IMG/VR virus record: IMGVR_UViG_3300044617_001276 | Location: 1 to 57,789 of that record | DNA length: 57,789 bases | Reading direction: 5' to 3' (one strand) | Origin: a virus | Shown: in pieces, positions 1 through 57,789 of the stretch | How positions within the stretch are numbered: position 1 is the first letter of the stretch | Layout: each line of letters opens with the position of its first letter | The notes under the pieces: generated by a model | The model's input: only the letters and a program-made list of their open reading frames with translations | Databases searched by the model: none | What the model was told of the DNA's origin: nothing | Program-made: the position numbers and the translations under genes

Positions 1-25
1 ATAAACGGCCACCCCGACTTGCAGC
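1..25. repeat. Terminal overlap, left copy
   Basis: The first 25 bases are repeated at 57765-57789 with a single mismatch (C at position 10 here, T at 57774). Because a gene reads in frame across the join, this is most simply an assembly overlap of a circular or circularly permuted molecule. It is too short to be a typical terminal redundancy. Confidence 0.9.
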
Positions 26-207
26 GGCGTTTGAACCGCGCGGATGAAACCTTCAATTTTAAGTTCGCGCGCGATGCGACGCTCGCCGAGCGTAATCAAT
101 CGCGGCAACTGTTCGTAAACGATCGCATCGCTTTCCGCAGTGAAGCCGCGCTCTAAATAGCGCCGGACATCCTCCAGCAAGCTGTCATAGGTCATGCTAT
201 AGCTCAT
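1..207 (-). CDS. Head-tail adaptor protein, N-terminal part (split by window ends)
   Basis: This is the first 69 codons of a gene that continues at the other end of the window (57339-57764). Reading across the junction restores one frame of about 210 residues. It starts at ATG 207, with GGAG about 7 bases upstream, and begins MSYSMTYDSLLEDVRRYL. The N-terminal helical region with a YDSLLEDVRRYLERG-type start is typical of phage adaptor proteins that sit between portal and tail (gp4 or tail-tubular-A-like). That assignment is inference from sequence character and from its position next to other connector genes. A promoter-like sequence lies just upstream at 255-284. Confidence 0.7.
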   Translation of the reverse strand, partial: MSYSMTYDSLLEDVRRYLERGFTAESDAIVYEQLPRLITLGERRIARELKIEGFIRAVQTPLQVGVAVY

Positions 208-254
208 ACTCGCTCCATCGGGTTTGCCGCTGGTTCAGCATGCACCTTTTCAAG

Positions 255-284
255 ATTATGTCTCGGGAAAGCATCTTTAGGCAA
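255..284 (-). promoter_or_regulatory. Promoter-like sequence before adaptor/connector genes
   Basis: On the minus strand TTGCCT (284-279) is followed after 18 bases by CATAAT (260-255). This matches the form shared by five other promoter-like sites in the window. The predicted transcript would start near 248 and read into the adaptor gene at 207 and the connector and ejection genes beyond the junction. A CCCGAG hexamer lies in the spacer directly before the -10. Confidence 0.5.
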
Positions 285-285
285 T

Positions 286-759
286 TTATAACAGTGCGCA
301 TTCGACTTTTCTGCGTCGCACCAACCCCGGCAAAACACGACCGCCGCCGCGCACCCATTTCATCAATTCAACTTTTGCGTTAGCCCAATCTTTTTCTGCA
401 ATTCTGCGACGCAGAGTGCTGGCGCGGTATCTTGGAACCCCCACGTTGTACGCAAAATCTGCCAACGCGCCCAAAACTTTCGGGTAAGCAATCAGGTGCG
501 GGGAAGCTTTCAAGACGCCTGCGACATAAGTGTTCTGCAACTCATAGAGCAACCATTCCTCAGCCGTCTCTTTGGTGATCGGTGGATCATCCATCGTCAC
601 TCGCGCGCCGCCCGGCTTATAGACTGTGCCGTAACCGATTGTCGGGTATCCAGCGGGGCAAATGTAAGGTGACAGCCGCAACCCTTCGAATGGGCGACAA
701 ATGGCAGCGGCCACTTCTACCGCTTCAGCGATTGACCCGGTCATAAACGCGACCCACAA
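286..759 (-). CDS. Endolysin, T4/P1-type lysozyme (GH24 muramidase)
   Basis: Peptidoglycan-cleaving lysozyme for host lysis. It shows the lysozyme signature FEGLRLSPYICPAGYPTIGYGT-like core: E25, then C34 (eight residues between) and T40 (five residues between), with the YPTIGYGT stretch. Known phage lysozymes use a Glu-8-Asp/Cys-5-Thr triad, and the Cys form is that of P1 Lyz. Length (157 aa, or 152 from the second Met at 744) fits the family. I see no clear signal-anchor, so export probably relies on the holin-like gene upstream, with which it overlaps by 20-35 bases depending on the start. The C-terminus is basic (RRRKVECALL). Confidence 0.92.
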   Translation of the reverse strand: MWVAFMTGSIAEAVEVAAAICRPFEGLRLSPYICPAGYPTIGYGTVYKPGGARVTMDDPPITKETAEEWLLYELQNTYVAGVLKASPHLIAYPKVLGALADFAYNVGVPRYRASTLRRRIAEKDWANAKVELMKWVRGGGRVLPGLVRRRKVECALL

Positions 760-1195
760 ACCAGAAACTGATGATCATGAACATGATCGTCATGTCGTCT
801 TTTGTCCAAATGCCGATCAACACTTCTTTCCAGTTGCCGCCCTGCGCCATCGCCAACTCGAACATTGCAAACTTCACCAAGAAATAAGCAGTGACGAACA
901 GGTAGGTTATGCCCGGACGAACTAGTGCGGAGATACCGGCGATGATCTTGCCTGCTGCTGCGGCTGTTTGCCCTTGCTCTTTGAAGGCTTCTGCCATCGC
1001 GTCCATCTCAGCCATCGTCATCTGGGCTTCAGTCTGCCGCATCGCAATCTCACCCCGAACTTTGGCGAACTCCATCTCGGCATTGAGCATCGCCAATTCA
1101 TGCTTGCGCTCGTTGGCTCGGTCGAACAGCTTGAACACCTCAGGAGCCAACCTCAAGATGCCGCCAAATACACCACCTAACAGGGTCTCAAGCAT
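725..1195 (-). CDS. Holin-like membrane protein (3TM/GTA-holin type)
   Basis: About 156 residues from ATG 1195 (a TTG at 1201 is also in frame but has no advantage). The N-terminus is amphipathic (MLETLLGGVFGGILRLAP). A long charged helical stretch follows (roughly 25-80), and then two hydrophobic segments, about 91-115 (SALVRPGITYLFVTAYFLV) and 130-148 (MTIMFMIISFWFVGRVY). This arrangement resembles the phage and gene-transfer-agent holins of the 3TM family. It directly precedes and overlaps the lysozyme gene, which supports a role in forming the inner-membrane lesion. Function is inferred from topology and neighbourhood. Confidence 0.7.
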   Translation of the reverse strand: MLETLLGGVFGGILRLAPEVFKLFDRANERKHELAMLNAEMEFAKVRGEIAMRQTEAQMTMAEMDAMAEAFKEQGQTAAAAGKIIAGISALVRPGITYLFVTAYFLVKFAMFELAMAQGGNWKEVLIGIWTKDDMTIMFMIISFWFVGRVYDRVNR

Positions 1196-1197
1196 AA

Positions 1198-1308
1198 TCA
1201 ACCACCAAAAGAAACGTCTGACAGCGGCGCACCCGAAAATGTGCCATCTGCTACCACACCAGCGCCGCCGCCTGCGCTGACAAAAAACGCTAAAATGACG
1301 CCACTCAT
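1198..1308 (-). CDS. Small 36-aa protein of the lysis/tail region
   Basis: A short frame starting MSGVILAFFVSAGGGAGVV and ending FGG. Its ATG overlaps the stop of the upstream gene as ATGA. It is preceded by a good ribosome-binding site (GAGGGG, about 6 bases before ATG), and its stop lies just before the holin ATG. The N-terminal half is hydrophobic and glycine-rich. I do not recognise it. The coupling on both sides and the strong Shine-Dalgarno sequence are the reasons for calling it a gene. Confidence 0.55.
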   Translation of the reverse strand: MSGVILAFFVSAGGGAGVVADGTFSGAPLSDVSFGG

Positions 1309-1574
1309 GCCATTCCCCTCATAAACACCACCGTGTCTGCATCTATAAATACCGCATTCATCATGCACCTCGGCGGAAACTCAATCACCGTAGACTTCAC
1401 TTTGCAGCCAGACCGATAACTATTCGGCACTTCGCATTGGATCGTTCCAAACTCTTCTTGATTATTGAAGAGAATCAGCGCGTCTCCTTGCGAAAATTCC
1501 CCGGCAGGAATTAACACCACCGGGGAATGCTCTATGTTCACGATCTTGTTGGCGTGTTCTTTAAGCAGCTTCAT
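1305..1574 (-). CDS. Small beta-rich phage protein (89 aa), fibre-end-like
   Basis: The start is taken at ATG 1574, whose ATGA overlaps the stop of the upstream gene; a longer in-frame start lies inside that gene and is rejected. The core (GDALILFNNQEEFGTIQCEV and STVIEFPPRCMMNAVFIDADTV) has the same layout as the C-terminal part of the 156-aa fibre protein at 7559-8029 (GDAVIIFNNTTAGITITCTI, then a hydrophobic ILFVSGTVCVVSG end). That suggests a shared small beta-sandwich module used in tail fibres. The resemblance is by eye; function unknown. Confidence 0.65.
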   Translation of the reverse strand: MKLLKEHANKIVNIEHSPVVLIPAGEFSQGDALILFNNQEEFGTIQCEVPNSYRSGCKVKSTVIEFPPRCMMNAVFIDADTVVFMRGMA

Positions 1575-2002
1575 GTCTTCGGATACTTTGCCTTGACCGC
1601 TGCAATCTGAGCCGTCATCGCAGCCGCAGCATCGCCACCCTTCCACATCGCATCCAGCTGGTCAGCCAATGATGGATACTCAGCACGCCGCTTGGCATAG
1701 TAGTCAGGGTTGTCAGGCCGCACGACCTCGGACTTATCAATATCCACTGTCTGTGGCTCACCACCCATAGGATCAGGAATCTCCCGAGTCTTAGGTGTCA
1801 ATGCAGCCCAAGCAGCTTCTTTGGCATCAATGTCAGCATAGATTGCCGCCTCTTTGGATGCGATATAAGCCGACAGATCAACGCCCGGAGGAATAAACAA
1901 CGTCCAGTCGTACGTCTGCCCGTTATGCTCAACCTTCAGATAAGCCAGCGCACGCTCTTCGTTTGGAGCAATGTTCGATGCAACGCCTTCCAATGAAATC
2001 AT
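1571..2002 (-). CDS. Phage tail-region protein with YPSLADQLDAMWKGG motif
   Basis: A 143-residue acidic protein. The C-terminal motif EYPSLADQLDAMWKGGDA is common in small phage proteins near tail-fibre genes, including XkdW-like and fibre-assembly proteins. The N-terminal part (LKVEHNGQTYDWTLFIPPGV) looks like a small beta domain. Its stop overlaps the next start as ATGA, and its own start lies just after the glycosyltransferase-methyltransferase stop. A fibre-assembly or tip role is plausible but is inferred only from position and the motif. Confidence 0.6.
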   Translation of the reverse strand: MISLEGVASNIAPNEERALAYLKVEHNGQTYDWTLFIPPGVDLSAYIASKEAAIYADIDAKEAAWAALTPKTREIPDPMGGEPQTVDIDKSEVVRPDNPDYYAKRRAEYPSLADQLDAMWKGGDAAAAMTAQIAAVKAKYPKT

Positions 2003-3351
2003 TTTGTAGCCTCCAATCTAAAGTTCTTGCCCGGATGCTGCCCAGTCGGCGGCAGTATCTGGATGTCTTTGAATCCTACATGGGCGCATAAGTCACGCAG
2101 AGAATCCGGCGTGTAACCCCACAGATGAGGAGACAACGCGCCGCCCTTTTCAGTCTCAGGCGTAATCCTGTCCACATGCGCCCCAAAAATACACATCGCC
2201 GTCATGTGCTGCTCAGCTCCCACTTGCATCAGGTAATCCTTGCAAAGCGCTGCCAAGTCAGGCGTCTCCAGCACCAACTTGCCGCCCTCTTTCAAGGTCT
2301 TGTACCAGTTGGTCAGGATGCCGGGAACACGGTGCTGCGGGAAATGCTCGATCACATGACTACCAAATATCTCATCTGCACAGCCCTCCGGCAGATCAAG
2401 CTCCATGATGTCCATCTTAATATCAGTGTCGCTGTGCATATCGACACCCATATAACCTTCCAACCGATCACGACCGCAGCCCATGTTGAAGCGGATAGGC
2501 TGGCCTTCCTCCTGCATCTGAGCAAGGATTGCCGCATACCCAGCACCGGGGCCAGTGCCTTTAGGCAGACGATCAGCCCAGCGCCGATCAATAAACTCTT
2601 TGTCATCCAGCGTCAGCGGTCTGGTGGGCGGGATGTTGGTGTAGTAGTTCTTCAAATCCACCGACGGATGCGCCGTATACATACCTGTCGCCAAGTCCAT
2701 GTGCAGACACTGAACGTCCGTGTTGACTAGCAGCTTTGTGCCGCGTTTGTGCAAACGATGAACAAAGAAGTTGTCCTCACCAATGAACGGTATCTCATCA
2801 TTGATGTTGTTGCCAATACAGCAGAAGGGCAAGTCAGGGTTTTCTGCCTTCATGTCTTGCAGGATCTTGATTGGGATCAGCATGATGTCCATGCCAGTCT
2901 GCCAAGCGTCAATGATCTGCCCCGGATCGACGTTCGGGATTGTGATCCAGTCACCCTCACGAACCATGATCATCGCGTCTGAGCACTTGATGTAGTACAC
3001 GCCTGTGATCACCGCGTCAGGATACTGCTCGGACGTGCGCATCAGCTTCTTGAATGCGTCGTAAGGAACAACCGTATCCTCACCAATAAAGAGCATGTAC
3101 TTGGCACCAGACTCCAGCGCCTGCTCTATCAGGTAGTTACGGGCAACGTCCACCTTCTCACCGCCGATATTGCAAAAGCCATGTGAGAAACCCATCAGGT
3201 CTACATGCAGACCGTCATACCCATCAAAATTCTGTGCGGCTGTTTCTTCTAAGTTGCGACGCGGTTGTGCAATCACGACGTACGGCTTAATAGTTTTAGA
3301 CTCGTCGTAGATTTCCTGCATCGTTGCGATGATTTTCTCTCGGTTGTACAC
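1999..3351 (-). CDS. Glycosyltransferase-methyltransferase fusion protein
   Basis: A 450-residue two-domain enzyme. Residues 1-240 look like a GT-A glycosyltransferase: a nucleotide-binding start, an ARNYLIEQAL helix, a YMLFIGEDTVVP strand with acidic pair E91-D92 (the usual DxD position), and a later FIGEDNFFVHR with a downstream CLHMD that fits the second acidic/His site. Residues 285-440 are a class I SAM methyltransferase: FNMGCGRDR (glycine-rich motif I, about 288-296), GVDMH (302-306), DEIFGSHVIEHF and a GGKLVLETPD strand. It lies beside the fibre genes, so it may modify a virion protein or a glycan. Substrate unknown. Confidence 0.8.
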   Translation of the reverse strand: MYNREKIIATMQEIYDESKTIKPYVVIAQPRRNLEETAAQNFDGYDGLHVDLMGFSHGFCNIGGEKVDVARNYLIEQALESGAKYMLFIGEDTVVPYDAFKKLMRTSEQYPDAVITGVYYIKCSDAMIMVREGDWITIPNVDPGQIIDAWQTGMDIMLIPIKILQDMKAENPDLPFCCIGNNINDEIPFIGEDNFFVHRLHKRGTKLLVNTDVQCLHMDLATGMYTAHPSVDLKNYYTNIPPTRPLTLDDKEFIDRRWADRLPKGTGPGAGYAAILAQMQEEGQPIRFNMGCGRDRLEGYMGVDMHSDTDIKMDIMELDLPEGCADEIFGSHVIEHFPQHRVPGILTNWYKTLKEGGKLVLETPDLAALCKDYLMQVGAEQHMTAMCIFGAHVDRITPETEKGGALSPHLWGYTPDSLRDLCAHVGFKDIQILPPTGQHPGKNFRLEATK

Positions 3352-3372
3352 ACTCTCTCCTTTGTGTGGTGG

Positions 3373-4755
3373 TTAAAATTTATTGAAGAACGGCGATAGG
3401 GCGTAGCCTATATTTCTTGTTGTTCCGGTGGATATTTTTTCGCCTCTAACTGCACCATACGGTATAAAAACTATTGAACCGTCTTGAGCCAAAACTCCAC
3501 CAGAGTATCTGCCACCAATAGCAGTATTTATTAAGGCATACGTAGATACAACTCCTGTTGCTGATATTTTTTGACCTCTATCAGCATCATGTGGAACAAA
3601 GTGTATATCTCCATTTGGAGCTAATATGCCACCTTGATAAGCTGTTCCTGTTGTGTAAACTAAAGAGTAAGTCGAAACAACGCCAGTCACTGATATTTTT
3701 TGTCCTCTGTTTGCGCTGTCTGGAACAAAATGTATATCTCCGTTTGGAGCAAGAACGCCCCCAGCATATGGACCAGCCGTATTAACTAAAGAATAAGTTG
3801 AAACAACGCCCGCTGCTGAGATTTTTTGTCCAACAGGTGCATTGTGCGGAACAAAATGTATGTCTCCGTTAGGCGCTAATACGCCGCCCCAATACGCACT
3901 AGCTTGCGTGCGAACTAAGGAATAAGTAGATACTACTCCAGCGGATGATACTTTTTGACCAACCGCTGCATTCCAAGGCACAAAATGAATGTCGCCGTTT
4001 GGCGCGAGCACGCCACCCCTGTATTTGCTGCCGCCAGCCGTATAAACTAATGAGTAAGTAGAAACAACGCCAGAAGCGTCTACCTTCTGACCTCTAAGAG
4101 CATCGTATGGAACAAAATGTATATCACCATTAGATGCTAATACACCGCCATAAGCGTTCAAGCCGGATGTTGTATAAACTAATGAGTAGGTAGATACAAC
4201 GCCAGTCGCTGAGATTTTTTGCCCACGAACCGCCTTTATGGGAACAAAATGAATGTCCCCGTTAGGCGCAAGCACCCCGCCAGAATAAGCGTCTGCTATT
4301 GTGTAAACCAAGCTAAACGTACTCACCGCCCCTGCCGTATTGTTATTGTTGTACGGCACACCGTTGATGACTGTCCGGTCTAGCTCTTTCTTCAGGTTTG
4401 TCCACGCCACCAGATCAGTGCCTACCTGACTGGTATCCCCCTGCGGTACTGTTCCTTCTGTCGCGTCGGCGGGATAAGTACAAAACACATCCTTAGTGCC
4501 TGCTGCCCAATCTACTTTATTGTTGCTGTTGGAAGACTCAAAGACTGTATCCCGCGATAAGGTTGTGCCGCTAGACGTATAAGTACCAATCCCTATTTCC
4601 CAAGCAGTGCCGTTAGTAATGCAGTAGTAAGTTTGGTTGGCGTTGCCAATGACTGAGAAGTCTTGGAATCCTGCTACCGCCGCGCCGAGCGTGAACGTGC
4701 CAGTACCAGTCGTTGTGCTTGTTACTTTTACTCTATCTTTAACGACATAAGTCAT
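3373..4755 (-). CDS. Seven-repeat fibre/receptor-binding protein, copy A
   Basis: A 460-residue protein. The N-terminal region (about 1-115) is shared with copies B and C (KDRVKVTSTTTGTGTFTLG and GTYTSSGTTLSRDTVF) and is typical of phage fibre attachment parts. Seven repeats of about 43 residues follow, each of the form VVSTYSLVYT, a variable loop, GGVLAPNGDIHFVP, a variable loop, GQK. It ends in a conserved FNKF. Seven equal beta-rich repeats suggest a seven-bladed propeller, probably for receptor or glycan binding. The repeat region is visibly AT-rich compared with its neighbours. It lies 10 bases after copy B. Confidence 0.75.
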   Translation of the reverse strand: MTYVVKDRVKVTSTTTGTGTFTLGAAVAGFQDFSVIGNANQTYYCITNGTAWEIGIGTYTSSGTTLSRDTVFESSNSNNKVDWAAGTKDVFCTYPADATEGTVPQGDTSQVGTDLVAWTNLKKELDRTVINGVPYNNNNTAGAVSTFSLVYTIADAYSGGVLAPNGDIHFVPIKAVRGQKISATGVVSTYSLVYTTSGLNAYGGVLASNGDIHFVPYDALRGQKVDASGVVSTYSLVYTAGGSKYRGGVLAPNGDIHFVPWNAAVGQKVSSAGVVSTYSLVRTQASAYWGGVLAPNGDIHFVPHNAPVGQKISAAGVVSTYSLVNTAGPYAGGVLAPNGDIHFVPDSANRGQKISVTGVVSTYSLVYTTGTAYQGGILAPNGDIHFVPHDADRGQKISATGVVSTYALINTAIGGRYSGGVLAQDGSIVFIPYGAVRGEKISTGTTRNIGYALSPFFNKF

Positions 4756-4765
4756 GGCGTAATCC

Positions 4766-6160
4766 TTAGAACTTGTTCAGGTATGAGCTTAGGCAGGTGT
4801 CAAGGCCGAAGGGTATGGCGGGGTTGGTGGAGATTTTTTGGCCCCTTACTCCGCTTTGAGGAATGAAGTAAATTTCTCCAGTAGGTGATAACACTCCACC
4901 CCTAGAATTTGGATTTGATTGAACTAATGTGTAGGTAGACACAACGCCTGTCAAATAATTAATTTTTTGACCTCTTGCCGCATTACTTCCCGGAACAAAA
5001 TGTATATCGCCGTTAGGAGCTAACACGCCGCCAACATAATTTGTATATTGTTCAATTATAGAAAATGTAGAAACAACACCTGATGTTGAAATTTTTTGTC
5101 CAACAGGGGCTGACTCAAAAGGGACAAAATAAATTTCGCCATTTGCGGCAAGAACGCCCCCGATGTTTACCTTACCATCAATAAATGTATAAGCTAATGA
5201 ATACGTAGACACAACACCTGCTGCTGATACTTTTTGCCCTCTGCGAGAGCTATATGGAACAAAATGAATATCTCCATTAGGAGCGAGAACCCCGCCAATA
5301 TATGCGCCTTGAGCGCGATCCGATGTATATACCAATGAATAAGTAGATACCACTCCAGCGGCAGAAACTTTTTGCCCAACCGCTGCAAAATATGGAACAA
5401 AATGTACGTCTCCGTTAGGAGCTAACACGCCGCCAGCATAAGCTGTTGCTGTTGTATAAACCAATGAGTATGTAGACACAACCCCAGAAGCATTTATTTT
5501 TTGCCCTCTATTCGCACCGTGAGGAACAAAATGTATATCTCCATTTGATGCTAATACGCCACCAATATAATTGCCAGCCGTATATACAAGAGAATAAGTT
5601 GATACTGTTCCAGTAAGATAATTAATTTTTTGGCCTACAACTGCACCATAAGGCACAAAATGTATATCCCCATTGGGGGCTAAAACACCCCCCCAATAAT
5701 CTCCTACTGTATTTACTACGCTATACGTACTAACTATCCCTGCAACACCGTTATTCCTAAACGTCACCCCAGCGTTGATGCTCTGGTACAGGTTCTTCTG
5801 GAAGTTGTCAAACGCTACGCCATCCGTGCCAATAGAACTGTTGTCCCCTGTCGGCGCTGATCCCTGTGTGTTCTCTGCTGGTTGCGGTACGTAGACATCT
5901 TTCGACCCCGCCGCAAAGTCAATCACCGATCCGGTAGACGAAGCCAGCACGGTATCGCGGGATAAGGTCGTACCACTAGCGGTATACGTGCCTATTCCTA
6001 CTTCCCACTGAGTTCCACCTACGATGGTGTAATAGGTCTGATTGCCATCGCCCACGCCGGAAAAGTTCTGATAGCCAGTAGATGCTGCCCCTAGCGTGAA
6101 CGTACCTGTCCCTGTCGTGGTGCTCGTAACTTTTATGCGGTCTTTGGTAACAAACGCCAT
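4766..6160 (-). CDS. Seven-repeat fibre/receptor-binding protein, copy B
   Basis: A 464-residue paralogue of the neighbours on both sides, with the same N-terminal part (KDRIKVTSTTTGTGTFTLG) and exactly seven GGVL(A/S)xxG repeats. Two repeats carry an inserted NYLTG before the next blade (INYLTG). One (about residue 370) has GEIYFVPFESAPVGQ, which is longer than usual. The variable positions are the loops just before GGVL and just after FVP; the strands are nearly constant. It ends LSSYLNKF like copy C (LSSFLNKF). A role in adsorption is inferred from its place in the fibre cluster and from the loop-only variation. Confidence 0.75.
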   Translation of the reverse strand: MAFVTKDRIKVTSTTTGTGTFTLGAASTGYQNFSGVGDGNQTYYTIVGGTQWEVGIGTYTASGTTLSRDTVLASSTGSVIDFAAGSKDVYVPQPAENTQGSAPTGDNSSIGTDGVAFDNFQKNLYQSINAGVTFRNNGVAGIVSTYSVVNTVGDYWGGVLAPNGDIHFVPYGAVVGQKINYLTGTVSTYSLVYTAGNYIGGVLASNGDIHFVPHGANRGQKINASGVVSTYSLVYTTATAYAGGVLAPNGDVHFVPYFAAVGQKVSAAGVVSTYSLVYTSDRAQGAYIGGVLAPNGDIHFVPYSSRRGQKVSAAGVVSTYSLAYTFIDGKVNIGGVLAANGEIYFVPFESAPVGQKISTSGVVSTFSIIEQYTNYVGGVLAPNGDIHFVPGSNAARGQKINYLTGVVSTYTLVQSNPNSRGGVLSPTGEIYFIPQSGVRGQKISTNPAIPFGLDTCLSSYLNKF

Positions 6161-6170
6161 GACAATAATC

Positions 6171-7559
6171 CTAGAACTTGTTCAGGAAAGAACTGAGGCA
6201 GATGCCGGGGCCGAGCGGGGAGCCGGGGTTGGTAGAGATTTTTTGAACTGGTTGATTGGTATTACTATCAAATGTAGGAAGAAAATAAATTTCTCCGTTT
6301 GGCGTTAAAACACCACCGGCATAAGCACCGACTGTCGTATAAATTAAAGAATAAGTTGATACTACGCCTGCTGCTGATACTTTTTGACCAACCGTTGCAT
6401 TTCTCGGAACAAAATGAATGTCGCCGTTAGGGGCTAACACTCCGCCACGATAACCATTTGTTAATGTATAAACTAAAGAGTATGTAGTCACTACTCCAGC
6501 AATAGATATTTTTTGACCTCGACGTTCTGGAACATAATGAATGTCACCGTTTGGTGCTAAAACACCTCCCCAAGACCCTGCTCCCGTATAAACTAAAGAA
6601 TAAGTTGATACTACGCCAGAGATCGAAATCTTTTGTCCTACGCGAGCAAAGTCAGAAATAAAATGTATATCTCCGTTTGGGGCTAAAACACCACCTCGAT
6701 ATGCTTCGCTTGTTGTATACACAAGAGAATATGTTGAAACAACACCAGCAGAAGATACTTTCTGTCCACGCACCGCCTCATTAGGAACAAAGTGTATATC
6801 TCCGTTGGGGGCAACAACACCACCTATATACGCACCATTAGAATTTGTGTAAACCAAAGAATAAGTAGAAACAACACCAGAAGCAGATATTTTTTGACCA
6901 ACCTGAGCGGCATAAGGAACAAAATGAATATCGCCATTAGGAGCTAAAACTCCGCCACTATATGTGCCTACCGTATAAACCAATGAATAAGTAGAACTAA
7001 CGCCCGTAACAGGGTTAATTTTTTGTCCTCTATTTGCTGACTTTGGAACAAAATGTATATCACCGTTTGGGGCTAAAACACCACCTTCATAAGCGGCTTG
7101 TGTTGTGTAAACCAAATTAAACGTACTTACAATCCCATTAGTTCCATTGTTCCCGAACGTAGTACCACCTGCTACACCGTTATTAAGCGCTGCTTGAAAC
7201 GCAGTCCAGCCTGAGAGATCAGTACCTATCTCACTATCATCACAGTACGGAACGCCCAAAGGCATCGCCGCAGCTGGGTAAGCACACAGCACATCTTTGG
7301 TACCGGCTGAGAAATTAACTAGCGCACCGCTATTCGATGAACCAAACACTAGCTGTCTGGATAACGTCGTACCTGAAGAGGTGTACGTACCCTTGCCTAC
7401 TTCCCACTCAGTCGTGCCTTTGATGACGTAGTAGGTTTCGTTGCCGTTGCCGATGACAGAAAAGGACTGATAGCCTGCCGCTGCAGAACCAAGGGTGATC
7501 GTCCCCGTACCTGTTGTCGTGGTAGTGGACTTGACTCTGTTTTTGAGTACGAGCGCCAT
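6171..7559 (-). CDS. Seven-repeat fibre/receptor-binding protein, copy C
   Basis: 462 residues from ATG 7559 (MALVLKNRVKSTTTTTGTG). This start overlaps the TAA of the upstream gene as TAATG, so a longer start at 7586 is rejected. It has seven repeats like copies A and B. The fifth is shortened (DIHYVPERRGQK), and the last has an insertion (FDSNTNQPVQK). The N-terminal module is again the shared one. Three complete copies in tandem with the same repeat number point to gene triplication and then loop divergence. The DNA of the repeats is AT-rich and has many similar runs that could recombine. Confidence 0.75.
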   Translation of the reverse strand: MALVLKNRVKSTTTTTGTGTITLGSAAAGYQSFSVIGNGNETYYVIKGTTEWEVGKGTYTSSGTTLSRQLVFGSSNSGALVNFSAGTKDVLCAYPAAAMPLGVPYCDDSEIGTDLSGWTAFQAALNNGVAGGTTFGNNGTNGIVSTFNLVYTTQAAYEGGVLAPNGDIHFVPKSANRGQKINPVTGVSSTYSLVYTVGTYSGGVLAPNGDIHFVPYAAQVGQKISASGVVSTYSLVYTNSNGAYIGGVVAPNGDIHFVPNEAVRGQKVSSAGVVSTYSLVYTTSEAYRGGVLAPNGDIHFISDFARVGQKISISGVVSTYSLVYTGAGSWGGVLAPNGDIHYVPERRGQKISIAGVVTTYSLVYTLTNGYRGGVLAPNGDIHFVPRNATVGQKVSAAGVVSTYSLIYTTVGAYAGGVLTPNGEIYFLPTFDSNTNQPVQKISTNPGSPLGPGICLSSFLNKF

Positions 7560-8029
7560 TAGGTGACATTCCCTGAAACAACACAAACGGTGCCAGATAC
7601 AAACAGGATGCTTGCAATACCACGAGTCGCTAATGTCATCGTCGCCTTATCAGTGTCCGTTCCGGCAATATAAGCCGTCGTAATCGTACAAGTAATCGTA
7701 ATCCCTGCGGTCGTATTGTTGAAGATAATGACAGCATCACCTGCCGCAAACGTCGCATCAGGGATCGTAATCGAGCCGCCTGTGCCAACTTCAATAGTCT
7801 GACCAACGTCTGTGGTCAATAAGGTGTAATTGGTTGTTTTTGCAGCGCCTGAAATTGGAATGCCGGGTGCTGCCAACATCTCTACCGTTCCAGACGAATT
7901 CTCGCAGTACAACTTCATGTCTGCGATGTTCAATCCAAGTTCACCTTGCGCTAGGTTCGCAGCAGAAGGCGCGTTGCCTGCGGTGGTGCTGTGATAGAGT
8001 TGGATTGGTGTGTAACCGGTTTGTGCCAT
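7559..8029 (-). CDS. Tail-fibre/collar-type structural protein (156 aa)
   Basis: The N-terminal part (TPIQLYHSTTAGNAPSAANL, then AQGELGLNIADMKLYCENSS) has the LAxGELxxNxADxKLY motif common in phage fibre proteins. The C-terminal half is a small beta module (GGSITIPDATFAAGDAVIIF, ending ILFVSGTVCVVSG) that resembles the 89-aa protein at 1305-1574. It is coupled by TAATG to copy C of the seven-repeat proteins and may act as an attachment or trimerisation piece for them. Structural role inferred from motif and context. Confidence 0.7.
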   Translation of the reverse strand: MAQTGYTPIQLYHSTTAGNAPSAANLAQGELGLNIADMKLYCENSSGTVEMLAAPGIPISGAAKTTNYTLLTTDVGQTIEVGTGGSITIPDATFAAGDAVIIFNNTTAGITITCTITTAYIAGTDTDKATMTLATRGIASILFVSGTVCVVSGNVT

Positions 8030-8032
8030 GAT

Positions 8033-8377
8033 TTACCTCAAATTTTCGATTTTGTACAACGTCTTCATGTAAATCGCCGCCATCTCATCGAGGATATTTT
8101 CCAATGCCGGCACATTTTTAGCGATTTTCGCTCGATTCTCAACAAGCCACAACATTTCGTCTCTCAGCACTTCTGCGATGTCCGGCACACCGTCGGGCGC
8201 TTTTTCCATTTGGCCGAACGTGCCTTGATGCGCTTCCACATATTTGTCGATGGAACCAATTATCTCTTCATAAAACTCGCCCAACGCTTCATGCTGAGAA
8301 AACGAGTTGGTTGTCCAATGGTTGGCGTGCGCGGCGTTACGCACTTTGAACACACGGGTTATTAGCTTGTCCAACAT
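8033..8377 (-). CDS. Dps/ferritin-like small helical protein
   Basis: A 114-residue, all-helical protein. The stretch HANHWTTNSFSQHEALGEFY, followed by EEIIGSIDKYVEA, resembles the Dps signature in which a His-Trp pair and a later His lie on the first helix (HWNxxGxxFxxLHxxFDE). A second helix with acidic residues (LRDEMLWLVENRAKIAKN, then ENILDEM) would complete a ferritin-like bundle. Similar short proteins occur in T4-like cyanophages (DUF5856-type, from memory). It is unusual among fibre genes and may be a metal-binding or virion-associated protein. Iron-binding residues cannot be confirmed here. Confidence 0.55.
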   Translation of the reverse strand: MLDKLITRVFKVRNAAHANHWTTNSFSQHEALGEFYEEIIGSIDKYVEAHQGTFGQMEKAPDGVPDIAEVLRDEMLWLVENRAKIAKNVPALENILDEMAAIYMKTLYKIENLR

Positions 8378-11085
8378 CAGAACGTGCCTCCAGTGATGCC
8401 CGCAGTGACCGCATTGGTGGACGGGTTGTAAGTTATCCCTGCATCTACCCCCAACGCTTGATTTCCTGTGGTCGAAGCCGCCACGAATGGAATGTAGAAG
8501 TCAGCATTGGTGCTGGTGGCAGTTGTGGCGACATTTGTCGCATTTGTGGCCGATCCTACGGACAACGTGCTTTGATCAACGTATTGAGGCGCTGTTGCGC
8601 CAGCAGTCAAAACATAATTCGTTGTCCCGAGAGACAAAAATGTCGTTGTTCCAGCACCAGAGTTGTAAGGCAAAGCGCCAGCCGTGCCGCCAGCAATGTT
8701 TGTCGCCGTCGTCGCTGACGTCGCGCTGGTGGCGCTCGTCGCTGTTGCGGCGTTGCCGCTGATGCTGATATTCCAAGTTCCTGAAGCGCCCGTGCCGTCT
8801 GCTTTCGGCGCGCCTACAGTGCTGTAATCAATCGTTCGAGCGGCTGATCCATCAAACGTCGCTCCAGCCGCAGCACCGCCTGTATTTGTGAATGTTACAG
8901 AATTGGCTACAGAACCAGCAGACCCTGTCGTATTCTGGTTGAACGTAGGCCATGTTGCGCTGGCTGTCGTCCAATTCCAAGTTCCTGTTGGCGTGTATGA
9001 CCCACCCAACTCAAGAATCGTGTCGTCAGCATCGCGCACGGTCTTGGTGCGATTTGTGGACGTTATTCCTGTGATGGTGAACAGACCGGTTTGTCCGACC
9101 ACAGACAAGCTCGCTGCTGAACCTGTCGTGTTCTGGTTCAGCGTCGGAATGTCAGCCGCCAAAAGCGCGCGGAACGATGGCGTACCCGGCGAACCCGTCG
9201 TCGGTCCAGCGAACACATAGTTGGCAGTTTGGTTTGCATAAACCGCTGTCAAGGTGCCAGAGCCTGTGACCGGCGAATTGCTGATGGTGAAGTCTGCAGG
9301 CAACGACAAACCGACAGAAGTCACAGTGCCAGCGCCTGCGGAAGACCACTGGAAAGCTGAACCAGACCATTGCAAAAATGTGCTGCCGACCGTTGGCGCT
9401 GTGATGAAAGAAGAAGCGCCTGCACCGGTGTTGTAAACTATTTGGTTTGCGTTGCCGCCTGCAACATTGGTCGCAGAACCGACAACCAAACTGGATTGAG
9501 CAACATTCTCCCAGCGCATGTCCGTGCTGTCATAGACGATCACGTCGCCATTGTTCAGCGTGCCGAATTGCACATTGCCGTCAGTGCCGCCCAAAACCGA
9601 GCCGAACGTCGGGCGCACAAACAAGATTCCGTTAGAAGTTCCGACATGCACGACCGCTGCGACTGTTGCGATCGCGTTGGGTGTCGTAGGCTTGGTTTTT
9701 GTCAAGCCACCGGTGACAAGCGGGTTGTAGTACAACTCTTGGCCTTGCGTCCAAGCTTCAACGCCGCCGGTGGTGTTGAGGTTCTTGACTTCGCCGAACT
9801 GAGTGACAAATATCCAATCGTTGGTGGTGCCGGTTTCGTTGGCGACACCGAGGATGTAGTTGGCTTGCGTCGGTTGCAGTCCTGTGGCTGGCGCAGCAGT
9901 CAAGCCGCCTGAAGCGCCCAGCGTGCCGGTGAACATCATCACTTGCCCTTTGGTCGCCGGGGCGGTGAGTTTCACGCGGAAATAAGTTTCTTCGCCGATC
10001 TTTTGGACGACCGCGCCATTCATTCGGAACGCGAGCGTTTGGAACTGATCGTTGTTGTCGTAATAAAGACGAGCTGTAGCGTCAGTCGGCAACGGCGAAA
10101 GCGCCGAGGCAAAATCGACGTAATCTGTGTCCACGGTCGTGAACGTGCCTGCGGCGGGAGTCGACCCGCCAATGACCGTTCCGTCGATTGTGCCGCTGTT
10201 AATGTCGACGTTGGTCAGCGTTTTCCCGTCTAACGTGTCAGGGATGTCGTCGTTGACGAGCGCACGGAATGTCGGCAATGCATCCGGTCCAGACACAGGC
10301 CCGGCACGCACCGTGTTGGCTGGGCGCGGAATGTCCACGTCCATGTTGGCCCACAAATAAGCGCCAGTGCCGCCAGAAACAAGCACCTGCCCATAAACAC
10401 CCACAGGACCAATGTAAAGGCCGTCAGCGCCTGACCAAACAATCGCACCGGCGTCTGGCACCAACGAGCGGCTTGTGCCACCTTGGTCGACGGGCAAGAT
10501 GCCATTGATTTGCTGTTGGTCAGACAAATCCACAGCAGGGTGCTGATGGTCGGCGCGCGCTATTTCGGTGGAAACACCCGCAGCGCCTGTGTCGTCCAAC
10601 ACCAGCGGCGTTGCGTTGCTCAAGTTTGCGTTGAGCGTGACGTCAGTGTTGAGTGCGCCGCCGCCCGTCAACCCTGTGCCGGCAATGACTTGTCGGCTTT
10701 CAGGCACGTAGCCGCTGATGGTCGCCGGGATTGTCGTGGCAGCGGTGACGCGCCCGGTGGCGTCCACTGTGAACACCGGGATGTTCGTAGACGTTCCATA
10801 AACGCCGGGTGTGACACCGGTGTTGGCCAACTCGGCTGTCCCTACGCCGCCCGGAGCGATGCTCAACGTCACGTTGGAGCTCAGTTGCCCACCGCCATCC
10901 AACCCTGTGCCAGCCAGCACCGCGCGAGAGGTCGGCACACCCGCCACAGACAACAAATCACCAACACGAATTTGGTAATTGTTGCCCTGATAGACAATCA
11001 TCATCAGCGAGTTTTCGTCCGCCACCGGGGCGGTGGGCAACTGCGTGATTCTTGTCGGTATCAGGTTGCTAGGTACGTCTGACAT
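8377..11085 (-). CDS. Large tail fibre protein (902 aa)
   Basis: A long, Gly/Ser/Thr/Asn-rich beta protein. The N-terminus (RITQLPTAPVADENSLMMIV and then YQGNNYQIRVGDLLS) resembles phage fibre attachment domains. The body has repeated motifs such as AGTGLxGGGxLxxxVTL (at about 58 and 138), NQNTTGSA (at about 650 and 725) and VVGSATNVAGGNANQIVYN-type segments, typical of trimeric fibre shafts. It ends in ITGGTF, similar to the VDGGTF end of the fibre protein at 56140-57339. It probably contacts the host surface. Its stop and the Dps-like start overlap by one base at 8377. Confidence 0.8.
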   Translation of the reverse strand: MSDVPSNLIPTRITQLPTAPVADENSLMMIVYQGNNYQIRVGDLLSVAGVPTSRAVLAGTGLDGGGQLSSNVTLSIAPGGVGTAELANTGVTPGVYGTSTNIPVFTVDATGRVTAATTIPATISGYVPESRQVIAGTGLTGGGALNTDVTLNANLSNATPLVLDDTGAAGVSTEIARADHQHPAVDLSDQQQINGILPVDQGGTSRSLVPDAGAIVWSGADGLYIGPVGVYGQVLVSGGTGAYLWANMDVDIPRPANTVRAGPVSGPDALPTFRALVNDDIPDTLDGKTLTNVDINSGTIDGTVIGGSTPAAGTFTTVDTDYVDFASALSPLPTDATARLYYDNNDQFQTLAFRMNGAVVQKIGEETYFRVKLTAPATKGQVMMFTGTLGASGGLTAAPATGLQPTQANYILGVANETGTTNDWIFVTQFGEVKNLNTTGGVEAWTQGQELYYNPLVTGGLTKTKPTTPNAIATVAAVVHVGTSNGILFVRPTFGSVLGGTDGNVQFGTLNNGDVIVYDSTDMRWENVAQSSLVVGSATNVAGGNANQIVYNTGAGASSFITAPTVGSTFLQWSGSAFQWSSAGAGTVTSVGLSLPADFTISNSPVTGSGTLTAVYANQTANYVFAGPTTGSPGTPSFRALLAADIPTLNQNTTGSAASLSVVGQTGLFTITGITSTNRTKTVRDADDTILELGGSYTPTGTWNWTTASATWPTFNQNTTGSAGSVANSVTFTNTGGAAAGATFDGSAARTIDYSTVGAPKADGTGASGTWNISISGNAATATSATSATSATTATNIAGGTAGALPYNSGAGTTTFLSLGTTNYVLTAGATAPQYVDQSTLSVGSATNATNVATTATSTNADFYIPFVAASTTGNQALGVDAGITYNPSTNAVTAGITGGTF

Positions 11086-11394
11086 TTATAGCTCCAAATA
11101 TCCGTCACCATCTTCTGTGATGATGAACTCATTGCCTTGCTCTTGAATCAAGCCAGCAGGCCGAGTGTTGATCGGTGTGTCAGGCCGGTTGAATGGCAAA
11201 ACAATCTGGTCAGGGCGGCGCGGCGCTAATCGGTAAGGATCGTATTCGTCACGATCCTCTTCACAAACCATCAACCCCGGATAGTTCGGATCTGGCGACA
11301 AATCAGCCAACAACATCTTGCGCGAACAACGACCGCAAATGGCGATGCCATAAGTCGGTTGGCCAGAAGGGTCTAGGAATTTACCGCTGCTCAT
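11086..11394 (-). CDS. Small zinc-ribbon-like structural-region protein (102 aa)
   Basis: The start is taken at ATG 11394, which overlaps the upstream stop as ATGA; the longer frame from 11457 is rejected. The N-terminal part has CGRCSRK and later VCEEDRDEYDPYR, a C-x2-C plus single C pattern that suggests a small metal-binding knuckle. The rest (LPFNRPDTPINTRPAG) is proline-rich and the C-terminus is acidic. It lies between the gp4-like gene and the large fibre gene. I do not recognise a named family. Confidence 0.65.
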   Translation of the reverse strand: MSSGKFLDPSGQPTYGIAICGRCSRKMLLADLSPDPNYPGLMVCEEDRDEYDPYRLAPRRPDQIVLPFNRPDTPINTRPAGLIQEQGNEFIITEDGDGYLEL

Positions 11395-12371
11395 TTTGTG
11401 TAAACTCCAATGCCGGGGTTGATCTGAATCGGCGAACCGTCGTTGTCGCCATCCCATGCACGCTGCTGGCTCATCGCAGCCTTTTGTTCCAGGATCGGAA
11501 TCAGTTGCGCGTCTACCGCTGGTGTTTCAGCCGCCATGCGCGCGGCGAGCCCGTTGATGATTGCCTCTTGCCAACGGTCTGGCATTTCAACTTCTTGTTG
11601 CAAGTTTTCTGTGTCCATGATCTGGCGATGCCGCCAGAGGATCAACTGTGCAGCTTCAGCTGCGACAAACGGCGCAGGCCAGAGATAAACAACCGGCTCA
11701 GGCAAGTTGCGCTGGAAATAATAGTTGCTCGGTCTTCCGGGGAACACTTTGTTGGACTGATTGACATAGCTGTCGCGGTTCAACTGGCCCAAAGGAATCT
11801 CTTGCGGCAAGTTGCCTAGCGTGATCGCGCTGTAACTCAATGGGCTGGTCGACGTGATCCGGAAATAGTTGTAAGGCAACGCACCAGAGATGTCCGTCCA
11901 AGTTATCTCGCCTGCCGCAGCGGTTTCACTTGAACTTCCAACGGTCGTCCAAACAGAACCGTTTGTGCTCACTTGAAACGTCACCGGCACAGCAGCTGCG
12001 CTCCATTTTATACCAACTGTGTCGACCGTCGTTTGTGTCGTAAAATCGACCGTGTAACTGGTGGAAGTGGTCACTGAAGCGCCACTCAACAGCTGCAACA
12101 CGCGGTAATTCAAGTTGAGGATTTCAACGGTGCCTGCAGGCAGCGTGACCAACGGTTGATTCTGATACATCGGAAGAATCAACTTCTGAATGCACCAACT
12201 GGGCGTCTTGATGTTGGCGAGTTCATTGAGCATGAACCGCAGGGATTCCAGCGCGTAGGTCTGCATTTCTGCAGTGATGGCTTGCGCAGGAAGGCGGCAA
12301 CGCCGGAAGGCGTGATCCACGACCTTCAATGCGTTGGTTGTTGTGCCGCCTATGTTCCCAGAATACGCCAT
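11391..12371 (-). CDS. P22 gp4-like connector protein with discoidin-like insertion
   Basis: A 326-residue protein. The N-terminal helices (LKVVDHAFRRCRLPAQAITA, then a LRFMLNELANIK segment) and the C-terminal helical half (EMPDRWQEAIINGLAARMAA) fit the P22 gp4-type tail accessory/connector proteins. Residues of about 100-195 form a beta insertion (IKWSAAAVPVTFQVSTNGS, WTDISGALPYNYFRI) with the look of an F5/8C (discoidin) carbohydrate-binding fold. It is the first gene after a promoter-like site at 12425-12453. The family assignment is inference by pattern; the insertion could be for exposure on the tail surface. Confidence 0.55.
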   Translation of the reverse strand: MAYSGNIGGTTTNALKVVDHAFRRCRLPAQAITAEMQTYALESLRFMLNELANIKTPSWCIQKLILPMYQNQPLVTLPAGTVEILNLNYRVLQLLSGASVTTSTSYTVDFTTQTTVDTVGIKWSAAAVPVTFQVSTNGSVWTTVGSSSETAAAGEITWTDISGALPYNYFRITSTSPLSYSAITLGNLPQEIPLGQLNRDSYVNQSNKVFPGRPSNYYFQRNLPEPVVYLWPAPFVAAEAAQLILWRHRQIMDTENLQQEVEMPDRWQEAIINGLAARMAAETPAVDAQLIPILEQKAAMSQQRAWDGDNDGSPIQINPGIGVYTK

Positions 12372-12395
12372 GCTAACTCCACTCAGTCACATGGC

Positions 12396-12409
12396 GGCTG
12401 TCGGCAGCC
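12396..12409 (-). other. Small stem-loop in leader of the connector/fibre genes
   Basis: GGCTG-TCGG-CAGCC forms a five-pair stem with a four-base loop, and with one bulge the stem extends outward. It lies between the promoter-like site at 12425-12453 and the ATG at 12371, so it would be in the 5' leader of that transcript. There is no T run, so it is unlikely to be a simple terminator. Confidence 0.35.
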
Positions 12410-12424
12410 TGCCCGGTTGACGAA

Positions 12425-12453
12425 ATTATGCTCGAATTGTCTGTTTATGACAA
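12425..12453 (-). promoter_or_regulatory. Promoter-like sequence before connector and fibre genes
   Basis: On the minus strand TTGTCA (12453-12448), a 17-base spacer, and CATAAT (12430-12425) form a near-consensus sigma-70 type promoter, with one mismatch in each box. It sits in the 83-base gap between the DUF6496-like gene and the 326-aa connector gene. The -35 box is half of an inverted pair TTGTC/GACAA. Confidence 0.6.
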
Positions 12454-12454
12454 C

Positions 12455-12961
12455 TCACTTTTTCTTTTTGCCGACGTTGCGTGCTTCGCTCAACGCAATC
12501 GCGACCGCTTGTTTTGGATTCTTCACTACGGGGCCAGTTTTGCTGCCAGAATGCAGTTCGCCCGACTTATATTCGGACATAACTTTCTCGACCTTCTTAG
12601 AACCCTTCTCAGACATCAAGCCGCCTGCCTTGTAAGGCGCAATCATCGGCTCTTTGGGCGCGACCGGCATTCGACGGCGTCCAATTCCCGGGTTTTTGTT
12701 GCCTTTTATGCCCAAACTGGACTTGTCTCGCAACATTCCTTGCGGCGCGGCTGGCGCTTTCACGGTTTCCCGCTGGATGCTTTCGCGTTTTTCCATGGTT
12801 GGGGTGGCCATGATCTCTTTTTTGGCCATAGCCGACACAGCCGGGCGCATTTTGCCGCCCTCGGCGTAGCCTTTTTTCGCCATACCGCCGCCGCAATAAC
12901 CAACCGTCTTGCCTGCGCTGGAGAAATCGAAATCTTTCACGTATTTCAGCGTTTTGCTCAT
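12455..12961 (-). CDS. DUF6496-like virion-region protein (168 aa)
   Basis: A basic protein from ATG 12961 (a TTG at 12967 is rejected). The C-terminal block KVMSEYKSGELHSGSKTGPV, followed by VKNPKQAVAIALSEAR, is the conserved part of the DUF6496 family found in many environmental phages. The N-terminus has KKGYAEGGKMRP and the middle YKAGGLMSEK, members of the GYxxGG motif seen in other virion genes of this window. The tail is lysine-rich. The function is unknown; it could bind DNA or be packaged in the head. Confidence 0.7.
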   Translation of the reverse strand: MSKTLKYVKDFDFSSAGKTVGYCGGGMAKKGYAEGGKMRPAVSAMAKKEIMATPTMEKRESIQRETVKAPAAPQGMLRDKSSLGIKGNKNPGIGRRRMPVAPKEPMIAPYKAGGLMSEKGSKKVEKVMSEYKSGELHSGSKTGPVVKNPKQAVAIALSEARNVGKKKK

Positions 12962-12963
12962 GA

Positions 12964-13212
12964 TCAAATCCCTCGTGTCCGGTTGCTTTCAATGAGGCGG
13001 TCTAGTTTGGCGTCCAAAACTTCCAGCCGATTCATCACGCGATTGATGTCGGCGTGCACTTCAGCTTTCGTGACGTATTCTTTGGCCATTTCTTCACGCG
13101 TGCGGTTCAATAGAATCGTCACACGACTGAGTTCTGCAGACTTTTCACGCAATACCCACCCCAAAACACCGAGGAAAAAAGAAAGCGCCAAATTCCAAAA
13201 CATCAATTCCAT
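12964..13212 (-). CDS. Small membrane-anchored coiled-coil protein (82 aa)
   Basis: One N-terminal hydrophobic helix (LMFWNLALSFFLGVLGWVL) is followed by a long charged helical region with heptad-like spacing (INRVMNRLEVLDAKLDRLIE). Its ATG follows AGAAAG. The topology is like small phage membrane proteins of the holin-partner or spanin type, but no lipobox or second membrane helix is seen, and it is far from the lysozyme. The function is not assigned. Confidence 0.65.
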   Translation of the reverse strand: MELMFWNLALSFFLGVLGWVLREKSAELSRVTILLNRTREEMAKEYVTKAEVHADINRVMNRLEVLDAKLDRLIESNRTRGI

Positions 13213-13229
13213 TTCTTTCTACCCTTTCA

Positions 13230-13850
13230 TCAAGCAGTAGATTGTTGTGTGATGGTCAGGCGAATCGAACCGTCACCAGAATTGATTTTGTAGCGCAACG
13301 CTCTCATCAGCGTCGTGGTGAAATGAGTCTGGTTTGTGGATGCGCTCGTGAACGCGCCGCCAGCGGCTGGGTGAGCGACAGCTTGATGCACAAACGAATG
13401 ATCGAATGGATCCTCGTTGGTGTATTCAATCGAGTAATTCACCGTGCCAGAGACCGTCGCCGAGACCGTCGTCACCTGATTCGGCGTATAGATGTCCATC
13501 GGGATCCATTGGCTGTAACCCGACTGAGCGACACCCGCTTCCACCGCGCCTGCGGTCGCCGCGCTGACATAAATAGACTCAACGTAAGCGAACGTCTTGG
13601 TGGTGGTCGCTGTGCCTGCGTTGGCACCTGCGATGGTTTCTGTTTGAGTTTCGTTGTTGGGGCCGACGCCGACGATTGTGAAATTCCTAGTTGTGTCGTT
13701 GCCTACGCTGGTGATGGTTACATAACGTGGCGGCGTGATCGTGCTTTCCACCAACGTCAAGAAACCAGCAGCGAGCGGCGTTTGCGACAACGCAAGATAA
13801 TTCCCGTCCGCAATCGGAAAGCTAGTTGTTACAATTTGAATCGGGCGCAT
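13230..13850 (-). CDS. Structural beta protein (206 aa), possible capsid decoration
   Basis: A Thr/Ala/Gly-rich beta protein (ITSVGNDTTRNFTIVGVG, TIAGANAGTATTTKTFAYVE), common in character among environmental phage structural genes. The C-terminus (TLMRALRYKINSGDGSIRLT) is a conserved-looking strand pair. It lies between small coiled-coil genes and downstream of the capsid gene, so a head decoration or tail-associated role is possible. It overlaps the next upstream gene by 29 bases. Confidence 0.6.
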   Translation of the reverse strand: MRPIQIVTTSFPIADGNYLALSQTPLAAGFLTLVESTITPPRYVTITSVGNDTTRNFTIVGVGPNNETQTETIAGANAGTATTTKTFAYVESIYVSAATAGAVEAGVAQSGYSQWIPMDIYTPNQVTTVSATVSGTVNYSIEYTNEDPFDHSFVHQAVAHPAAGGAFTSASTNQTHFTTTLMRALRYKINSGDGSIRLTITQQSTA

Positions 13851-14004
13851 TGCTGCTCTCCTGTTCTGGCGAATCCAAACGCCTAATCAACATTTGGTAA
13901 GCAGTCAAAGTCGCTTGAGCTTGAATTATGAAAGTGTTCGCTCTCATCAATTCTTGCTCAAGCTCTTTTATCTCGCTTTCCAAAAACGCCTTGGTTATTT
14001 GCAT
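13822..14004 (-). CDS. Small coiled-coil protein (60 aa)
   Basis: A short helical protein (LESEIKELEQELMRANTFII, QAQATLTAYQMLIRRLD) with a clear coiled-coil pattern and an acidic/Asn-rich tail. Its start overlaps the stop of the 199-aa structural gene as TGATG, and its end overlaps the next gene by 29 bases. A role in assembly is likely from its place only. Confidence 0.6.
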   Translation of the reverse strand: MQITKAFLESEIKELEQELMRANTFIIQAQATLTAYQMLIRRLDSPEQESSNAPDSNCNN

Positions 14005-14603
14005 CAGCTGAACGAAGCGTAAGCCGGAACATAATAATCAGTCCCAGCGATGCGAACCTTGATGGCTTTGGAAACAGTCGCCACGGCAGTCGCAGTTGGT
14101 GCGACGGTCGCAGCTGGGCCAGTTTCGATGTTGATCAGGTTTTGCACTTCACCAGTTTGCGAGCCGCTGTCGGTCACGCGAATGAACGAAGAAGCAACAC
14201 CTAGCGTCACGTTTGTGCCGTAGTCGGTGTCCAGTTGCAAAACAGCCAGTGTGCCGCCGGGAGTTGTTGCTGTGCCGCCGAGCGTTGCACGGATTGCATT
14301 CGCTGCACCGGAGATCGTGCCGGTGGTGTTGATCGATGTGCTGATGTGAGCGCCATTGATCGTGCCGCCTGTGGCTGCGCCTGCACCGGTGACAACCGAA
14401 AATGCACGCAGCGTTTCACCCGAACCGGTCGAAGTGAATGCCAAGCGTTGATAAGACAACCGAGTGTCGCCGGTCGTGGCAGACGTGGTTGCGTAAGAAC
14501 TGGAGATGTTGCCAGCAGTCGTCACTGAAACCGGAACAGAAGACGTGCCGCTCGTGAAGCCGTTGAGCGAGGTCACTGGGCCGGTGAATGTAGTTTGTGC
14601 CAT
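14004..14603 (-). CDS. Structural beta protein downstream of capsid (199 aa)
   Basis: A Gly/Thr/Ala-rich protein with many short strands (TSLNGFTSGTSSVPVSVTT, NAIRATLGGTATTPGGTLAV) and a C-terminal KAIKVRIAGTDYYVPAYAS segment, where a virion subunit would place its last strands. The ribosome-binding site GAGAGGAA lies 6-7 bases before ATG. It is the first gene after the capsid gene and could be a decoration or fibre-like head protein. Confidence 0.6.
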   Translation of the reverse strand: MAQTTFTGPVTSLNGFTSGTSSVPVSVTTAGNISSSYATTSATTGDTRLSYQRLAFTSTGSGETLRAFSVVTGAGAATGGTINGAHISTSINTTGTISGAANAIRATLGGTATTPGGTLAVLQLDTDYGTNVTLGVASSFIRVTDSGSQTGEVQNLINIETGPAATVAPTATAVATVSKAIKVRIAGTDYYVPAYASFS

Positions 14604-14673
14604 GATTCATTCCTCTCATGCGAGTATCAAGGTGTTGCAGTCTGCATGACGTCAGCCGGGACTGTCTACAACA

Positions 14674-14715
14674 CCGGGTAACCCCGGAATTCCCCGCCCG
14701 GTTGCCCGAGCGGGG
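14674..14715 (-). other. Hairpins in the gap after the major capsid gene
   Basis: The 120-base gap between the capsid stop and the next ATG holds two GC-rich hairpins: CCGGG/CCCGG (14674-14687) and CCCCGC/GCGGGG (14692-14715). In the direction of transcription no T run follows, so they look more like RNA-stabilising or attenuating structures than a strong terminator. They could keep capsid mRNA more abundant than downstream mRNA. Confidence 0.4.
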
Positions 14716-14723
14716 TTTGCTAC

Positions 14724-15638
14724 TTAAACGCCAGCGGTACCGTAGATGCCGCGTGGGTCAGTCCAACCGAACACATAACGCTCGGTGGCCTTGTAACGCA
14801 TCGAGTCGGTCTCGAAGTCGCCTTCCATGCTCTTTTCCAGACCACGGCGCATCATGAGCTTCAGACCTTCGGGAGCGTCGGTCTGAACCCACCATGCAGT
14901 GGTCGAGGTGATACGAGACAGGTTGGCTTGGCCTTCGGAGAGCAGACCCATCGACTTCACTGGGTTGATGTCGTTGTCAGCGGTGCCGGTACGCAGCACA
15001 GACTTGAGCAAGACTTCAGCTTGGAAGACGTTGGAAGGACCAGCAACAATCTTGCGCGGCGTCAGACGGATACGCTTGCCGTTGTTGTCAACAGCGTTGC
15101 GGATCTGAATCAGCATCTGTTCCAGAGAGGTCTGGGACAGCGCAGCAGGGGTGTTCAGCTGGTTGCTGAAGGTGCCGTTCACGATGGGGTGGTTGGTCGC
15201 AACCAGTGCCACACCGTCGCCGCCAGGATAGCTGCCGTTGAACGCGCGGTTCAGGATGTTCGCACCAAGTGTTTCTTTGGTTTCGATCAGCGACTGTGCC
15301 AGATGCTTGGCATAGGTTTGACCGATGCGAATGTGGTCGCCGTCTTCCACGAGAACTTTGGTCAGGCTGAATGCCAGACCATAGACCTTGTAGAGATAGC
15401 GCTGCAGGAACAGCACGCCGCCCGACTGATAGCTGACAGCCATGCCGTCAGGCAGTTCAGGAGCCGCACCGAAGCCGTACAGGACTGGCTCTTCGTGGTA
15501 GTTACGTGGGATGCCTTTTTGCTCACGGAACACCATGCTCCATTCGTCAGCACGCTGTTCGTAAACACCGTCGAACACTTCATTCAGGATGGGTTCGACA
15601 ACCGACCGAAAGTCGGTACTACGCATTGGGGTAGCCAT
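14724..15638 (-). CDS. Major capsid protein (Mu gpT-like)
   Basis: The main shell subunit, 304 residues. The layout fits HK97-fold capsids of the Mu gpT type: an N-terminal helix (DFRSVVEPILNEVFDGVYEQ), an E-loop/P-domain region (SYQSGGVLFLQRYLYKVYGL), the conserved VALVATNHPIVNGTFSN segment that is characteristic of gpT-like capsids, and RLTPRKIVAGPSNVFQAEVL in the second domain. A strong Shine-Dalgarno sequence (AAGGAGGG) fits high expression. It lies after the scaffold and a structural gene, as usual. Confidence 0.88.
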   Translation of the reverse strand: MATPMRSTDFRSVVEPILNEVFDGVYEQRADEWSMVFREQKGIPRNYHEEPVLYGFGAAPELPDGMAVSYQSGGVLFLQRYLYKVYGLAFSLTKVLVEDGDHIRIGQTYAKHLAQSLIETKETLGANILNRAFNGSYPGGDGVALVATNHPIVNGTFSNQLNTPAALSQTSLEQMLIQIRNAVDNNGKRIRLTPRKIVAGPSNVFQAEVLLKSVLRTGTADNDINPVKSMGLLSEGQANLSRITSTTAWWVQTDAPEGLKLMMRRGLEKSMEGDFETDSMRYKATERYVFGWTDPRGIYGTAGV

Positions 15639-15651
15639 TCGTCAACCCTCC

Positions 15652-16251
15652 TTATACCGAGTTAACAGATGCTTTGTACTGGTGTTCGTTGATGCGAACA
15701 GTTGCTTGTACATAAGCGTCGGTTAATGAATCGTTGATATTGTATGCGAAACCAGTAATCTGGAACTGGCCAGAGGTCGCCTGGATGGCGGTCAGCTGGC
15801 AGTTGCTCAGGCCGGTCTGAGTTGAGCCGCCCGGAGAAGCGATTGTCCAGTCGCACTCTTCGCCGACCGCCGTTTGCACGGTGGTGACGCCGGGAGTACC
15901 CGGATTGGTGTACTGAACATCGAACAGCGTCTCAGGGTCGTCATAAACCCAAGCGACGATCTCCGTGCCTGTGGTGCCGGAAGGCCAGAATGGGCTGATG
16001 GTCGGCTTGCCCGACGAATCAAGATACTGGCAACCAGCGAAAATGCCGAGCAGCAAAACGCCGCCAGCAGTGCCGGAACGAGTACCGTCAGAGGTACCGA
16101 GCTCAATCACGCCGGTGTCAACGAGTTTTACGGGATCACCCGAGAAAATGTTCGCTGCATAGGTCGACGCGATGGTGTAGGCTTTCGGCCGCATCTGGCC
16201 ACTGTTGTGGTAAGACGGACGGAAGCCAAAAGGTGCGCTAGTCGAAGACAT
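15652..16251 (-). CDS. Head-region structural protein (199 aa), possible decoration protein
   Basis: The N-terminus (APFGFRPSYHNSGQMRPKAY) and the segment SGDPVKLVDTGVIELGTSDG, then AGGVLLLGIFAGCQYLDSSG, are typical of small beta-barrel head proteins placed just before the capsid gene in environmental podoviruses. AGGAG precedes the ATG. The C-terminus is a conserved-looking NINDSLTDAYVQATVRINEH. A decoration or head-completion role is inferred from position. Confidence 0.65.
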   Translation of the reverse strand: MSSTSAPFGFRPSYHNSGQMRPKAYTIASTYAANIFSGDPVKLVDTGVIELGTSDGTRSGTAGGVLLLGIFAGCQYLDSSGKPTISPFWPSGTTGTEIVAWVYDDPETLFDVQYTNPGTPGVTTVQTAVGEECDWTIASPGGSTQTGLSNCQLTAIQATSGQFQITGFAYNINDSLTDAYVQATVRINEHQYKASVNSV

Positions 16252-16280
16252 TGCATACTCCTAATGGGTTAATGGTTTCG

Positions 16281-16811
16281 TCACGAGAGATCAAAAAGTG
16301 CCTCTCGCTGTTGTCCCATTTCCAGATTGCCTTCGCCAATTTGCAGTTTAGACTTCGATGCGCGCGCTTGTTGCTCCAAAAACTCAGCAGTGTCGGTGAG
16401 CTTTTCCTCTTCGCGCATGGGCGCGTCGTGGTGAGCTTCGCGCATGTATTTCTCATAAAGAGAAATCGGAAGTTTGAATGCAAGCATCTCGTTGACGCCG
16501 ATGAACCCTTGCCAGTCACCCGTCTTGAGTGTGGCGTATTCCCAGCCGGGAACATCTTCCGGCTTCACAGGTTCGTAACCCAAACGAATTCTCATTTGGA
16601 TTGAGTCACGAGGATTGGTCGTCGTGAGCCAGCACGTGTGCCAGCCCGGAATCTTAGGCAAATCCGGTAATGAGGACTGGAAAAACTGTTGACGGAACAT
16701 TTCAACCCGCTCGTCGTCGGTGATTTCGCGATTTTCAGTGACAGCACGATCTTCCATCGCGCGACTTGTGCGATTGTCTCCAGCGGATTTCTTCAGGCGT
16801 TCGTCGGTCAT
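16281..16811 (-). CDS. Conserved head-cluster protein of unknown function (176 aa)
   Basis: A soluble, charged protein with a conserved-looking centre (PKIPGWHTCWLTTTNPRDSI, EDVPGWEYATLKTGDWQGFI) and a helical, glutamate-rich C-terminus. It is the first gene after the promoter-like site at 16841-16869 and has AAAGGAG before its ATG, so it probably starts a head-gene transcript with the decoration and capsid genes. I do not recognise a family name. Confidence 0.65.
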   Translation of the reverse strand: MTDERLKKSAGDNRTSRAMEDRAVTENREITDDERVEMFRQQFFQSSLPDLPKIPGWHTCWLTTTNPRDSIQMRIRLGYEPVKPEDVPGWEYATLKTGDWQGFIGVNEMLAFKLPISLYEKYMREAHHDAPMREEEKLTDTAEFLEQQARASKSKLQIGEGNLEMGQQREALFDLS

Positions 16812-16840
16812 ATTGCTCGCTCCTTTCAGCGATTAGGCAC

Positions 16841-16869
16841 ATTATGTTGTTAAAATTCAAAAAAGGCAA
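16841..16869 (-). promoter_or_regulatory. Promoter-like sequence before head genes
   Basis: On the minus strand TTGCCT (16869-16864), a 17-base AT-rich spacer and CATAAT (16846-16841) form a promoter of the same type as that at 30682-30710. It lies in the 61-base gap between the scaffold stop and the ATG at 16811, and would boost capsid expression over the upstream portal and scaffold genes. Confidence 0.6.
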
Positions 16870-16872
16870 CAC

Positions 16873-17841
16873 TCAAGCTTTATTTTGACGATCGTATTCT
16901 GCGTAACGCTTCACGTACTTGTTACGCAGAACTGGATCATCCCAAACACCCGCTTCGACCAGCGCCTGTTTGCGCTCCGGAGAGATGTAGATCTCTTTGC
17001 GGGTGCTGGTGGGCGCATGCTCTTTGCCGGAGCCTACTTGTGGACCGCCGCGAGCTTCACGCTTTTGTTGCACCGGCTCTTTGCTTGATTTGAACCGTTC
17101 CGGCAAACGGCGCGCCGCGCGGCGGCGTAGCTCATCCCAATACTCCTCGGTGCTTGGGTTGTAGCCGTCTTTGCTTAATGCTTGGTCAATCGCCAACACG
17201 ATGGCGCTGTCTTCGTTGCCGCCCCTTGTGTCGTACCAAGGGTTTTCCTGGACGAACTCACGAGCATAAGCCATCGCCGCGTCGTCTTGCGCGGGTTGAG
17301 TCGTCGGCGCGTTTTGCGCTGTTTGTTGCTTTTGCCAAGCCAGTTGTTGCGCACGCTGGAGCGCGGCGTCGCGGTATTTCAACGCTTGCGCCACGTCGTC
17401 ACCGTTGCCTGCGGCTACGGCTTTGGCGATGACTTTTTCGGCCATTTCTGCTTCTTGCTGGGCACGTGCAATTTCTGCATCGAACCCGCGCAAGTCGGCG
17501 GTGTGAGCGCGCTGCTCTTGGGCGCTGAGACGGCGTTCTAGGTCGTCGTTGCGCTTGCGCAGGAAGTCGAGCTCGACCTTGTCGCGCTTGATGGCTTCAT
17601 CACGGCGTTGCTTGCGCTCTTGCTTTTCCAAGCGGCGGCGCTCGCGGATTGCTTCCCGCTCTTTGTCGCTGGCGTCTAACTCTTCGTCGTCGTCTTCGTC
17701 TGCAGCGTTGACGATGCGGTCGTCTTCTGCTGATTCGTCTTCGACGCCTGTGCCTTCTTGTTGACGCGCTGCGGGGTCGTCTTCAACGATGACGATGTCG
17801 TCATCCTTGATGTCGTCGTCTTCTTTCATTACGTCAGCCAT
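16873..17841 (-). CDS. Scaffolding protein
   Basis: A 322-residue, highly charged protein. The first 65 residues are very acidic (runs of D and E). A long helical coiled coil follows (about 60-190, AIRERRRLEKQERKQRRDEA, QRAQQLAWQKQQTAQN). A moderately conserved C-terminal part ends basic (EIYISPERKQALVEAGVWDD, VKRYAEYDRQNKA). Acidic start, coiled coil and basic tail, plus position between portal and capsid, are the classic scaffold layout. GAAGGAG precedes the ATG. It guides capsid assembly and is expected to leave the mature head. Confidence 0.8.
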   Translation of the reverse strand: MADVMKEDDDIKDDDIVIVEDDPAARQQEGTGVEDESAEDDRIVNAADEDDDEELDASDKEREAIRERRRLEKQERKQRRDEAIKRDKVELDFLRKRNDDLERRLSAQEQRAHTADLRGFDAEIARAQQEAEMAEKVIAKAVAAGNGDDVAQALKYRDAALQRAQQLAWQKQQTAQNAPTTQPAQDDAAMAYAREFVQENPWYDTRGGNEDSAIVLAIDQALSKDGYNPSTEEYWDELRRRAARRLPERFKSSKEPVQQKREARGGPQVGSGKEHAPTSTRKEIYISPERKQALVEAGVWDDPVLRNKYVKRYAEYDRQNKA

Positions 17842-17853
17842 GGTTCATCTCCT

Positions 17854-18261
17854 TCAGATGAATGCCCGGACAGCCAGCGGGTCGCCTTCGACCTTGCCGA
17901 TTATGTCCAAGTCGTTAAAGATCACAAACATCGCGCTCTCACCATCTTCCATCGCAACTTCCCAACGGTCGCCGCCGTACTTCGGCACGCGCACGAAGTC
18001 GCCGGGATGCGCCCACGAACCTTCGGGCCATGCTTCCAAGTTGTTGCGATTCCGGTAAGCCACTGGGCCGTGTGAGATCACTTTCCCAACTTGCGTGTTC
18101 CACTTTTCTGTGTCGCGCGAACCGGTGTCGATGATGATGCCGCCTGCGGATTTTTTCTTGGGCGTGCGAATCTGCACCAGAACGCGGCTACCAAAAGGCT
18201 GAATGCCAGCGTCTACCGCTGGAAAAGCCTCTGCCAATGCGTCCTCAGATGTCTGGGTCAT
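17854..18261 (-). CDS. Phage GroES-like co-chaperonin (Cpn10 fold)
   Basis: A 135-residue protein with the Cpn10 layout: GIQPFGSRVLVQIRTPKKKS (start strand), a mobile-loop region with GGIIIDTGSRDTEKWNTQVG, KVISHGP, PGDFVRVPKYGGDRWEV and a closing FVIFNDLDIIGKV strand. In GroES the corresponding parts are the RPLxDRVxV start, GGIVL mobile loop, GxVxAxG and a final DIL strand. T4 gp31 is a known phage co-chaperonin needed for capsid folding. Its place between portal and scaffold supports the same role here with host GroEL. It overlaps the upstream 65-aa gene by 17 bases. Confidence 0.82.
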   Translation of the reverse strand: MTQTSEDALAEAFPAVDAGIQPFGSRVLVQIRTPKKKSAGGIIIDTGSRDTEKWNTQVGKVISHGPVAYRNRNNLEAWPEGSWAHPGDFVRVPKYGGDRWEVAMEDGESAMFVIFNDLDIIGKVEGDPLAVRAFI

Positions 18262-18442
18262 TGTCCTTTTCCTCTTTCAAAAGTTGCAAGAGCACATTGA
18301 TGGCGGCTTCGTAACCTTGTACGATGCCGACACGATACCCGTACTCAAAGGTGTCTCGTGTTTGGGGCCGCTTCAAGGCGTCCAGCGCGAATGACTGCTG
18401 GTCGGCCTTGAGACGGTTGAATAGTTGATCGATTACATTCAC
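18245..18442 (-). CDS. Small conserved head-region protein (65 aa)
   Basis: Starts with GTG at 18442, whose GTGA overlaps the stop of the 46-aa gene upstream. The protein is helical (NVIDQLFNRLKADQQSFALD, EYGYRVGIVQGYEAAINVLL) with a charged tail, and overlaps the co-chaperonin start by 17 bases. I do not know its role. Confidence 0.6.
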   Translation of the reverse strand: MNVIDQLFNRLKADQQSFALDALKRPQTRDTFEYGYRVGIVQGYEAAINVLLQLLKEEKDNDPDI

Positions 18443-18579
18443 GCAGGGGTCTTTGGACCGGTGGCTGGCGCTGCTGGCAGCGTTTGGCCGTTCAGTTTTT
18501 CACCTGCTGCCATGCGGTGGTGTTGCTTGACTGCGCCGCCTGCCATGGGAACAGTGCCGGGTGTTGGTTTGTCGCTCAT
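18439..18579 (-). CDS. Small 46-aa protein downstream of portal
   Basis: A short frame with a strong ribosome-binding site (AGGAG, 8 bases before ATG 18579). It reads MSDKPTPGTVPMAGGAVKQH followed by HRMAAGEKLNGQTLPAAPAT. Its TGA overlaps the GTG start of the next gene, so it lies in a coupled chain from portal to scaffold. The GGAVKQHHRMAxG motif is, in my memory, common beside portals of environmental phages. Function unknown. Confidence 0.65.
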   Translation of the reverse strand: MSDKPTPGTVPMAGGAVKQHHRMAAGEKLNGQTLPAAPATGPKTPA

Positions 18580-18597
18580 TGCGTTCTCCTAAAAAAG

Positions 18598-21078
18598 TTA
18601 ACGAGTGCCAGGATTGATGCCGGTGCCTGTGCTCACCGCGATTTTTTCGCCGCTCGCTATTTCCGCAGCAGCCAAGCGCATAGCAGTGTCGTTGTCGGCG
18701 GTGTTCATGCGCTCGCGTGCACCGATTTCTGCCGCTGTGCGTTCGTTTTCTGCCAGTTGACGTACTTCTTCCTGCCGCAAACGCTCTGCACGCTCCTGCG
18801 CGCGGTCGGCCAACTTCTGTTGTTCGATTTGCGCTTGTTGAGCGAGACGCTGTTGTTCGCTTTGTGCGCGCTGTTGCAGTGCAGCTTGTTGCACTTGCGC
18901 ACCGATTTGAGCAACTTGTAGGGAGCTGTCTGGCGGCATTGGTGGTTGTGGCTTGAATTGCTCTGCAGCTTGCGAGAGCTGCGCCAACTCTTGTGCGAAT
19001 CCACCCAGTTGTTGCTCGATGAACTGTTGCACTTGCAAAATGACCGCTGCTTGTTGAGCGGCTTCGTCCGAAATGAGCTGTTCGTCGGTCGCTTTTTCGA
19101 CTGCTTCGTGCGCTTCCACCAAGTAATAGTTCAACAAATGGTCGCGCAAGTGCAATGCAATCGGATAAAGGTAAGTTTTTGTGATCGCCGGGTTCATGCC
19201 GAACAACGGCGACTTCAAAAATGCGACGTGCGTTTGTATATGCGCCATGTGATCCTGTTTCGGCAGCACATAAATGGGCCTGCCCATGGCTGCCGCGACG
19301 TTTTCTGAGACAGGATCCACGTCATCCTTGCCCGGATCCGGCTTCAACACATCGTTGTCGGGGATTTTCATCGCCCGCAAAAACATTTCCTCAACTTTCC
19401 GCTGGTCATACATGCCCGGCATCATCGCCGCGCGCTGCATCAACGCTTGAACTTGAGCGAATCGCTGTGTTTCCGAGAAAATTGCCGGGTCAGAAACAGG
19501 AATGACGTCCAACGGGCCGTCGAAATCTTGCGGCTGGATGTCCAACCCTGCGTCGTAACCTTCGACAACTTCGTCAGTGAGGTAAGCAGAGTTGATGCGG
19601 TGCAAAATCTTGAACACACGCGCCATGGAGTTGTGCAAGCGCGAATGAATCGAGCTGAACACCACCATGCCTTGTTCAATCAACGCCAGTGTCGTGCCGA
19701 CCGGCTGGTTGGGGTTGGCGTCGGAGAGTTTTTCGAACGACGTTTGCACCACACCCTTGCCTGCGTCCACCAAGAATCCGAGCAGCTGGAACAACACAGC
19801 GGAAGGCGGGTTGAACGGCATAGGCATCGCCAACTTGCGGATGTCGTCGATCAGCGCGCCGCCTTCGATTTCTGCCACTTCGGTCGGCTGGAGGTTGAGC
19901 GTTTGTCCGTTGGGGCCGCCCTTCAACTTCAGCAACGTCGGAATGTTTTGGATGTGGGCGCTGTCGAGCAGCGCGCGCAATGCGCCGGTGGCCGCGCCCG
20001 ACAAGCCGCCGATCATGTGCGTGAGCCCGATGGGGTATGCACCGCGCCAAGGCACGAATGGAAACTCAACAATCCAATCCAACTCGCGGCGCTGTTCGTC
20101 TTCTGGCTCCCAGTTGCGGTAAAGCGCCAGCGCTTTGCCGGAACTCTTGTCGATGGAGATGATGTAGGGTTCGACGCCGTCACCGAAGTCCAAGTGAGTG
20201 TAGACTTCGAAGATGGTGCGCAAGCCGTCTTCGTTGTAGGCGGTGTCCTTGCGCCCTTCGATCTTGTCGTTGGCTTGCGAGCTCTTGCTGAACTCCGGGT
20301 CTTCCGGTTGTCCAACGTCGACGTCGGAATACATTCCAGCCTTCACGCGCCGCTGGTATTCCATCTTGGTGATGTATTGGACGTGCGTCTTGCGCTCGGC
20401 GCTATAAAAGTTCGTGGCCGCGAACGGCAGGTAAATGTCGTCGATGGCAATGAACTCGCTCATCGGGCGCTTCCACTGCGCGTTCCACATGAGCTTCAGG
20501 TACTGACCGCCGCCCAACGGCAACTGCGTCGAGAGTTGCTCCAGCTCGCTGCGGAACTCTGGCATTTGTTCGGTCGTTTGCCAGTTCATGAACTCGGCCT
20601 TGCGCCGCGCCTTGTCGACTTTCTCTTTGTCGTGCTCGCCCAGGATCTTGCTCTTCACCGGGCCGGAAGGCGGGAACACTTCCTTCATGAAGCGCGCCGA
20701 GAAGTCTACGCAAGCTTCGACCAGCATCGGGTGCACCACCTTGTTGGCGCCAGTGAACTGAGCGCCGCCGGGCGCGTCGTCGCCCAACCCTGTGCGGCGC
20801 AACCCTTCCTCATACTGCTTGTCGCGCTTTTCCCGCGCTTCCTTATCCTTGTCGATCTTTTCCAGCAAGTCTTGCACCGCTGTTTTCAGCTCGGCGGCGT
20901 CGACTTCCTCGACGATGTTGGCGAAGTGTTCAAGGTGCTTGCGCGCATCCTCTTGGTTTTCCAAGCGAATGATCGCGCCGCCGTCTTCTGTTTCCTCAAC
21001 GTCGAGCTCGTCTTCGTCCAGCTCGACCATCTCGCCTTTTTCTTCGTCGTCCTCAAACGACTGATTCATCTCAGCCAT
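18598..21078 (-). CDS. Portal protein (P22-like)
   Basis: An 826-residue dodecameric portal candidate. The acidic N-terminus (to about 45) is followed by a coiled region, then the portal core with NKVVHPMLVEACVDFSARFM, EFRSELEQLSTQLPLGGGQY, DDIYLPFAATNFYSAER, and later a conserved wing/stem segment (GLSGAATGALRALLDSAHIQ, NPNQPVGTTLALIEQGMVVF). The last 150 residues are Gln/Ala-rich and coiled, like the barrel of P22-type portals. It lies just after terminase and packaging genes, as expected. It is the DNA entry/exit channel of the head. Confidence 0.88.
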   Translation of the reverse strand: MAEMNQSFEDDEEKGEMVELDEDELDVEETEDGGAIIRLENQEDARKHLEHFANIVEEVDAAELKTAVQDLLEKIDKDKEAREKRDKQYEEGLRRTGLGDDAPGGAQFTGANKVVHPMLVEACVDFSARFMKEVFPPSGPVKSKILGEHDKEKVDKARRKAEFMNWQTTEQMPEFRSELEQLSTQLPLGGGQYLKLMWNAQWKRPMSEFIAIDDIYLPFAATNFYSAERKTHVQYITKMEYQRRVKAGMYSDVDVGQPEDPEFSKSSQANDKIEGRKDTAYNEDGLRTIFEVYTHLDFGDGVEPYIISIDKSSGKALALYRNWEPEDEQRRELDWIVEFPFVPWRGAYPIGLTHMIGGLSGAATGALRALLDSAHIQNIPTLLKLKGGPNGQTLNLQPTEVAEIEGGALIDDIRKLAMPMPFNPPSAVLFQLLGFLVDAGKGVVQTSFEKLSDANPNQPVGTTLALIEQGMVVFSSIHSRLHNSMARVFKILHRINSAYLTDEVVEGYDAGLDIQPQDFDGPLDVIPVSDPAIFSETQRFAQVQALMQRAAMMPGMYDQRKVEEMFLRAMKIPDNDVLKPDPGKDDVDPVSENVAAAMGRPIYVLPKQDHMAHIQTHVAFLKSPLFGMNPAITKTYLYPIALHLRDHLLNYYLVEAHEAVEKATDEQLISDEAAQQAAVILQVQQFIEQQLGGFAQELAQLSQAAEQFKPQPPMPPDSSLQVAQIGAQVQQAALQQRAQSEQQRLAQQAQIEQQKLADRAQERAERLRQEEVRQLAENERTAAEIGARERMNTADNDTAMRLAAAEIASGEKIAVSTGTGINPGTR

Positions 21079-23227
21079 GGAATTCCTCTTTCAGTTGCGA
21101 CACAATTGTGTCGATTTCATTGGGGTCATAGTTGACCAAGCCGCCGCCTGCATAACCGGGGCGCGGCATGCGCAGCTCTGTCGGGGCGGCGAATGGACTT
21201 TGGCCGCGCTGCCTGCGTGTGTCGGCCCATGAGCGCGCCTTGCTGTAAACTTCTTCTGTCGGCTCTTCGTTCGCCAACAATGCGTCCAGCTCCTGCGCTG
21301 TCAGGGTCGGCACGATGAGCGGGTATTCGCCGCTCTCGTCTTCGGTCGAGATTTCTGTCGAATGACCTCCGGCCTTGTTCGGCAACTTGCCGAAGTACCC
21401 TTTGCCCTTCAACCCTTCTCCGCTGTGACGGATGCCATGAGGAGCGAATCCCTGCACAGCTTCCTCAGCGATACGCGAGATCTCGTCAGGGTCGTAAGCC
21501 ACCAAGCCGCCAGCGGCGTAGCCGGGTGCAACCTGTCCACGACCGCGCAATATTTCCTCGATGGCTTCTGGTTCAAAGTTCATCTCGTAATACGCTGTCA
21601 CAGGCTTCGGCGCTTCACCAGCCTTTGCAACGTCCATCACATCGATCGGGTTGATCGTCACGCCGGGGATCTTGCCGAGCGGTTTGATGCCTTCGCGAAC
21701 GATTTGTTGATCATAAATCGATGCATACTTCGTTGGGTTGTTTCCGCGCACCAATGATATGGTGCGAGCTGTCGGCATGTAAATGGTCGTCACGCCGCGC
21801 TCTAAAGCGTTCTGAACAGCCGCCTTGAAAAGCGTTCCGTGCACTTGGCGCAACGCACCTTTTTGTTCAGCGCTGAACGCCGCCTTCTGAGCGTCAGATT
21901 GAATCTCTTCGATGATGGCGCTGTTCGGCTTAAGGTTGATTACAGCTTTGTCTTTGCTTGTGCCGCCGGGAACGAACGCCGTCGCGTCTGTTTTGTCTGC
22001 TGGTATTACGGTTCCGCGAATGTGGCCGATCAAACCCATGCTTTCTGGTTCGTGCGCGCCATAGTGTTCGTAGAAAACACCGGCTCTGTCTGGGTGTGAA
22101 ACTCCAATTTCGAAATAATTAGACTCGTTCAGCTCACGCCTGACAGGATCAGGCAACAAACGCTGATAATCTTCATAACGATAACCGGAAGCTGTTACAA
22201 AATCATCCGCATATTCTGCGAGATTTTCGGCTGTGTGGCGGACAGCCTCATCAAATTCTTCTTGCACCAAATTGTGATACAAATGCGGATCTTCAATCAT
22301 GCCATCGCGCTCTAACGCTCGGCGAAGTGGAACCGGCATTTCTTCCGGGCCTATGTTGCCAAGGTGATACTCTTGCAGCGCGCCGATGTAGTTCCTGTAC
22401 TGCCCTTCTGGTATGCGTCGAATATTCAAGCGGTCCAACACCATTTCAAAAACAGCCGAACCATCCTCGTTCACCAAATCGTAGGCTTGTTCCATAAATT
22501 CGTCATGAGTGGTTCCACCTGCTTGCTTCAAATCTAAAACATCGTATTCAGACGGCGGTATGCGAGCTTCGAAATCAGTTTTGCTGATCTTGGTTCCAGG
22601 AACAAGGTCGTCATACTTGCTGGCAAGCTCTATAAAAGCGTCTTTGGTGACGCCGGGCGTGCTTTTGGCTTGCGACAGGAACGATTCAACAGGCTGCACG
22701 TCTGGTCCGCGCAAAATTTCTTTGCTGAGCACAGGTGTCAAGTTCAAGTTGCCCTGCGGTTTCACGATGGCCATCGTCGGTGCGACGCCATACTTCTCAG
22801 CCAAGTTCACTGCGCTGCGTGCTGCGTAGGGCGCTGCCGCCTTCATGCCGCGCTGAACAGCTTGCGCACCTTGTTTCACTGTGGTGGGCGTGATGGGCAA
22901 CGGCAAATAAGTTCCCACTTCCTCGAATCCTGCACCTTCCTTCGTGGGCGTCGTCAAGCGCGGAACCTTGCTCAAGATTTGTTCTGTGGTCGGCAACGAG
23001 CGCAAGCCGCGAATGTCGAACCCCTGACCGATGTCGCCAGCGAATCCAGGGATGGCCGCAGCTGACCCGCGCAGGACAGACTCCAAGTTGGACGCACCCT
23101 CACCATAAACGCGCTTCAACAATCCCAACACGTCTGTCTTTTGTTGCGGTGTGCCGGAATACTTGCGCATCAAGTCGCGCAGCGAGCGCGGTGCGTCTTC
23201 GTACGAGCCTAGAGAGATTTCATCCAT
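21071..23227 (-). CDS. Large polyvalent-type or ejected virion protein (718 aa)
   Basis: A multi-part protein encoded before the portal. The N-terminal 150 residues include SLRDLMRKYSGTPQQKTDVL and an Ala/Gly-rich stretch. The centre has HIRGTVIPADKTDATAFVPG and AVINLKPNSAIIEEIQSDAQ, as in large polyvalent proteins of phages and mobile elements. The C-terminus contains HSGEGLKGKGYFG and two copies of GYAxGGLVxYDPxEI (about 580-600 and 690-705). The latter motif recurs in shorter form in other virion genes here. A catalytic role cannot be read; a protein delivered with the DNA is plausible. Its start at 23227 has only a weak ribosome-binding site. Confidence 0.6.
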   Translation of the reverse strand: MDEISLGSYEDAPRSLRDLMRKYSGTPQQKTDVLGLLKRVYGEGASNLESVLRGSAAAIPGFAGDIGQGFDIRGLRSLPTTEQILSKVPRLTTPTKEGAGFEEVGTYLPLPITPTTVKQGAQAVQRGMKAAAPYAARSAVNLAEKYGVAPTMAIVKPQGNLNLTPVLSKEILRGPDVQPVESFLSQAKSTPGVTKDAFIELASKYDDLVPGTKISKTDFEARIPPSEYDVLDLKQAGGTTHDEFMEQAYDLVNEDGSAVFEMVLDRLNIRRIPEGQYRNYIGALQEYHLGNIGPEEMPVPLRRALERDGMIEDPHLYHNLVQEEFDEAVRHTAENLAEYADDFVTASGYRYEDYQRLLPDPVRRELNESNYFEIGVSHPDRAGVFYEHYGAHEPESMGLIGHIRGTVIPADKTDATAFVPGGTSKDKAVINLKPNSAIIEEIQSDAQKAAFSAEQKGALRQVHGTLFKAAVQNALERGVTTIYMPTARTISLVRGNNPTKYASIYDQQIVREGIKPLGKIPGVTINPIDVMDVAKAGEAPKPVTAYYEMNFEPEAIEEILRGRGQVAPGYAAGGLVAYDPDEISRIAEEAVQGFAPHGIRHSGEGLKGKGYFGKLPNKAGGHSTEISTEDESGEYPLIVPTLTAQELDALLANEEPTEEVYSKARSWADTRRQRGQSPFAAPTELRMPRPGYAGGGLVNYDPNEIDTIVSQLKEEFHG

Positions 23228-23231
23228 GGTC

Positions 23232-23483
23232 TCACCACTTTGTCTTGGCGGCCCAGTATGCCGCGCTCATTTTGCCTTTGGCGATGTTCTTGGCGTGACG
23301 CGCCTTGAACGACTCATTGCGTGCGGTGCCCTCGGGTGAACCCTTGACGCCTTGTTGGCCGAAGCGTATGACCTTCTCCTGCCCATCCGTGCACGCCTTC
23401 ACGATGTGGCTCTTCTTCGGGTGGTCGGGCGTGCTGCGCGGCTTGTTGCACGCCATCTTGCTCTTGTCAGGTTGCTTGGCCAT
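23232..23483 (-). CDS. Small basic protein of the packaging cluster (83 aa)
   Basis: From ATG 23483 (a TTG at 23489 is rejected). It is Lys/Arg-rich, with a conserved-looking C-terminus (GTARNESFKARHAKNIAKGK, MSAAYWAAKTKW) found in many environmental phages near terminase. Four bases separate it from the polyvalent protein. The basic character would suit DNA binding, but the role is unknown. Confidence 0.65.
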   Translation of the reverse strand: MAKQPDKSKMACNKPRSTPDHPKKSHIVKACTDGQEKVIRFGQQGVKGSPEGTARNESFKARHAKNIAKGKMSAAYWAAKTKW

Positions 23484-23485
23484 GA

Positions 23486-23653
23486 TCAACCCTTCTTGCG
23501 CGCCGCGCGCATGTTGTCGACAAGGTTCGGGTAAGGTCGTCCGGCGCTCTTGGCCATGCTCTTGGCGCTGGACTTTTGCTTCTTGCTGAGCGCTTTCGGC
23601 TCAGGCAGGTCTTTGGGGCGAGCTCTGTCCCAAACAGGCTTCTTAGGCTGCAT
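23486..23653 (-). CDS. Small basic protein overlapping terminase (55 aa)
   Basis: Start taken at ATG 23653 (MQPKKPVWDRARPKDLPEPK), which overlaps the last 11 bases of the terminase gene; the longer upstream frame lies inside terminase and is rejected. The ending RPYPNLVDNMRAARKKG is a conserved-looking motif beside terminase in related environmental phages (from memory). Lys/Arg-rich; function unknown. Confidence 0.6.
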   Translation of the reverse strand: MQPKKPVWDRARPKDLPEPKALSKKQKSSAKSMAKSAGRPYPNLVDNMRAARKKG

Positions 23654-25214
23654 AGGGGTTGATCCTTTCGCGCTTGAACTGACGCGGCTCGTCTGGGTCG
23701 CGCGCCTTGGGCAACTCGAACCAACCGTCGTTCTTGAGGTAAATGACAGCCTGCGTGAACGTGTCGACATAATCGTCGTGCTCGGCCACAGGGAACTTTT
23801 CCAGCTGCTTAATGAATGGCAATGCCCAACTCACTGCATGGCCGGGGTTCTTGCTGCTCTCAGGCACCCACACGTGCCCAAGCTCCAGTGTCGGAGCCGC
23901 CTGATGCGCCCGGCTCACCTTGTCGGCGTTGCCGGGGTTGTAACCGACTGCGGGCACACGTGCGAGCCGCAAGTCCTGCAACAGCGACTGTCCTGACGCC
24001 TTCGCTTCCACCAACACGCGGTCTGGTCGGCGCGCCGCGCGCAACCCGTCCTTGACCGTTGTGCCGCCGTATTCGGTTTGCCAATCCCTGATCGCCCTTG
24101 TGCGCAGCTCAGGGTACGACAAGTGTTCGTCCCATGCGTCAATCAACATCACGTGGCGGTCGCCTTCATGCGTGAACACCGCGTACACGCTGCACGCTGT
24201 CGGGTCACCTGTCGTCTTTTCAGTGAACGCACAGTCATAGCTTTGCAAGATGTATTCGAACTGCGGCAACCCTTTGTCGTGGGGCCACAGTCGCAGGTGC
24301 TTGGTCTTCAGAATCCCGCCTTCGGCTGGTTGCGGATCCTGTTGCAGCTGACCCGCCGTTCCGTACACCCCCAGCAGCTGCTTGAGCTCGGTGATTTCTT
24401 TTTCGCCAAAGCGTTCCGGACATATGAGCTCGCCTTTTGTCGTGCGCGGATCGTATGGGCCCATCACCGTCTTGCGTCGCACGCCATCCCACTCAGCCGG
24501 GATCATCAAGTGTTCCCAGCCGCCGATGTCCTCCAGGATGTGACCGCTGATGTCTTTTTCGTGCAGCCGCTGCATGATGGTGATCATCGCGTCACGCTTC
24601 GGATCGTTGAGTCGCGTCGACCAAACAACGTCGAACCATTCCAGCGCGCTCTGACGAATGACGTCTGATTGAGCTTCCTGCGCGGAGTGCGGATCGTCCA
24701 GCAACAACCGCGAGCCGCCTTCACCGGTCGCTGTGCCGCCCACAGAGGTCGCGAGCCGGTAGCCTGTCTTGTCGTTTTCGAATCGCTGCTTGGCGTTCTG
24801 GTCACCTGAGAGCTCGAACAGCTGGCCCCAACGCTCTTGGTACCACGGGCTCTGCACGAGCCGCCGCGCCTTCAGGTTGTCGCGGATGGAGAGTGTGCCG
24901 CTGTATGACGCGCACAGATACTTTTCCTGCGGTGAGACCTGCCACTCCCACATCGGGAACATAACGCTCACGATGGTTGATTTGGAGTGTCGCGGTGGAA
25001 TGTTGATGAGCAGCTTGCGCAGCTCACCGGAGCTGATCGCTTCCAAGTGTTCGCAGATCAACTCAATGTGCCAGCTGGGAATGAACTCGACGCCCGGCTC
25101 AACAATCGGCCAAGCTTGTCTTACGAACTCATAAAGTGACGCGCTCGCCGCGCGCCGTTCTTTCTCACGACGGATCGCGTCAAGCATCACGACAGGACTG
25201 ATGCGTGCATTCAT
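23643..25214 (-). CDS. terL: Terminase large subunit
   Basis: The packaging motor ATPase-nuclease, 523 residues from ATG 25214 (MNARISPVVMLDAIRREKER), which overlaps the upstream stop as TGATG. The ATPase domain shows Walker A NIPPRHSKST at about 71-80 and Walker B RLLLDDPH at about 169-176; PPRHxKS is the usual form in this terminase class. SYDCAFTEKTTGDPT gives the first acidic residue of the RNase-H-like nuclease, and EHDDYVDTFTQAV near the C-terminus fits its last acidic pair. It works with the portal downstream and the small subunit upstream. Confidence 0.93.
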   Translation of the reverse strand: MNARISPVVMLDAIRREKERRAASASLYEFVRQAWPIVEPGVEFIPSWHIELICEHLEAISSGELRKLLINIPPRHSKSTIVSVMFPMWEWQVSPQEKYLCASYSGTLSIRDNLKARRLVQSPWYQERWGQLFELSGDQNAKQRFENDKTGYRLATSVGGTATGEGGSRLLLDDPHSAQEAQSDVIRQSALEWFDVVWSTRLNDPKRDAMITIMQRLHEKDISGHILEDIGGWEHLMIPAEWDGVRRKTVMGPYDPRTTKGELICPERFGEKEITELKQLLGVYGTAGQLQQDPQPAEGGILKTKHLRLWPHDKGLPQFEYILQSYDCAFTEKTTGDPTACSVYAVFTHEGDRHVMLIDAWDEHLSYPELRTRAIRDWQTEYGGTTVKDGLRAARRPDRVLVEAKASGQSLLQDLRLARVPAVGYNPGNADKVSRAHQAAPTLELGHVWVPESSKNPGHAVSWALPFIKQLEKFPVAEHDDYVDTFTQAVIYLKNDGWFELPKARDPDEPRQFKRERINPYAA

Positions 25215-25465
25215 CAATGCTCTCCGCGCATTCGTCTTATGGCCGGGCCGCAGTGGTTCGCCCAAACGCCATCGTCCATGCTCTCCAACACCTGAGCGAT
25301 ACATTCACGCTGACAAGCCGCCACCCACTCAGCGTAGTCGCGCAACAACTCCGGCGTCAACGTCACCGCCAAGCCTGACGGCGTTTCCTGCACATCACCA
25401 AACCGCTGCAACCAATCCTCGATCACTTCAATCTCAGCGCCGATTGGCGTGCGGTCAATGTTCAT
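25214..25465 (-). CDS. Packaging-cluster protein of unknown function (83 aa)
   Basis: Lies between the two terminase genes and is coupled to both (ATGA with the small subunit, TGATG with the large subunit). It is acidic and helical (IGAEIEVIEDWLQRFGDVQE, CQRECIAQVLESMDDGVWAN) with a short Arg-rich C-terminus. I do not recognise it; the CAQVLE-type helix occurs in many small phage proteins. Confidence 0.6.
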   Translation of the reverse strand: MNIDRTPIGAEIEVIEDWLQRFGDVQETPSGLAVTLTPELLRDYAEWVAACQRECIAQVLESMDDGVWANHCGPAIRRMRGEH

Positions 25466-25755
25466 GCACCACCTGCTTTCGACAACAACCGTTGCATCGT
25501 TTCCAACTCTGCATCTGACAACCCGGTCATGTCGATCGCCGCAACACTGATCGGCCCACCGTCTTGGCCGGTCATTTCACTACGGGCTAAATCCGGCAGA
25601 ATCTTGCCGAGAACAATTTTCGCTGCATTGATCTGGGTTGGTGTCAAATCAATTTCGCCATCGACGTGCTGAACCAAACGGTTCATGATCATCGATGCAC
25701 GAATGTTTTGTTTCCAATCGTCGGTCAACGCGACCTTGCGTTTCCTAGCTGCCAT
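25462..25755 (-). CDS. terS: Terminase small subunit-like DNA-binding protein
   Basis: A 97-residue protein with a basic N-terminus (MAARKRKVALTDDWKQNI) and a helix-turn-helix-like segment EIDLTPTQINAAKIVLGKIL, followed by PDLARSE. This LTPxQxxAAxxLLxKxLPDL pattern is common in phage small terminase subunits. Position just before TerL supports it. It would recognise the packaging site. Its start overlaps the GIY-YIG gene by 31 bases, with GGAG about 9 bases upstream. Confidence 0.72.
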   Translation of the reverse strand: MAARKRKVALTDDWKQNIRASMIMNRLVQHVDGEIDLTPTQINAAKIVLGKILPDLARSEMTGQDGGPISVAAIDMTGLSDAELETMQRLLSKAGGA

Positions 25756-26321
25756 CGCATATTCTCCAAACTGAGCGTTTCACAACGCTGTTTGAACGCA
25801 TTTCGCGCTTTGGCATCGCGCAAAATCATTCTGGCAAAAGTGCCGCACATCTTATGAACTGCCTGACGCAATGGCGTCAAATTGTTCCCCGCATCGGGGT
25901 TCAACAACCAACGAGCAACGCCCAAAACGATTTCAGGACTGAATCGTTGAACAACGACATGCAACGGCGCTGAAGGAACATCAGCAACGCCAGAAACGAA
26001 TTTCTTTGCCTGCTCTGGGCCGCCGCCAGGAGCGACATTCGTCAAACGATGCAAACCGATCTCGGCGATGAGGTCGCGCTCAAAATCCAACGCTGCGCGC
26101 TCGTCCCAAAAGAACGCCAATTGCTTTTTGGCAATTTCAAATCCAGCAGAGGCTATCTCGTTGATTTTGTTGCACTTTTCAGAACATACTCCAGCAGCAG
26201 CCTCTTTTTCGTGATGATCAATCCTATTGCCGCGACCTTTGCCAACGTAAAACGGCTTGCCATCTCTTGGATCGACAAGAACGTAAACGTACCAAATGGC
26301 AATTATCTCAAGGGTATACAT
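25725..26321 (-). CDS. GIY-YIG family endonuclease at head of packaging operon
   Basis: A 198-residue protein. Residues 10-35 (WYVYVLVDPRDGKPFYVGKG, then RGNR) give the GIY-YIG core, with Y11, Y13, G27-K28-G29 and R33. Histidines at 36-37, the acidic helix FERDLIAEIG (about 80-89, candidate metal-binding Glu) and TNVAPGG with N95 complete a layout like LEM-3-type GIY-YIG nucleases. The C-terminal half is helical and unassigned. It is the first gene of the packaging operon. Its ATG has no ribosome-binding site and sits at the predicted transcript start, so it may be leaderless. It could nick DNA during packaging or be a homing enzyme. Confidence 0.75.
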   Translation of the reverse strand: MYTLEIIAIWYVYVLVDPRDGKPFYVGKGRGNRIDHHEKEAAAGVCSEKCNKINEIASAGFEIAKKQLAFFWDERAALDFERDLIAEIGLHRLTNVAPGGGPEQAKKFVSGVADVPSAPLHVVVQRFSPEIVLGVARWLLNPDAGNNLTPLRQAVHKMCGTFARMILRDAKARNAFKQRCETLSLENMRWQLGNARSR

Positions 26322-26327
26322 AAAAAA

Positions 26328-26356
26328 ATTATCGCCGCGCTCTGCCCTGCCGGCAA
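26328..26356 (-). promoter_or_regulatory. Promoter-like sequence of the packaging/late operon
   Basis: On the minus strand TTGCCG (26356-26351), a 17-base spacer and GATAAT (26333-26328) match the promoter form seen elsewhere here. The start point would fall at about 26321, exactly the ATG of the GIY-YIG gene, giving a leaderless message. Confidence 0.55.
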
Positions 26357-26405
26357 CAATCTTCGCCGCGCATATAATTTACGCGCTCTCGAAAAAAGTT
26401 CCATC

Positions 26406-26421
26406 CATCTCGGGTACGCCG
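26406..26421. repeat. 16-base repeat, copy 1 (CATCTCGGGTACGCCG)
   Basis: An exact 16-base match to 30606-30621 in the same orientation. Both copies lie upstream of leftward operons, which suggests a binding site for a phage or host regulator. Confidence 0.6.
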
Positions 26422-26550
26422 CTGTTCCTGAGATGCCCGAGTGCCCAAGATTTCCTATTCTTCTCTTTTTACTAATTTAAATGAATTTAATTATGTATTA
26501 TCAAACAATTAATAAGTTGGGCGTCTTGGGCTTTTGCTTCAATCTCGGGA

Positions 26551-26562
26551 TCGGAATTCCGA
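26551..26562. repeat. Perfect 12-base palindrome within a larger dyad
   Basis: TCGGAATTCCGA is self-complementary and is flanked by CTCGGG (26544-26549) and CCCGAG (26567-26572), so the whole of 26544-26572 forms an imperfect dyad. This is the form of a dimeric protein-binding site. Confidence 0.6.
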
Positions 26563-26627
26563 GGTGCCCGAGAATTTAATTATTTTAATCCGCACCCGAG
26601 ATAATATCGCGGCGTCCAATCTCGGGA

Positions 26628-28151
26628 TCAGAATCCACCCTTTTTCGCCCCCAGCAACACCACATTCGCGGCTTCTTGGGATTGTGCGGCAAGCAATTCT
26701 TCGCCATGCTTACGCACAAGTTCGGTCGCCTCATCGATGTCTCTGGTCAGCTCTCCGCGCACGAACGCATATCGAGCGCGCATCGTTTTCCCTTCAACAC
26801 GGAACGTCCATCGGTCAGCGCCGCCCGGTGCAGGCACTTGAACGTACCCGGCGCGGTTCATGCGGTGAGAGATTTTGCGCGGCGACTTCAGCATGTTGGC
26901 CACGTCTTCGTGGTGGTCGAATTGAGGGTTGACGAGCTCTTGTCCGAGGATGACGGCTGGCTTACCGAGCTTGTCTAAGACCCAAGCGACAGCGTCTTCC
27001 GGCTCGCCCCAGGAAGCCGCCACAGCGCCCCACCCGGCGGTGCGTTGCACCTGCGCCTTTGGGTCGAACTGGGAAAGGTCGCGTGCAGCGAGCCAAGCGG
27101 CTACGTGGTTGATCCCGCCGCCTTCGAACCAAGCGAACAGCTCATTGAAGTAACTCGGGCGTTCTTCCCGCTCATGCCACTTTTGCGGCAGGTGAGAGTG
27201 CATGATGAACATGCGGCGGTCTTCAGGCGGGATGTACATGCTCATCCAATCATTCGTCGTGATGAACACGCGCATACGGTTGATGATGTGACGGAGCTTT
27301 GCGTATTTGTCGTTCAGCGGCAACGTGTCGGGTGGCGCGACGATCATTGGCTTGAGAATGTTGTAAGCAGTGGAAGCATGGTGTTCATCCTTCGTCGGGC
27401 GTACTTCGTCGACCACGAGCATCAAGGTTTCCAGCCATGGCTTATACGGGCTGAACAACTCATCCGGGTCGATGTTCTTGGTGTTCCAGTTGCCGACCGC
27501 TGCTTTGATGGGCATCAATGCCGCATCTTTCCCGATGCCTTGTGTGCCACTCAGCACGATGGCGGCGTTACACTTCACGTCAGGGCGCTGCACCATATGC
27601 GCGCAGAAGTCGAAGAAGAACTCATGCTCCAGCTTGTCTGGCCAGAGCTTTTTGACGTGATTGATCCAAACGTCAGCCTCTCTTGCGTCACCTTCCAAAA
27701 CAGGCGGCGGCAGATATTTGTTGTAGATCCTGCGGCCGACAGCCGGTCGCCAACCGTTGGAATCAATGAAGATGTCGCGAATGATTTGCGCCTCACCGGG
27801 CCACCACGTGCTGCCTTCCACGAACTGGTCATTTTCCACGCGCATGATGTCGAACGAAGGACGTATGAGCCGCTCACGCCGCCGCCGGGGTCGACCGCGC
27901 CGCCCTTGCCGCCCTTCGGCGGGTGCTTCGTCGGCGTCACCTTCGTCGACTTCAACTCGCCAGAGCTCGATGGGGATGGAAGCGTCCACCGCTTTTTCGG
28001 TATGTTGAGTGCCGTCACGCAAGTCCCAAAATGCCTCTTGCGCTTTGTCGAAGACATAGTCTTCAGGCCGCGCGAGCCGCCGGGAGTTGGCCACCGCTGC
28101 CTGCAACGCCGCTTCCCGCGCGGCTGTTCTTTCTTCGATTGTTGTTGTCAT
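26628..28151 (-). CDS. Replicative helicase, SF3/DUF5906-like
   Basis: A 507-residue P-loop ATPase. Walker A is GTQGIGKD (about 202-209), Walker B ETLMLVVDEV (241-250), and RVFITTND is a likely sensor strand with the polar residue of superfamily 3 helicases. The same layout is seen in DUF5906-type primase-helicase C-termini of phages and plasmids. The N-terminal third is low in pattern with an Arg-rich linker (GRRGRPRRRRERL, about 83-95). It probably works with the primase-like protein encoded at the start of the same operon, as a split primase-helicase. ATGA couples it to the 50-aa gene upstream. Confidence 0.8.
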   Translation of the reverse strand: MTTTIEERTAAREAALQAAVANSRRLARPEDYVFDKAQEAFWDLRDGTQHTEKAVDASIPIELWRVEVDEGDADEAPAEGRQGRRGRPRRRRERLIRPSFDIMRVENDQFVEGSTWWPGEAQIIRDIFIDSNGWRPAVGRRIYNKYLPPPVLEGDAREADVWINHVKKLWPDKLEHEFFFDFCAHMVQRPDVKCNAAIVLSGTQGIGKDAALMPIKAAVGNWNTKNIDPDELFSPYKPWLETLMLVVDEVRPTKDEHHASTAYNILKPMIVAPPDTLPLNDKYAKLRHIINRMRVFITTNDWMSMYIPPEDRRMFIMHSHLPQKWHEREERPSYFNELFAWFEGGGINHVAAWLAARDLSQFDPKAQVQRTAGWGAVAASWGEPEDAVAWVLDKLGKPAVILGQELVNPQFDHHEDVANMLKSPRKISHRMNRAGYVQVPAPGGADRWTFRVEGKTMRARYAFVRGELTRDIDEATELVRKHGEELLAAQSQEAANVVLLGAKKGGF

Positions 28152-28300
28152 TTTTCAACCCAGTAAAGTTCTACCCAATCTTCATAAGCCGCCCAACAAA
28201 TCAACCACTCCCAAGAGAGTTTTTCGTTGGGCACGACGTCGCAATAGTATTGTGCCATGCGCAGGCAAGTTGTTTGTGATGGCGGCGGATACGAGTTCAT
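28148..28300 (-). CDS. Small Trp-rich protein (50 aa) in replication operon
   Basis: A short frame reading MNSYPPPSQTTCLRMAQYYC and then DVVPNEKLSWEWLICWAAYE. Both ends overlap neighbours as ATGA, which is the main support. It has five tryptophans in the second half. No family recognised. Confidence 0.6.
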   Translation of the reverse strand: MNSYPPPSQTTCLRMAQYYCDVVPNEKLSWEWLICWAAYEDWVELYWVEK

Positions 28301-28683
28301 CCGTTTTTCTCCTTCAGCTTGGCTTCGATGGCGCGAACAGTTTCAGACCATCTCGGCGGCAGCCTGACTGCACCGGGCAACAGCGACATAATCTCCTCAT
28401 CCGTCAGCCCCTGCCAGTTGCGCTGTGGTGGGGCGGTGTAAAGTGGCTGTTGATCGTCTTGCTCTTTGTTTTGCGTCACGGTTATTTGCCAACTCCCATC
28501 CCCCCAGCTTTCCCAATTAAATTTGTCGTACACCCACGCCACCGGCTCCGGTTCAGGCTGCGCGAGTCGAGCGCGGAGTAGTTCGGTTGCTTTCACAGTC
28601 TGGCTTGTTCCGTATATCGCGCTGTGTTCTGCTTCCAACGCATCCAGCACCTGCTGCGCTTCCTCGCGGGTTAGCGTGATCAT
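28297..28683 (-). CDS. Conserved phage accessory protein (128 aa)
   Basis: Contains EPVAWVYDKFNWESWGDGSW and QQPLYTAPPQRNWQGLTDEE, a PVAWxY...PLYTAPP pattern widespread in phage accessory proteins of Ea22/ead type. The C-terminus is helical (ETVRAIEAKLKEKNG) and includes the LTDEEI motif. It is coupled on both sides. Function unknown; non-essential accessory roles are typical. Confidence 0.65.
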   Translation of the reverse strand: MITLTREEAQQVLDALEAEHSAIYGTSQTVKATELLRARLAQPEPEPVAWVYDKFNWESWGDGSWQITVTQNKEQDDQQPLYTAPPQRNWQGLTDEEIMSLLPGAVRLPPRWSETVRAIEAKLKEKNG

Positions 28684-28889
28684 GGCGCACCCCTTTCGCG
28701 GATCATCATTGCGGCAATTACGCCTTGGTTATGCCATTCCCCATGTAGCCATTCTTCGCACACCTTCGCACACGCCTCACGTTCTGCTGCTGCGACTAGC
28801 TTGGCGAATTGTTTTAAAGCATGATGTTGCCCTTCAGCCGGATGCGGTAAAAACTCGCTTATCATTTTGCTTAGTTCTTCGTCGGTCAT
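28680..28889 (-). CDS. Small accessory protein with AEREACAKVCEE motif (69 aa)
   Basis: Helical protein with FAKLVAAAEREACAKVCEEW and a C-terminal AAMMIRERG, a pattern common in many phage accessory proteins. The start overlaps the 39-aa membrane gene as ATGA. Function unknown. Confidence 0.65.
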   Translation of the reverse strand: MTDEELSKMISEFLPHPAEGQHHALKQFAKLVAAAEREACAKVCEEWLHGEWHNQGVIAAMMIRERGAP

Positions 28890-29005
28890 TCTTTATCCTC
28901 CAACATCATAGCGATGGCCACTGCAATCCCCGCGACCAACACAAACAAACCAGCCCCAACCAACGCAATGCCCATGATAGCGAAGACAACGAAGCTGTGT
29001 TCCAT
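28886..29005 (-). CDS. Small single-pass membrane protein (39 aa)
   Basis: Reads MEHSFVVFAIMGIALVGAGL and then FVLVAGIAVAIAMMLEDKE, essentially one long hydrophobic helix with a charged end. ATG 29005 is favoured because GGAG lies 7-8 bases upstream; ATG 29011 overlaps the upstream stop but sits too close to the same GGAG. Its TGA overlaps the next ATG. The function is unknown. Confidence 0.6.
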   Translation of the reverse strand: MEHSFVVFAIMGIALVGAGLFVLVAGIAVAIAMMLEDKE

Positions 29006-29007
29006 AA

Positions 29008-29646
29008 TCATTCTCCACGGTCGTCGTACGTGAAGGTCGTTGTGTCGCCGAGCCGCCACTTGCTGGATTGTTCGACGCGGTACTTTTTCGTCGCGACAAT
29101 AAAGTCTGGGAACTTCATGTCTTTTGGATTCAGCGCGGCGTCGAAAAAGCGACAGCGGTTGTTCGGTTGCAATGCGAACTGTCCATTGTCGAGTTTCAAC
29201 ACATTGTAGCTCTTGTGTTCGTCGGGTGTCTCGCTCAACGTAAAATCCGGGATGCGCGGGTCAGGATTGCAAGTGTCGAGTGTGAACATGTATTCACCGC
29301 CGTGCAGCTTTTTGTCCTTGCCGAAAAACTCAGAGCGCAACCCTTTCAGCAACGGCTTTTCAATGACCGCGACGTAGTAACTCAACGCATCCCAAATTTG
29401 CAATGTGTCCAGCGGCAAGTCGCCTTCTGCAAATTCGTCCCAATAAAAAGCGCTGATGGGCAACTTGTCGTAGAGCGCGCCGTATTCAGGCAGGTAAGTT
29501 TCGAACCTGAACGCCTCTCCGCGATGCGCCTTCACGCTCACCCAAACACCTTGCACCAGCGGCGCGTCCTCTCCGCACGTGAAGTCGTATAAATATTCAG
29601 GCCGCACCCAGACCTTCACTGGCGGCAGTGGCGTCACGAACATCAT
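29008..29646 (-). CDS. Conserved protein of replication operon (212 aa), unknown
   Basis: A soluble alpha/beta protein coupled by ATGA to the primase-like gene. Notable stretches are HRGEAFRFETYLPEYGALYD, GGEYMFTLDTCNPDPRIPD and DNGQFALQPNNRCRFFDAAL. The placement between primase and helicase genes suggests a link with replication, but no motif identifies it. Confidence 0.6.
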   Translation of the reverse strand: MMFVTPLPPVKVWVRPEYLYDFTCGEDAPLVQGVWVSVKAHRGEAFRFETYLPEYGALYDKLPISAFYWDEFAEGDLPLDTLQIWDALSYYVAVIEKPLLKGLRSEFFGKDKKLHGGEYMFTLDTCNPDPRIPDFTLSETPDEHKSYNVLKLDNGQFALQPNNRCRFFDAALNPKDMKFPDFIVATKKYRVEQSSKWRLGDTTTFTYDDRGE

Positions 29647-30569
29647 TGCGCGGCCCTTTCTAACTCTTCAATCGATTCTTCATTGACCCACTCCGTCAAG
29701 TGTGACCAACCCTTCTCCACACAGTGTCCATGATGACAGCGGAACGCGCCGTAATAGTCGTTCTCAGGTGCTGGCTCACGTATCGCGGCCCCATTGTCGA
29801 CGCCACCGGTGTGGCCGTCCACCCAAGGGCAAGACATCTCTGTCCACCCACTCGGGTCGGGCTCGTGACGCTTGAGCATGCTGCGCTGGTCGAGCCACTT
29901 GTAGACGTTCATGAACATCCTGTTGCGCTCTAACGCTTCCTCGGTCGGCAACTTTTCCCGCATGACACGTTGTCCTCGGATTTGCAACCCGAACCCGTCC
30001 AGGAGTTCCTGCGGCGTCCATCTTGATCCATTCGCTTCAGTGACGCGCGTTGTCCACCCGTTGTAGGCTTTCTTCCCATTCAAGTGTCCGGGTAGCCGCC
30101 CCACACGCGTCACACCACTCATGCCGGGATCAGCGCCCAACAGCTTGCCGTGAATGAACGCACGAATCAACCCGTCGAACCGCGCCATGTCGCGCTCGGG
30201 TTCATGCAGGAAGTACCACCACTGTTCGTTGCCGGGTGAAGTTTCAATCTTCCATGTTGGGGGCATCGCCTCCACGAATGTCTTGTCAACCTTCGTGCCC
30301 ACATCGTCGACCATGAGCGCCAGCCCGGCAGTGAACGTCTCAGTGCGGCGGCGGTAGGTGCCGTCAGCAGCGCGCTTGAACGCGCCCACGGTCACGTAGG
30401 CGTTGTCCATGGGGCCGAAAGGGATCTCGCGGCCCGGAGCCCAAGGCCGAGGTCGCCAAGCCGCCGGGCCAGCCTCATAAGGGTCGCCGGGGAACCCACA
30501 AAGGATCAGCCGCTCGTCCGGGTTCAGCCCGGCAGCCAAATCGGCGAGGAATGCCTCATTTTCCATCAT
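29643..30569 (-). CDS. Primase-like protein with C-terminal zinc finger
   Basis: A 308-residue protein. The central part (LALMVDDVGTKVDK, PTWKIETSPGNEQWWYFLHE, MSGVTRVGRLPGHLNGK) has the layout of RepB/AEP-type primases, with the paired acidic residues of VDDV, a TSPGxxQ segment and a conserved RLPG. The C-terminus has CPWVDGHTGG and later FRCHHGHC, a likely zinc-binding site. It begins the leftward replication operon, directly after an AGAAAGGA ribosome-binding site. It likely primes DNA synthesis together with the helicase encoded at the end of the operon. Primase activity is inference. Confidence 0.68.
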   Translation of the reverse strand: MMENEAFLADLAAGLNPDERLILCGFPGDPYEAGPAAWRPRPWAPGREIPFGPMDNAYVTVGAFKRAADGTYRRRTETFTAGLALMVDDVGTKVDKTFVEAMPPTWKIETSPGNEQWWYFLHEPERDMARFDGLIRAFIHGKLLGADPGMSGVTRVGRLPGHLNGKKAYNGWTTRVTEANGSRWTPQELLDGFGLQIRGQRVMREKLPTEEALERNRMFMNVYKWLDQRSMLKRHEPDPSGWTEMSCPWVDGHTGGVDNGAAIREPAPENDYYGAFRCHHGHCVEKGWSHLTEWVNEESIEELERAAQ

Positions 30570-30570
30570 T

Positions 30571-30589
30571 TTTCCTTTCTACGTTAGGG
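30571..30589 (-). repeat. Inverted leader repeat, leftward copy
   Basis: On the minus strand CCCTAACGTAGAAAGGAAA, differing at one base from the rightward copy at 30734-30752. It contains the ribosome-binding sequence of the primase-like gene. The two copies face outward from the divergent promoter region. Confidence 0.75.
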
Positions 30590-30605
30590 AACCGCTATTG
30601 TCGGG

Positions 30606-30621
30606 CATCTCGGGTACGCCG
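30606..30621. repeat. 16-base repeat, copy 2 (CATCTCGGGTACGCCG)
   Basis: Exact match to 26406-26421. Here it lies inside a larger nested dyad, GGGCAT (30603-30608) to ATGCCC (30646-30651), that also holds two short hairpins (GGGCcaGCCC and GCACtgGTGC). It may be an operator or part of an origin. Confidence 0.6.
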
Positions 30622-30648
30622 GGCCAGCCCGCACTGGTGCGCCGAATG

Positions 30649-30667
30649 CCCTTGCATTTTGCAGGGG
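30649..30667. promoter_or_regulatory. Dyad upstream of the rightward promoter
   Basis: CCCTTGCA-TTT-TGCAGGGG forms an eight-pair stem with one G-T pair. It lies 15 bases before the -35 box at 30682, the position of an activator or repressor site. Confidence 0.4.
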
Positions 30668-30681
30668 AATACAAAAATATG

Positions 30682-30710
30682 TTGCCGTGATCTGATTTTG
30701 TCGTCATAAT
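30682..30710 (+). promoter_or_regulatory. Rightward early promoter-like sequence
   Basis: TTGCCG (30682-30687), 17 bases, CATAAT (30705-30710). It drives the early block that begins at 30757. A short inverted pair CGGTC/GACCG (30718-30722 and 30729-30733) lies at the expected start point and could be an operator. Confidence 0.65.
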
Positions 30711-30733
30711 AACGATACGGTCGATCGAGACCG

Positions 30734-30752
30734 CCCTAACTTAGAAAGGAAA
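30734..30752 (+). repeat. Inverted leader repeat, rightward copy
   Basis: CCCTAACTTAGAAAGGAAA, the partner of the leftward copy at 30571-30589 with one mismatch. It carries the extended ribosome-binding sequence that recurs before many rightward genes. Confidence 0.75.
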
Positions 30753-30756
30753 CACC

Positions 30757-30951
30757 ATGAACAAAGTCTACATAGTTTGCGAAACCATCGACGGCGAGAA
30801 GACAATCGGCGGCGTTTACGCGTCTTACAAAAAAGCGCGTGAACACGCTGAAGACATCGCTGAGTATGCAGGCGTCGAGGAAGACCAACAAGATTTTTGG
30901 GGTGAAGACGAAGACAACTGCATCACCATTGAAGAACAAGACCTGTTGTAA
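30757..30951 (+). CDS. Small acidic early protein (64 aa)
   Basis: First gene of the rightward block, straight after the promoter at 30682-30710 and an AGAAAGGA ribosome-binding site. It is strongly acidic in the second half (EYAGVEEDQQDFWGEDEDN). Small acidic proteins made first in infection often bind host enzymes by mimicking DNA, but that is only a possibility here. No family recognised. Confidence 0.65.
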   Translation: MNKVYIVCETIDGEKTIGGVYASYKKAREHAEDIAEYAGVEEDQQDFWGEDEDNCITIEEQDLL

Positions 30952-30976
30952 TTTTTAACTCAGAAAGGAAATGACC

Positions 30977-31522
30977 ATGAACGTAACTACCGCCACCACC
31001 GCTGAACTCGTCAAGTTCTACAACGCTCACGCCGCCAAGCCGGTCAAGAAGTTCGCTGACCGCAAGACCGCCGAGCGCCGTGTTGCTGACTTGATGAAGT
31101 CTGTCCCCAACGCCAACGAATTCCGCTGCCCTGAGTGCGACTCCACCGAGAATCTGACCTGCGGCGAAGTCAAGTATGTGCGCGGCATGCAAACCATCGT
31201 CAACGAGCACATTGCTGATTGCCACAACTGCGGCCATGAGTGGAACACTCTGACCGGCAAACCTGTGCGCAAGGTTGCCGCCAGCGCCGAGCGCAGCGCA
31301 GCCATCGTTGCTTCTTGGAAGAACAAGGATGTTGCCGCCGCACGCGCCGTTCGCCACGGTGTCGTGGTCGTCACGCCCAAAGGCGAAAAGCGCGAACACA
31401 AGTCGGTGCGCGAAGCGTTCATGGTGCTGGCGTTGCCGCTCGGTCAGCACATCAAGTTCCGTGGCGCGTTGAAGGCCGCTGGCCGCGCCGAGTTCGGCGG
31501 CTACAAGTTTCAGTTGGCCTGA
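30977..31522 (+). CDS. Zinc-ribbon early protein (181 aa), putative DNA-binding
   Basis: The start is set at ATG 30977 because it has the normal spacing to AGAAAGGA; ATG 30971 is too close. The N-terminal part (ELVKFYNAHAAKPVKKFADR, KTAERRV) is a small helical domain seen in many phage and bacterial regulators. Residues of about 50-90 form a zinc ribbon: CPECDS and later CHNCGHEW. The C-terminal part is basic (KNKDVAAARAVRHG, EKREHKSVREAF). A nucleic-acid-binding regulator is likely. Confidence 0.65.
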   Translation: MNVTTATTAELVKFYNAHAAKPVKKFADRKTAERRVADLMKSVPNANEFRCPECDSTENLTCGEVKYVRGMQTIVNEHIADCHNCGHEWNTLTGKPVRKVAASAERSAAIVASWKNKDVAAARAVRHGVVVVTPKGEKREHKSVREAFMVLALPLGQHIKFRGALKAAGRAEFGGYKFQLA

Positions 31523-31530
31523 AAAACTTT

Positions 31531-31559
31531 CTCGGCAGGTGCAAAAAGCACTTGCCGAG
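31531..31559 (+). other. Strong intergenic stem-loop
   Basis: CTCGGCAGGTGC (31531-31542) and GCACTTGCCGAG (31548-31559) pair over 12 positions with one G-T pair and an AAAAA loop. No T run follows in the transcribed direction, so it may be an RNA processing, stability or attenuation element between the zinc-ribbon gene and the 57-aa gene. Its second arm contains a TTGCCG that, with GAAAAT 17 bases later, could be a further weak promoter. Confidence 0.55.
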
Positions 31560-31611
31560 ATATGGAAAACGCGAGAAAATATCTCTGCATCAAACTTAGA
31601 AAGGAAATGTC

Positions 31612-31785
31612 ATGAACATCACCGTCCGCATCGCCAACAACTACGGCAACCGTGCAGTTTACCCGGTTTGCGAAGTTGCGCACAAGCTCGCCGCGCTAGT
31701 GAACTGCAAGACCTTCACTGAGCGCGTGCTGAAACAAATTCAGGATCTCGGCTACACCATCTCTGTCCAACAACAATCCCTTTGA
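31612..31785 (+). CDS. Small conserved early protein (57 aa)
   Basis: Reads MNITVRIANNYGNRAVYPVC and then EVAHKLAALVNCKTFTERVL, with an ending LGYTISVQQQSL. It has the extended ribosome-binding site (CTTAGAAAGGAA). The pattern NxYGNxxxYPVCExAxxxAxLxxxKTxT is, from memory, common in small phage proteins. The function is unknown. Confidence 0.7.
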   Translation: MNITVRIANNYGNRAVYPVCEVAHKLAALVNCKTFTERVLKQIQDLGYTISVQQQSL

Positions 31786-31797
31786 GGAGACACTGTC

Positions 31798-32541
31798 ATG
31801 AAAACACTACCCGCTTCCGCTCTCGCCACTGTCGCCGCACCAACCGTCAGCGAGCGTTACCAGTTCATTAACTCCGGCGAGATCATCGATCGCTTCGCGC
31901 AAGAAGGTTGGAAGGTTGCTCAAGCCACTGTCGCGGCTCCGCGCAAGCGTGACCCGCTGTTCGCCAAGCACATGATCGACTTCCGGCATCCAGACTTCCA
32001 GGAAATCAACGGTGCCGTACCGCGTATCATCTTAGTCAACAGCCACGACGGTTCGTCTTCGGCGCGCGTGTTGGCCGGTGTGTTCCGGTTCGTTTGCAGC
32101 AATGGGCTCGTCGTCGGCAACACTGCCGGGCGGGAAGTCGTGCGCCACACGGGTGACGCAGCGGCTGACTTGATTCACCGCATGCAGCAGCTGGCGCGCA
32201 ACACGTCTGACCTCTACAACAAAATCGACCGCTGGTCTCGGATTGACCTGACCAAGAACCAGCGGCTGGAGTTCGCCAAGTTCGCCGCACAACTGCGTTG
32301 GGGTGACGCGCAGCGCTTTTCCCCGGCTGAGCTGCTGGACGCGCGTCGCGCAGAAGACGACAGGGGTGACCTCTGGACAACCTTCAACCGCGTCCAGGAA
32401 AACACCGTGCGCGGCGGCATTGAGGGCCTTTCCCGCTCAGGTCGTGCAGCCACCTCCCGGCCACTGAGCGACATCAGCCGCTCAGTTGACTACAACGCGC
32501 AGTTGTGGCAACTGGCAGAAGAAGTTGCCGAAACGTGGTAA
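31798..32541 (+). CDS. DUF932 phage/plasmid-like protein
   Basis: A 247-residue protein matching the DUF932 layout: SERYQFINSGEIIDRFAQEG at the N-terminus, a beta centre with HMIDFRHPDFQ and AVPRIILVNSHDGSSSARVL, then FRFVCSNGLVVG, which is the family hallmark, and a helical C-terminal half (DLTKNQRLEFAKFAAQLRWG, TTFNRVQENTVRGG). GAGGAG precedes the ATG. Members occur in phages and plasmids; the biochemical role is not known, though a link to replication or transcription control is suspected. Confidence 0.75.
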   Translation: MKTLPASALATVAAPTVSERYQFINSGEIIDRFAQEGWKVAQATVAAPRKRDPLFAKHMIDFRHPDFQEINGAVPRIILVNSHDGSSSARVLAGVFRFVCSNGLVVGNTAGREVVRHTGDAAADLIHRMQQLARNTSDLYNKIDRWSRIDLTKNQRLEFAKFAAQLRWGDAQRFSPAELLDARRAEDDRGDLWTTFNRVQENTVRGGIEGLSRSGRAATSRPLSDISRSVDYNAQLWQLAEEVAETW

Positions 32542-32554
32542 GCTACCGCATAAT
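32525..32554 (+). promoter_or_regulatory. Promoter-like sequence before wHTH gene
   Basis: TTGCCG (32525-32530), 18 bases, CATAAT (32549-32554), overlapping the end of the DUF932 gene. The transcript would start near 32561 and begin with the winged-helix gene at 32586. Confidence 0.5.
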
Positions 32555-32585
32555 CCATCCAGCAAACTCAGAAAGGAACATCGCA

Positions 32586-33149
32586 ATGCCAACCATCATC
32601 CGTGACCGCGACGCCGTGAAGGGTGCCGCAATGGAGGATCTGAACCACACTTACCGTCAGCTGAAAGGCGAACCCGGCTTCAAAGGGTTCAGCAACCGCG
32701 CAGCGGCAGAAGTGCAGGTCAACATGGCCATCATGGCCGCGCAAGACGCTGTTGGGCGCGCTGGTGTGCCCAAAGGCGTGACGCCGGGCGCGCTGACGCC
32801 GGGCGAGATAAAATCCAAAAATCCTTACAAGGAGGGCACATTGAGTCACCAACTGCATGAGGCGGTCTCTGAACAGAAACCCATCGAGCCGCGCCCAAAA
32901 GCTTCCGAGCAACCCAAGGAAAAGCGCGCCAAGCGCCTCACCATCAACAAGGTGCGCGCCACCAACGCGGGTGAGTCTCGCCCACAAGCTGGCAGCATCC
33001 GCAATCAGGTCTTGCAATACGTGCAAAACGCGCCGGAGCAAACCTGCACCGTCGCAGAGCTGGAAGAACACTTCCAACAAAACGTGCGCGGCTACCTGCA
33101 AAAGTTGGTTGAGAAGAATCATCTCACCATCATTGAGGATGAGGAATGA
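32586..33149 (+). CDS. Winged-helix DNA-binding protein (187 aa)
   Basis: Starts at ATG 32586 after CTCAGAAAGGAA; a longer in-frame start inside the previous gene is rejected. The N-terminal region (GEPGFKGFSNRAAAEVQVNM) is a small helical domain. A Pro/Lys/Arg-rich linker follows, and the C-terminal 55 residues (GSIRNQVLQYVQNAPEQTCT, VAELEEHFQQNVRGYLQKLV) look like a winged helix, with recognition helix around NVRGYLQKLVEKNHL. It has its own promoter-like site. It is a candidate phage transcription regulator, perhaps for the CTCGGG sites. Confidence 0.62.
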   Translation: MPTIIRDRDAVKGAAMEDLNHTYRQLKGEPGFKGFSNRAAAEVQVNMAIMAAQDAVGRAGVPKGVTPGALTPGEIKSKNPYKEGTLSHQLHEAVSEQKPIEPRPKASEQPKEKRAKRLTINKVRATNAGESRPQAGSIRNQVLQYVQNAPEQTCTVAELEEHFQQNVRGYLQKLVEKNHLTIIEDEE

Positions 33150-34045
33150 CTGCGCCTGTGATCGTCGGTGCTGGCCTCGCTGGGCTCATCGCAGCCCATG
33201 CGTGGCCCAACGCCACCGTCGTGGAGGCGTCATCTCAACCGCGCGCCGCGCACAAGGCGTTGTTGCGGTTCCGCTCTGACGCCGTCGCGCGGCTCACCGG
33301 CATCGAGTTCCGGCGGGTGCGTGTGCGCAAAGGCATCTGGGCTGAGAACGCCTACCAACCCGCCACAATCCGTTGGGCCAACTTGTACGCACAAAAGGTC
33401 ATCAATGAACTCAAAGGTGACCGCAGCATTTGGAACCTTGAGACAGCGGAGCGGTTCATTGCGCCGGACGATTTGTATGAGCAGCTGGTGACGTCAGTGG
33501 GTGACCGCATCAACTGGGACACCCCGGCTGAGTTCAAGAGTTCGCGGCCCCACATCTCTACCGCGCCGCTGCCGGTGGTGTTGAGCATCTTGGGTTGGCC
33601 AGCGCCGGTGACGTTCTCTCGCTCCGGCATCACGGTGCATCGTTGGCGCATCATTGGCGCAGACGTTTTCCAGACGGTCTATTTCCCTGAACTGCACTTG
33701 AATGTTTACCGAGCCAGCATCACCGGCGACACACTCATCGTCGAAACCGTCGGGCCGATGGGTGACATGGACGACGACGCCATCAGCGCGGCGTTCGGCA
33801 TCAAGCTTGCATCGTGCGAGTCGCTTGGTTCAGTCGACCAGAAGTACGGCAAGATAGCGCCCATCGACGACAACCTACGCAAGCAGCTGTTGTTCCGGCT
33901 CACGCACGAGCGCAACATATATTCGCTCGGACGGTTCGCCACGTGGCGCAACATCCTCTTGGACGACGTGGTGGACGACATCGCGGCAATCAAGAAGCTG
34001 CTCAAGGCCAACAGCGCCTACGACATCCGGAGGGCCGCTGCGTGA
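33146..34045 (+). CDS. FAD-dependent oxidoreductase-like flavoprotein
   Basis: A 299-residue protein. The N-terminus APVIVGAGLAGLIAAHAWPN followed by ATVVEAS is a dinucleotide-binding Rossmann motif (GxGxxG, then an acidic residue at the end of the second strand). The C-terminus has IYSLGRFATWRNILLDDVVD, which fits the second FAD-contacting region of amine-oxidase/UDP-galactopyranose-mutase-like flavoproteins (GRxAxxx). The middle is a substrate domain with no motif I know. It starts by ATGA overlap with the winged-helix gene. The substrate is unknown. Confidence 0.68.
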   Translation: MTAPVIVGAGLAGLIAAHAWPNATVVEASSQPRAAHKALLRFRSDAVARLTGIEFRRVRVRKGIWAENAYQPATIRWANLYAQKVINELKGDRSIWNLETAERFIAPDDLYEQLVTSVGDRINWDTPAEFKSSRPHISTAPLPVVLSILGWPAPVTFSRSGITVHRWRIIGADVFQTVYFPELHLNVYRASITGDTLIVETVGPMGDMDDDAISAAFGIKLASCESLGSVDQKYGKIAPIDDNLRKQLLFRLTHERNIYSLGRFATWRNILLDDVVDDIAAIKKLLKANSAYDIRRAAA

Positions 34046-34500
34046 ACTGCCCCATTTGTGGTTCGGAGAGCACGGTCATCGGTGTGGCTCCAAAGCAGCA
34101 AGACCATTGCGTAGAGTATGCACGCATATGCGACCGCAAGCATCGGTTCACAACAGTCGAGGTGCACGTGTCGCAGCTCGGTGACAAGCGGGAATTCGCT
34201 TGCGCAGTACGCAACATAACAAGGCGCATCGGTCGGTTCAATCGTGACTTGCTCATCTTCATGGACAAACGTCCAGCGAAAGTCGTCGCGAGCGAACTGG
34301 GTATCACCTCTACGCGTGTGCGGCAAATACGCGCATCGCAGTATGAGTTCTCTCCGCACAAGAGAATTGCGAAAATTGATTTAAACTCAGAAAGGAACAA
34401 TTATGAAAGTCACGCTCATCAGCACAACGCCGGAAGCCAAGGAACTCTTGATCTTCACGAAGTCAACCCGGCTGACCATGTCGCCGGGGTTGATGGATGA
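34042..34500 (+). CDS. NrdR-like zinc-ribbon and HTH protein
   Basis: Starts with GTG 34042 (GTGA overlap with the flavoprotein stop). The N-terminus NCPICGSESTVIG, with CVEYARICDRKHRFTTVEVH, resembles the NrdR zinc ribbon (CPxC...RRxCxxCxxRFTTxE), though the second metal half reads C-x-R-K-H instead of CxxC. Residues of about 80-105 (AKVVASELGITSTRVRQIRA) form a helix-turn-helix. The frame stays open 98 bases into thyX, giving a Gln/His-rich tail (HAHQHNAGSQG) that may be accidental. It is a likely regulator of nucleotide-metabolism genes. Confidence 0.6.
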   Translation: MNCPICGSESTVIGVAPKQQDHCVEYARICDRKHRFTTVEVHVSQLGDKREFACAVRNITRRIGRFNRDLLIFMDKRPAKVVASELGITSTRVRQIRASQYEFSPHKRIAKIDLNSERNNYESHAHQHNAGSQGTLDLHEVNPADHVAGVDG

Positions 34501-35122
34501 AATCCGCGCATGGCCGGAGGAAAAGAAACTCGCCGAACTTGAATATATGGCCAACACCATTCCCAGCTCTTGGGAGTTCGTTGACTACGTATTCATGATT
34601 GAAGGCGTCAGCCGCGCGTTCACTCATCAGTTCGTGAGATCACGTCAAGGTTCGTACGCGCAGCAAACGATGCGTGTGCTCAACATGGGCGAATATGATT
34701 ACGTCTACACCGACAGGATTCTCGCTGACGTGCAGAAGCTCGGTTTGGTCGACATCATCAATGAGAACATTCGGCTCTGTTACAGCAAGCTGATTGAGCT
34801 CGGGTTGCCTGCGGAAGATGCACGCGGCATCTTGCCGACAAACATCGCCACCAACATCGTCGCCAAGTTCAACTTGCGCGCCTTTGTCGACCTCGCCAAG
34901 AGTCGCACCGGTGGACGCACACAAAACGAATACCAGAAGGTCATGAACGCCATGGTCGACGAAGTATTGAAAGTGCACCCATGGGCTGAGAAGTTCTTGT
35001 TCCAAGCCGGGCGAGATTACTTCGCGGAGATCGAAGCGTTCGCCGAGCGCGAATATGGCGGCAACTTGCTCAAGAAAGGCGAGCTGCTTAAGATTGTTGA
35101 CAAGATGCGCAAGGGTGGCTGA
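34403..35122 (+). CDS. thyX: Flavin-dependent thymidylate synthase ThyX
   Basis: Makes dTMP from dUMP using methylenetetrahydrofolate and FAD. The 239 residues contain the ThyX motif as R79-S80-R81, S84, A86, T89, R91 (VRSRQGSYAQQTMR), a variant of RHRxxSxNxxSxR. RGILPTNIATNIVAKFNLRA and LAKSRTGGRTQNE fit the later conserved region. An extended ribosome-binding site (CTCAGAAAGGAA) precedes the ATG, although the start lies inside the preceding NrdR-like frame. It provides thymidine for phage DNA, beside other nucleotide genes. Confidence 0.9.
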   Translation: MKVTLISTTPEAKELLIFTKSTRLTMSPGLMDEIRAWPEEKKLAELEYMANTIPSSWEFVDYVFMIEGVSRAFTHQFVRSRQGSYAQQTMRVLNMGEYDYVYTDRILADVQKLGLVDIINENIRLCYSKLIELGLPAEDARGILPTNIATNIVAKFNLRAFVDLAKSRTGGRTQNEYQKVMNAMVDEVLKVHPWAEKFLFQAGRDYFAEIEAFAEREYGGNLLKKGELLKIVDKMRKGG

Positions 35123-35123
35123 C

Positions 35124-35486
35124 ATGACCCGGATCAATTGTGTCCCACCCGAGGAACTCTCCAGAGAGCACCTGCTGGCTGAATATCGTGAGTTGCCGCG
35201 CGTTTTTAACTTGGCTGCCAAGGCCTACTCATCGGGCCGTAAAATAAAAGCGCCTGAGCGTTATACGCTGGGCACAGGTCACGTCAAGTTCTTTTACCAG
35301 CGGCTCGGCTGGTGCTTGGATCGGTTCTTGGCGCTGCGGCTCGAGATGTTGGTGCGCGGCTACAAACCCAACTACGCCCAGCCACCAACGGTGGAGTTGC
35401 CGCCAGAATGGTGGGGCAACTGGGAACCTGACGCAGCCGCAATGCAACTCAATCGCGAACGAATCTTAGAAAGGAAAACATCATGA
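35124..35486 (+). CDS. denV: Pyrimidine-dimer DNA glycosylase (T4 DenV-like)
   Basis: A DNA repair enzyme that removes UV pyrimidine dimers. 120 residues from ATG 35124, reading MTRINCVPPEELSREHLLAE and YRELPRVFNLA, nearly the same as the T4 endonuclease V N-terminus. Thr-2 (whose amino group attacks the sugar in T4) and Glu-23 (catalytic in T4) are both present, as is GTGHVKFFYQRLGWCLDR in the middle. The C-terminus is shorter than T4 DenV and lacks its aromatic WYKYYGK tail, which contributes to dimer binding. It fits life in sunlit water. Confidence 0.92.
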   Translation: MTRINCVPPEELSREHLLAEYRELPRVFNLAAKAYSSGRKIKAPERYTLGTGHVKFFYQRLGWCLDRFLALRLEMLVRGYKPNYAQPPTVELPPEWWGNWEPDAAAMQLNRERILERKTS

Positions 35487-35968
35487 GCCGGTTCATCATT
35501 GTAGACTTAGACAACTGTATCGCAGACGATGCTTGGCGCATCCCGCACATAAATTGGCAAAAGAGTGACCCCATGGAACGGTACCACGACTACCATTCGC
35601 TCAGTGGGTTCGACGATGTCGGCAACATGATTATATTCGAGCGCCATTATGACGCTGTGCCGATTATCTTCACTGCGCGGCCTGTGCGCTACAGCGCCGT
35701 GACCAAGGAATGGTTGCGCCGCAACGAGATACCTTATGAATACCTTGTCATGCGCAATGACAACGACAATCGTCATTCGTTGGACTTGAAGCGCACCATG
35801 CTCAACTGGCTGCCGCACATCTATGGTGTGCCGACAGAAGACATCGTCGCAGCGTATGACGACAGACCTGACGTGGTAGAGATGTACATCCGCGCAGGGA
35901 TAAAAGCCGAGCAGCGCGCAATCCACAATGTTTGCGCTTACACAAAACCAACCAAGGAGACCGCATGA
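35483..35968 (+). CDS. HAD-superfamily phosphatase/nucleotidase-like protein
   Basis: 161 residues with HAD motif I IIVDLDNCIADD (D8 and D10), motif II VPIIFTARPVRYS (Thr), and motif IV AAYDDRPDVVEMY (Asp pair). This is the layout of 5'-nucleotidases and of the phosphatase half of phage polynucleotide kinase. Placed after thyX and denV, a role in nucleotide or DNA-end dephosphorylation is likely. Extended AGAAAGGA ribosome-binding site; overlaps the preceding stop by 4 bases. Confidence 0.75.
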   Translation: MSRFIIVDLDNCIADDAWRIPHINWQKSDPMERYHDYHSLSGFDDVGNMIIFERHYDAVPIIFTARPVRYSAVTKEWLRRNEIPYEYLVMRNDNDNRHSLDLKRTMLNWLPHIYGVPTEDIVAAYDDRPDVVEMYIRAGIKAEQRAIHNVCAYTKPTKETA

Positions 35969-36252
35969 CAACAGCAGCAGACATCCTGGCCGAAATGGCC
36001 GACACCTACCGTGAGCGCAACAAGGTCTACGGTGACAACTACAAGCGTGTCGGTGCCGTCATGGCGGCAATGTTCCCGAACGGTGTCGACTTGTTCACCG
36101 AGGAAGACTACAACGTCTGGCACCTTTTTGAGTTGATGGTCGTGAAGCTCACCCGGTTCGCCAACAGCGGCCTGACGCACGAAGACTCGATCCATGACGC
36201 TGCAGTTTACGCCGCCATGGTCGAATCATTGATCAGAAAGGAAAAACAATGA
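35965..36252 (+). CDS. DUF6378-like protein, possible MazG-type nucleotide hydrolase
   Basis: 95 residues from ATG 35965 (ATGA overlap with the HAD gene). The pattern ADTYRERNKVYGDNYKRVGA, FELMVVKLTRFAN, THEDSIHDAAVYAAM fits DUF6378-type phage proteins, which are all-helical and MazG-like in layout (a YGD start, then E...K, then a D...DxxxYA end). Hydrolysis of noncanonical nucleotides is the usual suspicion for this fold. It fits the nucleotide-metabolism neighbourhood. Confidence 0.62.
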   Translation: MTTAADILAEMADTYRERNKVYGDNYKRVGAVMAAMFPNGVDLFTEEDYNVWHLFELMVVKLTRFANSGLTHEDSIHDAAVYAAMVESLIRKEKQ

Positions 36253-36926
36253 GCAAGATTTTGGTGACCGGCTCTGGGGCCGGGCTCGGCAAGCTCGTCG
36301 TTGCAGCGTTGCGCCGCGATGGGCATGACGTAATTGGTTTCGACCGCAAGAACGGCAATGACGTGGTCGACCCGCAGGAAACATTTGGTGACTGCCCGGC
36401 GTTGGACATCCTCATCAACTGCGCGGGGATAAACGTCACAGGTTGGTTGGAGGATTTCCCTGAGGAAAGCTGGGATGACGTGATGAACATAAACGCCAAG
36501 GGCATCTTCCGCATGACGCAGTGGGCGCTACCGGCGTTGGTGAAGTCGAAAGGTACCGTGCTGAACATTGTGAGCAATGCGTCGCACATGCCAATGACGA
36601 CGTCTCTTGCCTACAACGCCTCCAAAGGGGCCGCGCACATCATGACGTTGCAGCTGGCCCGTGAGTTAAGCAAGCGGCACGGCATCACCGTCTTCGGCAT
36701 CAGCCCCAACAAGCTCAAGGGTACCGAAATGTCCAAAGACATCGAGGAACAAGTGATTAAGCATCGCGGCTGGACGCGCGAATATGCAGAGCAATACCAA
36801 ATCAATGCGTTGCTCGCAGGTGAGGAAACAGACCCAGCACAGCTCGCTGAGTTCATTGCTTTCCTTCTTTCAACCAAGCCGCGTCACAAGTTCCTGACCG
36901 GCTGCATTCTTCCTTATGGAGCTTGA
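36249..36926 (+). CDS. Short-chain dehydrogenase/reductase (SDR)
   Basis: A 225-residue NAD(P)-dependent oxidoreductase. It has the cofactor motif TGSGAGLG (7-14), INCAGIN (about 56-62, the NNAG position), and catalytic Ser-109, Tyr-122 and Lys-126 (YNASK) with the correct 13- and 4-residue spacing. All parts needed for activity are present. The ATG overlaps the DUF6378-like stop. Phage SDRs are uncommon and the substrate is unknown; a sugar, nucleotide-sugar or carrier-bound acyl group is possible. Confidence 0.88.
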   Translation: MSKILVTGSGAGLGKLVVAALRRDGHDVIGFDRKNGNDVVDPQETFGDCPALDILINCAGINVTGWLEDFPEESWDDVMNINAKGIFRMTQWALPALVKSKGTVLNIVSNASHMPMTTSLAYNASKGAAHIMTLQLARELSKRHGITVFGISPNKLKGTEMSKDIEEQVIKHRGWTREYAEQYQINALLAGEETDPAQLAEFIAFLLSTKPRHKFLTGCILPYGA

Positions 36927-36927
36927 T

Positions 36928-37197
36928 ATGAAAAAGCTACTCATTTTCGCCGCGCTGTTCTTGACAGCTTGTTCCAGCCCACCGCAGCGCAAGTCTTGGG
37001 AGCAGACATTGATCGTCGAGCCGCACGTTTATGGCCTGTCACGCGGCCAAGTCATCAGCGCCATTTTAGATTGTGAAGAGACCGGAACACGGCCCGTCAT
37101 GATCTACGCAACCCGCACCATCAACGGTCATCCGACCGAGATCGTCACCGAAGTTTCTTGTGCACCAATGCGCCGTCATTACCATCGTAAATTCTGA
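36928..37197 (+). CDS. Small phage lipoprotein (89 aa)
   Basis: Starts MKKLLIFAALFLTACSSPPQ: a short basic n-region, a hydrophobic core and a lipobox L12-T13-A14-C15, so the mature protein would be lipid-anchored at Cys-15. Ser at +2 predicts outer-membrane sorting in Gram-negative hosts. The mature part has two further cysteines (LDCEE, VSCAPM) that may pair. A small lipoprotein expressed early suggests superinfection exclusion or receptor masking, as known for T5 Llp, but that is inference. GGAG precedes the ATG. Confidence 0.75.
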   Translation: MKKLLIFAALFLTACSSPPQRKSWEQTLIVEPHVYGLSRGQVISAILDCEETGTRPVMIYATRTINGHPTEIVTEVSCAPMRRHYHRKF

Positions 37198-37207
37198 AAG
37201 GGAAATA

Positions 37208-37687
37208 ATGAAATTCTTCATTGAACAAATTGCAATCTGTCCCACCGATCCAGTCAAGGCGAAAAGTTTATTGACTGACTTGGGGTTGGATGAGTGGGTG
37301 GAAGACCATGTGGTGGCTGACGGGCGCGTGTTCGGATTGTCTGGCACCAATGAGGCCAACTTGTCCTTCAACTATCAAAACACTCGTCCGGGCGACAAGC
37401 CGCTGGAGCTGGAGATTCTGAACTACACAACCGGCCCCAACTGGATGTCAGGGCGGCAACCGACCGTCTCCCACATCGGCATGCACTGCACCGAGGAAGA
37501 GCTGGAGCGGTTCCGTCAGAAGCTCAACACCATGGGCATCAAGGTTGCGCAAGAAGTTTTCACGCGCAGCCACACCAATCAATTTCTGATTGAACAAAAG
37601 CGCAAGTACCATTACGTAATCTTCGACACGCGCGCCATCTTGGGCGTGGACCTGAAGTTCATCGTGCGTCGGGAGAATGCGGCGTGA
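37208..37687 (+). CDS. VOC/glyoxalase-fold protein
   Basis: 159 residues from ATG 37208. Two beta-alpha-beta-beta-beta halves are visible: MKFFIEQIAICPTDPVKAKS, LLTDLGL, ANLSFNYQNTR, LELEILNY, then VSHIGMHCTEEELERFRQKL, VIFDTRAILGVDLKFIV. The His in VSHIG and Glu in LELEIL are at places where VOC enzymes bind metal. The substrate cannot be predicted. It lies with the SDR and lipoprotein genes and overlaps the exonuclease start by 4 bases. Confidence 0.62.
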   Translation: MKFFIEQIAICPTDPVKAKSLLTDLGLDEWVEDHVVADGRVFGLSGTNEANLSFNYQNTRPGDKPLELEILNYTTGPNWMSGRQPTVSHIGMHCTEEELERFRQKLNTMGIKVAQEVFTRSHTNQFLIEQKRKYHYVIFDTRAILGVDLKFIVRRENAA

Positions 37688-38241
37688 GCAAATTTGTCCT
37701 CGTATTCGACACAGAAACAACCGGGTTGACGTTGCACCCGGAAGCGCCGCTCGCCAAGCAACCGAAAATCATCGAGCTTGGCGCGGCATTGTTGAATGAG
37801 CGCGGCGAAGTTGTTGAGACACTCTCTCAACTCTTGCACCCCGGCGAGGACATCACGGACGAGATCACTCGGATCACCGGCATCACCAATGGGGATCTCG
37901 TCGGTGCACCAACATTCAAGGATGCGTTGCCGCAAATGCGACACATCTTTGAGCAAGCATTCGCTGTGTTCGCGCACAACTTGCCGTTCGACAGAGCCAT
38001 GATCCGTAATGACTTGGCCCGGATTGATTGTCTGGACTTCCCGTGGCCTGCGCAAGAATATTGCACCGTCGGGTTGCACAAAGATCAATGGGGCCGCAAT
38101 CCGAAGTTGACAGAGCTTTATGAGTTCACACTGAACAAGCCGCTGCCACAAACCCACCGGGCGCTGGACGACGTCATGGCGCTGGTGGAAGTGGTTGTCG
38201 CCTTGGAGTTGCACACGATGGCATTTGAGGAGCGCGCATGA
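37684..38241 (+). CDS. DnaQ-like 3'-5' exonuclease (DEDDh)
   Basis: 185 residues with Exo I VFDTETTG (D9, E11), Exo II FAHNLPFDRAM (Asp) and Exo III THRALDDVMAL (His, Asp), the DEDDh set of the DNA polymerase III epsilon family. It lies directly before, and overlaps by 4 bases with, the polymerase gene, so it is likely the proofreading partner of that enzyme. Length fits the exonuclease domain alone, without the C-terminal part of epsilon that binds alpha. Confidence 0.9.
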   Translation: MSKFVLVFDTETTGLTLHPEAPLAKQPKIIELGAALLNERGEVVETLSQLLHPGEDITDEITRITGITNGDLVGAPTFKDALPQMRHIFEQAFAVFAHNLPFDRAMIRNDLARIDCLDFPWPAQEYCTVGLHKDQWGRNPKLTELYEFTLNKPLPQTHRALDDVMALVEVVVALELHTMAFEERA

Positions 38242-41069
38242 CCTTACCACAGCTGCGTTGCCGCACTGAGTTCAGTTTCCGGCAAGCATTCGGCCCTGTT
38301 CCGCGTGTTGCCGCTGCGGTGAAGGCGCTCGGCGCGCCAGCGGCAGGCATCGTAGACGGCGGCACATGGGGTCATGTCCGTTGGGCCAAAGCTGCAGCCG
38401 CGCAAGGGTTCAAGCCGCTGTTCGGCACGGAGTTTTCCGTCACGCTGCCAGACGGGCGCAAGCCGCAAGCATGGGCGCTGGCCGAGGACACGCGCGCATT
38501 TTATCGTTGGAGCACGGCGCTCCGACAAAAAGATGCTGACTCTGTCGCGCTGCTGCGCGAGAGCAAAGGTGTTATACGCTTCGCTGGCGCGGCGCTCACC
38601 GACCCTGATACGTTTGATTATGTTGACCTGAACCCGGCTTCTCCTATTGCACAGAGAGTTTCATTGGCGCTTGCACGCAACACAGGAAAACCCCTAGTCC
38701 TGAGCAGCGCCAACTTTTATCCTCAACCAAGCGACTACGCAGCATTCATGTCGATTGGTGGCCGCGAGGCGACAACGCCGCAGCACATCCTCTCCGATCA
38801 GGAGTTGCGCGCGGCGCTGAAAATCCTGGACGATGACGCTTGGGAGCGAGCGGTACGCAACACCCACGAAGTCGCCGAGCGGTGTGCCGGGGCATTGCCC
38901 ACCGCGCCCATCATCCATGTGGACGGTGACTTGCGTGCACTGGCCGAGGAAGGGCGACAGCGTCGACTCAAGCTCGGTCACTTGCCTGCTTGGCCGCAGG
39001 AATATGAAGACCGGTTGCAACGTGAATTGACAGCCATTGAGCAGAAGAATTTCGAGAGCTACTTCATTGTGGTGGCAGACTTAATCGCTTGGGCCAAGGA
39101 GCGCATGCTGGTGGGGCCGGGGCGCGGCTCGTCAGCCGGGTCACTGCTTTGTTACTTGTTGGGCATCACGGAAGTTGATCCAATCCCGCACGGACTGTTG
39201 TTTGAGCGCTTCATTGACCTGACGCGCAAGGATTTGCCCGACATCGACATCGACTTTTCCGACACCAAGCGCGACCAGTGTTTCGACTACCTTGCTGAGA
39301 AATACGGGCGGCAATGTGTGGCGCGCATCGGCAACGTGAACACCCTGAAGCCGCGCAGCGTGATGGCCGAGGTCTGCAAGCGGTTCGGCATCCCTGACAA
39401 AGAGCGGTTCGACCTGCTCAACGTATTGATTGAATATTCTTCTGGAGACTCACGTTATGGAAAAGGGCTCGAAGACACCCTCAACAACACCGACATCGGG
39501 CGGCGTTTCATGGAACGCAATCCAAAGGCGGTGGTTATGTCCGAAGTGGAAAATCATGCATGGCACACTGGTGTACACGCCGCAGGAGTCATCGTTTGTA
39601 ATGTTCCGGTGGACGAATACTGCACGGTTGGAGCGGATGGTGTGGCGCACATCGACAAGCCTGACAGTGAATACCTGAACCTACTCAAGATTGACGCGCT
39701 GGGGCTGCGCACGTTGGGCGTCATCGAGGACAGCGGCGTCACCAACGCCGACGAACTCTACGCATTGAAGCTCGACGACCCAAAGGTGCTCGACATATTC
39801 AACCAGCGCAAATACACCGGCATATTCCAGTTCGAAGGACAAAGCCAGCGGTCAATCTCCGCGCAGGTCTTGGTGGATAGTTTCCGTACGGTTGACCACT
39901 TGACGGCGTTGGCCAGACCGGGGCCGCTCGGCGGCGGCGCGACAGGCAAATACATCGCACGCAAGGCCGGTGTTGAGTCAGTGACTTACACTCACCCGGC
40001 GTTGGAAGAGCTGCTGGCCGACACTTACGGTGTGGTGCTCTATCAAGAGCAAGTGATGCGCATCGTGCGCGACATCGGCAAGTTCTCGTGGGACGAAACA
40101 ACCGTCATCCGCAAGGCGATGTCAGGCCGCAAGGGCAAAGAATATTTCGACCAGCAAGGAGAAAAGTTCATCGCTGGCGCGGCGCAAGACAACATTGATG
40201 AGAGAACCGCCAAAGACATTTGGAACGAGATCTGTAACTTCGGCGCTTGGGGCATGAACAAGAGTCACACCTGTGCGTACGCGGTGATCAGTTATTGGTG
40301 CGCATGGATGAAGGCGTACCACCCGCTGGAATACGCAGCAGCGTGCTTGCGCTCGGCCAAGGACGACGACCAGACCATGGAGATCCTGCGTGAGATGGCG
40401 CGCGAAGGCGTCAACTACGTTGCATTCGACCCTGAACTCTCTGACGTCAATTGGTCTGTGCAAGACGGCAAGTTGGTGGGCGGCTACATGAACCTTGTCG
40501 GGTTCGGCCCAGCCAAAGCAGTCGCCGCAGTGGAAGCGCGGCGGCTCGGCAAGGTTGACGACAAACTGCAAAAACGCATCGCTGAAGCGCACATCAAGTT
40601 CAATGATCTCTACCCAATCAGCCACAACTACGCTGCTTGGTATGCTGACCCGGTGGCGCATGGGTGTCGCATTGGGTCTGTGATTTATACGGCTGACAAG
40701 TTGCCTGACGGCGCTGACGTTTTGTTCATCGGCAAAATTGCCAAGAAAGAACTGCGTGACGAAAATGAAACAGTCCGGGTCGCGCGGCGTGATGGACGCA
40801 AGCTCTCAGGACAGACATTGTTCGCTGACTTTTTCTTGAAGGACGACACAGGCATCCCGATCATTTGCCGCATTGACCGGTTCAAGTATGAGCCGCTGGG
40901 CCGTGTCGCTATGGAGCGGTTGGTGGCTGAACAGGATGTGTTGCTCGTGCGCGGCAGGAAGATTCCAGGATTCGGCATGATAAAGGTCGAACGTGTCAAG
41001 GTATTGAATCGTGAGGAGGCATTGAGTGAGTCGACGCCCGGAACAACGCTTGTGGGACAGGCTGCGTAA
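38238..41069 (+). CDS. C-family DNA polymerase (DnaE/Pol III alpha-like)
   Basis: The 943-residue replicative polymerase. Catalytic acids are D335 and D337 in PDIDIDFSD and D486 in KIDALGLRTL, matching E. coli alpha D401, D403 and D555. VGPGRGSSAGSLLCYLLGIT, FNQRKYTGIFQFEGQSQR and NEICNFGAWGMNKSHTCAYA are further family hallmarks. The N-terminal PHP domain is present but has RCRTEFS in place of the usual HxHSxYS and VDGGTWG in place of DHG, so its metal site is likely dead. It is about 200 residues shorter than E. coli alpha, with a shortened C-terminal region. Works with the exonuclease upstream. Confidence 0.95.
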   Translation: MTLPQLRCRTEFSFRQAFGPVPRVAAAVKALGAPAAGIVDGGTWGHVRWAKAAAAQGFKPLFGTEFSVTLPDGRKPQAWALAEDTRAFYRWSTALRQKDADSVALLRESKGVIRFAGAALTDPDTFDYVDLNPASPIAQRVSLALARNTGKPLVLSSANFYPQPSDYAAFMSIGGREATTPQHILSDQELRAALKILDDDAWERAVRNTHEVAERCAGALPTAPIIHVDGDLRALAEEGRQRRLKLGHLPAWPQEYEDRLQRELTAIEQKNFESYFIVVADLIAWAKERMLVGPGRGSSAGSLLCYLLGITEVDPIPHGLLFERFIDLTRKDLPDIDIDFSDTKRDQCFDYLAEKYGRQCVARIGNVNTLKPRSVMAEVCKRFGIPDKERFDLLNVLIEYSSGDSRYGKGLEDTLNNTDIGRRFMERNPKAVVMSEVENHAWHTGVHAAGVIVCNVPVDEYCTVGADGVAHIDKPDSEYLNLLKIDALGLRTLGVIEDSGVTNADELYALKLDDPKVLDIFNQRKYTGIFQFEGQSQRSISAQVLVDSFRTVDHLTALARPGPLGGGATGKYIARKAGVESVTYTHPALEELLADTYGVVLYQEQVMRIVRDIGKFSWDETTVIRKAMSGRKGKEYFDQQGEKFIAGAAQDNIDERTAKDIWNEICNFGAWGMNKSHTCAYAVISYWCAWMKAYHPLEYAAACLRSAKDDDQTMEILREMAREGVNYVAFDPELSDVNWSVQDGKLVGGYMNLVGFGPAKAVAAVEARRLGKVDDKLQKRIAEAHIKFNDLYPISHNYAAWYADPVAHGCRIGSVIYTADKLPDGADVLFIGKIAKKELRDENETVRVARRDGRKLSGQTLFADFFLKDDTGIPIICRIDRFKYEPLGRVAMERLVAEQDVLLVRGRKIPGFGMIKVERVKVLNREEALSESTPGTTLVGQAA

Positions 41070-41448
41070 AGCTGCTGCCGGTCGCGTATATACCGAACGG
41101 ATCGAAAATTTGGTAGGCGTCGGTCGGCCTGACGTCGACACGCTGGTGAAGGGAAGCTTCATCCCGATCGAGTTGAAATATGTGGCGCAGTGGCCAACAC
41201 GGACAACGTCCAAGGTGCTCGGCAAAGACGGTTTGTCGCAAGCACAAAAGAATTGGCACTTGAACTGGCGCAACTGGGGCGGCATCTCGCTCATTGTTGT
41301 TGGCGTGGGAGATGAGGTGTTTGTGTTCAGCGGCGCGACCGCTGACCACGTCAACGAATACAACACAGCCGAGTTCAGGTCAGCGGCGATGTTGATTGGG
41401 TTGAACAACATCGTTGACATGCTGGTGAATTTAGGAGAACGCAAATGA
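41026..41448 (+). CDS. PD-(D/E)XK nuclease, VRR-NUC-like
   Basis: 140 residues from GTG 41026, with AGGAGG 7 bases upstream; it begins inside the polymerase C-terminus. Catalytic layout: GRPDVDTL with D36, IPIELKY with E49 and K51, and LSQAQKNWH with Q74. VRR-NUC and small Holliday-junction-resolvase nucleases show this order. The neighbouring SNF2-type helicase suggests they work as a pair in recombination or replication repair. Confidence 0.78.
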   Translation: MSRRPEQRLWDRLRKAAAGRVYTERIENLVGVGRPDVDTLVKGSFIPIELKYVAQWPTRTTSKVLGKDGLSQAQKNWHLNWRNWGGISLIVVGVGDEVFVFSGATADHVNEYNTAEFRSAAMLIGLNNIVDMLVNLGERK

Positions 41449-42923
41449 AAACGCAAGGCATGAAGCATCAGCTGGACGCTTTGCAGCGGATGGTTGGCCG
41501 CAAGACGTACGCTCTGTTCATGGAACAAGGCACAGGGAAAACGTGGACGTTGTTGGCTGACGCCGAGCGACTCTACGCCAAAGGAACCATCGACACCGTG
41601 TTGGTTGTCGCGCCCAACGGCGTGCATCTCAACTGGGTCAACCGCGAGATACCAACCCACATGGAAGGCAACATCATTGCGCGCGCTTGGCGCTCGGGCG
41701 CTGGTGTGCGGCATATGAAGTCGTTGGAAGAGTTGTTCAGGCCGCGCCGCGAAGGTGAATCTGTTCCGCTGCGCTTTTTGGCGGTCAACATCGACGCGCT
41801 GGTGACCAAAAAGGGCTATGAATTTTGCGAGCGATTTTTGTTGAGCGGCAACGCGCTCATCCTCCTGGACGAAAGCTCGCGCATCAAGAATCCAGACGCC
41901 GCGCGCACAAAAGCGCTCATGCGGCTGCGACGCTATTGCAAGGGTGCTCGCATCGCCTCAGGCACGCCAGTCACCAACTCGCCGGTGGACGTGTTCGCTC
42001 AGATGGAATTCCTGGAAAGTGGCTTGTTGGGCACGACCAGTTACCGCGCGTTCGTTTCCGAATACGCTGACGTGTTGCCCAACACTCACCCGCTCATGCA
42101 AAACATGGTGCGCCGCAATCCGCGCGCGGCGTTCGCCCAAATCATCGCACGCAATCCAGACGGCTCGCCCCGGTGGCGCAACCTAGACAAGTTGCAAAAG
42201 CTGCTGGAGCCGCAGTCGTTCCGTGTGTTGAAGAAGGACTGTTTGGACTTGCCGGAAAAGATTTACAAGACGATCACGTTCGAGCTCAACAGCGACCAAC
42301 AAAAAGCCTACGACAAAATGCAAGATGAGTTGCGCATTGATCTGGGCGACAACACGGAGTTGCCGGTCAGCGAGCTGGCGGCGTTGATCAAACTTCAACA
42401 AATCACGTCTGGTTACGTCAACACCCCGATGGGCGTGCGTTATGTCTCTGACGAGAATCCTCGGCTGAAAGCATTCATGGACGCGGTGGAAGACGTCGAC
42501 GGCAAGTTCATTGTTTGGGCGCGCTTCCGGGAGGAGTTGGACGCCATCCGTGACGCGCTCACCGATGCAGGCATAGCTTGCGTTCAGTACCATGGCGGCG
42601 TGAGTCGTGACGACAGGGAAGCCGCTGTCGACCAGTTCCAAAATGGCGACGTGCGCGTGTTCGTGGGCCAGCCTCAGTCTGGCGGCATTGGGTTGACGCT
42701 GACCGCTGCTGAGACAGTGTTTTACTTCAGCAACGACTTCAACCTTGAAACGCGACTTCAGTCTGAAGACCGCGCGCACCGCATCGGCACCCGCCGCAAT
42801 GTTGTTTATATCGACATCGCCGCCGAGAGCACAATAGACGAACAAATCGCGCGTAATTTGCAACGCAAAAAGCGCACAGCGGCAATAGTGCTGGGAGACG
42901 CGCCAGCGGAAATCGAAGGATAA
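41445..42923 (+). CDS. SNF2-type DNA helicase/translocase
   Basis: 492 residues, superfamily 2. Motif I is EQGTGKT (GTGKT 29-33), motif II ILLDESSRIKN (DES at 142-144), motif III ASGTPVTNS, motif V PQSGGIGLTLTAA and motif VI QSEDRAHRIG. All are as in SNF2 proteins. The start overlaps the nuclease stop by 4 bases. Phages often pair such an ATPase with a VRR-NUC nuclease, and a role in recombination-dependent replication or fork restart is likely. Confidence 0.9.
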   Translation: MKTQGMKHQLDALQRMVGRKTYALFMEQGTGKTWTLLADAERLYAKGTIDTVLVVAPNGVHLNWVNREIPTHMEGNIIARAWRSGAGVRHMKSLEELFRPRREGESVPLRFLAVNIDALVTKKGYEFCERFLLSGNALILLDESSRIKNPDAARTKALMRLRRYCKGARIASGTPVTNSPVDVFAQMEFLESGLLGTTSYRAFVSEYADVLPNTHPLMQNMVRRNPRAAFAQIIARNPDGSPRWRNLDKLQKLLEPQSFRVLKKDCLDLPEKIYKTITFELNSDQQKAYDKMQDELRIDLGDNTELPVSELAALIKLQQITSGYVNTPMGVRYVSDENPRLKAFMDAVEDVDGKFIVWARFREELDAIRDALTDAGIACVQYHGGVSRDDREAAVDQFQNGDVRVFVGQPQSGGIGLTLTAAETVFYFSNDFNLETRLQSEDRAHRIGTRRNVVYIDIAAESTIDEQIARNLQRKKRTAAIVLGDAPAEIEG

Positions 42924-42953
42924 TTAAGCTCACAAATTTAGAAAGGAAAAGTG

Positions 42954-43289
42954 ATGTCAAAAGTCTACGCGCCACAAGTACCCAGCAAGTACGATCCGGC
43001 GACAAAATTGTGGGTTCCCACACTCAACCTAGATCACGCCAAGTCGTTCGGCGAAGTTGTGGTCATGTTGCCGCCCAACGCCAACCGGCTGCACATCAAC
43101 CCATTGGTGACAGCCTTGCGCGACCAAATGAAAGACTTCACGGAGGAAGACTACATCATCGCGGTCGGTGACCCATCGCTCATCGCAGCAGCGGCTTGCA
43201 TCGCCGCGCGCAAGACGGGTGGCTTGCTGCGCATCTTGAAGTGGGACAGACAATCTAACAGTTACATCGCAGTGGAGGCCAACGTATGA
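42954..43289 (+). CDS. Conserved early protein of unknown function (111 aa)
   Basis: ATG 42954 is chosen over GTG 42951 by spacing to TTTAGAAAGGAA. The body has LNLDHAKSFGEVVVMLPPNA and TEEDYIIAVGDPSLIAAAAC, followed by a small hydrophobic helix and GGLLRILKWDRQ. The pattern recalls small phage proteins made with single-stranded DNA-binding and recombination genes, but I cannot name it. Confidence 0.65.
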   Translation: MSKVYAPQVPSKYDPATKLWVPTLNLDHAKSFGEVVVMLPPNANRLHINPLVTALRDQMKDFTEEDYIIAVGDPSLIAAAACIAARKTGGLLRILKWDRQSNSYIAVEANV

Positions 43290-43780
43290 GTGACTTGCAA
43301 CGTGCCGTGCAGCTGGCTGAGCTGCTGATGAAGTTGCGTGAAAACGTCACGCGGCTGGAAGGTGAGTTGGAAACAGCCAAAAAAGACATGCGCCGGGTTG
43401 AGCAAGAGGATTTGCCTGAGCTGATGCAAGAGCTCGGACTGGAAACATTCAAGCTCAAGACCGGTGAAACAATCGAAGTCAAGCCAGAAGTCGAATGTTC
43501 CATCAGCGAAGAGCGCCGCGCAGCAGCGCACGGCTGGTTGACGGAAAAAGGGTTCGGCGGCTTGATCAAGACAGAAGTCGTCGCCAAGTTCGGTCGCGAC
43601 CAGCGCGATGAAGCAGTCGCTTGTGCTGAGAAAATCGGCGGCGAGATGATTGAGCGTGTGCACCCCAGCACGCTGAAGTCGTTCGTCAAGGAACAAATGG
43701 CCGCAGGCACGGCCATACCTTTCGATCTGTTCGGGATACACCCGTACAGCAAGGTAAAGATCACTGCTGCAAAGAAGTGA
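43286..43780 (+). CDS. Conserved coiled-coil early protein (164 aa)
   Basis: The N-terminal 50 residues form a coiled coil (LRENVTRLEGELETAKKDMR). A conserved-looking alpha/beta part follows: LPELMQELGLETFKLKTGET and HGWLTEKGFGGLIKTEVVAK, ending HPSTLKSFVKEQMAAG and PFDLFGIHPYSKVKI. I have seen this pattern beside single-stranded DNA-binding genes of podoviruses. ATGA overlap with the previous gene. Role unknown, probably linked to replication. Confidence 0.65.
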   Translation: MSDLQRAVQLAELLMKLRENVTRLEGELETAKKDMRRVEQEDLPELMQELGLETFKLKTGETIEVKPEVECSISEERRAAAHGWLTEKGFGGLIKTEVVAKFGRDQRDEAVACAEKIGGEMIERVHPSTLKSFVKEQMAAGTAIPFDLFGIHPYSKVKITAAKK

Positions 43781-43787
43781 ACGCTTA

Positions 43788-43812
43788 TTGAGGCGGCGTT
43801 TCTAAGCCTCAA
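43788..43812 (+). other. Leader stem-loop before ssDNA-binding protein gene
   Basis: TTGAGGC (43788-43794) and GCCTCAA (43806-43812) form a seven-pair stem with an 11-base loop, 24 bases before the ATG at 43837. Without a T run it is more likely a translational or stability element than a terminator. Confidence 0.35.
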
Positions 43813-43836
43813 AATCATCAAGAAAGTGAGTACACC

Positions 43837-44664
43837 ATGAGCAAAAAAGAGCTCGCCAAAGTTGAAGAAAAAGCGACAGCGCTGGTCGTCGCTGATATGG
43901 ACTTCGCCGCTGATGCTGGCGCAGGCATGGAAAATGCCGGTCAGGAATCATTCGCGATTCCGTTTCTGAGCCTGCTGCAAAAGGGTTCGCCGCAAGTGGA
44001 CGAAGCCTCTGGCGCGGCACTCGAAGGCGCACGCGCAGGTATGTTTTTCGAGAACGTCACAGGCCGCTTGTTTTCCGGCAAAGACGGCGTGATCATCGTT
44101 CCGTGTTCTTACCGTCGTGAGTTTTTGCGTTGGGGCGCGCGCGCCAATGGCGGCGGCTTGCGCGGCGTTTATTCGCCCGAGGAAGTTGCAGAGATGCGCA
44201 CCAAAGGTCAGGTTGTTGAGCTGGACGGGCGGCTCTACGCGCCTGAACAGGACAAGTCGATCAATCCAGAGAAGTCTGACCGCTTCAACGACACACGCAA
44301 CCATTACGTCTTGATCATCGATCAGGAAACCGGCGCATGGAGTGAGGCGCTTCTTTCCCTGACGTCCACGCAAATCAAGAAGTCGAAGATGCTGATGTCG
44401 GCGCTCGCCTCCGTCAAGCTGAAGAACGGCGCAGGCCAGCTCTATACGCCGCCGACCTTCGCGAACTTCGTGCGCGTCACGTCAGTGGGCGAAAGCAACG
44501 ACAAGGGCACATGGTTCGGCGTGAAGTTTGAGTTGGCCGGTCAGGTCGACCGTTCAGAAGTCTACGCGGCTGCGAAGGCATTCCACGCCAACATCGCCAA
44601 AGGCGGCGTCCAAGTCAAGTACGAAGACAACCCATCAGAAGTTGGAGAAACTGGCGGGTTCTAA
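43837..44664 (+). CDS. Probable ssDNA-binding protein (275 aa)
   Basis: The N-terminal helical part is Ala/Glu-rich. The central part (SFAIPFLSLLQKGSPQVDEA, GKDGVIIVPCSYRREFLRWG, NHYVLIIDQETGAWSEALLS) fits the pattern of proteins annotated as single-stranded DNA-binding in environmental podoviruses. The beta centre could be an OB fold and the C-terminus is acidic with aromatic end (SEVGETGGF), as in T7 gp2.5 and SSB tails that contact partners. A flanking stem-loop on each side could tune its mRNA. Confidence 0.6.
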   Translation: MSKKELAKVEEKATALVVADMDFAADAGAGMENAGQESFAIPFLSLLQKGSPQVDEASGAALEGARAGMFFENVTGRLFSGKDGVIIVPCSYRREFLRWGARANGGGLRGVYSPEEVAEMRTKGQVVELDGRLYAPEQDKSINPEKSDRFNDTRNHYVLIIDQETGAWSEALLSLTSTQIKKSKMLMSALASVKLKNGAGQLYTPPTFANFVRVTSVGESNDKGTWFGVKFELAGQVDRSEVYAAAKAFHANIAKGGVQVKYEDNPSEVGETGGF

Positions 44665-44670
44665 GCAGCA

Positions 44671-44692
44671 ACCGGGGCCGCGCGGCCCCGGT
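44671..44692 (+). other. Perfect GC palindrome after ssDNA-binding protein gene
   Basis: Positions 44671-44692 are perfectly self-complementary over 22 bases (arms ACCGGGGCC and GGCCCCGGT around GCGC). It lies 6 bases after the stop at 44664. No T run follows. It would form a very stable RNA hairpin, protecting the abundant upstream message or partly ending transcription. Confidence 0.65.
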
Positions 44693-44716
44693 CATCAAAC
44701 TCAGAAAGAGACCAAC

Positions 44717-45073
44717 ATGAACGACATTTGCTCTTACCAAAAAGACGGCATAATTGAAGAATCGCCGCTCCAAGTGCTTTCTCAAAAAAGCAAAAATCAA
44801 GCCGTCGTGCAATGGAAACGCACCAGAACCATCAGCGCCACGGAACAATACGAAATGGTCCCAGCGCCGTTCGCGGAAGAGCATTGGTATGACTGGATAG
44901 TTGAAATATTCAGGAAACCATCCGCAGAAAAACTTGCGTACCGAGAATACGAAGAATCACGCCGCAATCTGTTGCAGTGTCAGCGCATGAGAGATTACTA
45001 CGAAAATATGGTCAAGTTTGAAGCCCAACGGATAAAACGTCTACGGAAAGTTCTCGAAATTGACGAGGAATGA
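44717..45073 (+). CDS. Early protein of unknown function (118 aa)
   Basis: From ATG 44717 after CTCAGAAAGAG, a slightly altered copy of the extended ribosome-binding site; a longer frame from 44528 lies inside the previous gene and is rejected. The C-terminal half is a long charged helix (RNLLQCQRMRDYYENMVKFE, AQRIKRLRKVLEID). No family recognised. Confidence 0.6.
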   Translation: MNDICSYQKDGIIEESPLQVLSQKSKNQAVVQWKRTRTISATEQYEMVPAPFAEEHWYDWIVEIFRKPSAEKLAYREYEESRRNLLQCQRMRDYYENMVKFEAQRIKRLRKVLEIDEE

Positions 45074-45477
45074 AGCTCGTGCCCAAGAAAGTGAACAAAC
45101 AGGCCGGAATGAACCCAGTCGCACGAGCCATCGCCCGCAACATCTTGCAACAAGCTGTTGTGGATCAGAAGATTCAGCTTTATCTATTGGAAGACGGAGC
45201 GGCTTGTGCGGGGATTTGTTTCATGATCGCGCAGATGCTATCGGCGTTGATCGAAGCTGCCGAGCTGGACAAGCGCGTTGGGACGGACAATGTGGACGTG
45301 CGTGTCATACGCGGCGCTATTTCGGCTTGTGAACAGATGATTGAAACTGATCGATTCGTTCGAATGAACATCGTAGCCTTGGAACAAGGGCTTGATGCAG
45401 CTTACGCCTTGCATGCGCGTGTCTCCCCCGAGGCATTCAACAAGGCGTGGAACTCGAAGCCGCGCGTCATGGGCTGA
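45070..45477 (+). CDS. Late-early helical protein of unknown function (135 aa)
   Basis: Starts by ATGA overlap. Basic N-terminus (MKLVPKKVNKQAGMNPVARA), then a helical body (LEDGAACAGICFMIAQMLSA, VIRGAISACEQMIETDRFVR). Its character recalls small phage proteins of the early block near ssDNA-binding genes. No named family. Confidence 0.6.
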   Translation: MKLVPKKVNKQAGMNPVARAIARNILQQAVVDQKIQLYLLEDGAACAGICFMIAQMLSALIEAAELDKRVGTDNVDVRVIRGAISACEQMIETDRFVRMNIVALEQGLDAAYALHARVSPEAFNKAWNSKPRVMG

Positions 45478-45662
45478 TGCCTTGGGCGTATATACGCCAA
45501 CTCCTTGGCCCCGGTTTGCACTGGGGCCGCACTCAAGACGAACTGATCGCGGCGATAGAAAAAGCGCGCGCTGATGGGCAAACAGAAGCCGCCGAACACA
45601 TAGAAATAATTTTAGAGATGCGCAACTTTGTGATGTGTGAAGAAAAAACACCCCGCACGTAG
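45477..45662 (+). CDS. Small helical protein at end of rightward block (61 aa)
   Basis: From ATG 45477, which overlaps the previous stop as TGATG; GTG 45447 is possible but lies inside the previous gene. Reads MPWAYIRQLLGPGLHWGRTQ and DELIAAIEKARADGQTEAAE. A perfect 14-base palindrome (GGCGTATATACGCC, 45485-45498) lies in the first codons. The stop overlaps the bidirectional hairpin at 45649-45669. Function unknown. Confidence 0.55.
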   Translation: MPWAYIRQLLGPGLHWGRTQDELIAAIEKARADGQTEAAEHIEIILEMRNFVMCEEKTPRT

Positions 45663-45669
45663 CGGGGTG
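45649..45669 (-). terminator. Rho-independent terminator of the late block
   Basis: CACCCCGC (45649-45656), loop ACGTA, GCGGGGTG (45662-45669). On the minus strand the hairpin is followed by TTTTTT (45648-45643). It lies 55 bases after the last late gene at 45724, so it ends leftward late transcription. It may also slow rightward transcripts. Confidence 0.85.
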
Positions 45670-45723
45670 AACAACAAGGGCGGTATCGGAGAGAGGAGCA
45701 GCAACCGTCCTTGTCGCGCTGCG

Positions 45724-47757
45724 CTATTTTTCAGATTCTAAGTCAGACTCGATGCTGCTGGTGGTTGGTGCTTCTGTTTCTGACTCTAGGTCAGACTCGA
45801 TGCTGCTTTCTTTCCGTTCACCGGTGGGCGGCGGTGGGAAAGAAACCGTCAACCCGGTGGTGGCACCGACTTCCTTCTTGGTCGCTGCCGCAGCTTTCGG
45901 AATCGCGCGCTCGGCGTAGTCTTCCAATATCTTGACCACAGCGGCAACTTCCTTGGGTTCGGTAGACATGAGCATGGTCGCCAGTTTGTCGGCCATGTCC
46001 TCGGTCATGCTGGTCTTGTAAAGCGCGCGAGAAGCCATGCCTGTGAGCGAGGATTGCCAGCCGCCCGTGATTGCTTGCGCAGCGGCTTGCGAGAAACTGT
46101 CGCCAGCGTCTTCGAACTTTTCCTGCATTACTTTACGCTTGCCGGTTTGCGAACCTTTCAGGATTTCGTTGGCTTGACTGAACAGCTGTGATTCGCGCTC
46201 GACAGCCGCTTGGAACAGCCTGAAATGCGCAGGGGTGTCGAACAATGGTTGCAACTTCGCTTGCATTTCTGGCGCATTGAGGATTGCACCGGCATTGATG
46301 TTGCGGCTGGTGGTGAAGAGTTTGCCATAAATGTCGCGCACGACGCCGGTGCGGAATGCTTCTTTTTCTGCAGGCGACATGTTGGAAACCAGCTTGATCA
46401 CTTCCTCATGATCCATCTTGCCGAAGTCGCTGTAACCTGCTCGCAACGCATCCAAGACTTCTCGGTCACCTTTGTAGGTTTGCAATGCGGCTTGATAGTC
46501 CGGCACCACTTCTTTGGTGCGGTCGCGCAGGGCATTGCGCAAGTCTTTGTAAGCGTTCGCGCTGGCGTTGGTGGCGGCGTTGTCAGACTTGTAAGCCGCT
46601 GTAATCTGAGCGTCCAGCGCGCGCTTCATGTAATCCAGCGTGCGCACGTCTGGCACGGTGCCGGTGACGTCGACTCCGATGGGGTTGCCTGCGTCGTCAC
46701 GCTTGATGCTGTAAATGTCGCGCAACTTGAATTCATTCGGGTCGAATGACTCACCAGCGCGCATGGCATTGACTTTCGCCGCCGCAGCGTCAGCTTCTGC
46801 GATCGAACGGGCCGTCGCCCACGAACTGCGGAACTGCGGCAACGTCAACATTTCCATGATTTGTGGATCGTCGACTTCGCCGAAAGCATACGCTTGTTTG
46901 TAAGCTGGGGCTGACTTGGTGCGCAGATCGCTGATCAAGCGTTCTTCTTCGCTGTAATAGTCGTCTGGTTTCAACCCTTTGCGCACTTGTTGATAGGTGC
47001 GCTCTTTTGCCCCGGCTTGCTGTTGTGTGATTTTCTTTTCGATGCGGCGTGTGCCTTTGCCGGTGCGTTGAGCGACCGTTTGCGCAAGGTCTGCCAATGC
47101 GGCTTCTGTGTTGGCGACGGTCGCAGGAACACCCAGCCGCCGACTGTCGTCCATACGTTTGGCGATGTCTTGCGGCTGCATATTAGCTTCGCCCAACGCC
47201 TCTGTCATCTTTTTCGATGCACCTTCGAATGCGCGTTTGTCTGACGGGAAAAGTCTGTCCATCAACCAATCTTTCACGCCTGAACCGGTGCGCATGACCA
47301 CAGGCACTGCCGCGCCGAATCCAGCACCATAAACGCCGCCGGAAACAGCGCCTGAGCCGCGCTCGCCTTCCATGGCAGAACCCGCGCCGGAAATTGCACC
47401 GGTCGTCGCGCCTGCACCAATGCTCTTGACGATTGGTCGACCAGCGAGCCGCGCCAACGCTGACCCACCCGCCGTGGCAACCTGCGCGGCACCAGCGGGT
47501 TGACCGCCCGGCACCATCATGGCAGCCACTCCCGGCAACGCGCCGCCGCCGAACTCAGCCAACGCCGAGCTGACAGGATTCTGTTCAGAATACGTGCCGT
47601 ATTCTTTGCGGATTTTGTTGACGATGTTTTGATATTCGCCTTCACCGAGTTTGGAACGGAGCCATGCTTCGGCTTCGTCGCCCCAACCCATCATGAGGCC
47701 CTGCCCAATGGCGGCACGTGCGCCGCCGACCAATGCATTCGGTTCTTTGGTAGCCAT
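45724..47757 (-). CDS. Ejection-type internal virion protein (677 aa)
   Basis: The last gene of the late block. The N-terminal 150 residues have several Gly/Ala-rich hydrophobic stretches (ALAEFGGGALPGVAAMMVPG, GAGATTGAISGAGSAMEGER), suited to crossing a membrane. A long charged, mostly helical body follows (AQTVAQRTGKGTRRIEKKIT, FRLFQAAVERESQLFSQANE). The C-terminus repeats SSIESDLESE twice (about 650-677). Size, place and composition fit proteins ejected into the host with the DNA in podoviruses. Catalytic motifs are not visible. Confidence 0.65.
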   Translation of the reverse strand: MATKEPNALVGGARAAIGQGLMMGWGDEAEAWLRSKLGEGEYQNIVNKIRKEYGTYSEQNPVSSALAEFGGGALPGVAAMMVPGGQPAGAAQVATAGGSALARLAGRPIVKSIGAGATTGAISGAGSAMEGERGSGAVSGGVYGAGFGAAVPVVMRTGSGVKDWLMDRLFPSDKRAFEGASKKMTEALGEANMQPQDIAKRMDDSRRLGVPATVANTEAALADLAQTVAQRTGKGTRRIEKKITQQQAGAKERTYQQVRKGLKPDDYYSEEERLISDLRTKSAPAYKQAYAFGEVDDPQIMEMLTLPQFRSSWATARSIAEADAAAAKVNAMRAGESFDPNEFKLRDIYSIKRDDAGNPIGVDVTGTVPDVRTLDYMKRALDAQITAAYKSDNAATNASANAYKDLRNALRDRTKEVVPDYQAALQTYKGDREVLDALRAGYSDFGKMDHEEVIKLVSNMSPAEKEAFRTGVVRDIYGKLFTTSRNINAGAILNAPEMQAKLQPLFDTPAHFRLFQAAVERESQLFSQANEILKGSQTGKRKVMQEKFEDAGDSFSQAAAQAITGGWQSSLTGMASRALYKTSMTEDMADKLATMLMSTEPKEVAAVVKILEDYAERAIPKAAAATKKEVGATTGLTVSFPPPPTGERKESSIESDLESETEAPTTSSIESDLESEK

Positions 47758-50420
47758 CAGTCAAGTTCTCCTGCTGGTGCCGGGGTCGTCTCACGGTACA
47801 ACCCTTGCGAGATTTCGTTGAGTCGTTTTTGTTGTGCCGCACGACCCGCTTTGAGCACACGATAAGCGTTCTTCATGATTTCTCCGCGCTCTTCCCTGCT
47901 CTTGGCGTCCAAACCAGCTACGCTTTGCAGCAACTTGATGTCGCTGTCTGAGAGGACGCCTTTGAGTTTTTCGCTCGCGCTGGAGATCATCGCACTCTTG
48001 AGCAAGTTCATGAGCGACTTGGTATTCAACACACGTTTGTCTTTGGAACCGGTTTGTTCCAAGATGGTGAGCGTTGCCTGATCTTTCAACGTGGTGTCGA
48101 AACTGTCTTTGTTCAACTCGTATGCGCGGCCCAAATCCTTTATCGCGTTGTCGATGGTCGCGAGAGACGTTTCCGTTTCTGACTTGAGCTTAACTTCTGC
48201 TGGAGTCAGCTTTTCTGAAGCAGTTTGCTGACGCGCTTCAGCTTTGCTCGCGGTTGCGGCGCGCTCTTTCGCGACGCCAAGCTGCCCTTGCGCGACAGCG
48301 ACCATCGCTTCTTTGAAGACATTGCCGGTGCGGATTTTGTCGTCAATGTAGTCTGTCACGAACTTCTGGTATTCCGGCGTACCTTGCACCAGCCCGGCGT
48401 CGATAGCAGCTTTGCCTGCTTCAGATTGTGGACGACCGCTCTTGAGGTATTCAGCGACGATGGCGCGCTTGTCTTTCATTTCCTCACCGGCCAACGTACG
48501 CAGCGTAGAGAGTTCGTCGCGCGCCGCTTGTGTTCTGGATTTTTGTCCTTCCAAGCCGAGTTGCAGCCGCAGCTGTCGGTCAGCACGTTGCGCGGCACGG
48601 ACATCTTTGGAATATTCGGCCATCTCTTTGCCAGCGGCTGCCAAGTTTTCCGTGAACGCACCTGTCTTGCTCGGTGAGCCGAACGCAGCGGCCAACCGGA
48701 AATACATTTCAGTCTTGTCAGGCGTGCCGCTGTCGAGCTTCATCGACTTCAAAATCAGGTCTTGGAATGCGGCATTTTCCGCTGTGAGACGCTTGCGCGC
48801 AGTTTCCAACTCAGGGCCATAAGTCGACTCTGGACTGAGATAGCGATTCATCATCGACACCAGGTCTGTCGCCGCAGGAGAAACAGGTGTAGTCGAAGCG
48901 ACAGGCGGCTTAACAGGTTGCGCTGCGGGTGATTCAACAACCGGCTGAGGAGGGAATTGTTGGTTCATCGGTTGGTCTTCGATGTAAGACGTTGGTGTGC
49001 CGCCCATGTCCAACGAACGTTCTCTCACCACACGGCCTACGAAGTCTTCGTCTGGTTCGCCTTCGTCGCCGCCAACACGGAACCGTCTCACAGCGCCGCC
49101 CATGTTGTATTTTTGAGCGAGCGCATGCACGCCGCCGCCATGAGCGCGGTTCAACTCCGGTTGCGCAGCGGCCATGAATTGATTAGCTTCTTCCTGCGTG
49201 ATGATGTTGTCGCTGCCGATTTCATTTATCCACCAATTGAACCCCTCTGAGTCTGGCGCTGCACGACCTAAATCCTTTGTGTACAAATCATATAGTTGCT
49301 GTCGGGCACGGTTGTTTGCAGCACCCGTGGGGTCTTGGCCAAACACGAATGGCGCAGCTGCGTACAGTTGAGCAGACTCTTGCGGCGTAATACGGCTGCC
49401 CATTTGACCAACGTCATACATACCGGGCCTAAACCCTGCATTGCCCATGGCGACGTCTTTGTTGGCACCTTGTTGGAACAATCGCTCTATTTCTGGCGTG
49501 ACGCCGCCAGCAGCAGCAATTTCGCCCATCCAATATTCTTTGCCGCGTGCGTCAGGTTCGCGCTGCAAATACTTGCTGTATAACCCTTTCAACGCTTCAG
49601 CTTGGTTCAATTCTTTTTGAGCACTTTGCATGAAAAGGTTTTCTTCTTCTTTGTTGATGAAGTCGTCAGCGCCGATGGTGTTCAACCAATGATTGAACCC
49701 TTCCGTGTCAGGCAACCTATCGAACGTGTCAATGTACATCTCCACCAACTGCGACCGCGCGAAAGGATTGTCGCCTGATTGGAGTTTCCTTGTTTGGTTC
49801 AATAAATCTGTTCCAAGGCCTCCTCCAATGTATGTTCCGGCATTCCCTTGGTCGGCTGGCGACGTCGTTAAGCCAAGACCGCCTCCGATGTAGCCGACAT
49901 CCGTATTGGTGGTATCCGTATTGGTGGTATCCGTGTTGGTGTTGGTGTTGGTGTTGGTGTTGGTGTTGGTGTTGGTGTTGGTGTTGGTGTTGGTGAGATC
50001 TGTTGGCCCGACATCGCCGATGTCAGAGCCCGTCACCGTTAGATAGGTCGGCGGCTTGATTGGAGTTGCATAATTCGGCGCGACAAGTTCACCAGCCAAC
50101 CCTGTGCGATACTGTTGCTCACCATACATCGGCGTCGCGGCGACGCGGTTCATGTAATCTGTCCGGTACTGATTGTATTGGTTTTGTGCCAAGTCGTATT
50201 TGCGCACAGTTTCAGCGAACGCAGCTTTGTCGGCGTTGTATTTGTCGGTGGCTGCTTGGTTAGACGTCATTTGAGCCGCGCTCAATGTTTTGCCTTCTTG
50301 CGGCAGGACCAGTTCTGGAGGTTTTGGAGCCTGTCCAGGAGCGGCAGGGCCAGTATAAGCCGCCATACCCGGCGTAGAAACGCCATAGAGGCTCATCAAT
50401 TTGTTCAGCTCATATCCCAT
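47757..50420 (-). CDS. Large virion protein with DUF4214-like repeats and (NT)n tract
   Basis: 887 residues. The N-terminal region (to about 135) has a helical, Gln-rich part. Then a simple Asn-Thr tract (about 143-165), and three DUF4214-like modules at about 230, 290 and 380 (FDRLPDTEGFNHWLNTIGAD, LQREPDARGKEYWMGEI, LGRAAPDSEGFNWWINEIG). HGGGVHALAQKYNMGGAVRR follows, then a long coiled-coil half. DUF4214 occurs in secreted and virion proteins. Likely an ejected or tail-tip protein; the Asn-Thr tract is encoded by a hexanucleotide microsatellite. Confidence 0.65.
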   Translation of the reverse strand: MGYELNKLMSLYGVSTPGMAAYTGPAAPGQAPKPPELVLPQEGKTLSAAQMTSNQAATDKYNADKAAFAETVRKYDLAQNQYNQYRTDYMNRVAATPMYGEQQYRTGLAGELVAPNYATPIKPPTYLTVTGSDIGDVGPTDLTNTNTNTNTNTNTNTNTNTNTDTTNTDTTNTDVGYIGGGLGLTTSPADQGNAGTYIGGGLGTDLLNQTRKLQSGDNPFARSQLVEMYIDTFDRLPDTEGFNHWLNTIGADDFINKEEENLFMQSAQKELNQAEALKGLYSKYLQREPDARGKEYWMGEIAAAGGVTPEIERLFQQGANKDVAMGNAGFRPGMYDVGQMGSRITPQESAQLYAAAPFVFGQDPTGAANNRARQQLYDLYTKDLGRAAPDSEGFNWWINEIGSDNIITQEEANQFMAAAQPELNRAHGGGVHALAQKYNMGGAVRRFRVGGDEGEPDEDFVGRVVRERSLDMGGTPTSYIEDQPMNQQFPPQPVVESPAAQPVKPPVASTTPVSPAATDLVSMMNRYLSPESTYGPELETARKRLTAENAAFQDLILKSMKLDSGTPDKTEMYFRLAAAFGSPSKTGAFTENLAAAGKEMAEYSKDVRAAQRADRQLRLQLGLEGQKSRTQAARDELSTLRTLAGEEMKDKRAIVAEYLKSGRPQSEAGKAAIDAGLVQGTPEYQKFVTDYIDDKIRTGNVFKEAMVAVAQGQLGVAKERAATASKAEARQQTASEKLTPAEVKLKSETETSLATIDNAIKDLGRAYELNKDSFDTTLKDQATLTILEQTGSKDKRVLNTKSLMNLLKSAMISSASEKLKGVLSDSDIKLLQSVAGLDAKSREERGEIMKNAYRVLKAGRAAQQKRLNEISQGLYRETTPAPAGELD
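49933..49992. repeat. Hexanucleotide microsatellite, ten GTGTTG units
   Basis: Ten perfect copies of GTGTTG, in frame in the 887-aa virion gene (minus strand), encoding alternating Asn and Thr. Six-base units change length without frameshift. Two 15-base units (GTATTGGTGGTATCC type) lie beside it (about 49903-49932). Confidence 0.9.
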
Positions 50421-50429
50421 GATCGTTCC

Positions 50430-51767
50430 TTAAATGCCCTGCAACCCTTTGTAAGCGAACACACCAGAAGCCAACTGTGACAACGGCGAAGGCGAATAAG
50501 TCGCGCCAACCGTTTGGCCAGTTTGTGTAACGGTTTGCGGCGTGATTGGAGCCATGCCGCGAATTTGTGTGCTGAGCCAATCCATTTGTTGCTGTGGATA
50601 CAAGAACTTTTCTCGCTCTTGCTGGTAGGCCATGTCGAGTTCTCGCTGACGTTGACCTTGTTGCGCTTGGCCTGCAGTTTCCAACCCCGCGACGTCTGCA
50701 GCGCGCATCGCTTGTTCTTGTTGCTGCATGTTGGCGAACTGCGACAGCGCGCTCATTTGACGTTGATAATCAGCCGCGCGCGCTTGTTGTTCAGCTTGCG
50801 CAGCGTTCAAACCGAATTGTTGTTGCGCTTGACCGGCTTGCGTTCTTGCTTGCGCGAGCGCAGCTATGTTTTGCGCTTGTTGGCTTGTTAGTTGGCCTGC
50901 TGTCTGCCCTAATTGGCCATATTGAGCGCCGCCTTGCAGGATGCGAGACAAATCCGCGCCGCTGATTGAGCCAACAGTTCCAGCCAGTTGTGCTTGACGA
51001 GCCAAATCGGCTTGCGCAGCGGCCAATGCTTGCCCATAGCCGCGCTCTGCACTTTGTGCTTGTTGCGCGAGGATCGCTTCTTGTGTGTCGCGCATAGCAC
51101 GAGCGCCCAACTCGCCCATACGAGAAGAACCGAACTGACCGGCTTTTATGAACGCATCGCTCACACCCGGCAATATGTTCTCTTGCAAGTTCCGCGCGCC
51201 TTGTTTTGCGATTACGTCCAAGACGCCTGTTTGATAAGGCGACATGTATTGATTGACGCCTTGAGCAGACGTTTGAGCAGCGGCTTGCAGGTAAGGATTG
51301 GCCGCTGTCAATGCGCGGTCAGCCAACGCTTGCGCAGTTGTCGTTTCAGCTTTGCCCAACAATGGTTGAGCTGCGCCAATCACGTCGTACCCAGCAGCCT
51401 GTCCAAACAGTTGTTGTCCAACGTCTAAATTCTTCCCTACCAAATCTTGCCGCAGATACTGCGCTTGCTGTTGGCCGAGTTGGTCCGCTGTGCCTTTGGA
51501 ACCGAACCCATACATGCCACTTTGGGCTTTGTCTAGGTCACCTTGGAAAAATCCTTGGTTGGAAACGACATTCTTGTAAGCCTGTTGTTGCAGCGGCGAC
51601 AACTCTGCTGTGCGCGGCAAGTCGTATTCCATGAATGGGCGATTCGCGATGTTTTGGGCAACCTGAATTTGGTTGTAAATCGCATCCTGCATCCACTTCG
51701 GCGTCTCGCTCGAAGATGTCGTGTAACTGGTGGCCTTTTGTGGATCACCTTGGAACAAGCTAGCCAT
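50430..51767 (-). CDS. Gln/Ala-rich virion protein (445 aa)
   Basis: Mostly helical with a high Gln and Ala content (QAQSAERGYGQALAAAQADL, QAGQAQQQFGLNAAQAEQQA). The N-terminus (ETPKWMQDAIYNQIQVAQNI, DLPRTAELSPLQQQAYKNV) is conserved-looking. It lies within the ejection-protein group, coupled as TAATG to the 620-aa gene. A structural or ejected internal protein is likely. No enzymatic motif seen. Confidence 0.62.
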   Translation of the reverse strand: MASLFQGDPQKATSYTTSSSETPKWMQDAIYNQIQVAQNIANRPFMEYDLPRTAELSPLQQQAYKNVVSNQGFFQGDLDKAQSGMYGFGSKGTADQLGQQQAQYLRQDLVGKNLDVGQQLFGQAAGYDVIGAAQPLLGKAETTTAQALADRALTAANPYLQAAAQTSAQGVNQYMSPYQTGVLDVIAKQGARNLQENILPGVSDAFIKAGQFGSSRMGELGARAMRDTQEAILAQQAQSAERGYGQALAAAQADLARQAQLAGTVGSISGADLSRILQGGAQYGQLGQTAGQLTSQQAQNIAALAQARTQAGQAQQQFGLNAAQAEQQARAADYQRQMSALSQFANMQQQEQAMRAADVAGLETAGQAQQGQRQRELDMAYQQEREKFLYPQQQMDWLSTQIRGMAPITPQTVTQTGQTVGATYSPSPLSQLASGVFAYKGLQGI

Positions 51768-53629
51768 TATGCGGCTCCTTTCAGATACGCGAGAGGACTC
51801 TTGGCGTTGGGGCTGAACTTGCCGCGCGCCAGCGTCTTGCCTTTGTGTTTGCGCAGTTGAGAGCGCATTTTGTCTAACCGTTTTGCGCCTTCGTCTGTTG
51901 AACCGTCACCCAACATCGCAACGGTTTCTGCATCCATGACGTATTCGCCGTCAGAGAGCCGCGCATTGATCGTGTCGTCGCGGCCAGAGCCGCCCCCGCG
52001 CACCAGTCTCGCGACAGCGCCCAACGGCCCACCACCCGCTGCATACATGCCGCCCATGGCCATGTTGTAGATGCCGGAGGAAACTTGCGGCCAATAAGTC
52101 GCCATATATTGGCTCAATGACATGTTGGCGTTGTTTGCGTCGGATTGCAACTTATTCCAATCCCACTTCACGCTCGGACGATTGAAGTATTCTTGTTGCG
52201 CTGGAGACATTGCACTGATGGCTTCGTTCACGGCGGGTGGGCGACTGCCTGCCATGCTGCTCGCCAAAGCGAGTGCCGCAACGTCTTTCACGCCGATGTC
52301 CTTGATGTTCAACATGCTCAATGGCGAAGAACTTTGCACCCCTAATGCAACATCAGACCCCGTCAAACCACTGCCTGAAACTTCTGGTCGGAAACTTATT
52401 TTGTCGCCGGGGATGACAGCGAGGCGCTCCATGCCCGGCGCGTTGCTGGATCCATAAAGCTGCGGCGCGCGACCAGGAATCAATCCTTGTTCGCCGCTCA
52501 TGTAATTCGTCGTGCCCATCCGAGTCATGTCGGCATCAACGCCGGGTTTGACATTGGTTGATCCAAATTTTATTTTTTCTACAACTTGATCAGACGGTTT
52601 CAACCCAGTGCCTGATGAGGTGGTTGGCGACTGAAATTTAGCTTGGACGCCGCTCGCCAACCCGGACAAGCCGCCCATGATCGCGGCGCTTTTGGGGTCG
52701 TATCCTGCGGTCAATGCTTGCCCGGCTGTCTTGCCAGCGGCGCTGAGACCTTGTTGAAACGCTGACGACCCTGACATGCCACCGGCCATCTGGCTGAGCC
52801 CAGAACCGACCGCACCTTGCAATGCGCCTTGTCCGAATCCTTGCCCAGTCAACGCACCAGCCGCGCCGCCCACCAATGCACCACCCAAAACATTTTGAGC
52901 GGTGGAGCCCAAGTTCAGTCCGAGCGTGTTGCTCGCTGTGCTACCGACAGCGCTGCCCAAACCGCTGCCTAAACCGCCCATGATCGCGCCCTTCAATGGG
53001 TCGCCGCCTGTGATCGCTGAACTCACACCGCCGATGATAGCGCTGCCCAACATCGTCGCGGCTGTGCCTGTCGCGCCCAGCGCGGTTCCAATCATGCCGC
53101 CTATTCCAGGAACGATGAAGTTCAATGCTATCGGCAATATTGCGCCAAGAATGCCGCCGCCACTCTTGTATTCGCGCAAGCCGGTGTTGGGGTTGACTGT
53201 GCCAGCGCCGCCCATACGACGCAACATTTCCGCTTCGCGCGGGTTGATGTGGGCGAGCATGCTGTCGCCGCCGCGTCCTGCGGCTTCCAGCTGACGACCT
53301 GCAACCTTCAAGCCGCCGCGAGCGTAACCTTTCGCCGCCAACCGCTCACGGTAGCCATAAAGTGCTACCAACACAGCCAACACGAATGTCGGGTCGTATT
53401 CTTGCGGCGCTTCTTGCTCGCTGATTATGCCATCTTCAATCGCTGCCGCGCGGACGTCAGGGTAACGGCTCGGATCTTGGACGACCGCTTCCAACATGCC
53501 GATTATTTCATCCAGATCCTCCGGCATGATCGGCATGCGCTCCAATTGAGCTTCAATTATGTCGACCGCTTGTTGGACTTGCGGCGTTTGTTTAACTAAT
53601 TCTACGATCGAACGTACGTCCATTTTCAT
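51767..53629 (-). CDS. Gly-rich ejection/internal virion protein (620 aa)
   Basis: N-terminal helical part (to about 115), then GYARGGLKVAGRQLEAAGRG. A long Gly/Ala/Leu-rich hydrophobic stretch follows (about 165-320, GILGAILPIALNFIVPGIGG, GLGSGLGSAVGSTASNTLGL), with glycine zippers able to insert in a membrane. The C-terminal part has DDTINARLSDGEYVMDAETV, a conserved end found in many virion proteins of environmental podoviruses. It is a candidate for the trans-envelope channel. Start overlaps the GNAT stop as ATGA. Confidence 0.65.
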   Translation of the reverse strand: MKMDVRSIVELVKQTPQVQQAVDIIEAQLERMPIMPEDLDEIIGMLEAVVQDPSRYPDVRAAAIEDGIISEQEAPQEYDPTFVLAVLVALYGYRERLAAKGYARGGLKVAGRQLEAAGRGGDSMLAHINPREAEMLRRMGGAGTVNPNTGLREYKSGGGILGAILPIALNFIVPGIGGMIGTALGATGTAATMLGSAIIGGVSSAITGGDPLKGAIMGGLGSGLGSAVGSTASNTLGLNLGSTAQNVLGGALVGGAAGALTGQGFGQGALQGAVGSGLSQMAGGMSGSSAFQQGLSAAGKTAGQALTAGYDPKSAAIMGGLSGLASGVQAKFQSPTTSSGTGLKPSDQVVEKIKFGSTNVKPGVDADMTRMGTTNYMSGEQGLIPGRAPQLYGSSNAPGMERLAVIPGDKISFRPEVSGSGLTGSDVALGVQSSSPLSMLNIKDIGVKDVAALALASSMAGSRPPAVNEAISAMSPAQQEYFNRPSVKWDWNKLQSDANNANMSLSQYMATYWPQVSSGIYNMAMGGMYAAGGGPLGAVARLVRGGGSGRDDTINARLSDGEYVMDAETVAMLGDGSTDEGAKRLDKMRSQLRKHKGKTLARGKFSPNAKSPLAYLKGAA

Positions 53630-54060
53630 CCCCTACGCCAAGCGTGTGAGTGGTATTCTTCAGCCAAAAAGCCATAAACGTGAAGGTCGTCGTCAGGGAA
53701 CGCTGCGCGCATTACGCCTTCGAGTTTGAAACCAAAATGCTCTGCAATGCGGCGAGACGCAGCATTTTTGCCGGGCACCAATCCTGTGACGCGCGCCAAA
53801 TTTAATTTGTCGAACAAATATCCAAATATGCCATTGAACATCACGATCGTTTCTTTCGGTTTCAATTTCTTTTTGTCTATGACGATATTTAAATCAACAT
53901 TGCGCGGCGAAAAGTTTGTCATCACAACCACACAAACAAATTCGTTTTGTTCATCTACCGCTGCCACAGCTCGGAAAAACTGAGGAAACGCATCCGAATT
54001 CAATTTGCTTCTTGCCCACTGTTCAGCTTCGTCTTCTCGTTCGAACCCAATATACTTCAT
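53626..54060 (-). CDS. GNAT-family acetyltransferase-like protein
   Basis: 144 residues. The acetyl-CoA site is visible as VTGLVPGKNAASRRIAEHFG (about 92-111: the Asn and the helix of the N-acetyltransferase motif), followed by FKLEGVMRAAFPDDDLHVYG, as in RimJ/RimL-type enzymes. The N-terminal half is also usual for GNAT. The Q/R-x-x-G-x-A motif is replaced by a less typical VPGKNAA. It lies among virion genes, so it may acetylate a virion or host protein at late time. Overlaps both neighbours by 4 bases. Confidence 0.72.
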   Translation of the reverse strand: MKYIGFEREDEAEQWARSKLNSDAFPQFFRAVAAVDEQNEFVCVVVMTNFSPRNVDLNIVIDKKKLKPKETIVMFNGIFGYLFDKLNLARVTGLVPGKNAASRRIAEHFGFKLEGVMRAAFPDDDLHVYGFLAEEYHSHAWRRG

Positions 54061-54293
54061 GAGAGTGTTTGCACAAAGCGGTCAGCCCATTCTTCCCAGT
54101 TCTCAAAGTCATAAGGGTTCGGAAAATTGCGCCCCAACGACGTGTTGTTCAAAAACTGCATTGCCCAATTTTGCCAGTTGTCCGGCGAATCCAGCCGCCC
54201 GAACGCCCCATACGGATCCAAATCCAAAGCAACCTGATTGGCCCAATCGACCAATCCCATATAGCGCGGCAAAGTAACATGTGGCAAACTCAT
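54057..54293 (-). CDS. Small structural-region protein (78 aa), unknown
   Basis: Trp- and Asn-rich (DSPDNWQNWAMQFLNNTSLG, DFENWEEWADRFVQ). ATGA overlaps on both sides. Environmental podoviruses often have such a small gene after the gp10-like gene. Function unknown. Confidence 0.6.
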   Translation of the reverse strand: MSLPHVTLPRYMGLVDWANQVALDLDPYGAFGRLDSPDNWQNWAMQFLNNTSLGRNFPNPYDFENWEEWADRFVQTLS

Positions 54294-56140
54294 CCGAGCA
54301 CCGTCCTGTCGCCTGTGTCTAGATGGCCGATGATCTGACCCATCTGATAATCACCATAAACCGAGTTGCTTTCGAACCGCACGCGCAATTCGCGGCGTTG
54401 TTCTTTCAACATCACAATTTGTTCGTACGGTTTGTCAGCCGCAGCGCTGGCAGGGAACTCAAAGTCGGTGCTGAAAACTTCCGGCGCGCGAGCGTTTGCA
54501 CGCCCAGTGATCCTCACCGTCATCGGGCCATTTTGCACGAAATCTGGTTCGATGGCAACGATGCGCAGATATTCATTACGTCCTTGCGGCAATGAGGAAA
54601 GGTCTGCTGTTTCAAAGTAACTTTGGATCGGCCGAATGTTCGAACCGTCATATTCGTCAGTCAGCTGCTCTTGGATCCAAATCTTGTAACCATCGCCATC
54701 GTCCACAACGCCGGACAAAATCGGCGCGGCGAACGCATTGCTGAACTGGCCTGCGGAACGACCGAAATTAGGCAACTCGGTGTCGTACCAACAATTTTCG
54801 CGCAAATTATAAATTACAGCGTGGGTGCATTCAGTCGCGTCGCCGCGTGGATAGCACCACCAAATTTCGCCATAACGCGGCACTTTGAATGCGAACACTT
54901 TGTTCTTTTGATTTTGATTGATGCCGTCGAAAAAATAGTTGAGGTTCATCTGGTTCGGCACTTCACGCACCACACCATTGAACATCAAGAAGCGGTCAAC
55001 GCCGCACCAGAAAAACACGCCGTCGTAATCAATCACGCATTGCGGCGAAATGATCGAGGTGTCGGTAGCAATCACGTCGAACTGGAACACGGTCGCGCCG
55101 CCAGTGAACGTAGCGCGAATGACCGCGTCATAAGCCCAAAAGATTCCTGCCGGGGCGCTGCCGGAGCCTGCGCGCAGCGGCAACCCTTTGACGATCTTTT
55201 GGCCCCAAGGCCGCGCGATGCCTGCGCCGCCTGCGAGGTCAGTCAAGTTCGTCGGCTCACCCGCTTTGGACCAACCGATTATCCCGTCGGTGCCATAATA
55301 AAACAAATAAGGATGCAAGGAAACGATGCCGCCGGTGACGTTGGCGTCAGGCGGCAAAGAAACGCTCACCAGCGGCGCGGTGCCAAGAACGTCACCGAAA
55401 AATATTTGACCGCCGGTGTCGTTGCAAATGCATTCCAAATTTGGCGAAACGTGAGCCAAGATGTAATTTTGATTGCTGGACGAATCGTATTGATAATCGA
55501 ACATCCACAAATTGTCGACTGACCCAGCCAATGCAAACGACCCACCCGCCATGTCCGTATTGGTGGCAGTTATCGTGGTCGTGGTGACGGCAACCGTGTA
55601 ACCGTTCGGGTCAGAACCAACGCTCACGTCAGCTTCAATCGTGATCACTGCACCGACGTTGCTGGCTGTGTAACCGTGCGTGCCGGTGCCTGTGTTGATG
55701 TCGGTGACAACGTCAGCCGCTGTGGTGGACAAATCTGTGTTGAACGCAACCGCGCCGGTGAGGATAGAAACGCCATCAATCGTGATGTCGTCCACGGAAC
55801 CAGACGCGCCGCCAGTCAACGTCACCGTGCAACTGGACGCGACCGCCACAGGCGTCCTGTCGCTGATTACAGAACTGTTGAGTGTGCTGTCGATCGTGAA
55901 CCGCTCAAGATAATTCGCGCTACCAGAATGGCAATAAACGAATCCTTGCTGTGTGAAGTTAGACAACCCACGGCTGATTTCAGTCAAATATTTTTGGGTC
56001 GAGCGATAGCCGCCCATCTTGCGCGGCAATCCGCGCTGCCAACGCACCCATTGTCCGTCGACGTAGAAGTCGCCTTCATACTTCGTTCCATCCCGCTTTA
56101 TTCCAGGATTGGATTTGAGGACGATGGTTGTTTCAGGCAT
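54290..56140 (-). CDS. P22 gp10-like DNA-stabilisation/tail hub protein
   Basis: 616 residues. The start (PGIKRDGTKYEGDFYVDGQW, VRWQRGLPRKMGGY) and the centre (DYDGVFFWCGVDRFLMFNGV, GEIWWCYPRGDATECTHAVI, YNLRENCWYDTELPNFGRSA) follow P22 gp10-type proteins, which plug the head after packaging and form the tail hub, likely as a beta propeller. Residues of about 100-195 are an inserted Gly/Thr domain (TLTGGASGSVDDITIDGVSI, ITIEADVSVGSDPNG) found in other phage structural proteins. TGATG couples it to the fibre gene. Confidence 0.72.
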   Translation of the reverse strand: MPETTIVLKSNPGIKRDGTKYEGDFYVDGQWVRWQRGLPRKMGGYRSTQKYLTEISRGLSNFTQQGFVYCHSGSANYLERFTIDSTLNSSVISDRTPVAVASSCTVTLTGGASGSVDDITIDGVSILTGAVAFNTDLSTTAADVVTDINTGTGTHGYTASNVGAVITIEADVSVGSDPNGYTVAVTTTTITATNTDMAGGSFALAGSVDNLWMFDYQYDSSSNQNYILAHVSPNLECICNDTGGQIFFGDVLGTAPLVSVSLPPDANVTGGIVSLHPYLFYYGTDGIIGWSKAGEPTNLTDLAGGAGIARPWGQKIVKGLPLRAGSGSAPAGIFWAYDAVIRATFTGGATVFQFDVIATDTSIISPQCVIDYDGVFFWCGVDRFLMFNGVVREVPNQMNLNYFFDGINQNQKNKVFAFKVPRYGEIWWCYPRGDATECTHAVIYNLRENCWYDTELPNFGRSAGQFSNAFAAPILSGVVDDGDGYKIWIQEQLTDEYDGSNIRPIQSYFETADLSSLPQGRNEYLRIVAIEPDFVQNGPMTVRITGRANARAPEVFSTDFEFPASAAADKPYEQIVMLKEQRRELRVRFESNSVYGDYQMGQIIGHLDTGDRTVLG

Positions 56141-57339
56141 CAGAATGTCCCGCCATCAACAACACCCGCAGGCGCGACGCCCAACGCCGCCCATGCAGCG
56201 GCTTGGTCAACTGCCGTGAACAACGCGATGCCCGTGGAAGTGCCGCCCAAATTAATCCTCGCGCCGCTGGCGGTTGTTGCACTTGTGCCGCCTTCTGCGA
56301 TCGTCAATGGCACGGAAATGCCTTGTGTGGTGGCATTCAAAACATCCGTGCCATCGCAATAAAGGATGACACGCTCGCCTTGTCCGACATTGAATCCTGT
56401 GCCGCCGCCGGAAGGGTCGATCGTTAACGTATACGCCCCGGTCGTTTGGTTGTCTACCCAATACTGTTGCACCGTCGCAGGAACAACAACCGTTCGGTTG
56501 CCGGTCAGCGCCCCCGTGAAACGGTAAGCGATTCTGTTGAGTTCTGACCCGGTGAGCGTATAAGTTCCTGTGCCGGGGATGTTGATGACCGTGTAATCGA
56601 ACGCGAATACGGCAGACTGACCGAAACCGATTGTGTAGAAATTGGAGCCGTCAGACGCGATGATCGCGCTGTCACCCGGCTGGAAACTCAAGGAAACAGC
56701 GCCGTTGATCGTGATCAACCCCGGCGGGTCAGCGAGCACCGCGCCGGAGCCGCTGTTGCGCAAATACATGAACCAGTTGTCGCCGACAGCCGTAGCGTCT
56801 GGCAACGTCAATGTGCCGCCTGCACCCGTCCAATTGTACATCTTGGCCCGGTCGTTGACGCCTGCGGTGTAATTCGCATTGAATGCGGTGACAGGGACAG
56901 ATTGGCTCAACAACGTGCCGACAGCGACGATGCCTGTGCCAGCGAGCGAGCTCGCATTGACTTGGCTGGTTGCCGCGCCATACTGCAATGACCGCCAAGT
57001 GCCTGCGGCGGTCGTGTTGTTGGCGAGATAAACCTGCCACAACTCTCCAGCGGCAATCGTTACAACTTGTGTGCCAGTTGCGTTGCGAACCGTGACAGTG
57101 TTCGCGCCGCGATTGTTGAAAAGGATCGTGTTGCCGGTGCCTGTTTTGTTGGCTTCTGGCAAATAGATGCTCAGCCCTGCGTCAGCTGTCACATCGATGA
57201 TGCGGGTGGCAAGATTTTCATTGGTGGAAGTTTCTTCCGGCCAAGAAAGATAAACGCTCGTGGTCAGCGTGAGCGAGCTATAACTTATCTCGCTAGGATA
57301 AATGTTCGCGCCGCCGAATACGTCGGTATAGATGGTCAT
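56140..57339 (-). CDS. Fibre-like structural protein of connector cluster (399 aa)
   Basis: A beta-rich protein with repeated small modules: LSIYLPEANKTGTGNTILFN, TLPDATAVGDNWFMYLRNSG, and VNIPGTGTYTLTGSELNRIA-like strands. Each has the form of fibre/tailspike attachment modules in environmental podoviruses. The last part, PLTIAEGGTSATTASGARIN LGG-type, ends VDGGTF, which resembles the end of the 902-aa fibre. It is coupled to both the adaptor and the gp10-like gene, so it likely attaches at the connector. Confidence 0.68.
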   Translation of the reverse strand: MTIYTDVFGGANIYPSEISYSSLTLTTSVYLSWPEETSTNENLATRIIDVTADAGLSIYLPEANKTGTGNTILFNNRGANTVTVRNATGTQVVTIAAGELWQVYLANNTTAAGTWRSLQYGAATSQVNASSLAGTGIVAVGTLLSQSVPVTAFNANYTAGVNDRAKMYNWTGAGGTLTLPDATAVGDNWFMYLRNSGSGAVLADPPGLITINGAVSLSFQPGDSAIIASDGSNFYTIGFGQSAVFAFDYTVINIPGTGTYTLTGSELNRIAYRFTGALTGNRTVVVPATVQQYWVDNQTTGAYTLTIDPSGGGTGFNVGQGERVILYCDGTDVLNATTQGISVPLTIAEGGTSATTASGARINLGGTSTGIALFTAVDQAAAWAALGVAPAGVVDGGTF

Positions 57340-57789
57340 TACGCTTCACTCCTGTTCGCGGTGCGATCCATGATGCGCTTCAAATCTTCGCCGCTCAGAG
57401 CTTGCGCCGCACGATCATACATAGCTTGCCACGTTTGGATGCGCTCGTCTTTTTTCAAGAATGGCGCGGCTTCCAGCAACGTGGCATAAAGCAACAAGTC
57501 AGGCGCGTATTCCGTGAGCCAGTTGGTTTGGAAATCTTCACCCAAGAATCTTGGCTGCTCGTAATACAAGATTTCCCACGTTTGCGCGGCGTCAGGCGTC
57601 GGAGCGATTATCCAATGTTGATAATCATAGTCGGCATAAAACTCTGGTGTGTCGGTTTGCGACTCATCAGGCCAGTAATTGCGGATGTATTCGTAAGAGC
57701 GCGCGAACAGCGGCGCGTTGTCGACCGTCATGCTTACGGTGTCGCGCCAGCGGTCTGGCTTGAGATAAACGGCTACCCCGACTTGCAGC
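57339..57789 (-). CDS. Head-tail adaptor protein, C-terminal part (split by window ends)
   Basis: This is the remainder of the adaptor gene that starts at 207 and runs off position 1. Across the junction the protein reads TPLQVGVAVYLKPDRWRDTV and then continues to a TAA stop at 57339. The internal ATG at 57731 is not the true start. The C-terminal part is rich in aromatic and acidic residues (YEYIRNYWPDES, YYEQPRFL) and ends in a helical segment. The stop overlaps the ATG of the next gene as TAATG, so the two are translationally coupled. A role as a head-tail adaptor is inferred from context and typical length. Confidence 0.7.
   Translation of the reverse strand, partial: LQVGVAVYLKPDRWRDTVSMTVDNAPLFARSYEYIRNYWPDESQTDTPEFYADYDYQHWIIAPTPDAAQTWEILYYEQPRFLGEDFQTNWLTEYAPDLLLYATLLEAAPFLKKDERIQTWQAMYDRAAQALSGEDLKRIMDRTANRSEA
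57765..57789. repeat. Terminal overlap, right copy
   Basis: Right-hand copy of the 25-base end overlap, differing from positions 1-25 only at 57774. Removing it gives a unit genome of about 57,764 bases. Confidence 0.9.

What the first reader, a model, noticed from the sequence alone, without database searches (positions are those of the whole stretch)
1999..3351. Glycosyltransferase-methyltransferase fusion beside the fibre genes
One protein joins a GT-A-like domain (acidic pair E91-D92 and a later GED..H site) to a complete class I methyltransferase domain. It lies between fibre-type genes, not among metabolic genes. It could build a methyl-capped glycan on the virion, on the seven-repeat proteins or on host surface sugar. 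Thr/Ser-rich fibres nearby are possible acceptors.
Basis: partly seen in the sequence, partly recalled or inferred. Interest (0 to 1): 0.7.

Follow-up and report, generated by a model that had tools for sequence, protein, structure and literature searches.

The report
Phage propeller-adhesin sugar-tagging gene cassette
A phage enzyme that joins a sugar-attaching domain to a methyl-attaching domain turns out to travel between unrelated phages together with (usually) three propeller-shaped tail-fibre-type proteins, so it most likely decorates those proteins with a sugar, although no acceptor has been shown.

Summary
The minus-strand ORF 3351..1999 encodes a 450-aa protein with a GT-A glycosyltransferase domain (residues 1-265) and a class I methyltransferase (MT; about 284-450). 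The GT domain folds confidently (pLDDT 93, pTM 0.90) and its nearest solved structure, by sequence profile and by fold, is A197, a viral glycosyltransferase of STIV. A197's catalytic Asp151 matches D193. The first Asp of A197's DXD motif is Gly90 in the whole family; the acidic residue at 91 and D92 are kept.

The larger finding is the setting. In 44 of 44 distinct homologues fetched by this protein with upstream DNA, a seven-repeat propeller gene lies directly upstream. Usually there are three, followed by GT(-MT) and a ~145-aa protein. In one contig the two halves lie 41 kb apart but co-occur. The cassette occurs in ~60-kb phages, T4-like phages, 230-238-kb phages and one with an HK97-type portal. 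The GT is the constant part; the MT may be fused, swapped, separate, degenerate or absent.

Best reading: the GT adds a sugar, optionally methylated, to the propeller adhesins during late assembly. Modification of the host glycan that the propellers bind is the main rival. No acceptor or donor is shown.

The parts
1999..3351 (-). GT-MT fusion protein, 450 aa (GTG start at 3351)
2557..3351 (-). GT-A glycosyltransferase domain, residues 1-265
   Evidence: AlphaFold2 pLDDT 93.4, pTM 0.90; Foldseek/VIA best match STIV A197, Z 17.6, rmsd 2.9 over 178; profile E 2.5e-6 to A197; phrog_34859 glycosyltransferase 7.5e-7
3076..3081 (-). E91-D92, aligned with E62-D63 of the A197 DXD motif; preceded by invariant Gly90 where A197 has D61
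2773..2781 (-). G191-E192-D193; D193 aligns with A197 D151, the proposed catalytic base
   Evidence: PMC4187194
2002..2502 (-). class I SAM methyltransferase domain, residues 284-450, motif I N289-M-G-C-G, acidic D304
6171..7586 (-). propeller protein P1 (7 repeats; likely true start near 7559)
4766..6160 (-). propeller protein P2 (7 repeats)
3373..4755 (-). propeller protein P3, 21 bp upstream of the GT-MT start; PF24684 Vgb_lyase 61.6 bits (cut-off 50)
1571..2002 (-). 'c2', 143 aa, overlaps the GT-MT stop by 4 bp (ATGA); follows the GT in 62 of 66 distinct homologues
   Evidence: phrog_9114 5.7e-10, function unknown
3357..3360 (-). GGAG, ribosome-binding-site-like sequence just before the GTG

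Best explanation
The protein is a soluble, late-expressed, virus-encoded glycosyltransferase that acts as the tailoring enzyme of a transferable adhesin cassette. It transfers one sugar from a host nucleotide-sugar onto the three seven-repeat propeller proteins encoded just upstream (or another part of the same fibre complex) while they are made in the cytoplasm. The fused SAM-dependent methyltransferase then caps that sugar by O-methylation in this lineage. Shown here: GT-A fold with a conserved catalytic base and acidic pair; MT fold with SAM motif; purifying selection; near-strict co-occurrence and co-transfer of GT, propellers and c2; MT optional. Inferred: catalytic activity, sugar donor, acceptor, order of the two steps, late expression, and presence of the propellers on the virion.
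For: GT fold and active site: pLDDT 93.4; A197 Z 17.6; then the LH3 glycosyltransferase-like domain, mimivirus R699, Mnn9, COLGALT1, TarP, SpsA; A197 E 2.5e-6; DXD and Asp151 positions matched. A197 is an essential viral GT thought to glycosylate the STIV coat protein (PMC10551542). Linkage: 44/44 GT-fetched homologues have a propeller immediately upstream, and 40/44 runs of three or more propellers fetched independently are followed directly by the GT, 42/44 within four genes; 45 of 50 complete runs are exactly three. In G001 (109,580 bp) propellers and GT+c2 are 41 kb apart yet both present, so adjacency alone does not explain the link. The cassette is in phages with unrelated backbones: T4-like portal in 9 of 13 carriers tested, window-type terminase only in the ~60-kb ones, neither in the 230-238-kb ones; the GT of a 162-kb T4-like contig is 89% identical to the window's and nests among 60-kb phages. 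The propellers look like adhesins: invariant blade scaffold with hypervariable positions 14, 15, 17, 37-39 and 42 of a 43-aa blade. MT under selection: omega 0.07-0.11. Precedent for GT+MT in one virion-glycan enzyme: PBCV-1 A064R (PMC9614988).
Against: No acceptor, donor or activity is shown. Co-transfer with an adhesin is equally expected if the GT modifies the receptor that the adhesin binds. One lineage (L155/L157, fragments) has three propellers and c2 but no GT found. The first Asp of DXD is Gly in the whole family, so activity is likely but not certain. The strongly conserved propeller C-terminal tail is also present in GT-less propellers of L157, and its LNKF end in those of Cylindrospermopsis phages, so it is not a GT-specific acceptor signal.
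Confidence: 0.5

Rival explanations
1. The GT(-MT) modifies a host surface glycan (LPS, capsule or exopolysaccharide) that is the receptor of the propeller adhesins. This would mask the receptor so that progeny do not stick to debris or already infected cells. Enzyme and adhesin would then travel together because they share a target.
For: Explains the co-transfer of GT and hypervariable adhesins and the optional, exchangeable MT cap, as methyl caps end some O-antigens (general knowledge). In podovirus ctKR88 a distant GT and a neighbouring separate MT sit in a cluster annotated with further glycosyltransferases.
Against: The GT is highly conserved (57-100%) while the propeller surfaces vary, whereas a receptor-specific enzyme should change with the receptor. 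It is one soluble enzyme without gtrA/gtrB-type partners (general knowledge of seroconversion cassettes). It sits in the late fibre/lysis region.
Confidence: 0.22
2. The GT-like protein is not catalytic but a dedicated assembly factor or chaperone for the propellers, with the MT domain a passenger.
For: Strict gene linkage; the first Asp of DXD is Gly in all members; the MT can be degenerate or missing.
Against: The catalytic-base motif GED and the acidic pair [E/D]-D are conserved in the whole family, and GED and D92 even in 20-26% identical GTs. L155/L157 keep three propellers without a GT found. Strong purifying selection on both domains.
Confidence: 0.12
3. The enzyme glycosylates another virion protein of the fibre complex (for example the 902-aa protein 8377-11085), not the propellers.
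For: Fibre genes lie next to the cassette in the window and in L055 and L065.
Against: Only the propellers and c2 are shared by nearly all carriers; the neighbouring fibres differ between phages.
Confidence: 0.12
4. It hypermodifies phage DNA, like the DNA glycosyltransferases of T4-like phages.
For: Phage glycosyltransferases often act on modified DNA bases (cited in PMC12619734).
Against: The window carries ThyX and no hydroxymethylated-base pathway gene was seen among the replication-region genes scanned; the gene is in the fibre region and linked to propellers, not to replication genes.
Confidence: 0.04

Closest known systems
A197 of Sulfolobus turreted icosahedral virus (PDB 2C0N)
   Same: Viral GT-A glycosyltransferase domain; best match by sequence profile (E 2.5e-6) and by fold (Z 17.6); same GED catalytic-base motif (D193 = D151); virus that assembles in the cytoplasm and has a glycosylated coat protein.
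   Different: A197 has DED where the phage family has G[E/D]D; no methyltransferase; not linked to propellers; archaeal virus of a different kind.
PBCV-1 A064R (chlorovirus)
   Same: One virus protein with GT and class I methyltransferase domains that builds and methyl-caps the end of a glycan on the virus's own capsid protein (PMC9614988).
   Different: A064R has two GT domains plus MT and extends an N-glycan of a eukaryotic virus; homology to it was not tested here; the phage enzyme has one GT and its acceptor is unknown.
Mycobacteriophage virion glycosyltransferases
   Same: Phage-encoded GTs with glycans on capsid and tail-tube C-termini (reported second-hand in PMC12619734).
   Different: Acceptors there are capsid and tail tube, not propeller adhesins; no direct sequence comparison was made.
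Separate GT and MT genes in podovirus ctKR88 (MW202524)
   Same: Neighbouring GT ('has synthase') and methyltransferase genes, 25% identical over both parts.
   Different: Unfused, in a larger glycan gene cluster; no propellers named in that region's annotation.
Virginiamycin B lyase (Vgb) beta-propellers, PF24684
   Same: Seven repeats matching the Vgb propeller model (P3 61.6 bits against cut-off 50).
   Different: P1 and P2 fall below the cut-off; here they are tandem fibre-type proteins with hypervariable loop positions and a conserved NK[FLY] tail; no lyase function implied.

Membership tests
GT-A fold glycosyltransferases | Rossmann-like GT-A fold | tested here: met
   Model pLDDT 93.4, pTM 0.90; A197, Mnn9, TarP and SpsA at Z 12-17 over 165-178 residues
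GT-A fold glycosyltransferases | DXD metal/nucleotide motif | tested here: inconclusive
   G90-[E/D]91-D92: first Asp replaced by Gly in all close members; second Asp invariant
GT-A fold glycosyltransferases | C-terminal xED catalytic base | tested here: met
   G191-E192-D193 invariant also in 20-26% identical GTs; aligned with A197 D151
CAZy GT2 / Pfam PF00535 | Pfam gathering score reached | tested here: not met
   14.7-15.9 bits against 23.3
Virion-protein glycosyltransferase (works like A197) | Glycosylates a virion protein | not testable with these tools
   No acceptor data; only gene linkage
PBCV-1 A064R-type GT-MT capping enzyme | MT methylates the sugar added by the GT in the same chain | not testable with these tools
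   Domain order GT then MT is the same; activity unknown
Class I SAM-dependent methyltransferases (Methyltransf_23/11) | Pfam cut-off and GxG motif I with acidic motif II | tested here: met
   29.9 bits against 27 (PF13489), 23.7 against 21.2 (PF08241); G291, G293, D304 invariant in A1; lost in the L088 type
Phage DNA glycosyltransferases | Accompanied by a modified-base pathway | tested here: not met
   ThyX only; no hydroxymethylase or nucleotide-sugar gene among the replication-region ORFs scanned
O-antigen seroconversion (gtrABC-type) cassettes | Flippase gtrA and bactoprenol transferase gtrB beside the GT | tested here: not met
   Neighbours are propellers, c2 and lysis genes; no such Pfam match

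The most novel reading that the evidence does not exclude
A self-contained, horizontally mobile 'glyco-adhesin' cassette: (usually) three diversifying seven-bladed propeller adhesins that come with their own dedicated glycosyltransferase, and an exchangeable methyl-capping module, shared by ~60-kb, T4-like and 230-238-kb phages. It would set host attachment or recognition through a phage-made sugar on the fibre tip.
Probability: 0.4. Interest if true: 0.78.

Novelty: new variant of a known kind. Interest (0 to 1): 0.62.

Why it matters
Virus-made glycans on virions are known for chloroviruses, STIV and mycobacteriophages, but a dedicated GT that is inherited and transferred as a unit with receptor-binding-type propellers across unrelated tailed phages was not found in the papers searched. 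If the propellers are the acceptors, phage host recognition would include a phage-encoded sugar coat with an exchangeable cap. That is directly testable by co-expression and mass spectrometry.

Tried and rejected
(1) First fold of the whole fusion with 18 close homologues gave pLDDT 62 and pTM 0.42 with the GT part poor; replaced by a GT-only job with 27 diverse sequences. (2) Profile of 17 close GTs against the PDB found nothing; adding 20-26% identical single-domain phage GTs brought up A197. (3) Searches for relatives in one genome per bacterial/archaeal species found none for the GT-MT or the propeller, and annotated phages gave only 25% matches for the GT and 36% propeller matches in two Cylindrospermopsis phages; the genome scans use short patterns and miss distant kin. 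(4) The conserved propeller tail was considered as an acceptor site but also occurs in propellers without a GT. (5) The idea that P1, P2 and P3 are three old orthologous lines: only P3 clusters clearly by position (5 changes against 14.4 shuffled; P1 and P2 weak), so a fixed heterotrimer is unproven. (6) Apparent exceptions to GT-propeller linkage were followed: L109 and L084 are one contig, L161 has a GT hidden by my ORF caller, L139/L150 have an insertion in P3; L155/L157 remain. (7) An inserted ~165-aa ORF in P3 of jumbo contigs with a 'PRTGSHSI' motif was tested as a possible sulfotransferase: no Pfam match, no PDB match for the L139 copy. (8) Phmmer of the full protein against the PDB gave only weak MT hits.

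Full report
What is there. On the minus strand, 3351..1999 encodes a 450-aa protein starting at GTG, with AAAGGAG just upstream and a 4-bp ATGA overlap with the next gene. Going downstream on the same strand the order is: a 902-aa protein (11085..8377), a DUF5856 protein, a fibre-type protein (8029..7559), three seven-repeat proteins P1 (7586..6171), P2 (6160..4766) and P3 (4755..3373), the fusion, a 143-aa protein 'c2' (2002..1571), a 113-aa ORF, a 158-aa phrog_6637 protein and an endolysin. The finding's coordinates are right; the gene is at the downstream end of the fibre block.

Domains. The C-terminal part passes the Pfam cut-offs for class I methyltransferases (PF13489 and PF08241), and the first structural model finds class I MTases. 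The N-terminal part misses the Pfam GT2 cut-off but matches phrog_34859 'glycosyltransferase' (7.5e-7). A GT-only model built from 27 sequences, relatives 20-94% identical to the window, has pLDDT 93.4 and pTM 0.90. Its best solved relative is A197 of STIV by Foldseek (E 1.2e-7), by VIA-align (Z 17.6, rmsd 2.9, 178 residues) and by profile search of PDB sequences (E 2.5e-6). In that alignment A197's DXD (D61-E62-D63) falls on G90-E91-D92 and its catalytic base D151 on D193. A197 is described as having the DXD motif and Asp151 as catalytic base (PMC4187194), as essential, with D151E delaying replication, and as the possible glycosyltransferase of the coat protein (PMC10551542).

Homologues. A scan of viral contigs gave 61 loci, 63-100% identical, and scans with alignments more. 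GT and MT are both under purifying selection (omega 0.016-0.054 and 0.07-0.11 for pairs not saturated). Nothing was found in one genome per bacterial or archaeal species, and only 25% matches in annotated phages.

The cassette. Annotating all loci with HMMs for GT, MT, propeller and c2 shows a fixed order: propeller, propeller, propeller, GT(-MT), c2. Of 44 distinct GTs fetched by the GT itself with at least 1 kb upstream, 44 have a propeller immediately upstream. Fetching by the propeller instead, 40 of 44 runs of three or more are followed directly by the GT and 42 within four genes. Forty-five of 50 complete runs are exactly three propellers, and 10 of 11 carrier records searched hold exactly three propeller matches, the eleventh having a split third. 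Exceptions were followed: in a 109,580-bp contig the propellers (104-108 kb) and GT+MT24+c2 (about 62 kb) are far apart but both present. L161 has one propeller, GT and c2. Only L155/L157, contig fragments, have propellers and c2 without a GT.

Unrelated phages share it. The window's terminase has relatives only in the other ~60-kb carriers tested, at 33-37%. Nine of 13 carriers have a T4-type portal; L065 has a tail sheath and L055 an HK97-type portal (PHROG matches; the morphotype names are my reading); two carriers of 230-238 kb have neither terminase nor portal of these kinds. Yet the GT of the T4-like L034 contig is 89% identical to the window's and nests among those of 60-kb phages. The cassette has therefore moved between phage lineages.

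The MT is the variable part. The same GT is found fused to this MT, fused to a Methyltransf_24-type MT (PF13578, 4.1e-20; L055 type), alone (~270 aa; L107, L120, L145, L143, L087, L161, L232), next to a separate MT gene (L241-L243), or fused to an MT with its SAM motif destroyed (L088 type). On the GT tree these states need six changes. So glycosyl transfer is the core activity and methylation an exchangeable addition.

The propellers. Most of the 140 propellers give seven repeats of about 43 residues. Scaffold positions are mostly over 90% conserved, while positions 14, 15, 17, 37-39 and 42 are hypervariable. This is the pattern expected of a binding surface on a fixed scaffold, so they are probably adhesins (inference). 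A C-terminal tail with N at -3 in 139 of 140 and K at -2 in 137 is shared by all three; its LNKF end is also on the fibre-type propeller of Cylindrospermopsis phages, which have no annotated GT beside it. P3 clusters by position across phages, P1 and P2 weakly.

Mechanism. Most likely the enzyme uses a host nucleotide sugar (no nucleotide-sugar genes were seen among the window ORFs scanned) and glycosylates the propellers or their complex in the cytoplasm late in infection; the MT then methylates the added sugar, as in PBCV-1 A064R, where GT and MT domains of one protein build a methyl-capped capsid glycan (PMC9614988). Fold, active-site conservation and genetic linkage are shown; acceptor, donor, activity, timing and virion location are inferred. 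The main rival, that the GT masks the host receptor bound by the propellers, explains the co-transfer equally well and can be separated only by experiment. DNA modification is unlikely (ThyX only; location).

Verdict. It is a new variant of viral virion-associated glycosyltransferases, notable for its mobile three-propeller cassette.

Noticed in passing
L139:10258-12561, L150:10258-12951, L219: In contigs of 230-238 kb (and one of 86 kb) the third propeller is split: a glycine-rich fibre-like end, then a ~165-aa ORF with a 'PRTGSHSI'-like motif, then a 136-aa propeller remnant before the GT. The inserted ORF has no Pfam match.
   Followed up: partly
L066:7851-8477 and 489 matched stretches in viral contigs: A widespread single-domain phage GT family (208 aa, near Anp1/GT62) sits close to the putative major head protein gene in a different phage group and carries an intact DAD motif; it is 20-26% identical to the window GT.
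   Followed up: partly
window 43286-44664: Two proteins match Pfam families of the phage Pam3 (gp33- and gp34-like), a possible hint at the host.
   Followed up: no
window 34403-35122 and 36249-36926: ThyX thymidylate synthase and a FabG-like short-chain dehydrogenase gene on the plus strand.
   Followed up: no
window 8033-8377: A DUF5856 / 'starvation-inducible transcriptional regulator' PHROG protein (phrog_858) lies between two fibre genes, an odd place for a regulator.
   Followed up: no
L169:5550-8942 and L170:5550-8966 (Cylindrospermopsis phages): A 1130-1138-aa protein ends in seven near-identical propeller repeats and a ...SLNKF/SLNKI tail, with no annotated GT beside it.
   Followed up: partly
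L109:5885-6622: A GIY-YIG-type homing-endonuclease-like ORF (by eye) lies soon after the three propellers in the contig whose GT is 41 kb away; such an element may have helped to separate the cassette.
   Followed up: no

What the first reader, a model, noticed from the sequence alone, without database searches (positions are those of the whole stretch)
3373..7586. Tandem triplication of seven-repeat, AT-rich probable receptor-binding proteins
Three adjacent genes (460, 464 and 462 aa) have the same attachment-like N-terminus, exactly seven repeats of about 43 residues with a constant GGVLAPNGDIHFVP core, and a common FNKF end. Variation is concentrated in two loops per repeat. The DNA is visibly AT-rich next to the surrounding genes, and repeat cores are near-identical. 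Seven equal repeats suggest a seven-bladed propeller. Three parallel copies could form a mixed fibre tip or a reserve of binding specificities that change by recombination. No reverse transcriptase or template repeat is present, so this would be a DGR-independent way to vary a phage adhesin.
Basis: partly seen in the sequence, partly recalled or inferred. Interest (0 to 1): 0.85.

Follow-up and report, generated by a model that had tools for sequence, protein, structure and literature searches.

The report
Three swappable propeller heads on phages
Many uncultured phages carry the same row of three propeller-shaped tail proteins whose outer face differs in almost every phage because whole propellers are swapped, while the parts that hold them in place stay fixed, which suggests a three-part host-recognition tip that changes its grip without the known mutation machinery.

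Summary
Three adjacent minus-strand genes (462, 464, 460 aa) each hold seven ~43-residue repeats. AlphaFold2 (one copy, position 3) gives a seven-bladed propeller; its best solved match is virginiamycin B lyase (VIA-align Z 33.8). Relatives change the picture. Of 49 unique cassettes visible on both sides, 43 have exactly three genes, and three more apparently have three subunits with the third split (4+3 blades). A glycosyltransferase gene follows in 47 of 49; all 59 distinct copies of it with visible upstream DNA follow a propeller gene. Attachment domain, linker helix and C-terminal tail are specific to position 1, 2 or 3, with few exceptions; propellers are not. Between close phages DNA identity averages about 90% up to residue 138, drops to saturation over 139-438, and recovers at 439. 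Blade cores are conserved only as protein; two loops on one face vary in nearly every blade. No reverse transcriptase was found in 31 records. Best reading: a three-subunit adsorption tip with exchangeable, hypervariable heads and a dedicated modifying enzyme. Heteromeric assembly and the enzyme's substrate are inferred; positions of the two cassette types could not be matched. Module swapping is known; this architecture was not found described in ten searches.

The parts
6171..7559 (-). propeller gene, position 1 (462 aa)
   Evidence: ORF; 7 blades; Vgb_lyase 38.7 bits, below the 50-bit cut-off
4766..6160 (-). propeller gene, position 2 (464 aa)
   Evidence: ORF; 7 blades; Vgb_lyase 34.1 bits, below cut-off; PDB 2z2p E 6.5e-6
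3373..4755 (-). propeller gene, position 3 (460 aa)
   Evidence: ORF; 7 blades; Vgb_lyase 61.6 bits, above cut-off; AF2 model
4468..4755 (-). N-terminal attachment domain of position 3 (residues 1-96)
   Evidence: matches 6 phage records at 45-70% identity, 4 of them annotated as tail fibre; position-specific
4342..4467 (-). linker and helix of position 3 (residues 97-138)
   Evidence: position-specific, nearest neighbour same position 1.00; low pLDDT in the monomer for most of it
3430..4341 (-). exchangeable seven-bladed propeller of position 3 (residues 139-442)
   Evidence: 28 strands; DNA identity between close phages falls to saturation here
3376..3435 (-). C-terminal tail of position 3 (residues 441-460, ends FNKF)
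   Evidence: position-specific 0.95; pLDDT 35-55 in its last two blocks
6234..7145 (-). propeller of position 1
   Evidence: repeat HMM envelopes
4829..5749 (-). propeller of position 2
   Evidence: repeat HMM envelopes
1999..3351 (-). glycosyltransferase-methyltransferase gene (450 aa, GTG start), conserved partner of the trio
   Evidence: N-half homologue downstream in 47 of 49 closed cassettes; 59 of 59 distinct copies with visible upstream follow a propeller gene; GT-A-like fold plus methyltransferase
1571..2002 (-). 143-aa gene following the glycosyltransferase, function unknown
   Evidence: homologue near 45 of 49 closed cassettes
7559..8029 (-). 156-aa tail-fibre-like gene upstream; its C-terminal ~100 residues recur upstream of many type A trios
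   Evidence: PHROG tail-fibre matches; recurrence

Best explanation
The three genes encode three non-interchangeable subunits of a phage adsorption tip. Each subunit is a fixed holder (attachment domain in type A cassettes, linker helix, C-terminal tail) carrying one exchangeable head, a seven-bladed propeller. The strands, and the turns on one face, are held almost invariant; two loops per blade on the other face vary, giving about 7 x 7 variable residues per head. New heads arrive by recombination that replaces the propeller between the conserved helix and tail. Blades also recombine within a genome, and in some lineages point changes in the loops add to the variation. The adjacent glycosyltransferase, usually fused to a methyltransferase, is a dedicated partner that most likely adds a (methylated) sugar to these heads or holders. 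SHOWN by sequence or model: fold of one copy, variable and invariant positions, position-specific ends, exchange at the fold boundary, conserved count, enzyme linkage. INFERRED: host binding, assembly of the three into one tip, the enzyme's substrate.
For: Fold. Loops: 709 distinct of 820 loop-1 and 437 of 625 loop-2 sequences; 594 distinct pairs of 611. Position-specific ends: nearest neighbour in same position 1.00-0.96 in N-domain, linker and helix, 0.28-0.42 in each blade, 0.95 in the tail (79 type A rows); linker 0.71, helix 0.81, blades 0.27-0.46, tail 0.80 in 29 type B rows. Exchange: mean identity steps at residues 139 and 439; fourfold sites in cores mostly 0.2-0.5 in pairs whose enzyme gene keeps 0.58-0.94 there. 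Cross-position transfer: L019 position 2 blades 5-7 are 97.8% identical to L028 position 3, stopping at the tail. Count three: 43 of 49, 41 of them with 7+7+7 blades, plus 3 with a split third gene. Enzyme linkage 47 of 49 and 59 of 59. Mantel r of enzyme against holders 0.41-0.86, against propellers -0.02 to 0.22 (16 type A phages). Gene junctions -4 to 15 nt in 78 of 78 (39 of 42 trios). Receptor context: tail-fibre N-domain, LamG lectin-like inserts in L060 and L062.
Against: No complex, expression or binding data. Type A and type B positions do not match each other (7 of 29 and 10 of 29, chance about 10), so one ancestral ordered trio is not shown. Three of 49 cassettes do not have three subunits: L197 four genes, L176 two, L193 one. 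Tails are not absolutely fixed: L026 position 2 carries a position 1 tail, and the tails of L042 and L053 fit the pattern poorly. In type A each copy has its own attachment domain and could form its own fibre. Missing position signal in the propellers partly reflects saturation. In some close pairs the holders had changed too (L025/L041, L008/L024 position 1), and in others the propeller had not (L068/L069). Pooled pN/pS at variable residues is 0.64, not above 1. L073 and L190 lack the enzyme. The model is a monomer of one copy, pTM 0.70.
Confidence: 0.6

Rival explanations
1. Three separate fibres: each gene forms its own homotrimeric fibre with its own specificity, and the phage simply carries three of them.
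For: Type A copies have their own attachment domain; a four-gene, a two-gene and a one-gene cassette exist; a named cyanophage has a single propeller gene of this family in its whole record.
Against: The count is three in 43 of 49 (46 with split genes), across 28 type A and 21 type B cassettes taken together; helices and tails are position-specific within each type; holders co-inherit.
Confidence: 0.33
2. The propellers are enzymes, like virginiamycin B lyase, acting on host surface glycans.
For: Nearest solved structures are streptogramin/virginiamycin B lyases; tail enzymes are common in phages (recalled).
Against: The variable loops lie on one face with 594 distinct loop pairs in 611 blades, leaving little room for a fixed active site there; the lyase's catalytic residues were not mapped here.
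Confidence: 0.1
3. The glycosyltransferase acts on the host surface or DNA and only happens to be co-inherited with the tip.
For: Phage enzymes that modify host serotype or DNA are known (PMC12619734 passages); TarP, a fold match, acts on teichoic acid (recalled).
Against: Every distinct copy with visible upstream DNA, 59 of 59, sits directly after a propeller gene; fold matches also include enzymes titled or recalled as acting on proteins (LH3, COLGALT1) and viral A197 and R699.
Confidence: 0.3
4. A local hypermutation process, rather than import, makes the propellers diverge.
For: Three of eight close comparisons have almost only nonsynonymous changes at variable residues (9:0, 10:1, 4:1); propeller third positions are AT-rich.
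Against: Divergence between close phages is near saturation at synonymous sites of conserved cores as well; no reverse transcriptase found in 31 records; a block of three blades moved between positions.
Confidence: 0.07
5. Some patterns are assembly artefacts: short-read assemblers collapse repeats or join strains.
For: The trio-bearing relatives are all metagenome contigs; L032 has a shortened third gene and L117 a broken first one.
Against: The identity steps recur at the same residues in pairs from many sample numbers, and chimeras do not create synonymous saturation.
Confidence: 0.05

Closest known systems
Virginiamycin B lyase / streptogramin B lyase (Vgb, PF24684)
   Same: Seven-bladed propeller, Z 33.8 over 295 residues; position 3 scores above the Pfam cut-off
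   Different: 16-20% identity; positions 1 and 2 below the cut-off; two hypervariable loops per blade; phage holder domains; no evidence of lyase activity
Recombinational exchange of phage host-recognition modules (metaviromic islands; PMC3909814 and PMC7468147, passages read)
   Same: Close genomes with wholly diverged host-recognition modules, attributed to recombination in PMC7468147
   Different: Here the exchanged unit is one closed fold in a gene kept as an ordered trio, with invariant framework and two hypervariable loops per blade; no metagenome recruitment was done here
DGR-diversified phage receptor-binding proteins, e.g. tentaclins (PMC10743442, passages read)
   Same: Sometimes more than one hypervariable target gene; fixed scaffold with variable surface residues
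   Different: No reverse transcriptase found in 31 records; synonymous saturation argues for import
Cylindrospermopsis phage CrV gp012 (MH636380)
   Same: C-terminal seven-blade propeller of the same family and an LNKI end, 35% identity
   Different: Only one matching place in the whole 104 kb record, in a 1138-aa gene; no trio; the partner enzyme has no match at E 1e-5 in the collection of named phages
Virion-glycosylating phage glycosyltransferases (mycobacteriophages; cited in PMC12619734 passages, original not read)
   Same: Phage enzyme proposed to modify virion proteins
   Different: Here the enzyme is tied to one tail cassette and often fused to differing methyltransferases; substrate unknown

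Membership tests
Virginiamycin B lyase family (PF24684) | Pfam gathering score (50 bits) | tested here: inconclusive
   Position 3: 61.6 bits, met; position 2: 34.1 and position 1: 38.7, not met
Virginiamycin B lyase family (PF24684) | Closed seven-bladed propeller | tested here: met
   28 strands in 7 sets of 4; Z 33.8, rmsd 2.2 over 295 residues; one copy modelled
Virginiamycin B lyase family (PF24684) | Catalytic residues and lyase activity | not tested
   2z2p is an H270A mutant by its title; its site was not mapped onto these proteins
DGR target protein | Reverse transcriptase nearby | tested here: not met
   No RVT_1 in the window or in 30 of 30 relatives' records searched; records may be fragments
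Phage tail fibre / receptor-binding protein | Tail-attachment domain shared with annotated fibres | tested here: met
   N-terminal part matches 6 records at 45-70% identity, 4 of them annotated as tail fibre
Phage tail fibre / receptor-binding protein | Binding to host surface | not testable with these tools
   Needs experiment
Heterotrimeric fibre tip | Three distinct subunits encoded together | tested here: met
   43 of 49 cassettes, 46 with split genes; position-specific helix and tail, with exceptions such as L026
Heterotrimeric fibre tip | Physical 1:1:1 assembly | not testable with these tools
   Only monomer prediction is offered
Recombinationally exchanged host-recognition module | Sharp loss of identity between close genomes confined to the module | tested here: met
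   Mean steps at residues 139 and 439

The most novel reading that the evidence does not exclude
A phage adsorption tip built as an obligate heterotrimer of three different holders, each fitted with any head from a shared environmental pool of hypervariable seven-bladed propellers. The framework is fixed, like that of an antibody, and the heads are swapped whole, including between positions; a dedicated glycosyltransferase-methyltransferase decorates the tip. One kind of cassette serves both small phages and large T4-like phages.
Probability: 0.35. Interest if true: 0.88.

Novelty: new variant of a known kind. Interest (0 to 1): 0.73.

Why it matters
Phage receptor-binding variation is usually explained by targeted mutagenesis (DGRs) or by loosely bounded exchange of tail-fibre ends. 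Here the exchanged unit is one sharply bounded fold with an invariant framework, usually three to a set, in phages of very different size. If true, it gives a natural library of same-framework binders (three heads per phage, nearly every head different), a test of whether phage fibres can be heteromeric by design, and a tail-linked glycosyltransferase whose substrate can be sought.

Tried and rejected
Matching type A to type B positions: my impression of a shared PAIP motif at position 2 was not upheld (7 of 29 by raw centroid; 10 of 29 after centring; chance about 10). Recent DNA homogenisation as the reason for identical cores: rejected, codons are close to expectation. Cellular or prophage relatives: the genome-contig scan confirmed none (314 pattern hits). 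RNA families in loci with split third genes: none at gathering score in L173, L183 and L045. Known description: ten paper searches listed no phage propeller trio. PMC10966104, opened for 'heterotrimeric', uses the word for a baseplate wedge; its fibres are described as trimers of one gene product each (passages). PMC13429583 passages gave only general background. Positive selection at loops: clear in three of eight comparisons, absent in five, pooled ratio below 1 (the eight are seven gene pairs, one gene of L048 being in two ORFs).

Rows dropped before counts: one search left out four of 42 unique trios (L007, L032, L058, L060) from the A/B groups, and its B group contains the near-identical pair L068/L069. 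Alignment A1 holds 109 of 126 genes of those trios (genes with long inserts or truncation, L007 position 2, two L058 genes and the L069 trio left out). A2 holds 44 of 52 enzyme sequences. One search prints the 14 pairs with the most similar enzyme. One search used 20 pairs that I chose as close; its means use the 31-35 comparisons whose N-domain is at least 88% identical. Three comparisons kept recognisably the same propeller (L013/L014 position 3, L063/L067 position 3, L068/L071 position 2). One search used 16 type A phages with all data. One search used 39 of 42 trios; starts were assigned by motif. Loops were read where the patterns fitted (820 and 625 of 859 blades). One search covered 30 records of the many fetched.
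Full report
WHAT IS THERE. The window is an uncultured virus record of 57,789 bases. Three consecutive minus-strand genes, 6171-7559, 4766-6160 and 3373-4755, encode 462, 464 and 460 aa proteins with seven repeats each. They are separated by 10 nt, and by my reading the next gene's ribosome site overlaps the stop region. In 39 of 42 unique trios where starts could be assigned, all 78 junctions are -4 to 15 nt. The stretch is AT-rich (GC 0.451 against 0.552), mainly in the propellers.

FOLD. AlphaFold2 of position 3 with 109 aligned sequences gives mean pLDDT 83.5 and pTM 0.70, ten-residue blocks of 84-96 in the blades, and four strands in each of seven sets; the first strand (residues 143-148) completes the last blade (the closure is read from the strand order). 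Foldseek's best solved matches are streptogramin B lyase (E 8e-22) and virginiamycin B lyase; VIA-align gives Z 33.8, rmsd 2.2 over 295 residues, with other propellers near 26. Per repeat the order is strand VSTYSLVYT, variable loop 1, strand GGVLAP, conserved turn, strand IHFVP, variable loop 2, strand GQKIS, conserved turn. With alternating strands both variable loops lie on one face and both conserved turns on the other (topology, inferred). In 42 unique trios loop 1 has 709 distinct sequences of 820 read and loop 2 437 of 625, while core positions are near-invariant; 594 of 611 loop pairs are distinct.

RELATIVES. Six scans of viral contigs, with two window positions, one type B copy, one outlying copy and two forms of the enzyme, gave 333 loci; with the window they reduce to 81 unique cassettes, 49 of them with at least 1.5 kb visible on both sides. 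Of these 43 have three genes, 41 of them with 7+7+7 blades (L032 and L060 deviate). Three more (L173, L183, L325) apparently have three subunits with the third in two pieces. In L173 and L183, which I read, the gene is cut after blade 4 inside a variable loop, followed by a further domain (a weak Gly_rich_2 match in L183), another small gene, and an ORF with blades 5-7; L325 shows the same blade counts but was not read. L197 has four genes (14, 14, 14 and 7 blades), L176 two and L193 one. Of 148 ORFs in the 49 cassettes 137 have seven detected blades. The record of L108, cut in the census, has three genes with ORFs of 810, 1078 and 1452 aa. Type A cassettes have the attachment domain (most contigs to about 63 kb, L058 80 kb, L060 162 kb); type B lack it (contigs 19 to 238 kb). 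In L070 (type B) the genes after the cassette look like a T4-type terminase and sheath by my reading of the sequence; the window's own podovirus-like character rests on a weak SU10-adaptor match (25.0 bits, cut-off 27).

POSITION-SPECIFIC ENDS, FREE HEADS. In 79 type A rows the nearest neighbour shares the position in 96-100% of cases for N-domain, linker and helix, 28-42% for every blade, and 95% for the C-tail; in 29 type B rows 71% for the linker, 81% for the helix, 27-46% for blades and 80% for the tail. One search, on 27 and 11 trios, agrees (type A: N 78 of 81, tail 77 of 81, propeller 30 of 81; type B: tail 26 of 33, propeller 14 of 33). Exceptions exist: L026 position 2 has a position 1 tail, and L042 and L053 fit poorly. 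Most of the linker and helix, and the tail, have low confidence in the monomer, as expected if they fold with partners (inferred). Holders co-vary with the enzyme gene (Mantel r 0.41-0.86) and with each other (0.53-0.81); propellers do not co-vary significantly with the enzyme (-0.02 to 0.22), and among propellers r is -0.05 to 0.31 (16 phages). Type A and type B positions could not be matched, so a single ordered ancestor is not shown.

HOW HEADS CHANGE. In close pairs the mean DNA identity is 87-97% per ten-residue block for residues 1-140, 73% for 141-150, 54-80% from 151 to 440, and 86-92% from 441 on; in three-residue steps the drop is at 139 and the recovery at 439. In those propellers fourfold sites of conserved core codons are mostly 0.2-0.5 although the enzyme gene keeps 0.58-0.94 and most holders 0.6-0.95. 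Exceptions are the nearly identical pair L068/L069, pairs whose holders had changed too (L025/L041, L008/L024 position 1), and core values of 0.53-0.65 in L063/L067, L022/L023 position 1 and L014/L032 position 2. So heads were mostly replaced, not mutated in place. Near-identical blade blocks occur at shifted places in the same gene or in a sister gene (L060, L066, L137, L038, L073). In L019 the last three blades at position 2 are 97.8% identical over 315 nt to position 3 of L028, and the match ends where each takes up its own position's tail, while L019's own position 3 propeller is 71% identical to that of L028. Chimeric assembly cannot be excluded for that single case. Of eight close propeller comparisons (seven gene pairs), three have almost only nonsynonymous changes at variable residues (9:0, 10:1, 4:1) and five do not; pooled pN/pS is 0.64 at variable and 0.20 at framework residues. 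Propeller GC3 is low: 0.26 against 0.49 in N-domains and 0.56 in the enzyme gene in 37 type A cassettes, and 0.18 against 0.28 and 0.30 in 25 type B ones, which suits an AT-rich pool but could be an intrinsic bias. Propellers of one type sometimes have their nearest relative in the other type (10 of 80 A, 14 of 29 B), more than helices (0 and 3.5) or tails (0.3 and 5.5) do. No RVT_1 in the window or 30 relatives' records.

THE PARTNER ENZYME. The next gene, 1999-3351, has a GT-A-like N-half (best: STIV A197 Z 17.6, LH3 16.3; also mimivirus R699 14.6, TarP 13.5) and a SAM methyltransferase C-half (model, pLDDT 89, pTM 0.59). The name GT-A and the substrates of these matches are partly recalled. 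Its N-half homologue lies within 2.6 kb after 47 of 49 closed cassettes (not L073, L190), and 59 of 59 distinct copies with visible upstream DNA sit directly after a propeller gene, with 10 more cut by contig ends. In four tested homologues the methyltransferase half is Methyltransf_23/11, Methyltransf_24/TylF, Methyltransf_11 or absent, so the GT half is the constant part. It has no match in the named-phage collection. A 143-aa gene lies nearby in 45 of 49.

FUNCTION. The N-domain matches annotated tail fibres; LamG lectin-like domains (L060, L062) or a second propeller-like stretch with weak scores (L009, L027) are inserted between N-domain and helix in some copies. This is receptor-binding context, not proof of binding.

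NOVELTY. Exchange of host-recognition modules in natural phages is established (PMC3909814, PMC7468147; passages read), and more than one variable receptor-binding gene exists in some DGR phages (PMC10743442, passages). I found no description of this trio, its fold-bounded head exchange or its enzyme partner in ten searches of the open library (listed in Tried and rejected); most subscription papers and bioRxiv are not held there. I file it as a new variant of a known kind.

Noticed in passing
L173 9246-11558 and L183 9246-11948 (L325 has the same blade counts): The third propeller gene is naturally split into a 4-blade ORF with a further C-terminal domain and a 3-blade ORF with its own start, with another ~160 aa gene between; recurs in separate contigs.
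   Followed up: partly
L108 record (63.5 kb) and L197: Multi-propeller versions: three genes with ORFs of 810, 1078 and 1452 aa, and four genes with 14, 14, 14 and 7 blades.
   Followed up: partly
window 1999-3351 and homologues: The glycosyltransferase half is constant while the fused methyltransferase belongs to different Pfam families or is missing.
   Followed up: partly
window 1571-2002: A 143-aa gene of unknown function lies near the cassette in 45 of 49 cases; its C-terminal ~46 residues match several PHROGs of unknown function.
   Followed up: no
window 1305-1646 and 7559-8029: The 113-aa protein and the tail-fibre-like 156-aa protein on opposite sides of the cassette share a related region (phmmer E about 1e-7).
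   Followed up: no
window 8033-8377: A 114-aa protein matching a PHROG named starvation-inducible transcriptional regulator lies between two tail-fibre-like genes.
   Followed up: no
L009 position 3, L027 position 1, L060 position 2, L062 position 3: Insertions between N-domain and helix: LamG lectin-like domains (L060, L062) or a second propeller-like stretch with weak scores (L009, L027).
   Followed up: partly
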